This document shows, one piece after another, positions 1 to 32,725 of a stretch of 32,725 bases of DNA. The notes under the pieces were generated by a model that saw only the letters and a program-made list of their open reading frames with translations, was not told where the DNA came from and did no database searches. The DNA lies in contig JASEJC010000007.1 of the NCBI GenBank assembly GCA_030016755.1, positions 1 through 32,725 on the forward strand, read 5' to 3'. The number at the start of each line of letters is the position of its first letter. Within the stretch, counting starts at the first letter, position 1. The DNA is from Candidatus Hodarchaeaceae archaeon (GTDB lineage Archaea; Hadarchaeota; Hadarchaeia; Hadarchaeales; Hadarchaeaceae). Both the position numbers and the translations under genes were made by a program.

Positions 1-198
1 GGATACCTCCTTCGTCGTGGCCATGATCCACCCCAGCCAGAAGCCCAGCCCACAGAGGACGAGCACACCAACGGTAACTGGCAGTCCAAATGCAAGATGA
101 ATGCGTGGCCCCTCAATGTACCCAAAGAAAATATGTACAACTGCCACCAAGACTGTGGCAACGCACAGCAATGCTCCCAACACCCTCGATGCACCCAC
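1..198 (-). CDS. Membrane protein, 5' part only (runs off window)
   Basis: The minus-strand frame is open from the left edge up to about position 228 and encodes at least two hydrophobic segments (LLCVATVLVAVVHIFF and VTVGVLVLCGLGFWLGWIM). I place the start at GTG 198 because a GGTGAT Shine-Dalgarno-like site (207-202) lies just before it. A TATA-like ATTTAAAAG (233-241) would start transcription near 210, inside any longer version. The next upstream choice is GTG at 228. The C-terminus is outside the window and I do not recognise the family. It diverges from the tRNA cluster. Confidence 0.45.
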   Translation of the reverse strand, partial: MGASRVLGALLCVATVLVAVVHIFFGYIEGPRIHLAFGLPVTVGVLVLCGLGFWLGWIMATTKEVS

Positions 199-265
199 CC
201 AATCACCTACTGCAAATACCCTTGCCACAGCGCTTTTAAATAGCTTTCGTGGTAAAAACACATCC

Positions 266-272
266 TCATAAA
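266..272 (+). promoter_or_regulatory. TATA box of tRNA-Arg
   Basis: CATAAAC centred about 25-26 bases before the first base of the mature tRNA-Arg, the normal archaeal TATA position. A stronger AT stretch at 233-241 is further away and fits the divergent membrane gene better. Confidence 0.4.
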
Positions 273-293
273 CCTCGGCGACAAATTTGTATC

Positions 294-391
294 GGGCCCG
301 TGGCCTAGTCTGGATAGGGCGGCAAGCGAAAAACTCGCCCGCAAGCGTCCTAAGCTGTAGATCGGGGGTTCGAATCCCTCCGGGCCCGCCA
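294..391 (+). tRNA. tRNA-Arg (CCT) with a 20-nt intron in the anticodon stem
   Basis: Acceptor GGGCCCG (294-300) pairs with CGGGCCC (381-387), followed by discriminator G and an encoded CCA (389-391). The T-arm is 364-380. The unspliced gene is 98 nt and cannot form an anticodon stem. Removing 325-344 gives a 78-nt tRNA with stem GCAGC/GCTGT and a loop carrying T33 and anticodon CCT (349-351). The intron ends fit a bulge-helix-bulge exactly: central helix 319-322/339-342 (4 bp), 3-nt bulges 323-325 and 343-345 with cuts after their second bases, and an inner 4-bp hairpin 326-329/335-338. The intron therefore lies between tRNA positions 29 and 30, which is non-canonical. The GCAAGC direct repeat at 322 and 341 arises from the splice-site geometry. 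Confidence 0.9.
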
Positions 392-397
392 CTAAAT

Positions 398-406
398 CTT
401 TTATCA
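398..406 (+). promoter_or_regulatory. TATA box of tRNA-Glu
   Basis: CTTTTATCA centred 27 bases upstream of tRNA-Glu, in the 37-base spacer after tRNA-Arg. This suggests separate transcription of each tRNA. Confidence 0.5.
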
Positions 407-428
407 AAGCCACCGATAGTGAGATGGT

Positions 429-542
429 GCCCCGGTGGTGTAGACCGGTCAAGGAGATGAACTCCGCCGATATCATACAGGCCTCTCGGCTTTATGTGGG
501 GGAAAGCCTGCGACGCGGGTTCAAATCCCGCCCGGGGCACCA
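429..542 (+). tRNA. tRNA-Glu (CTC) with two introns (D-loop and 37/38)
   Basis: Acceptor GCCCCGG (429-435) pairs with CCGGGGC (532-538), then A and CCA (540-542). The T-arm is 515-531. Intron 1 is 452-471 (20 nt) near D-loop position 20b/21. Its central helix is 446-449/466-469, its bulges are 450-452 and 470-472, and its inner hairpin is 453-456/462-465. Removal restores the D-arm end ATCAT typical of archaeal tRNA-Glu. Intron 2 is 489-504 (16 nt) at the canonical 37/38 site. Its central helix is 483-486/499-502 and its bulges are 487-489 and 503-505. Splicing gives anticodon stem CAGGC/GCCTG, T33, anticodon CTC (485-487) and a 78-nt product. Both introns fit the archaeal splicing-endonuclease motif. 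Confidence 0.9.
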
Positions 543-551
543 TGTGATTCC

Positions 552-656
552 ATGCCTGCAGATGTGGAAGAAGAACTCGAGCGCAAGTTGCAGAAAAAAC
601 GGTGGGAGAAGAAGTACCGCACGGTCTACCGCAAGGCCCACAAAAAGAAGCGCTAG
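552..656 (+). CDS. 34-residue very basic small protein, unknown
   Basis: ATG 552 to TAG 654-656 encodes 34 residues: a short acidic start (MPADVEEELE) followed by a Lys/Arg-dense tail ending KAHKKKR. It sits between tRNA-Glu and tRNA-Leu on the same strand. A GTGAT element lies three bases before the ATG, which is closer than usual for a Shine-Dalgarno. The composition (18 Lys/Arg among the last 25 residues or so) resembles very small ribosomal or RNA-binding proteins such as L41e, but I see no real L41e match and do not assign a function. The stop codon overlaps the TATA box of the next tRNA. It could be a chance ORF. Confidence 0.45.
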   Translation: MPADVEEELERKLQKKRWEKKYRTVYRKAHKKKR

Positions 657-663
657 TTTTATT
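655..663 (+). promoter_or_regulatory. TATA box of tRNA-Leu
   Basis: AGTTTTATT centred 27-28 bases before the tRNA-Leu 5' end. It overlaps the stop codon of the small basic ORF. Confidence 0.45.
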
Positions 664-686
664 GCTCTGCCGAAAGAGGTTCTTTT

Positions 687-810
687 GCGGGGGTGCCTGA
701 GCCTGGTCTAAAGGGCAGGGGCGGTAGAACCGCTGCCACACTTAAGAGCTGGGCTAAGAAATCCTGTGGCCGTAGGGCCTTCGGGAGTTCGAATCTCCTC
801 CCCCGCACCA
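687..810 (+). tRNA. tRNA-Leu (TAA) with two introns (30/31 and 37/38)
   Basis: Acceptor GCGGGGG (687-693) pairs with CCCCCGC (800-806), then discriminator A and CCA (808-810). The T-arm is 783-799. Intron 1 is 720-739 (20 nt): central helix 714-717/734-737, bulges 718-720 and 738-740, inner hairpin 721-724/730-733. It interrupts the anticodon stem between positions 30 and 31. Intron 2 is 747-760 (14 nt) at the canonical 37/38 site: central helix 741-744/755-758, bulges 745-747 and 759-761. Splicing both gives stem CAGGA/TCCTG, loop CTTAAGA with anticodon TAA (743-745), a 16-nt class II variable arm (767-782) and a 90-nt product. The long variable arm with discriminator A identifies Leu rather than Ser. 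Confidence 0.9.
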
Positions 811-823
811 CGTTTTCACTTAA

Positions 824-3490
824 TTACAAGTAGCGTTCCCGTTCGGCTTTTGCTCGAAGCGCGGCATGGGCGGCGGCGATCCTAGCCACGGGGAGCCTGA
901 AGGGCGAGCACGAGACATAGTCCAGCCCGAGCTCATGACAGAACTCGATTGACTTCGGGTCCCCGCCATGCTCTCCACAGATCCCTATCTCGAGGTCCGG
1001 CCTCTTGCCCCTCCCCAGCTCGACCCCTATCTGCATGAGCTTCCCAACACCTTTGCGATCCAGCGTCTGAAACGGGTCAGCATCGAGTATCCCCTGCTCG
1101 ATGTACTGGAAGAGGAACTTCCCCTCAGCATCGTCCCGTGAGAATGCATACGTCATCTGCGTGAGGTCGTTCGTCCCAAATGAGAAGAACTCGGCGTACT
1201 CCGCGATCTCGTCGGCAGTGAGGGCCGCGCGGGGGACCTCTATCATCGTACCGAACTTGTATTGGACCTTGACCCCGTACTTCTCCATCACCTCTTGCGC
1301 CACCCGCTCGAGTTGCTCCCGCACCACCTTGAGTTCATTAGCATGCCCCACCAGAGGAATCATTATCTCCGGCCGTGGGTTGCGACCCTCCCGCTTCAGC
1401 TCGCATGCCGCTTCGAAAATAGCTTGGACCTGCATCTCGATCACGTCTGGGTGGGTTATCCCTAGCCTGCACCCCCTGAGCCCCATCATTGGATTGCTTT
1501 CCCGCATGGCCTCCACGCGCTTTAGGAGTTCCTCCGCAGCTTTGAGCTCATCTGGCTTGGAGCCACCAATCCTCCCCATCAGCACCTTCTCAAGCAGCGC
1601 CTCGTAGCGGGGCAGAAACTCGTGAAGCGGGGGGTCGAGCAGCCTGATAACGACAGGCAACCCATCCATTATCCTCAGGATTTCCTTGAAGTCGCTCCTC
1701 TGGATCTTGAGCAGCTTCTCCAGCGGCCTCTTTCGTTCCTCTCTCGTCTGCCTGAGTATCATCTGGTGGACGAGCGGCAGGCGCTCCTCCTCGAAAAACA
1801 TGTGCTCAGTCCGACAGAGGCCAATCCCCTGGGCCCCCAGCTCCCTCGCTCGTTTAGCATCGCTCGGGTAGTCGGCGTTCGCCCAGTTCTGTAATTTTTT
1901 GATCCCATCGCTCCACGATAGCAGCTTCAACAGCTCTTTTGTCATTTTGGGCTCGATAAGGGGAGCCGCGCCTAGGATGACCTCGCCCGTAGAACCGTTT
2001 ATCGTGATGATGTCCTCTTCCTTCACTTTGATGCCATTTGCCTCGAACACCCGATTCTCTAAGTCTATCTTGATGGCCTCGCAGCCCACGACGGCCGGCT
2101 TCCCCAAGCCGCGAGTTACTACTGCAGCATGACTTGTTGCGCCCCCCCTAGAGGTGAGGACTCCTTGCGAGGCAATTATGCCACCGACATCATCGGGACT
2201 TGTTTCAGGCCGAACGAGGATTACCTTCTCGCCCTTGTTCCCAAGCTCCTTCGCTCGCTCTGAATCAAACACCACTTTTCCGATAGCCGCCCCGGGGCTC
2301 GCGTTCAGCCCCTTGCCTATCACTTTTACCTTGGCTTTTTGATCGACCTGCTTATGCAACAGCTGCTCGACTTGTGTGGGCTCAACACGCAGCAGAGCCT
2401 CCTCTTTGGTTATCAACCCCTCCTCCACCATGTCTACTGCAATCTTTACCGCTGCCTGCGCCGTCCGCTTTCCGGCCCTCGTCTGAAGCATGAACAGCTT
2501 GCCCCGCTCGACCGTGAATTCAACGTCTTGCATGTCACGGTAGTGGCGTTCGAGTTTCTCATCGATATCGAGGAGCTGTTTGTAGAGCTTCGGATATTTT
2601 TCCTTCAGGTCGGTTATTTTGAGCGGGGTGCGGATTCCAGCCACCACGTCCTCCCCCTGAGCGTTGAAGAGGTACTCACCGTAGAGCTTGCGCTCCCCAG
2701 TAGCTGGGTCGCGGGTGAAGGCAACCCCAGTTCCGGAATCTGCCCCCATGTTCCCAAAAATCATGGTAACAACGCTTACGGCCGTGCCCAAGTCGTGAGG
2801 GATTTTATAGAACTCCCTATACTCTCGAGCCCGTTTATTGTTCCACGACGCAAAGACCGCGGCTATCGCCAGCCTCAGCTGCTCTCTCGGGTCTGACGGA
2901 AATTCTCTGCCCGTTTCCTCGCGTACCACCTTTTTGAACTTGTTGACTACCTCTTCCATGTCCTCGGCTTTGAGGTCGGTGTCGACTTTGGCTTCAGACT
3001 TTCGCTTTTGTTCTTCGAAGACCTCATCGAACTTTTTCGCATCAATCCCGAGGACGATTTTGCCAAACATCTGAATGAACCGGCGGTAGGCGTCATAGGC
3101 GAACCGCTCGTTGTTCGTAAGCTTGACCAGCCCCCCCACAGTTTCGTCGTTTAATCCGAGGTTGAGGATTGTGTCCATCATACCAGGCATCGAGAGCATC
3201 GAGCCCGATCGGATGGATACGAGAAGTGGGTTCTTGGGATCGCCAAAGCGCTTTCCTGTGAACTTTTCCAGCTTGCGCATGGCCGCCTCGACTTCCTTCA
3301 TCAAACCATCGGGGAGCTTCCCCCCTGCTTCGTAGTATCGTTTACAGACCTCGGTGGTTATCACAAAACCTGGCGGCACTGGAAGTCCCAGCTGAGTCAT
3401 CGTGCAAAGGCCGGCACCCTTGCCACCCAGCAGCCTCTTGTTGGTGCCGTCTCCCTCATCGAAAAAGTAAATCGACTTGACCACAAGCAT
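824..3490 (-). CDS. ppdK: Pyruvate, phosphate dikinase
   Basis: It interconverts pyruvate + ATP + Pi with phosphoenolpyruvate + AMP + PPi in the cytoplasm. The protein has the full PPDK layout. The N-terminal ATP-grasp domain begins YFFDEGDG with GGKGAGL near residue 25. The central phosphohistidine domain has GGATSHAAVV (His about 454). The C-terminal PEP/pyruvate barrel ends with GICGEHGGDP (catalytic Cys about 838) and CSPFRLPVAR. Length is 888 residues, normal for the family. I chose ATG 3490 over TTG 3520 because the TATA-like TTAAATATTT (3521-3530) abuts the TTG, so transcription should begin near 3500. It is divergent from agmatinase. The window also holds enolase and two pyrophosphatases, which suits a PPi-linked glycolysis/gluconeogenesis node. 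Confidence 0.96.
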   Translation of the reverse strand: MLVVKSIYFFDEGDGTNKRLLGGKGAGLCTMTQLGLPVPPGFVITTEVCKRYYEAGGKLPDGLMKEVEAAMRKLEKFTGKRFGDPKNPLLVSIRSGSMLSMPGMMDTILNLGLNDETVGGLVKLTNNERFAYDAYRRFIQMFGKIVLGIDAKKFDEVFEEQKRKSEAKVDTDLKAEDMEEVVNKFKKVVREETGREFPSDPREQLRLAIAAVFASWNNKRAREYREFYKIPHDLGTAVSVVTMIFGNMGADSGTGVAFTRDPATGERKLYGEYLFNAQGEDVVAGIRTPLKITDLKEKYPKLYKQLLDIDEKLERHYRDMQDVEFTVERGKLFMLQTRAGKRTAQAAVKIAVDMVEEGLITKEEALLRVEPTQVEQLLHKQVDQKAKVKVIGKGLNASPGAAIGKVVFDSERAKELGNKGEKVILVRPETSPDDVGGIIASQGVLTSRGGATSHAAVVTRGLGKPAVVGCEAIKIDLENRVFEANGIKVKEEDIITINGSTGEVILGAAPLIEPKMTKELLKLLSWSDGIKKLQNWANADYPSDAKRARELGAQGIGLCRTEHMFFEEERLPLVHQMILRQTREERKRPLEKLLKIQRSDFKEILRIMDGLPVVIRLLDPPLHEFLPRYEALLEKVLMGRIGGSKPDELKAAEELLKRVEAMRESNPMMGLRGCRLGITHPDVIEMQVQAIFEAACELKREGRNPRPEIMIPLVGHANELKVVREQLERVAQEVMEKYGVKVQYKFGTMIEVPRAALTADEIAEYAEFFSFGTNDLTQMTYAFSRDDAEGKFLFQYIEQGILDADPFQTLDRKGVGKLMQIGVELGRGKRPDLEIGICGEHGGDPKSIEFCHELGLDYVSCSPFRLPVARIAAAHAALRAKAERERYL

Positions 3491-3520
3491 ACCCCTATCA
3501 GCTTTCAGAGGATAGGTCAA

Positions 3521-3530
3521 ATATTTAATC
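3521..3530 (-). promoter_or_regulatory. TATA box of ppdK
   Basis: On the minus strand this reads GATTAAATAT, about 25 bases before an expected start near 3500 and roughly 35 before the ATG at 3490. This gives a very short leader. Confidence 0.5.
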
Positions 3531-3552
3531 CTATTTGTCCGGGTTTTGATAA

Positions 3553-3569
3553 GTTAACACTATGTTAAC
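3553..3569. promoter_or_regulatory. Perfect inverted repeat, candidate operator between ppdK and speB
   Basis: GTTAACA-CTA-TGTTAAC is a perfect 7+3+7 inverted repeat. It lies just upstream of the ppdK TATA box and about 80-100 bases before the agmatinase start. A partial copy, GTGTTAA, follows at 3583-3589. The size and placement suit a dimeric helix-turn-helix regulator. The regulator is unknown. Confidence 0.45.
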
Positions 3570-3651
3570 CACAAATCGATCTCGTGTTAATCGTAAAGTT
3601 GTTCCGTGGGAGTTGAGAGCAAGCTTCATAGCCCCCGAATTCGTCGGTTGA

Positions 3652-4539
3652 ATGGTGAAAATGATGGAAAACTTGACGCCGGTTCGCCCGGGCTTCGGTG
3701 GCTTCGACGAGCCCTACGAGCGGGCCAACGTGGTCTTCATAGGGGTGCCTCTTGATATCACCTCAAGCTACCGCTCGGGCTACCGCTTTGGGCCAGCAAG
3801 AATCCGGGAAGCGTCGGCTAATCTCGAAACGTACCTGACATCTGCCGGGGTGGATGTCTTCGAGCGGCTTAACATCTCGGACCTAGGCGACTTGATCATC
3901 ACGCCCACCGACCTTATGGCAAGCGGCAAGCGAATCTCTCAAGTGGTCAAGAAAGTCCACGGGGATGGAAAGATGCCCGTCCTGCTTGGAGGAGAACACA
4001 CACTAACTTACTTCGCTCTCGAAACTTTCAAGAATGTCTTCGTGATTCACCTGGACGCCCACCGGGACCTCCGCGACGAGTACTTGGGCGACCGACTCTG
4101 CCACGCGACGGTGATACGTAGGGTGCTTGACCGCCTGCCTCCCAAGCGCCTCCTACAGATAGGAATCCGTTCATGCTCGAAGGAGGAAGCGGAGTTCGCG
4201 CGGAAAGCGAAAATAGCGACTTACACCTCGGAGCAGGTGATTGACGATGCCCCGAGGATAGTTGCTGCCGCGAAGGAGCTCGTTGGCAAATCCCGCGTTT
4301 ATCTCACGATTGATTTGGATGTCCTAGACCCAGCGTTCGCCCCGGGGGTCGCGACGCCCGAGCCAGGTGGCCCATCCACGGTGGAGCTCCTGCGGTTGGT
4401 CCAGGAGCTGGGCAAACTTAACATTTGGGCATTTGATGTAGTCGAGCTTGTGCCGCCCCACGATGATGGAACCACGGCCTTCGCAGCTGCAAAAATAATC
4501 TACGAGTTGCTGGCGGCTGTCGCGAGCTCACCTAGGTAG
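3652..4539 (+). CDS. speB: Agmatinase / arginase-family ureohydrolase
   Basis: It likely hydrolyses agmatine to putrescine and urea in polyamine synthesis. The two-manganese site is intact: GGEHT (about residues 113-117), DAHRD (about 134-138) and DLDVLDP (about 221-227), with the downstream EPGG loop. Length is 295 residues, normal for archaeal agmatinases. Starts at ATG 3652, 3661 and 3664 differ by four residues. GGTGA at 3654-3658 best serves ATG 3664, so the true protein may begin MENLTPV. The gene is convergent with L10e (stop 10 bases away) and divergent from ppdK. Another ureohydrolase specificity, such as arginase or guanidinobutyrase, cannot be excluded from motifs alone. Confidence 0.9.
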   Translation: MVKMMENLTPVRPGFGGFDEPYERANVVFIGVPLDITSSYRSGYRFGPARIREASANLETYLTSAGVDVFERLNISDLGDLIITPTDLMASGKRISQVVKKVHGDGKMPVLLGGEHTLTYFALETFKNVFVIHLDAHRDLRDEYLGDRLCHATVIRRVLDRLPPKRLLQIGIRSCSKEEAEFARKAKIATYTSEQVIDDAPRIVAAAKELVGKSRVYLTIDLDVLDPAFAPGVATPEPGGPSTVELLRLVQELGKLNIWAFDVVELVPPHDDGTTAFAAAKIIYELLAAVASSPR

Positions 4540-4549
4540 GATCCCGCTT

Positions 4550-5068
4550 TCACTGAATGAACTCCTGCCCCTTCTCCACGACGATGCGGCACGGCAGGGA
4601 GAGTTTGAGGCTCGCCCTTCGGAGCGCTTCCTTGTTCACCGCAGCGAATTCCTTCGCAGACCTGACAGTCATCAGTTTCTGTCCAGCGGTCACCCGTGCG
4701 GCAGTCCCTATCGGCCTACCAAAAGCCTGCCGCATGCCGTCGGAGATGCGGTCTGCCCCAGCTCCCATTGCCATCGGGTTCTCGCGCAAAACTTGGTGGG
4801 GATAGACGCGGAGCTTGAGGTGGTAGTTGTCCTTGCCCGCCTTGACCTCGAGCAGACGATTTGCCGCAACGCGCGCCGCCTCGAGGGCGTTGTGCCTTAT
4901 CTGCCCCGTTTCCTGTGAGACCAGCGATAACTCGACCGGAAAATCGCCTTTCGGGTTGCCCATGTCGAAGAAAGTCACCCTTATCCCGGGTACCCCCTTG
5001 ACGTATTCTCTGCGGGTGTAAGCAGGCCCGCTGAAGTGCCTGTAGCTGCGAGCTGGTCTCAACGGCAT
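4550..5068 (-). CDS. rpl10e: 50S ribosomal protein L10e (uL16)
   Basis: Large-subunit protein at the tRNA-binding and GTPase-associated region. The sequence starts [21 protein letters not shown] and contains [20 protein letters not shown], the conserved L10e/L16 segment that carries the basic loop near the peptidyl-transferase centre. The open frame extends 41 codons further, but ATG 5068 has GAGGGA seven bases upstream and gives 172 residues, the usual length. It is divergent from the trkA-like gene, with a 74-base shared promoter region holding TTAAATC (about 5085-5091) as a likely TATA box. Confidence 0.96.
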
Positions 5069-5142
5069 CCGAATCCCTCTTTGTGATTTAACCAACCCTA
5101 TCCTTATTAGACTTGCCGCCAAAATGTCAGGAGGAGAAAAAA

Positions 5143-5799
5143 ATGTATCTGGTTCTCGTAGGCGGGGGACAAACGGGCTCGAAGCTAGCAAAGCGGTTAG
5201 CCGACCGCGGGCACAACGTTGTGATCATTGAGAAGGACGAGAAGCGGGCCCACGAGCTGGCGGCAGAGCTGGATGTGCTGGTCATCCACGGCAGCGGTGC
5301 CGATCTAGATGTGCTGAAGGATGCTGGCATCGAGAAGGCAGATGTCCTCCTTGCCCTGACCCAGGCAGATGAGGTCAACCTCATGGCGTGCGAGCTAGCC
5401 AAGAAGCTAGGGGTGACGAGGGTGATTGCCAGGGTCAACGACGAAAAGTACGCCCGCATGTTCGAGGAGATGGGAGTGGACATCGCAATCAGCTTGCCGA
5501 GTGCGGCTGTCATGCTCTTTGAGAAGGCTGTGACGGGTTCTGGCGTCTATGGGCTGCTGGGGATAGGCGGCGGTAAAGGTGAGGTCGTGGAGGTTACGGT
5601 CGGCCCTAAGTCTAAAGCAGTGGGGAAAGAGATCAAGGACATAAATGTATCCAAGGGCTGCACCTTGGCGATGATAACACGCGGCGACGAGCTCATTCCC
5701 CCAAGGGGAGACACCGTAATCCAGGCGGGGGACCTCGTCACGGTAGTCGGGAAGCCTGACGCAGTCCTTAAGGTCACCAAGTTCCTGCGCGGCAGTTGA
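5143..5799 (+). CDS. trkA: TrkA/KtrA-type potassium uptake regulatory protein
   Basis: A cytoplasmic NAD-binding gating subunit for Trk/Ktr potassium channels. The RCK-N Rossmann domain begins [16 protein letters not shown] (GxGxxG near residues 7-12) with an acidic residue ending beta-2 (VVIIEKDE). The RCK-C domain follows from about residue 140. Length is 218 residues, a single RCK-N/RCK-C unit. Start ATG 5143 is set by a strong AGGAGGAG seven bases upstream, so the longer reading from 5113 is unlikely. No channel gene (TrkH/KtrB) is in the window, so the partner is elsewhere. It is convergent with the GTPase gene, two bases apart. Confidence 0.93.
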
Positions 5800-5801
5800 A
5801 G

Positions 5802-6954
5802 CTAAGCGTGAAGTTCAATGATATCCTTGTCTCGGAGGATGTAATCGCGAGACACCCGCTGTCCCGGAAACTTCGTTGAACCCCACACTCGGGCGAACTT
5901 GAGGCCCTTCTCGAAATCCTTGTGCACCGAGCGCGCCACATGGAGAACCGTCGACCCCTTTGGTAGGACAAGCGGGCGCCTAGTGGGTTCCTCGTCAGGG
6001 CGTTTGGTGTACACGCGGATGAGATCGAGGTTCTCGTAAATCGATTTTTTAAGCCCCTCCGTTGTATCATTGGCCGCGATTATCTGGAATTGATCACCAA
6101 ACTCTCGTTCCACCAGCTTGAGCTTAGGAGAGGTCTCAGGCAAGTCGCACTTCGTAAGCACGATAAACGCACGGATATAGACGGTGGCCTCGTCCAGCGC
6201 CTCTTCAAGCTCCTCGATCGTCACGGGTTCTTCGATTGCTACGAAAGCGTTGTGGATGTTGCGCTCCTGCAGGGCGCGTTTGATTTCTGCCTCCCCACCA
6301 TACACCATGCCGGCACCTCTGATTTCCACTCCCCCTGTGGATCGACGTTGGATGGTGATTTTTGGCTGTGTTTGGTTTAGCTTGATTCCCGCCGCCCTGA
6401 ACTCGCTAACGAGAGTTTGAATCTGTTGAACCGGATCTGCTGAGACATCGATGACGAGGGCGATAACATCCGCAGTTCGCGCGACGCTGAGGGGCTGTCC
6501 TCCAAGTCCCTTACCAAGTCTCGACCCCTCCACCAAAGCGGGTACTTCTACCAGCTGGACCTGTACGTCTTCAAATTGCATCATGCCGGGCACGGGTTCA
6601 CGGGTGGTGAACGGATAGTCCGCAACCTCCGGGCGGGCGCTCGTTAGCTTTCGGAGCAGCGTGGACTTCCCAGAGTTCGGTAGCCCCACAAGCACCACTT
6701 GCGCGGCACCTTCCTTCTTGACCGCGAAACCCGGGCCTCCGCCCCTGCCGACCCTGCGCTCGCGCTTTTCTTGGAGCTCTCGGCGGAGCTTGGCCAAGCG
6801 CCGCTTGAGCGTCCTGAGCAGTTTTTCGGTCCCCCTTGTGTTTTGGAGCGACGCGGATGAGCTCCTCTGTCGCTAGGATTCGTTCTTCCAAGGTACGCGC
6901 CTGGAGGTAACGTTCCTCTGCCTTAAAGTATTCTGGAGGCAAGTTCGCGGGCAT
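5802..6954 (-). CDS. DRG/Obg-like GTPase with TGS domain, frameshifted
   Basis: Read from ATG 6954 the N-terminus is MPANLPPEYFKAEERYLQA..., a helical start known in this archaeal TGS GTPase group. The frame is lost after IRVAPKHKG. Removing one base of the C5 run at 6831-6835 (G5 in the mRNA) joins it to TEKLLRTLKRRLAKLRREL and the GTPase domain, giving about 383 residues, the expected size. The domain has P-loop GLPNSGKST, the PFTTREPVPGM switch region and TKCD as G4. G3 is VEVPAL rather than a classic DxxG, as in relatives with DTPP. A TGS domain (PKGSTVLHVA, KDIIELH) ends it. As sequenced, only 5802-6797 reads without a shift. A sequencing error, a real mutation or programmed frameshifting are all possible. 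The family's role is ribosome-linked, details unknown. Confidence 0.85.
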
Positions 6955-7044
6955 AGATACCAAATGAGATATTGTTAACAAGATAGTCAAAATGGTTATC
7001 GGCGAGGGGAAGCCCGCATTTTTGTTTGATTATAGTTTCATTTA

Positions 7045-7056
7045 GGAGATATCTCC
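7045..7056. promoter_or_regulatory. Perfect 12-bp palindrome upstream of the ncRNA promoter
   Basis: GGAGATATCTCC is a perfect palindrome. It sits 15 bases before the TATA box of the candidate ncRNA, in the spacer between divergent units. It is a possible operator, and its proximity also covers the BRE-upstream region. Confidence 0.4.
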
Positions 7057-7070
7057 AATTTTAAAAAAAT

Positions 7071-7078
7071 CTATAAAT
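7071..7078 (+). promoter_or_regulatory. TATA box of candidate structured RNA
   Basis: TATAAATA preceded by an A-rich run (TTTAAAAAAATC) is the cleanest TATA box in the window. Its centre predicts a start at about 7100-7104, which is where the terminal RNA helix begins. Confidence 0.7.
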
Positions 7079-7101
7079 ACACCTGCCGCACCAACACATG
7101 A

Positions 7102-7335
7102 GCGGCGGGGATGAAAGCCCGCGGAGAAGGCCGAACCGGAGCCTACGGGCAACGGGGAGTCGCGTAAAAACCTGGGCGAAAAACCGGGGGAGGACGCGGA
7201 TAAACACCGAGGAGGAACGCTGTGAGGCAATAACCGCGGGAAAAAGGCCCCAATCCGAAAAAATAACGAGCGAGCGAAGTGGTCGAGATTCGTAAGCTCG
7301 TTAGGAGAGTAAGAAAAGGGCCGAAATCCTCGCCA
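7102..7335 (+). ncRNA. Candidate structured non-coding RNA, family not recognised
   Basis: This 234-base stretch has no convincing ORF but has RNA-like architecture. The ends pair over 9 bp (7104-7112 with 7326-7334). A 7-bp helix joins 7118-7124 and 7234-7240, with a competing GCCC/GGGC pairing 7117-7120/7318-7321. A hairpin forms from 7161-7165/7194-7198 and 7171-7175/7184-7188. An 8-bp stem pairs 7264-7271 with 7296-7303 and continues as 7275-7278/7289-7292. Loops are A-rich and stems G+C-rich, typical of thermophile RNAs. A TATA box lies 25-30 bases upstream and a T-run follows. I looked for RNase P, SRP, 5S and C/D-box signatures and found none. Size and closed ends resemble a housekeeping RNA, but the function is unknown. 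Confidence 0.6.
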
Positions 7336-7344
7336 TTTTTGTTT
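7336..7344 (+). terminator. T-run terminator of the candidate RNA
   Basis: TTTTTGTTT directly follows the closing helix, as expected for archaeal oligo-T termination. It overlaps the stop codon of the convergent reductase gene. Confidence 0.5.
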
Positions 7345-8536
7345 ATGGTTTCACTAGGTAGTGCGTGTATTTCAAAATTCGTCTCAGCCCCAGCTCCCGG
7401 AGGATTTCTGGCGCTTTTGCCACCAAGGACCGGATGAGCCTGCCGTGGTGATCGAAGTCGAAATTCTTTAACACGAGCTTTTTAACATCGTCCCTACCAA
7501 GCAACCCGAGGATGGTATCAAGATCCTCGTCCGACATTCGTTCAAATGCTCTGCGTGCACGGAGCCCCAACTCGAACTCTCGGCCGAACTTGTCCTTGAC
7601 AGCTCGCGCGTAGGGCCGAAGCGCTTTTTCGTTAGGCTCTGCCTCTAACGCTCGGGTGGCCACCTCGGCCGCTAACTTTGCACAGGATAGACCAATGTAG
7701 ACGCCCCCGCCGGTGAGGGGTTTGACTTGGCCAGCGGCATCACCCACCAGCAGGACACGGTCGGTGCACAGTCTCCTTGAGAGAGGCTTTGGGATGATGC
7801 CCACGCAGACATTCAGGACCTGCCCTCCAGCCAACTTCTTGGAGACCACGGGGTGTTTCTTGACGAGGGAACGAAGCATTTGGAGCGGGTTGCCCTCCGC
7901 ACAGCCGAGCCCGACCCTGCAAACATCCCCGGCCTGCACCAGCCAGCCGAAAAATCCAGGGGCAAATGAACGGCCAAAATAGACCTCGGCTGCGTCCGCC
8001 TGCGTTTCAGCAACAAACTCGGCCTGAGCGCATTTTAGGTGTCGATTAGATTTTAGCAGACCGGCAGACCGCGCGACGGTGGAGGTCGGCCCATCCGCGC
8101 CCACCACCAAGCGCGCGCTGAGCTCGCCTCCCTCGATACCCCTGAGCTTCAGTATGGGCTCGCGGCCAAGCTTCAGGTCAACACATCTAGTTTTGAGGAG
8201 AAAGATGGCACCAGCTCTAGCCGCTTCCTTCGCGAGCGAACGGTCGAATTCTGCGCGGTCTATCACAAAAGCCTCAACTTTTCCACGGGTGAGTTCAACT
8301 GGTTGGTTGGAGGGGGGATAGATAACCGCGCGGCGGAGTTTTCCCAGCACCCACCTGCCAGGCTTGATCCCTAGCTCCTCGAATCCCTTGGCACCAACAA
8401 TCCCGGCGCAGCAGGCTGGGTTGCCCACCTCGCCGTGCTCCTCCACGACCACCACATCGAAGCCCCTTTCCGCTATTAGCCCAGCAGCAAAGCACCCAGC
8501 GGGCCCTCCGCCAACGATTGCAACATCGGTCCGCAG
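7343..8536 (-). CDS. Geranylgeranyl reductase-family flavoprotein, apparent CTG start
   Basis: An FAD-dependent enzyme expected to saturate the geranylgeranyl chains of archaeal membrane lipids. The FAD-binding Rossmann motif VAIVGGGPAGCFAAG is at the very N-terminus (GGGPAG about residues 9-14). GADGPTSTVARSAG (about 146) and GDAAGQVKPLTGGG (about 262) are the other FAD-contact motifs of the family. Length is 397 residues, normal. The first ATG/GTG-type codon (8455) would delete the Rossmann motif. Between the upstream in-frame stop and that motif there is no ATG, GTG or TTG. The only candidate with an AGGAGGTG five bases upstream is CTG 8536. A base error could also explain this. The substrate could be another isoprenoid. 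Confidence 0.88.
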   Translation of the reverse strand: MRTDVAIVGGGPAGCFAAGLIAERGFDVVVVEEHGEVGNPACCAGIVGAKGFEELGIKPGRWVLGKLRRAVIYPPSNQPVELTRGKVEAFVIDRAEFDRSLAKEAARAGAIFLLKTRCVDLKLGREPILKLRGIEGGELSARLVVGADGPTSTVARSAGLLKSNRHLKCAQAEFVAETQADAAEVYFGRSFAPGFFGWLVQAGDVCRVGLGCAEGNPLQMLRSLVKKHPVVSKKLAGGQVLNVCVGIIPKPLSRRLCTDRVLLVGDAAGQVKPLTGGGVYIGLSCAKLAAEVATRALEAEPNEKALRPYARAVKDKFGREFELGLRARRAFERMSDEDLDTILGLLGRDDVKKLVLKNFDFDHHGRLIRSLVAKAPEILRELGLRRILKYTHYLVKP

Positions 8537-8591
8537 AGTAACACCTCCTAATCTTTAAAGCTCGCGCCAGATAACCTTATCGAGTGGTCAG

Positions 8592-9038
8592 ATGCTTGAT
8601 GTGTTGGGGTATGTGCTGCTGGGCCTGATTTTGATCATGGCACCTGGCTTCCTTTTCTCCCTCATTTTATACCCAAGGCTCGGAGATCTGGACTTCTGGA
8701 CCCGCATGGGGGTGAGCCTTGCCCTTGGAACGCTGGTGGCCTCGTACATAGGGTTTGCCATCGCGAAGGCTGGGGTGCTCCAACTGTGGCCGTTCGTGGG
8801 AGTTGACTTAGCACTGTGTGTGGTGTTCCTCCCCTTTGTGTACTTCCGCGGCGGGTTTGGGGTCATCATGAGGTACACGCGGGCTGTGTTGGGGATCTTC
8901 CAAAAGTTCAGGCTGCCGAAGCCGTCCAAGCTGCCCACACCGCCACCAGAGCAACCGAAGCCACCGGAGCAGCCACAGCCGGAGCAGCCGAAAGAGCAGC
9001 CAAAAGAGCAGCCTCCCGAAAGGGGTGGGCGCTGTTGA
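8592..9038 (+). CDS. Small membrane protein with Pro/Glu/Gln-rich tail, DUF1616-like
   Basis: 148 residues. Three or four hydrophobic segments (about 4-27, 38-59, 65-87) include MAPGFLFSLILYP and a following LGDLDFWTRMGVSLALG. This pattern resembles the N-terminal part of DUF1616 membrane proteins. From about residue 108 the chain becomes a low-complexity, probably cytoplasmic tail built from PEQPKP/PEQPQ/KEQP units, ending RGGRC. Start ATG 8592 follows GTGGTC. The stop overlaps the region where pth2 begins. Function unknown. Co-direction with pth2, thiL and pheST suggests co-transcription only. Confidence 0.7.
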   Translation: MLDVLGYVLLGLILIMAPGFLFSLILYPRLGDLDFWTRMGVSLALGTLVASYIGFAIAKAGVLQLWPFVGVDLALCVVFLPFVYFRGGFGVIMRYTRAVLGIFQKFRLPKPSKLPTPPPEQPKPPEQPQPEQPKEQPKEQPPERGGRC

Positions 9039-9088
9039 GGGTACAAAGGACAACCGGAAACCCCTCTTTTCAAAGGAGGGAGGAAGTC

Positions 9089-9445
9089 ACGTTCAAGTTC
9101 AAACAGGTCATCGTGGTAAGGTCGGATTTAAACATGAGCCCAGGAAAGCTTGCGGTTCAAGTTGCCCATGGCTCGGTCGGATCGGCTGAGAAAGCTAGGC
9201 GCGAACACCGCGATTGGTTCACAGCGTGGTTGGCTGAAGGACAGAAGAAAGTTGTGGTGAAGGTGGTGGATGAAAGCGAGTTACGCGAGCTCCAAGAACA
9301 GACGGCCAAGACAGGATTGCCGCACGAGCTGATTCAAGACGCTGGCCTGACCGAACTCCCGCCAGGCACCGTTACTGTGCTCGCGATAGGCCCGGCGCCG
9401 AATGAGCTCGTGGATAAACTCACCCGTGGCCTCCCCCTAGTCTAG
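9089..9445 (+). CDS. pth2: Peptidyl-tRNA hydrolase, archaeal type (Pth2), apparent ACG start
   Basis: It releases tRNA from peptidyl-tRNA that has dropped off the ribosome. The fold signature is clear: FKFKQVIVVRSDLNMSPGK, LAVQVAHGSV, KVVVKVVDESEL, GLPHELIQDAGLTELPPGT and LAIGPAP. Family members begin M-F-K-x-K-Q. Here the codon in the Met position is ACG (9089-9091), with GGAGG ending five bases upstream. The resulting 118 residues match the usual size. In-frame alternatives are a TTG near 9035, which adds 18 residues with no ribosome site. So either ACG initiates, the far TTG is used, or there is a base error. It is followed immediately by thiL. Confidence 0.93.
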   Translation, partial: TFKFKQVIVVRSDLNMSPGKLAVQVAHGSVGSAEKARREHRDWFTAWLAEGQKKVVVKVVDESELRELQEQTAKTGLPHELIQDAGLTELPPGTVTVLAIGPAPNELVDKLTRGLPLV

Positions 9446-9454
9446 GTGGATGAG

Positions 9455-10435
9455 ATGAAGTTGAGCCGCGCAGGGGAGCGAAGTCTGGTAGAGATCGCGC
9501 GAAGGATATGCAGACGGGGCCCTCGAGTCAGAGTTGGGATAGGAGACGACGCTGCTGCAATCGACATCGATGATCGCTATCTAATTGCTACCACCGACAT
9601 GCTCGCCGCTGGAACCCATTTTCCACCGGGCACAACACCTGAGCAGATGGGGTGCAAAGCTGTCGTCGCAAACCTGAGCGACTTGGCAGCTATGGGGGCG
9701 GAACCCTTGGGGTTGATTTTCTCTGTTGCCCTCCCGAGAAGGTTCGAGGTGTCGTTCGTTGAGCGACTCGTGAAAAGCATGGATGCAACGGCGCGCAAGC
9801 ACGGCACATACGTTGTCGGGGGGGACTTGGACGAAAGCGAGGAGGTCACGATATCTGGAGCGGCCTTTGGTCTGGCTGGTAGGCGTGAACTGCTGAGGCG
9901 CTCGGGCGCTAGAGATGGTGACTTGGTGGCTGTGACTGGCAAGTTGGGCGCAGCTTCGGCAGGTCTCAAAATTCTCTTGAAAAAGTTGCCCGCCACAGGA
10001 TACCGGAAGCTTGTCCAAGCCCAGCTCGAGCCCACTGCACGAGTGAGAGAGGGTAGAGTCCTTGCGCGAAGCGGGTCGGTAACGGCGGCTATAGATGTGA
10101 CCGATGGACTGGCATCGAACCTCTGGCAGCTAGCGCGAGAGAGCAAGGTCGGGGTTGTCATCGAGCGCGAGCGAGTGCCCGAACATCCACTCGTGGGCCG
10201 TTTCGCGGTTCACCACAAGTTCAACTTGGACGATTTCGTGTTATTCGGCGGTGAGGATTTTGAACTTCTCTTCACCGTTCGGTCGGGGGGTTGGCTGAAT
10301 GTCAGGCGCTCTCTCAAACGATTGGGGACCGCGGCTACTGTTATCGGGCGCGTCGAACGCGGACATGGTGTGTACATCAGAAGTGCTGGCAGGTTGCGCC
10401 CCTTGCCAGACCGCGGCTATGAGCATTTCAGGTGA
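9455..10435 (+). CDS. thiL: Thiamine-monophosphate kinase
   Basis: Phosphorylates thiamine monophosphate to thiamine pyrophosphate with ATP. It belongs to the PurM/ThiL ATP-binding family: VGIGDDAAAI (acidic Mg/ATP loop, about residues 29-38), TTDMLAAGTHF, KAVVANLSDLAAMGAEP, VVGGDLDES, IDVTDGLASN and FGGEDFELLF appear in the expected order. Length is 326 residues, normal. ATG 9455 is chosen because AGGTG lies six bases upstream, overlapping the pth2 stop. GTG 9446 would add MDE. No other thiamine gene is nearby, so its place here is probably only operon convenience. Confidence 0.95.
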   Translation: MKLSRAGERSLVEIARRICRRGPRVRVGIGDDAAAIDIDDRYLIATTDMLAAGTHFPPGTTPEQMGCKAVVANLSDLAAMGAEPLGLIFSVALPRRFEVSFVERLVKSMDATARKHGTYVVGGDLDESEEVTISGAAFGLAGRRELLRRSGARDGDLVAVTGKLGAASAGLKILLKKLPATGYRKLVQAQLEPTARVREGRVLARSGSVTAAIDVTDGLASNLWQLARESKVGVVIERERVPEHPLVGRFAVHHKFNLDDFVLFGGEDFELLFTVRSGGWLNVRRSLKRLGTAATVIGRVERGHGVYIRSAGRLRPLPDRGYEHFR

Positions 10436-10482
10436 GCGCAACACTCATAACTCGGCTTGACCTTGTGTTTTAGGGGTTGAAA

Positions 10483-12018
10483 TTGGACATCAGCACCGTC
10501 GTCGAAGGATTGAGCGCCCAAGAGAAGAAGGTCCTGCTTGCCCTCCAACAGCTCGAGGGAAAGGCCAGCGTCGCTGATGTCGGCAGGCGGGCGGGCCTCG
10601 ACCAAGCTACGGTGATGCGGGCTGTCCTCACCCTATCCGAGCATGGTTTGATAGAGGTGTTTGAGAAAAAAATCTCGAAGGCTATTCTCACCCCTGAAGG
10701 CTGGGGGTACGCGCGCGATGGGTTACCAGAACGTCGGATGCTCGTAGCGCTGGCCAGCTGTGGGTCTGAAGTCGCCGATGAAATTGCCGCCCGCGCGGCC
10801 CTAAAGGAAGATCAGAAGCAGATAGCGCTCACGTGGCTAAAGCGCAAGGGTTGGGCAGAATTCCTCAGGCGTGAGGAAAAAACTCTTCTGAGTATAACCG
10901 AAGGTGGTGGCGCAGCTCTTTCCCAAAAGACGCCCGACGAAACGCTGCTCGAACTGCTCTCCGCCCAAGAGCGCAACGTCGACGAGTTACCGGCCGACAT
11001 GAAGGAACCGCTCCGCACCTTGGTGGGCCGGAAGCTGGTGAGGCTGGAAGAGGAAACGCAGCGCGAGCTGAAGCTGACCACCATCGGGATACAGGCCTTG
11101 GAGCTTGGAATCGAACCGACCGAGGAGGTGAGCGAGCTTACCCATGGACTGCTTATGAGCGGGCGATGGCAAGAGGTCAAGCTCAGGCGTTATGATGTCG
11201 TCGCCCCCGGCGCGCCTATATATCCCGGGAAGATTCACCCACAGCAGCAGGTTATCGACGAGCTTCGGGAGATATTGCTGGAGATGGGTTTTGTCGAGAT
11301 AAGGGGCAAAATCGTGGAGTCCGAGTTCTGGAACTTCGACGCTTTGTTCCAAGCCCAAGATCACCCCGCCCGCGAGATCCATGACAGCCTATCGTTATCC
11401 AAACCCGAACGGACCAAGCTGCCACAGCTCGTGTTAGTCAAGCGCGTGGCCGCTGCGCATGAGCATGGCGTCGCTGGGTCGAAGGGTTGGGGCTACAAGT
11501 TTAACACCGACATAAGCCGAAGGCCCGTGTTGTGCTCTCAGACGACAGCTGCCACCGTCCGCTACCTGGCCTCGCACCCAGAGCCGCCCGTCAAGGTCTT
11601 CTGCATCGACCGCGTCTATCGTCACGAAAAAATAGATTACAAGCACCTCGCGGAGTTTTACCAGGCCGAGGGGATAGTGATGGACCCGGGACTTACGTTG
11701 CGCGACATGCTTGGGTACTTGAAACAGATAGTGGTCAAGCTGGGGTTGCCAAAAATAAGGTTCAGACCAGGGTATTTTCCATATACTGAGCCCTCGGTCG
11801 AAGCTGATGTTTACTTCCCTGAAAAGCGCGAGTGGCTCGAGGTGCTCGGGGCGGGGATGTTCAGACCGGAGCTGTTGAGACCGCTAGGAGTACGCCACCC
11901 GGTACTCGCGTGGGGGATCGGGTTCTCGCGCCTCGCAATGATTAAGCTTGGGATTGATGACATCAGAGATCTCTACCGAAACGACATTGAGTGGCTCCAG
12001 AAGAGGAGGATGATATAG
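10483..12018 (+). CDS. pheS: Phenylalanyl-tRNA synthetase alpha subunit
   Basis: Catalytic class II subunit of the (alpha-beta)2 enzyme that charges tRNA-Phe. The first 200 residues are the winged-helix repeats of archaeal/eukaryotic PheS (DVGRRAGLDQATVMRAVLTL, then two more HTH-like units). The catalytic domain has HPAREIHDSL (motif 1/2 region), RVYRHEKIDYKHLAEFYQAEG (motif 2) and GIGFSRLAMIKLGIDDIRDLY (motif 3). The start is TTG 10483, five to six bases after AGGGG. TTG 10477 would leave no spacing. About 511 residues. The pheT ATG follows its stop by one base, so the two are translated together. Confidence 0.96.
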   Translation: MDISTVVEGLSAQEKKVLLALQQLEGKASVADVGRRAGLDQATVMRAVLTLSEHGLIEVFEKKISKAILTPEGWGYARDGLPERRMLVALASCGSEVADEIAARAALKEDQKQIALTWLKRKGWAEFLRREEKTLLSITEGGGAALSQKTPDETLLELLSAQERNVDELPADMKEPLRTLVGRKLVRLEEETQRELKLTTIGIQALELGIEPTEEVSELTHGLLMSGRWQEVKLRRYDVVAPGAPIYPGKIHPQQQVIDELREILLEMGFVEIRGKIVESEFWNFDALFQAQDHPAREIHDSLSLSKPERTKLPQLVLVKRVAAAHEHGVAGSKGWGYKFNTDISRRPVLCSQTTAATVRYLASHPEPPVKVFCIDRVYRHEKIDYKHLAEFYQAEGIVMDPGLTLRDMLGYLKQIVVKLGLPKIRFRPGYFPYTEPSVEADVYFPEKREWLEVLGAGMFRPELLRPLGVRHPVLAWGIGFSRLAMIKLGIDDIRDLYRNDIEWLQKRRMI

Positions 12019-12019
12019 C

Positions 12020-13657
12020 ATGCCGTCAATCACGGTAAGCTACCGCGACTTCTGCAAGCTTCTTGGCAAGCGGGTGAAGCAGAGCAAGTTATGCGAGCGC
12101 CTCAGCATGCTGGGGGTGGAAGCTGAAGCAGCGGGAGACGAAATCAAGTTAGAGATAGCGCATAACCGCACGGATTTGCTCAGCCCCGAGGGAGTTGCCC
12201 GTGCATTGAAAGGTTTTCTAGGGATAGAGGTAGGGCTGCCCCGCTACGAGATCCGCCCATCAAAGGTCACGGTCGAAGTGGATCTGAGTGTCAAATCAAT
12301 TCGTCCTTACATTGCAGCGGGTGTGGTTACCGGTGTCAAATTGACCGATGATGTGGTTGCCTCGCTCATGCAGGTCCAGGAGAAGCTTCACGCGTCCCTC
12401 TGCAGAAAACGTCGAAAGGGCTCGATAGGTGTCTACGACCTCGACACCGTCACACCACCAATCCGCTATACCACCACCTTGCCGGATGGCCTCCGCTTCG
12501 TGCCCCTCGATTTCGGCCGCGAGCTGACCCCTGCCCAAATCCTCCGCGAGCATCCAAAAGGGATGGAGTACGGCTCGATTATACGGGACCTCCCTAGATA
12601 CCCGCTATTGATAGACTCGCGGGGTGTTGTGCTTTCAATGCCACCCATCATCAACAGCGAAGACACGCGCGTCACGAGCAAAACGAAGGGCTTTTTCATT
12701 GATGTTACTGGCCTTGATGAACGCGTCGTGAACAAGAGCCTAACTATTTTGATGACAGGACTAGCCGAACGGGGTTTTAGGCTCGAGTCGGTGGCAGTCA
12801 AATATCCGAACAAACGGATCCGAACACCTAACCTGGGCCCCCAAAAGTGGTGCCTGAGCGCGCGTAATGCGAACGGATTTATTGGTCTCGATTTGAAGCC
12901 GGTAGCTATCGCTAAAATCGCAAAGCGCATGCGATACGGGGTTGCGAATATCGGGGGCGACGTTCTGACGCTGCTCGCTCCACCCTATAGGGCAGACATC
13001 ATGCATGAAGTGGACCTTATCGAAGACATCGCGATTGGTTACGGTTACGATCGTTTGGAGCCCACACTCCCCAAGGTTTTGACCACCGGAGAGCGGTCCC
13101 CCATCGAGAGGATCAGCGATAAAGCTAGACGAGTGCTGACGGGACTAGGCTTCATGGAGGTGATGACATACACCCTCACAAACCCACATGTGAGCTTCGA
13201 ACTCATGCGGGCGAAGGGCGACGCGGTAGAGATTGCGAACCCGGTGTCGGAGGACTACACGACCGTCAGAAATTCGCTGCTTCCATCGCTCCTCTCGGTC
13301 CTGCGGGAGAACCGACGCAACCCGTTGCCCCATCAGATTTTCGAGGTCGGGGATGTCGTGGTGTTGGATGAAAAAACGGAAACTGGGGCGAGGAACGTGC
13401 GGCGTGCAGCGGCGGCAGTGATAGGCGAGGGCATCGGGTTCACTTACATCAAGGCCGCCGCGGAGGCCCTGCTCCGCGAGCTTGGGATCAGTTGGGAGGT
13501 CCGCGCGACGTGGCACCCAAGCTTCTTGGATGGCCGCGTTGCCGAGCTGGTGGTAAGGGGTAAGCGCTTGGGTCTTGTGGGTGAGCTATATCCAGAGGTC
13601 ATCCTTGGGTTCGAGCTCGAACATCCAGTAGCTGCATTTGAAATCGACCTAGAATAA
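12020..13657 (+). CDS. pheT: Phenylalanyl-tRNA synthetase beta subunit, archaeal type
   Basis: Non-catalytic partner of PheS with tRNA-binding and editing functions. At 545 residues it is the shorter archaeal/eukaryotic form without the bacterial EMAP-like extension. Visible signatures are EIAHNRTDLLSPEGVARALKG (B1 region), the B3/B4 editing region with GSIGVYDLDT and DVTGLDERVVNKSL, YRADIMHEVDLIEDIAIGYGYD (B5 end) and the class II-like fold IANPVSEDYTTVRNSLLPSLL. ATG 12020 has GAGGAGGATGAT upstream, inside the pheS end. It converges on spt4 with only 15 bases between stops. Confidence 0.96.
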   Translation: MPSITVSYRDFCKLLGKRVKQSKLCERLSMLGVEAEAAGDEIKLEIAHNRTDLLSPEGVARALKGFLGIEVGLPRYEIRPSKVTVEVDLSVKSIRPYIAAGVVTGVKLTDDVVASLMQVQEKLHASLCRKRRKGSIGVYDLDTVTPPIRYTTTLPDGLRFVPLDFGRELTPAQILREHPKGMEYGSIIRDLPRYPLLIDSRGVVLSMPPIINSEDTRVTSKTKGFFIDVTGLDERVVNKSLTILMTGLAERGFRLESVAVKYPNKRIRTPNLGPQKWCLSARNANGFIGLDLKPVAIAKIAKRMRYGVANIGGDVLTLLAPPYRADIMHEVDLIEDIAIGYGYDRLEPTLPKVLTTGERSPIERISDKARRVLTGLGFMEVMTYTLTNPHVSFELMRAKGDAVEIANPVSEDYTTVRNSLLPSLLSVLRENRRNPLPHQIFEVGDVVVLDEKTETGARNVRRAAAAVIGEGIGFTYIKAAAEALLRELGISWEVRATWHPSFLDGRVAELVVRGKRLGLVGELYPEVILGFELEHPVAAFEIDLE

Positions 13658-13672
13658 AAATTAGATTACACG

Positions 13673-13858
13673 TCATCTGACTTTCAGCGCATATTTCCCG
13701 GGGTTGGTGATGTTGAGTCGCTTCGCGATTTCTGAGTTCTCGGGGTCCAGCACTACCACATAACCAGCCCAGTCGTCAGATAGGGATGTTCCCCCGCAAT
13801 TTGGGCAGGTGCCCTCATCGACAATGAAGTTACAATTACGGCACGCTTTTTCGGTCAA
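13673..13858 (-). CDS. spt4: Transcription elongation factor Spt4 (RpoE'')
   Basis: 61-residue zinc protein that pairs with Spt5 and contacts the RNA polymerase clamp to raise processivity. Four cysteines form the zinc ribbon (CRNC near residues 6-9, CPNCGG near 18-22). The conserved core SDDWAGYVVVLDPENSEIAKRL follows. Its ATG overlaps the rpoE stop (ATGA-type overlap), the usual archaeal arrangement of rpoE-spt4. It is the last gene of the long minus-strand cluster. Confidence 0.96.
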   Translation of the reverse strand: MTEKACRNCNFIVDEGTCPNCGGTSLSDDWAGYVVVLDPENSEIAKRLNITNPGKYALKVR

Positions 13859-14409
13859 GTCTTAGCCCCCTTGCGGGCCTCCTCGATCCACTCGAGCTTG
13901 CCGAGGCCAGGTTGCCGCATGGTCAGGCCTATCTTCCCCCCCTTCATGCCACGCTTCAGGCTGACGTTCACGATACGTGCCCTGACCTTGTCCCCTTCCT
14001 TGAGCGCGCGCTTGGACTCCTTCCCGTATAGGGTGCCCTTTTTCTTATCGTAGCCCACGAAATCGTCCATCACTTGCGACACGTGCACGAGCCCATCGAT
14101 GGGGCCCAGTCGAATGAACCCCCCAAACTCAACTATCTCAACAACCTCACCGAGCACGACCTCGTTGACTTCGGGTTTGTAAACGAGTGCCTCGAAAATC
14201 ACGTCGTGGTAGGAGGCCCCGTCCCCCATGATTATCCTACCAACCCCGACCTCTTTGAGCTCGGTTATGGCAAGGATGGTGCCGATATCCTTGTCCGTCA
14301 GCCCTACGTAATTCTTGCGAAGGACGTCGATGATGACCTCATTCAGCGGCTCGGAGAACCTGCTAGGGAGCACCCGAACCGTATCCTCCACGGTCATAAT
14401 TTTGTACAT
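13855..14409 (-). CDS. rpoE: DNA-directed RNA polymerase subunit E' (Rpb7 homologue)
   Basis: Stalk subunit of archaeal RNA polymerase; with RpoF it binds nascent RNA and helps open the promoter. 184 residues: N-terminal tip domain (MYKIMTVEDTVRVLP..., LGMGDGASYHDV-like region reading IIMGDGASYHDVIFEALVYKP) followed by an S1/OB domain (GEVVEIVEFGGFIRLGPIDG, VRARIVNVSL). The start has GGTGAATAA directly before ATG. It lies four bases after the soluble pyrophosphatase gene. Confidence 0.96.
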   Translation of the reverse strand: MYKIMTVEDTVRVLPSRFSEPLNEVIIDVLRKNYVGLTDKDIGTILAITELKEVGVGRIIMGDGASYHDVIFEALVYKPEVNEVVLGEVVEIVEFGGFIRLGPIDGLVHVSQVMDDFVGYDKKKGTLYGKESKRALKEGDKVRARIVNVSLKRGMKGGKIGLTMRQPGLGKLEWIEEARKGAKT

Positions 14410-14413
14410 TTAT

Positions 14414-14944
14414 TCACCTGAATTTTTTCTTGTACTGTTTTAAAGCGCGGGCCACGACTTGGCGCGCGGCATCGGCGCTACGCCACTCCAGCACCTTTGT
14501 CTCCTTTCCCTCCAGCTCCTTATAAACACTGAAGAAGTGGGTGAGCTCTTTTAGCAGATGGGCTGGAATCCCTCTGAGCGCCCTCACCCGGGCAAAACGT
14601 GGGTTTCCTAACGGCACGGCTAAGATCTTGTCGTCCGGCCTCCCCTCGTCGAGCATTCGGAGCAACCCTATGGGTCGAACCTTGAGCACGCTCCCCTGAA
14701 AAGAGGGCTCATCGCCGAATACCATCACGTCCACGGGATCACCGTCCTCCTCGTATGTCATGGGGATGAACCCGTAGTCGACCGGGTAGTGGAGGGGAGA
14801 GTGGAGCACGCGGTCAAGCCTGAATACGCCCGTTTCCTTGTCGTACTCATACTTGTTGCGGCTGAGTTTCGGGACCTCTACCACAGCATCAACGATTCTA
14901 GGGGCTCTTTTGTCCTGTTTGATTTCCTTCCAGAGGTTTACCAC
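14414..14944 (-). CDS. ppa: Soluble inorganic pyrophosphatase (family I)
   Basis: Hydrolyses PPi to two phosphates and pulls biosynthetic reactions forward. Family I signatures: [17 protein letters not shown] (Lys/Arg/Glu substrate ligands), YPVDYGFIP, and [11 protein letters not shown] with the DxDPxD metal site. 176 residues, typical. The start is GTG 14944 with GGTGGT upstream. It is preceded by the membrane pyrophosphatase (16 bases) and followed by rpoE. Having both PPase types next to each other is unusual: one wastes the energy of PPi as heat and the other conserves it. Confidence 0.96.
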
Positions 14945-14959
14945 CCGCGACCACCATCC

Positions 14960-16972
14960 TCATGCCAGCAGCAACGGCGCCGAGATCAGCGCAACCCAAG
15001 ACATAAGCTTGATTAGGATATTGAGCGACGGGCCGGCCGTGTCCTTGAACGGGTCCCCGACAGTGTCCCCTATCACGGCCGCCGCATGCGTTTGTGAACC
15101 TTTCCCACCAAAACGCCCGAGTTCGATATATTTTTTCGCATTGTCCCATGCTCCTCCCGCGTTTGCCATGAGCAGGGCAAACACCAAACCCACGCCTATG
15201 CTCCCCGCCAAGAAACCACCGAGCGCTGCTTTGCCGAGGACAAGCCCGACCACGAGGGGAATCACAAGAGCAGAAATCCCTGGGATGATAAGTTCTCTTA
15301 AAGCGCCTCGTGTGGCTATGTCGATGCATCGCGCGTAATCGGGCTTTGCCTTTCCTTCCATTAAACCCGGGATCTTTTTGAACTGTCTCCGCACCTCCCC
15401 GACCATCCTAAACGAATTTCTGCCCACCGCAAGAATCGTTAACGCACAAAAGAGCGCAACCGTGGCACCTCCTATGAAGAACCCTGCCACGACCTTCGGG
15501 TCCAATAGATTAAGTGTCTGAATATTAGCGAAGGGCTCTGAGGTGTAGGTTGCAAAAAGCGCTATTGCGGTTAAAGCTGCTGAACCTATCGCGAACCCCT
15601 TACATATTGCCTTCGTTGTGTTCCCGACTGAGTCGAGGGTATCGGTAACCCTCCGAACTCTTCCTGGCATTCCCGACTGTTCAACGATGCCGCCCGCGTT
15701 GTCCGCGATTGGTCCGTACGCATCGGATGCAACTATCATCCCTGTGACAGAGAGCATACCTACTCCTGCAAGACAAATACCGTAAAACCCAGCGGTGACA
15801 GAAACAGCGCCTCCCGCCGCAACGAATGCGACGACGACCGCCGTTGCTATAGCAATAATAGGGAGCACAACGCTAAGCAGACCAAAGGAGAAACCCGCTA
15901 GCAAATCTATTGCTGCGCCCGACTGAGCAGAGTGAGCTATGAACTGGGCGGGACGGTGGATTCGATTTGTGAAATAGTCAGAAGTCATCCCAACCACTAG
16001 CCCCGCCATCAATCCCGAGAGAACGGCGACAAACAACCCCCACCCATTTCCCCATCCAAACATGTATACGACTAGGAATAGTGAGCCCGCGGCTGTGATA
16101 CTAATTGCGGCTATGCTCGCGCTATTGAGGGCGTAGCTTGGATCTTTGCCTTTTTTGACCCTGACGAAAAAAATGCTCACAATCGAGGCGAAAATCCCCA
16201 TTGCTGCTATCCACAACGGCAAAGTCACCGCCGCCGAGCCGTAGGTGGCTTGAACAGTCCACCCGACCACCATGGCCGCTATGATGCTCGCCACATAGGA
16301 CTCGAAAAGATCCGCCCCCATTCCCGCCACATCACCAACGTTGTCGCCCACGTTGTCGGCTATGACCGCTGGGTTCCTAGGATCGTCTTCTGGAATTCCC
16401 TTTTCAACCTTCCCAACCAAATCCGCACCAATATCGGCAGTTTTGGTGTAAATGCCGCCGCCCACCCTGGCGAAAAGTGCCACGGCGCTGGCCCCAAATC
16501 CATACGGCAGAATAAACATCGGGTTTCCAAACAAATGGTAAAAGAGGAGCACCCCAAGCAGACCGATCCCTACGGCCACCATGCCCATCACAAGCCCGCC
16601 GCGAAAAGCTATTTTCAACGCCCTATCAACCCCGGCGCGCGCAGCATTCGCAGTTCTGGAGTTCGCCCTTATCGCGACATGCATGCCAAGGACGCCGGCG
16701 ATGGTCGAGGAAAGGGCCCCGACTAAAAATGCCACTGATGCCTGCCACCCCCAAGCTGGGATGAAAAGGAGTAGGACAGCGATCGCAAAAGCAAACGCCC
16801 ATATGGTGGTGTACTGCCGCTTGAGATAGGCTGTTGCACCCTCGTAAATTGCGCCAGAGATCTCCCTCACGCGGGGCGGGCCCGGACTCTCCTTTAGGAT
16901 CAAACGTGCCGAAATCGCAGCAACCAGCAATGCTGCCAGCCCTGTTATCGGGAGAAGGAACCCCAAACTCAA
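14960..16972 (-). CDS. hppA: Membrane-bound proton-pumping pyrophosphatase
   Basis: Integral membrane enzyme (about 16 helices, 670 residues) coupling PPi hydrolysis to ion export. The catalytic segment reads [22 protein letters not shown] then [20 protein letters not shown], with the acidic Mg-PPi ligands intact. A second acidic cluster is [15 protein letters not shown]. The segment [16 protein letters not shown] has Lys where potassium-dependent enzymes have Ala, so I predict a K+-independent proton pump. The start is TTG 16972 with GGTGA four bases before it. In many archaea the PIN gene is followed directly by rpoE or ppa, so hppA looks like an addition to the cluster. Confidence 0.96.
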
Positions 16973-16981
16973 TCGCTCACC

Positions 16982-17362
16982 CTAAATCCAGCCGTCTACT
17001 GCAAGGTGCGACTTTTGGCGTAAATAAATTACTGGGACGCCCCGGCGCCTCAGCTCCTTTCTCAGGGCCGCATCGGTAGTCCCAACCGCGCATTGCTTGT
17101 TGGTCGCGAGGTTTAGAATCGATTCATCAGCGCCGCCTTTTGCTTTGATTACCGATCCCCGTTTGGCCAACATCAGACCAATCCTCGCTGCCACCCTCTC
17201 CTCTGGCTTTCCTTTTTCAGAAATCTGTTCGAGCTCACGCATGACTGGGCTCAGGATTACTAGTTTATAGCGGCGGCCCAGCAACTTCTCGAGTTCGCTC
17301 ACGACATCGACACCAAACATACCTGGAATCATCAGGAAGTTTGTGTCCGCGATGATCTGCAA
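16982..17362 (-). CDS. PIN-domain protein, Fcf1/Utp23-like
   Basis: 126 residues filling one PIN nuclease domain. Acidic metal ligands are visible: Asp in IIADTNFLM (about 6), Glu in VMRELEQI, Asp in GGADESILNLA and Asp in GTTDAALRKEL. The standalone archaeal PIN protein encoded beside aIF2-gamma resembles eukaryotic Fcf1, an rRNA-processing nuclease. The genomic setting here supports an rRNA role rather than a VapC toxin, and no antitoxin-like partner precedes it apart from the DUF2283 gene. TTG 17362 is well supported by AGGAGG seven bases upstream. Confidence 0.88.
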   Translation of the reverse strand: MQIIADTNFLMIPGMFGVDVVSELEKLLGRRYKLVILSPVMRELEQISEKGKPEERVAARIGLMLAKRGSVIKAKGGADESILNLATNKQCAVGTTDAALRKELRRRGVPVIYLRQKSHLAVDGWI

Positions 17363-17390
17363 GCTAATTCCTCCTCAAAAGAAAAATGGG

Positions 17391-17597
17391 CTAAACGACG
17401 GTTTCTCCTTTGAACCTTGTTATTTCTTCGATTGGGGTTTTTAGAATTTTAGATGCCTCAAAAATCTCAATCGCCACCACTTTGCCTTTCTTATCATAAT
17501 CAACGAGGATGTCCTCTTTTTCTTCGCTATAATCATACTTCTTCCCGCTGAACCGGATGTAGATGATATCATTCTCCTTGTCACAATCGATCTTCAT
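17391..17597 (-). CDS. DUF2283-family small protein
   Basis: 68 residues matching the DUF2283 pattern: DCDKENDIIYIRFSG near the start, then DILVDYDKKGKVVAIEIFEASKIL. It is small, acidic and probably a single beta-rich domain. Function is unknown. In other genomes the family is often linked to DUF4258 partners in possible toxin-antitoxin pairs, but no such partner is adjacent. The gene is visibly more A+T-rich than its neighbours and interrupts the conserved aIF2-gamma/PIN gene pair, suggesting a later insertion. ATG 17597 has GGTG about 14 bases upstream, so the ribosome site is weak. Confidence 0.85.
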   Translation of the reverse strand: MKIDCDKENDIIYIRFSGKKYDYSEEKEDILVDYDKKGKVVAIEIFEASKILKTPIEEITRFKGETVV

Positions 17598-17613
17598 GAT
17601 CTGTCCACACCAT

Positions 17614-18828
17614 TCAACTTATAACACCGTACCCAACCAAGCGCCACCTGCCAGCCACGCGGCGACTCAAGGCCGCCCGTGCGCCTCGCTCGGCGCACAC
17701 CGGGAGCTTCAGCCTCAGCGTGGCTTTGGCACCCCTGACGCTCGCAATTGTCCCAACGGTCATCGCCGTGCCGACGTTCAGCATGAGGGTCTCCCCAGTT
17801 ACGAGGGGTTTTACCTCGAGTTCCTTCGGGAGCCCAACTACACGCTCCATTAGGTGGACCTCAAGCTCCAACGTTTCAAGCACCTCGGGAAGACTCCCAT
17901 GGGAGCCAATGATCGAACCAACGAGCGAATCCCCCTTGGCCAGCGATGGGTCAAGCAGGGTGCCAACGCCAAGCAGGCCCCCCGGCGTGGCTTCCTCGAG
18001 CGGGCTGCCCATCGCATGGAGGCTGACCACCTTGGAGTCCAAGTGCTGCCACGTTGTCCTGCCCTCACGGCTCACCTTTATGCCCGGTCGAATTTCTATG
18101 GTATCGCCCACACGGAGCTTACCCTGGATGAGCGAGCCCCCCAAAACACCTCCCGTCAATTTCTCCGGTTTTGTCCCCGGACGGTTGACATCGAAGGAGC
18201 GGGCAACGTACATACGCGGGGGCTTCGTGAAGTCTCGCTCGGGCGTGGGGATGTGTTTCTCGATAGCCTCAACCAGCTTGTCGATGTTAGCCTTGTGGAT
18301 GGCGGAGATTGGGATAATTGGAGCGTTCTCGAACGGGGTGCCTGCGAGAAACTCCTTTATCTGCCGGTAGTTCTCGAGGACCTTCTCGCGCGAGACGAGC
18401 TCGATTTTGTTCTGAGCCACGACAAGGTTTCTCACTCCAATTATATCAAGGGCCATCAGGTGCTCCTTGGTCTGGGGCTGCGGGGCGGGCTCGTTCGCGG
18501 CGATCACGAGTATCGCGCCGTCCATGATCGCGGCCCCGGAGATCATCGTGGCCATGAGCATCTCGTGCCCCGGGGCGTCGACGAATGAAACGCGGCGCAG
18601 GAACTCGGTCTTTGCCCCGCAATACGGACACTTCTCCTTGGTGCTGTGGCGGCCGCACTCCGGGCAGCGCATGAAGGAGGTGTCAGCGTAGCCAAGCCGA
18701 ATGGTGATGCCGCGGCGGATCTCCTCGCTGTGCACATCCGTCCAGATGCCGGAAAGTGCCTCGGTCAACGTCGTCTTTCCGTGGTCTATATGGCCAACGA
18801 GACCTATGTTGACGACCGCTTGCGGCAA
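17614..18828 (-). CDS. eif2g: Translation initiation factor aIF2 gamma subunit
   Basis: GTPase subunit of aIF2, which delivers Met-tRNAi to the small subunit. G1 is [11 protein letters not shown]3 is DAPGHEML and G4 is QNKIEL. The zinc knuckle [17 protein letters not shown] sits near residues 55-71 and distinguishes it from EF-Tu and SelB. Domain II ([29 protein letters not shown]) and domain III follow. 404 residues, normal. The start is TTG 18828 with GAGGTG five bases upstream. Alpha and beta subunits are not in the window. Confidence 0.96.
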
Positions 18829-18915
18829 TTTTCCACCTCGCCCAAATTTTCAGCTCACAGAATATAAAACACGCAGGCTTGAATTTGTGTGTGTATGAAG
18901 TTTTATGATGTGCGT

Positions 18916-19323
18916 TTACTTCTCTTCCGCCTTTGCCTCTGGTTCCTTGGGGGCCAAGATTTCCTCGATGGGCTTCTCCCCGCGCTTCACGATCTTCGCG
19001 TTCAGTTGCGTTATCGCCTCCGAGACCCTTGCCCCACGCACTCGCTTCCGGCGGCGCTCCCCCCGCTTCCGTGGCGAGAAGCCTGCGCCGCCCGCCAGCA
19101 GGACGCTCGTCCGCCCTGTGCCGTAGATGTCGGCCCGCATGGGGAAGCCGTCGCGGTCGGTTCCCCCCGTCAGCTGTAGCTCGTATCCCGGGAGCCCGAC
19201 TACCTCCCCGCCGATCTTGTCCCCTATGCGGAGTCCCACCAGCCTACGGGCCTCCGGGTCGTGCGCCTCGAGCTTGTAGCTCTTGCCCGTCTCCGGGTCT
19301 GCGACAACGATTTTGAACGGCAT
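18916..19323 (-). CDS. rps6e: 30S ribosomal protein S6e
   Basis: Small-subunit protein of archaea and eukaryotes. MPFKIVVADPETGKSY, then GLRIGDKIGGEVVGLPGYELQLTGGTDRDGFPMR is the conserved core, and RKRGERRRKRVRGARVSEAI follows. The 135 residues are usual for archaea, with a Lys/Glu/Ala tail from about 115. ATG 19323 directly follows the infB stop, with GGTGAT upstream. An 87-base spacer separates it from aIF2-gamma downstream. Confidence 0.96.
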   Translation of the reverse strand: MPFKIVVADPETGKSYKLEAHDPEARRLVGLRIGDKIGGEVVGLPGYELQLTGGTDRDGFPMRADIYGTGRTSVLLAGGAGFSPRKRGERRRKRVRGARVSEAITQLNAKIVKRGEKPIEEILAPKEPEAKAEEK

Positions 19324-21117
19324 TTACATCACCCCATACATCGGATTCTCACGTTGCTTGATTGCGATTATCTCGTCCAGCACCGCCAGCTCGTCCCCCG
19401 AGAGCAGGTCCCGCAGCTCCCGCTTCAGGGCGAGCACATGGTCTCTTGGGATATCCGTGTATAAAACATCGCCCTCCATAATATGGCGCCCAACCATTGG
19501 GCCCTCAATCGAGACCGCCAGCTCCTCCCCAATCTTGGCTTCTTGTACAGACTTTTTCTCCTTCTGCAGCTCGCGAACCGTGCCCACGGGCTTGCCGTCC
19601 TTGTTCATCAGGGGCACTTTTGACCTGAGCACCCCCCCAAGCACATCCACCCCAATAATGGCTGGGTGGCTCCGTCTGAACACGTAGCCGGGCTTGAGGG
19701 TGAACTTGGCGGGTCTCACGTACCCCTCCAACCGCTCCGCCCTCACCTCCTCCCGCTTCTGCTTCGCCCACTCTTCATATTCCTCGAGCAATCTGTAGAT
19801 GATCTCTTCCCGCAGGATCTGCACGCCCTCGCGCTCGGCCTCCACCTGCGCGTCGGGGAGGACCTTCACATTGAACGCTAGCACCACCCCAAGCAACGGG
19901 TCGCTCTTTCCCACGCCCACGGCCTCGACCACATCGCGCCGCGAGACATCTCCCACATCCGCACGTCGGATGGGGATGTTTTTAGCTTGGAGCTGCCCCT
20001 CAAGCGCCTCGAGGGAGCCGAGAGCATCTGCCTTCACCACGACCCCACTTATATCAGCGCTTATCCTGACGCGCTCGAGCTCCCGCTGCATTTCCTGCCA
20101 CAACTTCTCAGCACCCGTGATTTCCCGAACCACCAACAGAGGGGCCCCGGCCACAACGCCTTCGAGGTCGGGCGCGGCCACTTTTACTCCAGCTGCCGCG
20201 TAAACCTTCTCGACTGGGTTGAACCGATCCTCTGGGTCGCGGATCTCGTCGAGCGGTTTTGGTTGAAGAAGTGCACGGATCTTTGAAGTTATGACTTTCT
20301 CGAGCCCCCCGACGGCAATAAGATCCCCCCTCGCAAGCGTGCCATCATACACGATGACGTCAATGGTTTTGCCGAGGCCAACCTCCTCCTTGACCTCGAG
20401 CACAGTCCCGCGCGCCGGGCCCTTCACCTCGACAGTCAATTCTTTTTCCAGAAAGCGCTGCGCGAGACCAGACAGCACGGTGAGGACCTCTGGCACACCC
20501 TCTCCCGTCTTTGCGCTGGCGGGGACGATTGCGACCTGCCTCCGGAAGTCGCTCACCCGGTCGAAACGTTCCGACTCGAACCCAAGCTCGTGAAGCTTCC
20601 CCACTAACTCGTAGATCTTGTCGTCGAGCGCGCGCTGCACCTCTGGACGCTGGCGGGCGAAGGATTCCAAAAAGGAGGCCTTCTGGATCGATTGCCAGCC
20701 CGGGATGAGATCGATTTTGTTTGCGACGAGCATGAAGGGGGTCTTGTAGGTTTTCAGAATCGTTAACGACTCGAGCGTCTGGGGCATGAAGCCCTCGTTG
20801 ATGTCCACCACAAGAGCAGCTAGGTCCGCAAGCGCGCCGCCGCGACGGCGCAAGTTTGTGAACGCCTCATGCCCGGGGGTGTCGATGAAAAGCAGGCCAG
20901 GAAGCGTCACCTGTATTTTTAATTTTTCGAGGAGCCCGCCGCAAATTTTCTTAATGGTCTCTACTGGTATTTCACTAGCCCCAACGTGCTGAGTTATCGC
21001 GCCAGCTTCGCGCGCGGCTACGGTGGTCCCTCTGATGCTGTCCAACAGCAGTGTTTTTCCGTGGTCGACATGTCCTAACACCGTGATCAAGGGCTGCCTA
21101 ACTTTACGCTCCCTCAT
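19324..21117 (-). CDS. infB: Translation initiation factor aIF5B (IF-2 family)
   Basis: GTPase that promotes subunit joining. G1 GHVDHGKTLLLDSIRGT (about residue 15), G3 DTPGHEAFTNLRRRGG and G4 NKIDLIPGW are intact. Domains II, III (KADALGSLEALEG) and IV (KFTLKPGYVFRRSHPAIIGVDVLGG) follow, the compact archaeal/eukaryotic form of about 597 residues with no long N-terminal extension. Of TTG 21129, GTG 21126 and ATG 21117, the ATG is best because GGTG lies seven bases upstream and the predicted transcript start is near 21125. The stop abuts S6e. Confidence 0.96.
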   Translation of the reverse strand: MRERKVRQPLITVLGHVDHGKTLLLDSIRGTTVAAREAGAITQHVGASEIPVETIKKICGGLLEKLKIQVTLPGLLFIDTPGHEAFTNLRRRGGALADLAALVVDINEGFMPQTLESLTILKTYKTPFMLVANKIDLIPGWQSIQKASFLESFARQRPEVQRALDDKIYELVGKLHELGFESERFDRVSDFRRQVAIVPASAKTGEGVPEVLTVLSGLAQRFLEKELTVEVKGPARGTVLEVKEEVGLGKTIDVIVYDGTLARGDLIAVGGLEKVITSKIRALLQPKPLDEIRDPEDRFNPVEKVYAAAGVKVAAPDLEGVVAGAPLLVVREITGAEKLWQEMQRELERVRISADISGVVVKADALGSLEALEGQLQAKNIPIRRADVGDVSRRDVVEAVGVGKSDPLLGVVLAFNVKVLPDAQVEAEREGVQILREEIIYRLLEEYEEWAKQKREEVRAERLEGYVRPAKFTLKPGYVFRRSHPAIIGVDVLGGVLRSKVPLMNKDGKPVGTVRELQKEKKSVQEAKIGEELAVSIEGPMVGRHIMEGDVLYTDIPRDHVLALKRELRDLLSGDELAVLDEIIAIKQRENPMYGVM

Positions 21118-21139
21118 TTTTGACACCAAGTTAATGGTG

Positions 21140-21164
21140 GATACCCCAATTTAAGTAGGGTATC
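21140..21164 (-). promoter_or_regulatory. infB promoter: TATA box inside an inverted repeat
   Basis: Minus strand GATACCC (21164-21158), spacer with ACTTAAATT (TATA, about 21149-21157) and GGGTATC (21146-21140). The perfect 7-bp arms flank the TATA box, so a bound regulator would block TBP. It gives the infB-S6e-aIF2-gamma part of the cluster its own promoter downstream of ndk. Confidence 0.45.
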
Positions 21165-21185
21165 ACAGCTCCGCGCCAGAATCCA

Positions 21186-21590
21186 CTAAATCTGAAAAAA
21201 GAGTGACAACTCGCGCTTGGCGCTTTTCGCAGAATCTGAGGCGTGAATAACATTTTCCGTTATGCTTGTCCCAAAATCGCCCCGAATCGTCCCTTCTGCT
21301 GCCTTTCTCCAGTCTGTGGCGCCCGCAAGCTCTCGCATCTTCGTTATAGCTCGCTCCCCCTCGACCAGCATAACGACGGATTCTCCCCAAATCACGTGCA
21401 CGATCAACCGCTCGAAGAACTCCTTGCCCCGGTGGACCTCGTAAAGCTTCTCGGCTGTCCGGCGGTTAAGCATCAGCACCTTCTTGGAGACCACCTTCAA
21501 GCCAGCCCCGTGGATGCGTGAAACTATCTCATCAACGAGGCCCCTCTTCACGCCATCTGGCTTTATCATGACGAAGGTTCGCTCTTTCAA
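21186..21590 (-). CDS. ndk: Nucleoside diphosphate kinase
   Basis: Balances NTP pools by phosphate transfer through a histidine. MKERTFVMIKPDGVKRGLVDEI, then HRGKEFFERLIVHV, GATDWRKAAEGTIRGDFG and NVIHASDS with the catalytic His. 134 residues, slightly shorter than the common 140-150. The C-terminus KSAKRELSLFF aligns with the family end. Its ATG overlaps the L24e stop by four bases. It is the usual neighbour of L24e and aIF5B in archaea. Confidence 0.96.
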   Translation of the reverse strand: MKERTFVMIKPDGVKRGLVDEIVSRIHGAGLKVVSKKVLMLNRRTAEKLYEVHRGKEFFERLIVHVIWGESVVMLVEGERAITKMRELAGATDWRKAAEGTIRGDFGTSITENVIHASDSAKSAKRELSLFFQI

Positions 21591-21778
21591 GCTTTACCCC
21601 TCAGCCTGCGGGAGCGTTCGGTCCATTTCACGCGGTGCGGCTTGCGGCCTAGCCGTTCATTGTGCTCGCACTTGCTAGAACAGAAAAACGAGATCGTCCC
21701 ATCGCGTCTGACGAACATCAGACCGCTGCCGGGCTCGACGCGCCCGCCGCAGAAAGAGCACTTTCGCGCCACTGGCAT
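21587..21778 (-). CDS. rpl24e: 50S ribosomal protein L24e
   Basis: 63-residue zinc-finger ribosomal protein. CSFCGGRVEPGSG supplies the first CxxC, FFCSSKCEHNERLGRKPHRVKW the second pair, and a basic tail RSRRLRGKA follows. It starts right after the S28e stop and overlaps ndk. Confidence 0.96.
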   Translation of the reverse strand: MPVARKCSFCGGRVEPGSGLMFVRRDGTISFFCSSKCEHNERLGRKPHRVKWTERSRRLRGKA

Positions 21779-22006
21779 CTACGGCACCCTGATCTCTCTT
21801 GCTTCCCGCTCGGTCTCGCGGAGCATCAAAATGTCGCCAACGCGCACCGGCCCCTTGACGTTTCGAGTTATGATCCGTCCCTTGTCACGCCCTTCGAGTA
21901 TCCTACACTTGACCTGCATGATTTCCCCAGTTATCCCGGTGCGTGCTCGGATCTCGATTACCTCGGCGGGGAAGCCGAGTTCCACCTCAGCCGGCATTCG
22001 ACTCAC
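21779..22006 (-). CDS. rps28e: 30S ribosomal protein S28e
   Basis: 75-residue OB-fold small-subunit protein near the mRNA exit. It carries the family core [47 protein letters not shown] and ends [13 protein letters not shown]. The ATG at 22006 overlaps the L7Ae stop by four bases. A shorter start at codon 4 (MPAEVELG) is also possible. Confidence 0.96.
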
Positions 22007-22374
22007 TTCTTAAACTCTTTGATGCGTTCGATGATCTCCTTGACGGTTGCCGTCGCCTTCCCGGGCTCGGCTATCACTACCGCGGCTGCCCCGACATCTA
22101 TGCCAGCGGCGGCCCCGAGCTCGCGTTTGCTCGGGACGTAGATGTAGGGGATGCCCTTCTCGTCGCAGAGTGCGGGAAGGTGGGCGACGATCTCGGGCGG
22201 CTCAACGTCTTCTGCAATCACCACTAGCACAGCTTGCTTGCGCTCGATGGCCTTAGTCGCTTCGTTCGTCCCCCTTCGGAGCTTCCCGGTGTCGCGTGCG
22301 CCTTCGACCGCCTCGTACGCCTTGTCCGCTAGGTCCTTAGGGACCTCGAATCGCACGTAAATTGGCTTTGCCAC
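22003..22374 (-). CDS. rpl7ae: 50S ribosomal protein L7Ae
   Basis: Kink-turn RNA-binding protein of the ribosome and of box C/D and H/ACA RNPs (and RNase P in archaea). Core: [57 protein letters not shown]. The start is GTG 22374, five bases after AGGAGGTG, giving 123 residues, the usual size. The longer open frame to 22404 runs over the ribosome site and is rejected. It is the first gene of the long minus-strand cluster. Confidence 0.96.
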
Positions 22375-22442
22375 TTTCACACCTCCTTCAGCAGACCTCA
22401 TCATTCACAGGTTTGTGGCTCGTTATAGGGTGGTGTACTACG

Positions 22443-22450
22443 GATAAAAG
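22443..22450 (-). promoter_or_regulatory. Probable TATA box of the L7Ae cluster
   Basis: The minus strand reads CTTTTATC, about 70 bases before the L7Ae start, which predicts a leader of about 45 bases. No stronger AT element is seen between gltX and L7Ae. Confidence 0.4.
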
Positions 22451-22500
22451 ATTGTGGTATTGGTGGTTTACACTTGTGTGCGTGCGTTGAATCCTTCAGT

Positions 22501-24192
22501 TTATCTATGCCCATAAACCGAGACCAGCTTCGGTTTTACCGCCTCGATTCTGACAAACCCGTAACGTTCAAACTGCACGATGTCGCCAACCCGCAGCCCC
22601 GCCACCGCAGGCTCTGCCAGCCCTTGCTCCTTGGTATTGTCGGGTTTTATCACCTCTACCTCGACTGCGCTGGCTGAAACCCAGTGGATCTTGGGCACAT
22701 TGGCGACCTCCAAGCTGTGAAACTCGGCCTCCAAGGGCTCCCCTTTACTGATCAACTCCACGTTCATCAGGTCCTTAAGCCGAAAGATATCCCCCTCGTC
22801 CAAGGTAGCGGCGTCCTCGCGCGACAGGTAAAAAACTAACGCGTCCCCCTCCTTAGCGAGTTGCAGAATACGCTCCCCCGCTTCCTTCCTGCTCGGGTGG
22901 AGGCGAATGCGCGCTTCCCCCAGCTCCGGCGCCTTGCGTACCAGCAGCTTCACAGGGTTCGCCACGAAGAAGTACCTATTCGCTAGTTCGTCCGCAAATT
23001 TTCGATTGTACGCGTAGAGGGTCTCCCAGCTTAGCGAAGCGTCGACGGGAGTCGGCCCTATGTCCAAAATGAGCTGCTTGATCGCCTCGGGCACGAAGCC
23101 CCGCCGGTGGAGCGCAGCTATGGTAGCAAGCCTGACATCATCGTAGCCAGCAAGCTCGCCCCTCCTGATGGCGCGCATCGTCTGGGTTTTGCTCAGGGCT
23201 ACACTAGGCATAGCCAAGCGCCCGTACTGTACGGCTGTAGGATACTCCCATCCTAAATGATCGTAGAGCGCGCGCTGACGCTGCTCGTTCACCTCGTGCT
23301 CCTTGCCGCGAATTATGTGAGTTATCCCCATCTCGTGGTCATCGATTGCCACAGAGAAATTGTAGAGAGGCCAGACCCAGTAGCGTTCGCCGACCCTCGG
23401 GTGGAGTTTTGTCACTATGCGCAGCGCCGGCCAGTCCCGCACTGCGGGATTCGGGTGCCCCAAGTCTGTCTTGATGCGCACGACCACCGCACCCGCTTCG
23501 AAACCGCCGGCAAGCATCCGACCCCAGCGGCCCAACTGCTCCTCAGCTGGAAGCTCGCGGCATGGGCAAGGCTCCCCGCTATCGCGCAGCTCGCGAAACT
23601 TTTCGACCTTGCAAGTGCACACATATGCTTTGCCTTCGCGTAGTAGCTGTTCGGCGTAACCGTAATAGATTTCGAGACGGTCTGACTGTATGTACTCTTC
23701 GTCCCAACTCAGGCCCAACCACCGGAGGTCTCGCTTTATCAACTCGTACATCTCAAGCAGTACGTTCTCGGGGTTTGTGTCCTCAAAGCGAAGGATGAAC
23801 TTTCCCTTGTAGCGGCGGGCGTACTCGTGACTCAGCAGGGCGGCCCTGATGTGCCCTATGTGGAGGGGACCGTTTGGGTTTGGGGCGAAACGAGTTATGA
23901 TTGTAGGATATTTTTCAGCGCCCGGCAGGTCAGGTAGCCCACGCCTCTCCTCGGGCTTCGGCTGCTCCACTGGCCCGACCTTCCGAAGCTGAAACAGCTG
24001 CTCTTCGTGGGGAAGCGTGTTGACCTCTGAGACCACCTGTTCTACGATTCCCAAGAGTTCATCAATTTTCGACCGCCATCCGGGAAGCTCCGCCACGAGC
24101 TTTCCAAGCACGGCCTTTTCACTCGCCTTCCCCCTGTGTTTTATCGCGTTCATGAGCGCCCATCGCAGCGCTTCTCTTCGAACATCCTCCAA
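22501..24192 (-). CDS. gltX: Glutamyl-tRNA synthetase, archaeal type
   Basis: Charges tRNA-Glu and, in most archaea, tRNA-Gln for later amidation. Class I signatures: FAPNPNGPLHIGHIRAAL (HIGH box about residue 112-115) and SVALSKTQTMRAI (KMSKS equivalent, about 330). The C-terminal anticodon-binding part is the beta-barrel type shared with GlnRS, as expected for archaea. 563 residues, normal. The start is TTG 24192, with GAGGAGG about seven bases upstream. The window's tRNA-Glu(CTC) is one of its likely substrates. It appears to be transcribed alone, and an AT-rich stretch (24193-24272) holds likely promoter elements. Confidence 0.95.
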   Translation of the reverse strand: MEDVRREALRWALMNAIKHRGKASEKAVLGKLVAELPGWRSKIDELLGIVEQVVSEVNTLPHEEQLFQLRKVGPVEQPKPEERRGLPDLPGAEKYPTIITRFAPNPNGPLHIGHIRAALLSHEYARRYKGKFILRFEDTNPENVLLEMYELIKRDLRWLGLSWDEEYIQSDRLEIYYGYAEQLLREGKAYVCTCKVEKFRELRDSGEPCPCRELPAEEQLGRWGRMLAGGFEAGAVVVRIKTDLGHPNPAVRDWPALRIVTKLHPRVGERYWVWPLYNFSVAIDDHEMGITHIIRGKEHEVNEQRQRALYDHLGWEYPTAVQYGRLAMPSVALSKTQTMRAIRRGELAGYDDVRLATIAALHRRGFVPEAIKQLILDIGPTPVDASLSWETLYAYNRKFADELANRYFFVANPVKLLVRKAPELGEARIRLHPSRKEAGERILQLAKEGDALVFYLSREDAATLDEGDIFRLKDLMNVELISKGEPLEAEFHSLEVANVPKIHWVSASAVEVEVIKPDNTKEQGLAEPAVAGLRVGDIVQFERYGFVRIEAVKPKLVSVYGHR

Positions 24193-24272
24193 TCCACTGC
24201 CTCCTCAACAAGTCTGTATTGACAACCCAGCATAAGTTTTTCTGCAAAAGAAGTTTTTGGGGGTATAAATTT

Positions 24273-25271
24273 TCAGAACTCTCGCTTGACGACAAAATCT
24301 GCAAGTGCTAGAAGGATCTCCCTAGCTCCCGATTTGGGGATAACATCAAGCTCAGATTTTGCCTCAGCGACTAACTTTCTCGCTCTCTCGGCTACATAAT
24401 CGATTGCTCCCGAGTCCCTCAGCACCTTAATCGCGGCCCCGATATCCCGCTTCGAGGCATCGTGCTTTCCGAGGGTGTGGAGAATGGTGGCCCTGCCTTT
24501 TTTAGAGGCTGTTGCAAGAGCCCTTATAATGATCAGCGTTCGCTTGCCCTCGCGGATATCGCTGCCTATCGGCTTGCCGAACTTCTCCTGCTTGCCCGAG
24601 ACGCCGAGCACATCATCCTGCATCTGAAAAGCTATGCCTATCAGGCGGCCGTATCTCGCGAGCGCCCTCACTTGCTCCGGCTTCCCGCCCCCCAAGAGAG
24701 CTCCCACCTTTGTCGATGCCTCCATCAGCGCCCCCGTCTTTCCGCTCACCATGCGCATGTACTCCCTCTCGCTCACCTTGGTGCGACCCTCAAACAACAT
24801 GTCGAGCGCTTGCCCCTGGCATATCTCAAAGCTCGCCTTGCTGACCGTGTCGAACAACTCGGCCGTGCGCTCGCCACCCAGCTTGAGCCTGCGAGCATTT
24901 GCCGAAATTGCCTCAAACACCTTGGCGAATAGGGCGTCTCCGGCAACGATCGCGATGGGCTCCCCCCAAAGCACGTGCACCGTTTTCACGTTACGCCTGA
25001 ACTCATCCCGGTCCATGATATCGTCGTGAATCAGGGTGAAGTTGTGAAGTAATTCAAGGGCCGCGGCGGTTTCGATCGCATCCTCGGGTTTTCCCCCAAC
25101 GGCCTCACATGCGGTCAGTGCTAGGCACGGACGAAGCCGCTTCCCCCCTGCCTCGATCAGGTGACGGGTCGCCTTCGCTAAAACACTTGGCTTGAGCCCG
25201 GGAGGAACCCAGCGGTCAAGTTCCCGCTCGACTAGGCGCGCGCGTTCATCGAGATATTTCAACACATCCAT
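24273..25271 (-). CDS. idsA: Geranylgeranyl diphosphate synthase (trans-prenyltransferase)
   Basis: Builds the C20 precursor of archaeal lipids from IPP and DMAPP. The first Asp-rich motif is in LLHNFTLIHDDIMDRD (about residues 80-95) and the second in GIAFQMQDDVLGVSGK. GGKRLRPCL is the IPP-binding region. Phe at the fifth position before the first Asp motif fits a chain-length limit near C20, as in Sulfolobus GGPP synthase. ATG 25271 has GGTGG five bases upstream, so the longer frame to 25283 is not used. About 332 residues. Last gene of the enolase-to-idsA operon. Confidence 0.95.
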   Translation of the reverse strand: MDVLKYLDERARLVERELDRWVPPGLKPSVLAKATRHLIEAGGKRLRPCLALTACEAVGGKPEDAIETAAALELLHNFTLIHDDIMDRDEFRRNVKTVHVLWGEPIAIVAGDALFAKVFEAISANARRLKLGGERTAELFDTVSKASFEICQGQALDMLFEGRTKVSEREYMRMVSGKTGALMEASTKVGALLGGGKPEQVRALARYGRLIGIAFQMQDDVLGVSGKQEKFGKPIGSDIREGKRTLIIIRALATASKKGRATILHTLGKHDASKRDIGAAIKVLRDSGAIDYVAERARKLVAEAKSELDVIPKSGAREILLALADFVVKREF

Positions 25272-25272
25272 G

Positions 25273-26598
25273 CTAACCACCAATCCTCAGGGAGATTCCG
25301 TTCCGGAGCTGGTGCAGGTGCCCGCCCGAGTAGCCGAGCTCCCTGCCAAGATCGACCATGAGCCTGAGTTTGTCGGGGGTGCCGTGGCAGGGTATGAGGT
25401 GTTCAGGGCGCACGAGCTGGATGAACTCTGCGGTGTCGACTTTTCCAGCGTGCCCGGAGACGTGGACGTTGCGGTGGATGCTGGCCCCCTGGGCACGGAG
25501 CTTGGTCTCTAGGAGCTCGCGGTTGGATTCGTTGATGGGGTTCGGGATGACGCTCGCGGAAAAGATGACTTCGTCCCCCTCCCTCACCTTCAGCGGGAGC
25601 TTGCCATCCGCTATGCGGGATAGCACGGAGGTCGGCTCACCCTGATGCCCGGTACAAATCAACACAAAATCCTCCCGCGCCCGGTCAACCTCTCGGAGCA
25701 GGTTGTGCACGGCGTTCGGGCGCCCATGAATACGCAGCTCCTGCGGGAAATCCACCAACCCCAAGTCGAGCGCTGATGTGCAGTAGTTGCGGAGAGAGCG
25801 CCCAACCAAGACCGGGGTGCGCCCAAGCTCGAATGCCAAATCGACCATCGACTTCAGCCTTGTGATGTGGGATGAAAATGTGGTCGCGAGAACTAGTCCC
25901 CCGCCAGAACTCGTCTCCTTCATGACCTCGTGCAGCATTTCCCTGACATGCGCTTCCGTAGGGGTCGGGCCCGGCTCGTCCACCCTTATCGCACCAACCA
26001 TGGCAGCGGACAGGCCCTCTCTGGCCAACCGCTTCAGCCTCACGCGGTCCGTTTTGTAACCTAGGAGTGGTTCCTCATCGAGTTTGAAATCACTGGCGCA
26101 GAGAATTGATTCACCCCCTCTTTTGGCCAATATCAAGACCGTCTGAAGGATGCTGTGCGTGACTGGGATGAACTCCAACTCGATCCCATCGACTTTTACC
26201 TTGTCACCCGGCATCACTGGCCTGAGCTCATTTTTGACCTTGAATCCGCGCTCCTCGCGTATGATCCGCTTGGTGAGTTCTAGGGTGAAGGGTGTGCCGT
26301 AGATGGGGGCATCGTACGCGTGGGCGAGTTTGCCGACCGCGCCTATGTGATCGAGGTGCCCATGGGTCAGCACTATCGCCTTGACCTTTCGGCCGTGTAG
26401 AATGCCGTCGTCGGGGATACCGTTGATATTTATTAGTTCCTCCCGACTCATGTCTCCAATTTCCGCGTCCTCGAACGCCATGATGCTGTCGAGCCTGATC
26501 CCCATGTCCACAACAATATAGCTGCCATCGAAGCCCAGAGCAGTCATGTTTTTGCCGACTTCACCCAAGCCGCCCAGGGGGAGGATTTCGATAGTCAT
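25273..26598 (-). CDS. rnj: Archaeal RNase J (beta-CASP metallo-beta-lactamase)
   Basis: 5'-3' exoribonuclease of the metallo-beta-lactamase/beta-CASP group. [11 protein letters not shown] (about residues 73-83) is motif 2, [13 protein letters not shown] corresponds to motif 4 and [13 protein letters not shown] with [10 protein letters not shown] to the C-terminal His motifs. ATG 26598 overlaps the IDI-2 stop as ATGA, so it is preferred to the upstream frame start at 26652. About 441 residues. The place between fni and idsA is conserved in many euryarchaea. Confidence 0.95.
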
Positions 26599-27680
26599 CG
26601 CCTTCCCCGCTTTCCGAGCTCGTCTGGGTTCACGCCGCGAGCGAGTAGCCAATCACGTGTCCTGCCTGTGATGACCAGCTGTGCCCCGCGCATATCCTTA
26701 ACCCGCTTACATCCGGTTAAAAACATTGCAGCTTTTAGCTCGGCCATGAAACCACGCAGAGACCCCACAACTGCTTCTTTACCACGCGGAGCAACCCGGA
26801 GAACTGGCAGCGCCACCCCGACGAGGTCCGCTCCCAGCGCCAGCGCCTTGGCCGCATCGAGGCCCGTACGTATCCCGCCGCTAGAGATAATCGGAACCTT
26901 GACCGCGGCCGCAACTTCGGCTGTTGACACGGCTGTTGGTATGCCCCAATCCCAGAAGGTGAGCCCAACGCTTGAGCGCTTCGGTGCCCTGAGGGCCTCG
27001 ACCCCTGCCCAAGAGGTGCCGCCCGCCCCGCTGATGTCAATTGCCGCTGTGCCCGCCCGGACGAGTTTCCTCGCGACTTCCGCACTCACCCCGCTGCCCG
27101 TTTCCTTAGCTATCACGGGGACATCTAGCCCCCTGCAGACCCTCGCGAACTTCGCCAAAGCCCCGCGGTACTCTGGCTCTCCCTCGGGCTGCACGAGTTC
27201 CTGGAGTGGGTTCATGTGAATCGAGAGGGCATCTGCGTCCAGCATCTCGACCGCCTTGCGCGCCTCGGCTACCCCATAGCCCTGGGTGAGCTGCGGCATT
27301 CCTAGGTTGCCGACGAGGAAGACATCTGGGGCAACGCTTCGGACCTCGTATGTCTTGGCCAGCTTGGGGTCCTCGATGGCTGCCCTCTGGCTTCCGACAC
27401 CAAATGCCAAACCTAGCTCCTGCGCCGCAGAAGCCAGCGCCAAGTTAAGCTTCCTTCCACGCTGGTTCCCGCCAGTCATCGCGGAAATCATGATCGGCGC
27501 ATTCAGCTTGGCCCCTAGAAAGGAGGTTCGCAAGTCGACATCATTGAGGTTGAGCTCAGGGAGCGCCACGTGAACAAAGTCAATATCCTCAAAACCCGTG
27601 GTCTTGAACATGGCTTCGACATCCTGCTTCAGACATATGTTTAGGTGGTCGAGCTTCCTGATTACGGTTTTCCTGCCCAT
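26595..27680 (-). CDS. fni: Isopentenyl-diphosphate delta-isomerase, type 2
   Basis: FMN- and NADPH-dependent enzyme converting IPP to DMAPP. Family signatures: [10 protein letters not shown] start, [78 protein letters not shown] and [20 protein letters not shown]. 361 residues, normal. It follows ipk by three bases and overlaps rnj, so it is translated within the lipid operon. Confidence 0.96.
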
Positions 27681-27683
27681 CTG

Positions 27684-28466
27684 CTACCTCCTCACAATCA
27701 CCGTGCCGAGACCCCGCTTGCCTTGGATCGCTTTTCTTATAACGCCTGGTTTTGTAGCATTCACGATTTCCGCCTCCACGCCATGCATTGCAAGTGAGAT
27801 CAGCTCCTTGACCTTACTTCTCATCCCGCCCGTGACATCTTTTACCCCTGCTACGTCGAGCGAGGTGAGTTCTTTATCTACAGGGGTGATCTTTCGCACA
27901 AGTTTTGCCCGCTTGTCCTTTTTCGGGTTTGCTGTGTACACCCCATCGACATCCACCCCCAAGATAACCCTGAAAGCGTTGAGTTCCCGCGCGAGATATG
28001 CTACTATCTGATCTCCTGAAAGTATGCTCATCCCACTGCGGAGATCTGGCACGGCATCACCATAGAGCACTGGAACCAGCCCAAGCCCAAGTAGTTTTTT
28101 GATTGGCGCAAGCTCCATCGATTGAATTCGCCCCCCGCTGACCACCGCGCAGGCTGAGGGTTGCACAGCGATTGCCGGGAGGCCCGCCTTCTGAAGGGCT
28201 TCAATCACGTGGGCGTTCAACCGCTCCATGGCGCGGTGAGTGAGCGATAACCCCATCAGTTGCCCCTTGTTTTTGTACCCCTCGGCAATCCTGTACTTTG
28301 ATGCCACGGGGTGCCCGAACGAGCCCCCACCGTGGACCACCACCAATGGTCCCTTCGCTGCCGCCAGTTCCCGTGCAAGTCGTGTGAGGGTGGCTCGCCT
28401 GACTGTAAAGGGCCTGCGCTTGTCGGTGATGACGCTTCCACCGAGCTTGACGATCAATGGCTTCAT
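27684..28466 (-). CDS. ipk: Isopentenyl phosphate kinase
   Basis: Phosphorylates isopentenyl phosphate to IPP, the last step of the archaeal variant mevalonate pathway. An amino-acid-kinase fold: MKPLIVKLGGSVITDK at the start, VVVHGGGSFGHPVA (with the IPK-type His), ILSGDQIVAYLA and ILGVDVDGVYTANP. ATG 28466 matches the family N-terminus and gives 260 residues. The frame upstream to 28517 adds a region overlapping the preceding ORF and is rejected. Its product feeds fni and idsA directly downstream. Confidence 0.95.
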   Translation of the reverse strand: MKPLIVKLGGSVITDKRRPFTVRRATLTRLARELAAAKGPLVVVHGGGSFGHPVASKYRIAEGYKNKGQLMGLSLTHRAMERLNAHVIEALQKAGLPAIAVQPSACAVVSGGRIQSMELAPIKKLLGLGLVPVLYGDAVPDLRSGMSILSGDQIVAYLARELNAFRVILGVDVDGVYTANPKKDKRAKLVRKITPVDKELTSLDVAGVKDVTGGMRSKVKELISLAMHGVEAEIVNATKPGVIRKAIQGKRGLGTVIVRR

Positions 28467-28477
28467 CTCAGACGCCC

Positions 28478-28756
28478 TCAGTCTGCCTCTCGTGCAACTT
28501 TTACCCAAGGAGCACATTCATCTTCTATTTTTTCTGCAATTTGTTTCAAGTTCTCGAATGGTATGCTATATTTTGAACTTAGATCACTAAGCCACTTGTC
28601 TCTACCTTTCAGATAGCTTGGGTGTCCTCCTTGAACGGAGACCATTATTGTTTTAACTGTAATTTCTGCAACAATTTGGGCTGTGGCTAAAGTTACAACA
28701 GTTTCAAGCCATTCAGTGGCTTTTTTTATTAGTTTTTTTTGGAACTGCCGAGTCAT
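28478..28756 (-). CDS. Unknown short AT-rich ORF in the mevalonate-kinase position
   Basis: Read from ATG 28756 it encodes 92 residues: a basic start MTRQFQKKLIKKATEWLETV, a mildly hydrophobic helix-like middle (VTLATAQIVAEITVKTIMVSV), then QGGHPSYLKGRDKWLSDLSS and an acidic helix. I do not recognise it. It sits between MEMO and ipk, where many euryarchaea have mevalonate kinase, but has no GHMP-kinase motif and is far too short to be one. Base composition is much more A+T-rich than ipk. Longer starts up to 28843 would overlap the MEMO end. A TATA-like TATTAAATAAA (28775-28785) lies just before it, so it may have its own promoter. Confidence 0.6.
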   Translation of the reverse strand: MTRQFQKKLIKKATEWLETVVTLATAQIVAEITVKTIMVSVQGGHPSYLKGRDKWLSDLSSKYSIPFENLKQIAEKIEDECAPWVKVAREAD

Positions 28757-28775
28757 TTTTCTACCATGCACATTT

Positions 28776-29624
28776 TTATTTAATAACAATCGCGCCATAT
28801 CCGACAGCATCTGGGGCTGGTCGAATCTCGTAGGAAGTCGCATACTTTAGGAGCTTTGCTGATTTAGCTACACCCATTAGGGCAAAAAGCATGGCAGTCA
28901 CGCTTCCAACGCCACACATTGATATCCCGTGCTCCGTGACTGCCTTCAGTAGTTTGGTTGGTGAAAGTTCTAGAATAGCTTTGATAGCTATTTCATCCTG
29001 TTTCCTCGCGAATTCGTCCACCCGTAGTCCCCTCGGTGGGGCCTGATAGTAACTAGGACCTGCATGAGTGAAGTCGGTCGAAGCCAACACTACAACATCA
29101 GCTCCCTTGATTGCTTTGCCGATCTTTTTGCCTGCCTCTTCAGCTTTGCTGATGTTTCGAGATGGCGCGTACACCGGGACGATTTTAACCTCAGAACTTA
29201 GGTGTTGTAGAAAAGGCAGCTGCATCCCAATCGCATGTTCGTCTGCATGCACATCTGGATTTTCCTCGATGTGAATTTTTTCGGCAAGCTTCACATCTAC
29301 CGGTACTTTCCCCAGTGGAGTGACAAAAGTCTCGGTGGTGATTACGGCATCGTCATACCCAACATGATCGCCACCTATAACGACAAACGTTTCGGGAAAC
29401 CCGTCTTCCGCCAAAGCGTTAAAAACGTGGGCTGCAACTGGTCCGGAATATTCATATCCTGCATGTGGTACAACAGCCCCCTTGATGCTCCTCTCACCTC
29501 TAATCTTCAACTGCGGAACCTTACCTGGGCCCAATCGATGAGTATAACATCTTTCGATTTGCTCTAAAAGTGCCGATTTCTCCTGAATGATTGCCATCAT
29601 CTCAAAGCTCGAGGGATACCTCAC
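28776..29624 (-). CDS. MEMO1-family protein (AmmeMemoRadiSam component B)
   Basis: 282 residues of the MEMO fold, related to class III extradiol dioxygenases. Function in archaea is unsettled. Metal-site motifs are VVPHAGYEYSG (His), GGDHVG (commonly GPNHxG) and HGISMCGVGSVTAML (Cys). The family usually begins MRxPAVAGxFYP. Here the start reads MRYPSSFEMMAIIQEK, so the AVAGxFY part is lost or diverged, while residues after about 20 fit normally. The start is GTG 29624, immediately after the S2 stop, with GGTGA upstream; ATG 29600 is an alternative. Placement after rpsB is the conserved archaeal order. Confidence 0.9.
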   Translation of the reverse strand: MRYPSSFEMMAIIQEKSALLEQIERCYTHRLGPGKVPQLKIRGERSIKGAVVPHAGYEYSGPVAAHVFNALAEDGFPETFVVIGGDHVGYDDAVITTETFVTPLGKVPVDVKLAEKIHIEENPDVHADEHAIGMQLPFLQHLSSEVKIVPVYAPSRNISKAEEAGKKIGKAIKGADVVVLASTDFTHAGPSYYQAPPRGLRVDEFARKQDEIAIKAILELSPTKLLKAVTEHGISMCGVGSVTAMLFALMGVAKSAKLLKYATSYEIRPAPDAVGYGAIVIK

Positions 29625-30254
29625 CTATTCACCGCCGGGTTTCATCTCGAACTCCTCGACTGGGACCTCGAACGGCTGGTCCGGTAAGAGCTCCCCCCGT
29701 TCTCGGAGCACCTGGCGCGCGAGGAGCCAGTAGACGAGCGCGAGAGCCTTGCGTCCCTTGTTGTTCGTCGGAATGATCAGGTCCACGTCTGCCGTCTCGT
29801 TGTCCGTGTCGCAGAGCCCGATGACGGGGATGCCGGCTTGAGCAGCCTCGCGGAGCGGTTGCTCATCTGCGAGCGGGTCGGTGATAACAAGGGCGTCTGG
29901 CTCGAGGTAACCTTTGTAGCTGGGGTTGGTGAAGGTCCCAGGAATGAACCTGCCCACCATCGTCCGCATCCCCGTGACTTCACCAAACCGTTGGGCTGGA
30001 CGTTGCCCGTACTGCCTAGCCGAGACCACAATCACCTTCGATGGCTCCAACCGCGCCAAGAACTTCCCAGCCAAGGTTATCCGTTCGTCGGTCTTTCGCA
30101 CGTCGAGCACGTAGAGTCCATCCGGTCTGGCCCTGTAAATGAAAGGCGACATGGCCCCGGTCTTCTGTCTGGTCCCTATGTGAACGCCGCTTGAAAGGTA
30201 GGTCTCGAAATCCACCAGCCCTACCGCGCCCTCCGCAAACTCGGCTGCGCTCAT
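29625..30254 (-). CDS. rpsB: 30S ribosomal protein S2 (uS2)
   Basis: Small-subunit protein on the 30S head-body junction. The archaeal S2 core is clear: YLSSGVHIGTRQKTGAMSPFIYRARPDGLYVLDVRKTDERI, GRFIPGTFTNPSYKGYLEPDALVITDPLADEQPLREA, GIPVIGLCDTDNETADVDLIIPTNNKGRKALALVYWLL. 209 residues with an acidic tail. Its ATG overlaps the enolase stop by four bases, the usual archaeal eno-rpsB link. Confidence 0.96.
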   Translation of the reverse strand: MSAAEFAEGAVGLVDFETYLSSGVHIGTRQKTGAMSPFIYRARPDGLYVLDVRKTDERITLAGKFLARLEPSKVIVVSARQYGQRPAQRFGEVTGMRTMVGRFIPGTFTNPSYKGYLEPDALVITDPLADEQPLREAAQAGIPVIGLCDTDNETADVDLIIPTNNKGRKALALVYWLLARQVLRERGELLPDQPFEVPVEEFEMKPGGE

Positions 30255-31525
30255 CTCAATCTCCCCATTCGTGCCTTCTCTCCCAGTTCCTGCTCTATCC
30301 GTATTAGCTCGTTAAGCTTTGCCATGCGTTCGCTACCAACCACGCCAGTTTTGACAAGGGGGCATCCCCATCCAACTGCAAGGTTAGCAATCGTCTCGTC
30401 GTGGGTCTCCCCGGAACGGTGCGACATCACAGGTATGTAGTCGTGTTTTTTCGCCACCTTTATCGCCGCAAGCGTGTCGCTGAGTGTCCCTATCTGGTTG
30501 GGCTTTATTATCACTGCATTGGCAGCCCCCGCTTTTATGCCTTTCTGGAGTCTGGCGACGTTCGTGGTGAACAGGTCATCGCCGCAGATCAGACATTTTT
30601 TACCAACTTTGCTCGTGAGTTCAGCGAAGCCATCAAAGTCCTCCTCGTGCAGGGGGTCCTCAACGTAGAAAAGCTTGTAGGTGTCGATGAGCTCGATGAT
30701 AAAATCGAGTTGCTCTCCCCGATCAAGGGTTTTCCCGCTCCGTTCATAGATGTATGCGTCCTTCTTCTCATCGTAAAGTCTGCTTGCGGCTACATCGAGC
30801 GCTGGCCTTATCTCGAATCCGAACTCGCTGCTGGCATCATCACATGCCTGAGCGACCACCTCGAGGGAATCCTCGTTGTTAAGGTTCGGTGCCCAAGCGC
30901 CCTCGTCGCCCTTGCCGCCCGTAAACGTTTTATCCTTTTGCTCGAGTAGGTCTCTAACTTTTTTATGAACTTGGGAATTCGCGAACGCCGCATCGAGGAA
31001 ACTAGATGCACCAACGGGCGCTGATATGAACTCCTGGATGTCCGGCGCGTACCTGCCTGCGTGCGCCCCCCCGCCCAGCACGTTTCCGAGGGGGTAAGGC
31101 AGTTGAACCGCCCGCCTGTCGCCCAGATATCTGTAAAGGGGCATGCCGTGAGTAGACGCCGCAGCCTTCGCCACAGCCATCGATATCGCCACCGCAGCGT
31201 TGCCTCCCAGCTTGGAAAAATTGGATGTGCCATCGAGCTCGTGAAGGATTGAATCTAGCTCTTCCTGCCCCCCCACCGGCCTGCCGACCAACTTCGACGC
31301 GATTGTCTTCCTCACCAGCTCGATTGAAGCATCCGGCCCGCCGCTGGGGAACGCCACGACCTCGTGCTTTCCCCTGCTAACTCCGCTCGGGGCCGCTGCC
31401 CTGCCGGTCCCTGTCGCCCTGCCGCGCCTCACCACCACCTCAACTTCGATGGTCGGATTTCCCCGGCTGTCCAGAATCTTGCGAGCTGAAATTTTCTTGA
31501 TGACGAGTTTCTGCAAGCCTGTCAC
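30251..31525 (-). CDS. eno: Enolase
   Basis: Interconverts 2-phosphoglycerate and phosphoenolpyruvate. Conserved segments: ARKILDSRGNPTIEVEV, PLYRYLGDR, GDEGAWAPNL, FYVEDPLHEEDFDGF, GDDLFTTN, KPNQIGTLSDTLAAIKVA and PVMSHRSGETHDETIANLAVGW with the catalytic Lys/His. 424 residues, normal. GTG 31525 is the first start. TTG 31516 with GGTGA five bases upstream is equally plausible and removes three residues. First gene of an operon running to idsA. Its PEP product is the substrate or product of PPDK at the other end of the window. Confidence 0.96.
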   Translation of the reverse strand: MTGLQKLVIKKISARKILDSRGNPTIEVEVVVRRGRATGTGRAAAPSGVSRGKHEVVAFPSGGPDASIELVRKTIASKLVGRPVGGQEELDSILHELDGTSNFSKLGGNAAVAISMAVAKAAASTHGMPLYRYLGDRRAVQLPYPLGNVLGGGAHAGRYAPDIQEFISAPVGASSFLDAAFANSQVHKKVRDLLEQKDKTFTGGKGDEGAWAPNLNNEDSLEVVAQACDDASSEFGFEIRPALDVAASRLYDEKKDAYIYERSGKTLDRGEQLDFIIELIDTYKLFYVEDPLHEEDFDGFAELTSKVGKKCLICGDDLFTTNVARLQKGIKAGAANAVIIKPNQIGTLSDTLAAIKVAKKHDYIPVMSHRSGETHDETIANLAVGWGCPLVKTGVVGSERMAKLNELIRIEQELGEKARMGRLR

Positions 31526-31604
31526 CTATCCGACATCGCTGGGGAGCCTTAAAATGACTTCCATCTCGGTCTCTAGAGAATTGAGCTGGATTGTAAGTGG
31601 CTAG

Positions 31605-31612
31605 CTTATAAA
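31605..31612 (-). promoter_or_regulatory. Probable TATA box of the eno-to-idsA operon
   Basis: The minus strand reads TTTATAAG within AAAATTTATAAGC. Predicted transcription start is near 31582, leaving a leader of about 60 bases. A weaker CATTTTAAG lies closer (31546-31554). Confidence 0.45.
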
Positions 31613-31665
31613 TTTTATCCGAACTAAAACGCCGAAAGGACGGAAATTAGGTACTGATAAGAATT

Positions 31666-31672
31666 CATAAAG
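31666..31672 (+). promoter_or_regulatory. Probable TATA box of the zinc-ribbon membrane gene
   Basis: CATAAAG in an AT-rich stretch 42 bases before ATG 31708. The predicted start near 31696 leaves a leader of about 12 bases and would exclude the longer GTG start at 31681. Confidence 0.4.
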
Positions 31673-31707
31673 TTTTAGTCGTGGTTCTGCCAATAGCAAG
31701 CGATCTC

Positions 31708-32013
31708 ATGCCAATGCGTTGCCCGAAATGCAATAAGGTAGTGATTTTTGCAAAGTACTGCCCCAAGTGTGGCACAAAGCTTGTACACGTATCCATTAGG
31801 GAATTGCCGAGGAGGGAGTTTTGGCGGATTAGTTTGATTATCGGATTCGCTCTTTTAGTAATGGTGACCGTGCCACTTGTGTTATTTATTTTTTATACCG
31901 TTGCGCTCGGCATCCCTGCTCCCACCATTGAGTTGCTTTTCCTGGGGATAGCGTTTGGAGCTGTATTGTCCCTTCTTCTATTCGCCATCTCGAGAAGTCG
32001 GGCAAAGGAATAA
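31708..32013 (+). CDS. Zinc-ribbon membrane protein, unknown
   Basis: About 101 residues. The N-terminus carries a zinc ribbon with two CPKC knuckles (MRCPKCNKV and YCPKCGTKL), followed by a basic linker (RELPRREFWR) and two transmembrane helices (SLIIGFALLVMVTVPLVLFIF and IELLFLGIAFGAVLSLLLFAI), ending RSRAKE. This zinc-ribbon plus two-helix layout is common among archaeal uncharacterised proteins. ATG 31708 or 31714 is preferred to GTG 31681 because of the promoter position. No clear ribosome site, so it may be leaderless or nearly so. Divergent from enolase. Confidence 0.7.
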   Translation: MPMRCPKCNKVVIFAKYCPKCGTKLVHVSIRELPRREFWRISLIIGFALLVMVTVPLVLFIFYTVALGIPAPTIELLFLGIAFGAVLSLLLFAISRSRAKE

Positions 32014-32026
32014 CGCTCGAGTTGAG

Positions 32027-32121
32027 TGGTGGGGTCGCCGAGATTTGAACTCGGGTCACCAGCTTTTTTGCGCCTCAGCGACCCAAAGCTGGCAGGATAG
32101 ACCAGGCTACCCCACGACCCC
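32027..32121 (-). tRNA. tRNA-Pro (TGG) with a 17-nt canonical intron
   Basis: On the minus strand, acceptor GGGGTCG (32121-32115) pairs with CGACCCC, followed by A and an encoded CCA (32029-32027). Anticodon stem CCAGC/GCTGG flanks a loop with TT, anticodon TGG (32085-32083) and G37. The intron is 32065-32081 at position 37/38: central helix TTTG/CAAA, 3-nt bulges, inner hairpin CGC-TGAG-GCG. The spliced product is 78 nt. It follows the archaeal bulge-helix-bulge rule exactly. Confidence 0.93.
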
Positions 32122-32142
32122 GCGTCATATTTCTTGGTGACT

Positions 32143-32150
32143 GTTTAAGA
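32143..32150 (-). promoter_or_regulatory. TATA box of tRNA-Pro
   Basis: The minus strand reads TCTTAAAC, centred 26 bases before the tRNA 5' end. It overlaps the 3' end of the LAGLIDADG/HTH gene. Confidence 0.5.
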
Positions 32151-32725
32151 AGTTTGCACGACGGGTTCAACGGCGAGGATAATCTCCGTCGCACCCCTCG
32201 CTCCAGGTTCAACGAGTGCCCATAACCACGCCTGCCCTCGTTTGCCGACTCGCCTGACTTTGCCCTCCCGCTCGAGGATTGGGATGTGGTGAGCTTGGAT
32301 CGTCGTGCGGGCCTTCCCTAGCGCTGCCGCGAGGTCGTCGTAGGTCTTGGGGCCGGAGGCGAGCTGCTGGAGGATGAGCGCCCGGGCCTCCTCGCCGCTC
32401 AAGACGTTCACGCGCTTGTAACTCGCGAACCCCTGCTCGAACTTCGCGCGCTTCTCAGGGTGAAGGGTGTGGATGCCGAGCTCCTTGAAACGCTTGAAGT
32501 TTCGCCAACCATGAATTGGGAGATTTTTGCCCTTGCTGTCATATTCGCTTGAGGTCATCCCCAACAACTCAAGACACATTTTTAAAAATTCAATCAGTTT
32601 TTCGTCTTTTGAGGAAATGTTCAAGTGATGTAAAATACCAGACTTTCTTATAATCACCGATCCTTCTGCGGCGAAAATCCCTTTTAAAAAGGGGATTGCA
32701 AATTTATCGTTAGTTGATATCGCTG
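32145..32725 (-). CDS. LAGLIDADG-type protein with C-terminal winged helix, partial (runs off window)
   Basis: The frame is open to the right edge, so the GTG at 32657 is not the start and 192 residues are visible. The first 23 read ...FLKGIFAAEGSV, a clear LAGLIDADG helix (consensus GxFDAEGSV) with Ala where the catalytic Asp usually is. The typical rest of that domain follows (IEFLKMCLELLG, GWRNFKRFKELGI, HPEKRAKF). From about residue 105 comes a winged helix-turn-helix (GEEARALILQQLASGPKTYDDLAAALGKARTTIQAH, REGKVRRVGKRG). Such archaeal proteins may be domesticated homing endonucleases acting as regulators, as in bacterial WhiA. The first LAGLIDADG copy would be beyond the edge. It lies beside an intron-bearing tRNA. 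Confidence 0.78.
   Translation of the reverse strand, partial: AISTNDKFAIPFLKGIFAAEGSVIIRKSGILHHLNISSKDEKLIEFLKMCLELLGMTSSEYDSKGKNLPIHGWRNFKRFKELGIHTLHPEKRAKFEQGFASYKRVNVLSGEEARALILQQLASGPKTYDDLAAALGKARTTIQAHHIPILEREGKVRRVGKRGQAWLWALVEPGARGATEIILAVEPVVQTS

What the first reader, a model, noticed from the sequence alone, without database searches (positions are those of the whole stretch)
7102..7335. Orphan structured RNA of about 234 nt with its own promoter, closing helix and T-run
The TATA-predicted start coincides with the 5' strand of a 9-bp closing helix whose 3' strand is followed at once by a T-run. Several internal helices with A-rich loops are found by eye. No RNase P, SRP, 5S, C/D or H/ACA signature was recognised. 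This is the best candidate for an undescribed system in the window.
Basis: partly seen in the sequence, partly recalled or inferred. Interest (0 to 1): 0.78.

Follow-up and report, generated by a model that had tools for sequence, protein, structure and literature searches.

The report
New structured RNA family in Hadesarchaea
The stretch encodes a real, intricately folded non-coding RNA of about 235 bases, with its own promoter, that is present in up to six diverged copies per genome throughout much of one deep-subsurface archaeal phylum, matches no RNA family in Rfam, and whose job is unknown.

Summary
The window is Hadesarchaeal (Hadarchaeota). Position 7104-7334 (+) is a structured RNA: the three helices it named are exact, and 40 of 60 consensus pairs show changes on both sides that keep the pair across 34 homologues (48 of 60 across 58 copies); slid and shuffled controls are far lower. 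Rfam gives nothing above noise. RNase P RNA and SRP RNA lie elsewhere in the same genome. A covariance model finds the family in 22 of 28 Hadarchaeota genomes and 0 of 366 genomes outside the phylum, at 1-6 copies per genome. Copies fall into four clades with conserved sites: beside the GGR/DRG genes (window copy), 5' of DNA polymerase B, a short class beside GGR/DRG, and a short class near glnA. Long-class promoters carry a palindrome (GGARATATYTCC) 57-60 nt upstream of the RNA; it occurs once in this genome, at 7045-7056. Scattered unrelated sites, including a convergent neighbour, argue for a trans-acting RNA, not a leader. Likely role: scaffold of an RNA-protein particle. The family is well supported; the function is inferred, and transcription is not shown.

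The parts
7045..7056 (.). Palindromic promoter element GGAGATATCTCC (consensus GGARATATYTCC), putative operator
   Evidence: At -57 to -60 from the first closing-helix base in most long-class copies; single occurrence in G000; the exact intergenic occurrences inspected in the phylum are long-class RNA promoters
7070..7079 (+). TATA box TCTATAAATA with A-rich BRE-like stretch upstream
   Evidence: Read directly; a TATA-like element is conserved at the same distance in homologues
7099..7344 (+). Predicted transcript of the RNA gene (long class, GGR/DRG site)
   Evidence: TATA spacing, CM R1 match 7104-7341 at 249 bits, T-run end; not observed experimentally
7104..7112 (+). P1 closing helix, 5' strand (pairs with 7326-7334)
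   Evidence: Changes on both sides in 4 of the 7 consensus pairs
7118..7124 (+). P2, 5' strand (pairs with 7234-7240)
   Evidence: Covariation
7136..7155 (+). Hairpin P2a, capped by a UACG/UAAG tetraloop (7144-7147)
   Evidence: Consensus structure; A7145 and G7147 invariant over the copies
7160..7199 (+). Hairpin P2b with near-invariant purine internal loop (AAAAA / GAAGG type)
   Evidence: Covariation in both stems; A7166, A7168-7170, G7189, G7193 at least 95% conserved over 58 copies
7204..7223 (+). Hairpin P2c
   Evidence: All 5 pairs have changes on both sides
7234..7240 (+). P2, 3' strand
   Evidence: Covariation
7246..7250 (+). P3, 5' strand (pairs with 7318-7322)
   Evidence: 100% of cells paired; GGCCC/GACCC/GATCC covary with GGGCC/GGGTC/GGATC
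7264..7303 (+). P3 arm hairpin (7264-7271/7296-7303, then 7274-7280/7288-7293) with conserved apical loop AGTGGTCGAG
   Evidence: All 7 basal pairs have changes on both sides; AGTGGTCGA in 34 of 58 copies, in the long class
7318..7322 (+). P3, 3' strand
   Evidence: Covariation
7326..7334 (+). P1 closing helix, 3' strand
   Evidence: Covariation
7336..7340 (+). T-run (TTTTTGTTT), presumed archaeal terminator
   Evidence: Runs of 3-8 T follow the closing helix in the 32 long-class copies examined

Best explanation
Positions 7104-7334 encode a stable, trans-acting structured RNA, a member of a previously undescribed family confined to Hadarchaeota. Shown here: the fold (P1 closing helix, P2 domain with three hairpins, P3 arm), the promoter elements, the four paralogous clades at conserved genomic sites, and the absence of a match to any known RNA family. 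Inferred: the RNA is transcribed from the TATA box at 7070-7079 under a dimeric DNA-binding regulator acting at 7045-7056, ends at the T-run, and acts as the scaffold of an RNA-protein particle whose protein(s) recognise the A-rich junctions common to all paralogues. The long-class apical loop AGUGGUCGAG would carry a function that the short classes lack. Paralogues with the same core but different P3 arms and promoters would be variants used under different conditions.
For: Covariation far above slid and shuffled controls. 35 unpaired positions at least 93% conserved over 58 copies, mostly A, as expected for protein or tertiary contacts. Promoter palindrome at constant spacing, unique in the window genome. 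Copies beside unrelated genes and in different orientations, including convergent with GGR, which fits action in trans. GGR and DRG are separated by only 41 and 15 nt in G007 and G012, so the window copy looks like a whole gene unit gained there on the opposite strand. Not a coding gene: most frames are stopped across copies.
Against: No transcript data. No partner protein identified. Some Hadarchaeota (G007, G012, G022, G027) lack a recognisable copy, so the RNA is not universal in the phylum or has diverged beyond detection. Conserved purine junctions could serve RNA tertiary structure or catalysis instead of protein binding.
Confidence: 0.6

Rival explanations
1. Cis-regulatory leader: at the polB site the RNA would be a 5' leader or attenuator of DNA polymerase B, and other copies would be displaced duplicates.
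For: At the polB site the RNA ends 23-50 nt before the coding region on the same strand in two families. In f3 genomes there is no obvious separate promoter between T-run and start codon (inference).
Against: The window copy converges on GGR; glnA-site copies have varied, often opposite-strand neighbours. In f1 a polB promoter-like CTTTTATCTGAAAAG lies after the RNA and also at polB genes without it. Several genomes have polB without the RNA upstream.
Confidence: 0.1
2. RNA polymerase- or regulator-binding decoy (works like bacterial 6S RNA or CsrB-type sponges): a regulated RNA that titrates a protein.
For: Several copies, a shared promoter element in the long class, conserved unpaired motifs.
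Against: No long open duplex bubble like 6S and no repeated binding hairpins like CsrB in the consensus; no archaeal precedent known to me.
Confidence: 0.12
3. Mobile-element-derived RNA or ribozyme that spreads as a unit.
For: Extra copies at varied sites in some genera, tandem copies, and near-contiguous GGR-DRG in G007 and G012.
Against: Main sites are conserved across genera and the tree follows site, so inheritance is mostly vertical. No hit in phages, plasmids or viral contigs. No match to any Rfam ribozyme or intron family.
Confidence: 0.12
4. Guide RNA for rRNA modification (C/D or H/ACA type).
For: Archaea use many such RNAs; the size would allow a multi-hairpin H/ACA RNA (general knowledge).
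Against: Box C motif in 0 of 58 copies; ACA near the 3' end in 2 of 58; no variable guide segment in an otherwise conserved pocket.
Confidence: 0.03

Closest known systems
OLE, GOLLD and ROOL RNAs (large ornate bacterial RNAs; PMC12286853, PMC9723947)
   Same: Found by comparative genomics; complex covarying fold; conserved unpaired bases; lineage-restricted; biochemical function unsettled. OLE acts in an RNA-protein complex.
   Different: Those are bacterial and larger (OLE about 600 nt); no match by Rfam; this family is archaeal and has several paralogues per genome.
Archaeal RNase P RNA (RF00373)
   Same: Stable archaeal RNA of 200-300 nt with closing helix and A-rich conserved joints.
   Different: The genome has its own RNase P RNA (196 bits, C59); no RNase P match to this RNA.
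Archaeal SRP RNA (RF01857)
   Same: Stable archaeal RNA of similar size.
   Different: Present separately in 23 of 28 Hadarchaeota including this genome, one per genome; no match to this RNA.
Bacterial 6S RNA and other multi-paralogue regulatory RNAs
   Same: Trans-acting, sometimes several paralogues, regulated promoters (general knowledge).
   Different: Different architecture, no Rfam match.

Membership tests
RNase P RNA, archaeal (RF00373) | Match to the family covariance model | tested here: not met
   No match to 7104-7334 up to E = 10; true RNase P RNA at G000:C59:2470-2757
Archaeal SRP RNA (RF01857) | Match to the family covariance model | tested here: not met
   No match here; true SRP RNA at G000:C1:14667-14977
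C/D box guide RNA | Box C RUGAUGA with box D CUGA | tested here: not met
   0 of 58 copies have box C
H/ACA guide RNA | ACA box near the 3' end after a hairpin with a guide pocket | tested here: not met
   ACA in the last 25 nt in 2 of 58 copies
Group I intron | Match to the Rfam model; intron position inside a gene | tested here: not met
   No Rfam match up to E = 10; intergenic with its own promoter elements
Riboswitch or cis-regulatory leader | Located in the 5' leader of one class of downstream genes | tested here: not met
   Convergent with GGR in the window; varied neighbours elsewhere; positionally possible only at the polB site
Large ornate RNAs (OLE, GOLLD, ROOL) | Match to their Rfam models | tested here: not met
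   No such match up to E = 10, nor for other copies up to E = 1
Large ornate RNAs (OLE, GOLLD, ROOL) | Forms an RNA-protein complex or homo-oligomer | not testable with these tools
   Needs pull-down or cryo-EM
Kink-turn (L7Ae-binding) RNA | Canonical kink-turn, bulge plus tandem G-A pairs between two stems | tested here: inconclusive
   By eye, GGA/GAA could form sheared pairs at the P1 junction, but no canonical kink-turn was found

The most novel reading that the evidence does not exclude
A new class of trans-acting archaeal RNA, a core particle RNA with several separately controlled variants per cell, specific to Hadarchaeota and unrelated to any known RNA family, working in an unknown RNA-protein machine (or as a ribozyme).
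Probability: 0.7. Interest if true: 0.85.

Novelty: categorically new. Interest (0 to 1): 0.74.

Why it matters
Few structured trans-acting RNAs are known in archaea beyond ribosomal RNA, tRNA, RNase P, SRP and guide RNAs. This is a strongly covarying family with four paralogous clades and a dedicated promoter element, in a little-cultured phylum of the deep subsurface. It points to an undescribed RNA-protein machine or regulator and gives precise sequences to test.

Tried and rejected
RNase P, SRP, C/D, H/ACA, group I intron and every other Rfam family. Protein-coding origin. Phage, plasmid or viral origin; the 32 viral contigs that match the 15-base loop motif are chance, since the covariance model finds only fragments of at most 13 bits in them. 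tRNA-like 3' end (GGGTCGAATCCCC): rejected because those bases covary in P1 and P3. Kink-turn: no canonical one by eye. Tertiary or pseudoknot pairs from mutual information: the top signals are mostly the consensus pairs and a helix extension (7209-7218); nothing convincing beyond them. The sigma-70 and intrinsic-terminator scan is uninformative for an archaeon. Literature: no description of such an RNA in Hadesarchaea found in the held library, which lacks most subscription journals and all preprints. The group I intron paper only cites a Hadesarchaea reference.

Full report
Observation. The window is contig C60 of an 834 kb archaeal genome, 87% complete. Its enolase is closest to those of Hadesarchaea (70-77% identity; the next group is at 54%), i.e. 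Hadarchaeota. Between two minus-strand genes, a DRG-type GTPase with TGS domain (5802-6797) and a FAD-dependent oxidoreductase resembling geranylgeranyl reductase (7343-8455; called GGR below by resemblance; Pfam gives only FAD_binding_3), lies a plus-strand element: TATA box 7070-7079, closing helix 7104-7112/7326-7334, T-run 7336-7340. The region folds with -94.5 kcal/mol against -76.1 +/- 5.0 for shuffles. No open frame of 80 aa lies in it.

Family. A DNA search of 61 genomes found relatives at about 70-83% identity in 22 genomes, nearly all in the same family, often several per genome. Aligning 34 long copies gave a consensus of 60 pairs; 40 have at least one change on both sides that keeps the pair, 98% of cells pair, and sliding the partner by 1-3 columns drops this to 33-44%. 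With all 58 copies, 48 of 60 pairs have such changes and 96.5% of cells pair; that alignment was fitted to the model, so it leans towards the structure. The strongest mutual-information pairs are mostly consensus pairs.

Distribution. Covariance models R1 and R2 find the family in 22 of 28 Hadarchaeota genomes and in none of 366 genomes outside the phylum. The genomes without a match are G007 and G012 (one genus), G015, G022, G026 and G027; G015 and G026 are incomplete.

Not a known RNA. Rfam yields nothing above noise for the window copy or other copies. RNase P RNA is at G000:C59 and SRP RNA at G000:C1. C/D and H/ACA boxes are absent.

Paralogues and sites. The tree separates a long class (about 237 nt) from two short classes (about 210-223 nt). 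Sites are conserved: (alpha) between DRG/TrkA and GGR, occupied by the long class, by short class S1, or by both in tandem; (beta) 23-50 bp 5' of family-B DNA polymerase (Pfam PF00136) on the same strand, in families f1 and f3, hence probably the oldest site; (gamma) short class S2 with glutamine synthetase nearby. Extra copies occur in some genera. In G007 and G012 the GGR gene is followed by DRG after 41 and 15 nt without an RNA, so the alpha copy was probably gained as a complete gene on the opposite strand. In G022 the stretch after GGR is a different gene, so that site is not comparable. Short copies lack the P3 apical loop AGTGGTCGAG found in 34 copies.

Promoter. Most long-class copies carry a palindrome (consensus GGARATATYTCC, often with one or two departures) beginning 57-60 nt before the first closing-helix base; it is weak or absent in L162, L038, L032 and L157, and displaced to -75 in two f3 copies. 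The window genome has one exact match, at 7045-7056. Of the exact matches whose surroundings I read, those in intergenic DNA are long-class promoters; the others fall in open frames, some of which are spurious frames over RNA promoters. Not every match was given a locus, so this is not exhaustive. Short classes lack the element. This suggests a dedicated regulator (inference).

Conserved unpaired bases. 35 unpaired positions are at least 93% conserved across 58 copies, mostly A in joints and internal loops, which suggests protein or tertiary contacts.

polB site in non-matching genomes. In G007 and G012 the stretch just 5' of polB is closed by 10-bp perfect inverted repeats, GGCGGGGAGG/CCTCCCCGCC and GGCGGAGGCG/CGCCTCCGCC, with unrelated interiors. 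Shuffles give such a repeat in about 1.7% of cases each; the stretches were chosen after seeing them, so this is a lead only. Neither interior is found elsewhere in the phylum. G001 has a weak match there (21.7 bits with R1, 14.2 with R2). They may be very diverged members or different RNAs.

Mechanism. Copies next to unrelated genes in different orientations, a shared core and separate promoters fit a trans-acting RNA. I favour an RNA-protein particle scaffold with separately controlled variants (0.6 for the whole statement; that it is a genuine structured RNA family I hold at above 0.95). Leader, decoy, mobile or ribozyme and guide readings are the rivals. Transcription, partner and function are not shown.

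Novelty. No family in Rfam 15 matches it and no paper found in the held library describes it. I mark it categorically new as an RNA class; as a kind of thing it resembles the orphan ornate RNAs. A report in a journal or preprint not held cannot be excluded.

Noticed in passing
L189 (G007 polB upstream) and L186 (G012 polB upstream): Just 5' of polB these genomes have stretches closed by 10-bp GGCGG-starting inverted repeats with interiors unrelated to each other and to the family; possibly replaced or very diverged RNAs.
   Followed up: partly
L189 and L186, further upstream of the polB stretches: A second shared element, GGGGCGACCCCAAGCTGGCTGGGACTGGTGTTGGTCAACGCT...CAGTCGCCCC (G007) and its G012 relative, looks like another small structured RNA.
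   Followed up: no
window 294-391 and 429-539: Two tRNA genes by Rfam; ARAGORN reports only the first, as tRNA-Phe with the odd anticodon AAA. Both are over-long, so probably intron-containing.
   Followed up: no
window 32027-32121: ARAGORN tRNA with a four-base anticodon (tggg), probably an intron-containing tRNA misread; Rfam gives no match there at the gathering threshold.
   Followed up: no
window 32145-32657 (-): Short protein with LAGLIDADG_3 and ArsR-type HTH matches beside the odd tRNA; possibly a homing-endonuclease remnant turned regulator.
   Followed up: no
window 28478-28843 (-): 121-aa open frame with no Pfam match within what reads as the isoprenoid gene cluster.
   Followed up: no
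L051, L156, L157 (f3 genomes): Between the RNA T-run and the polB start there are only about 25-35 nt and no obvious promoter, so polB may depend on read-through from the RNA promoter in that family.
   Followed up: partly
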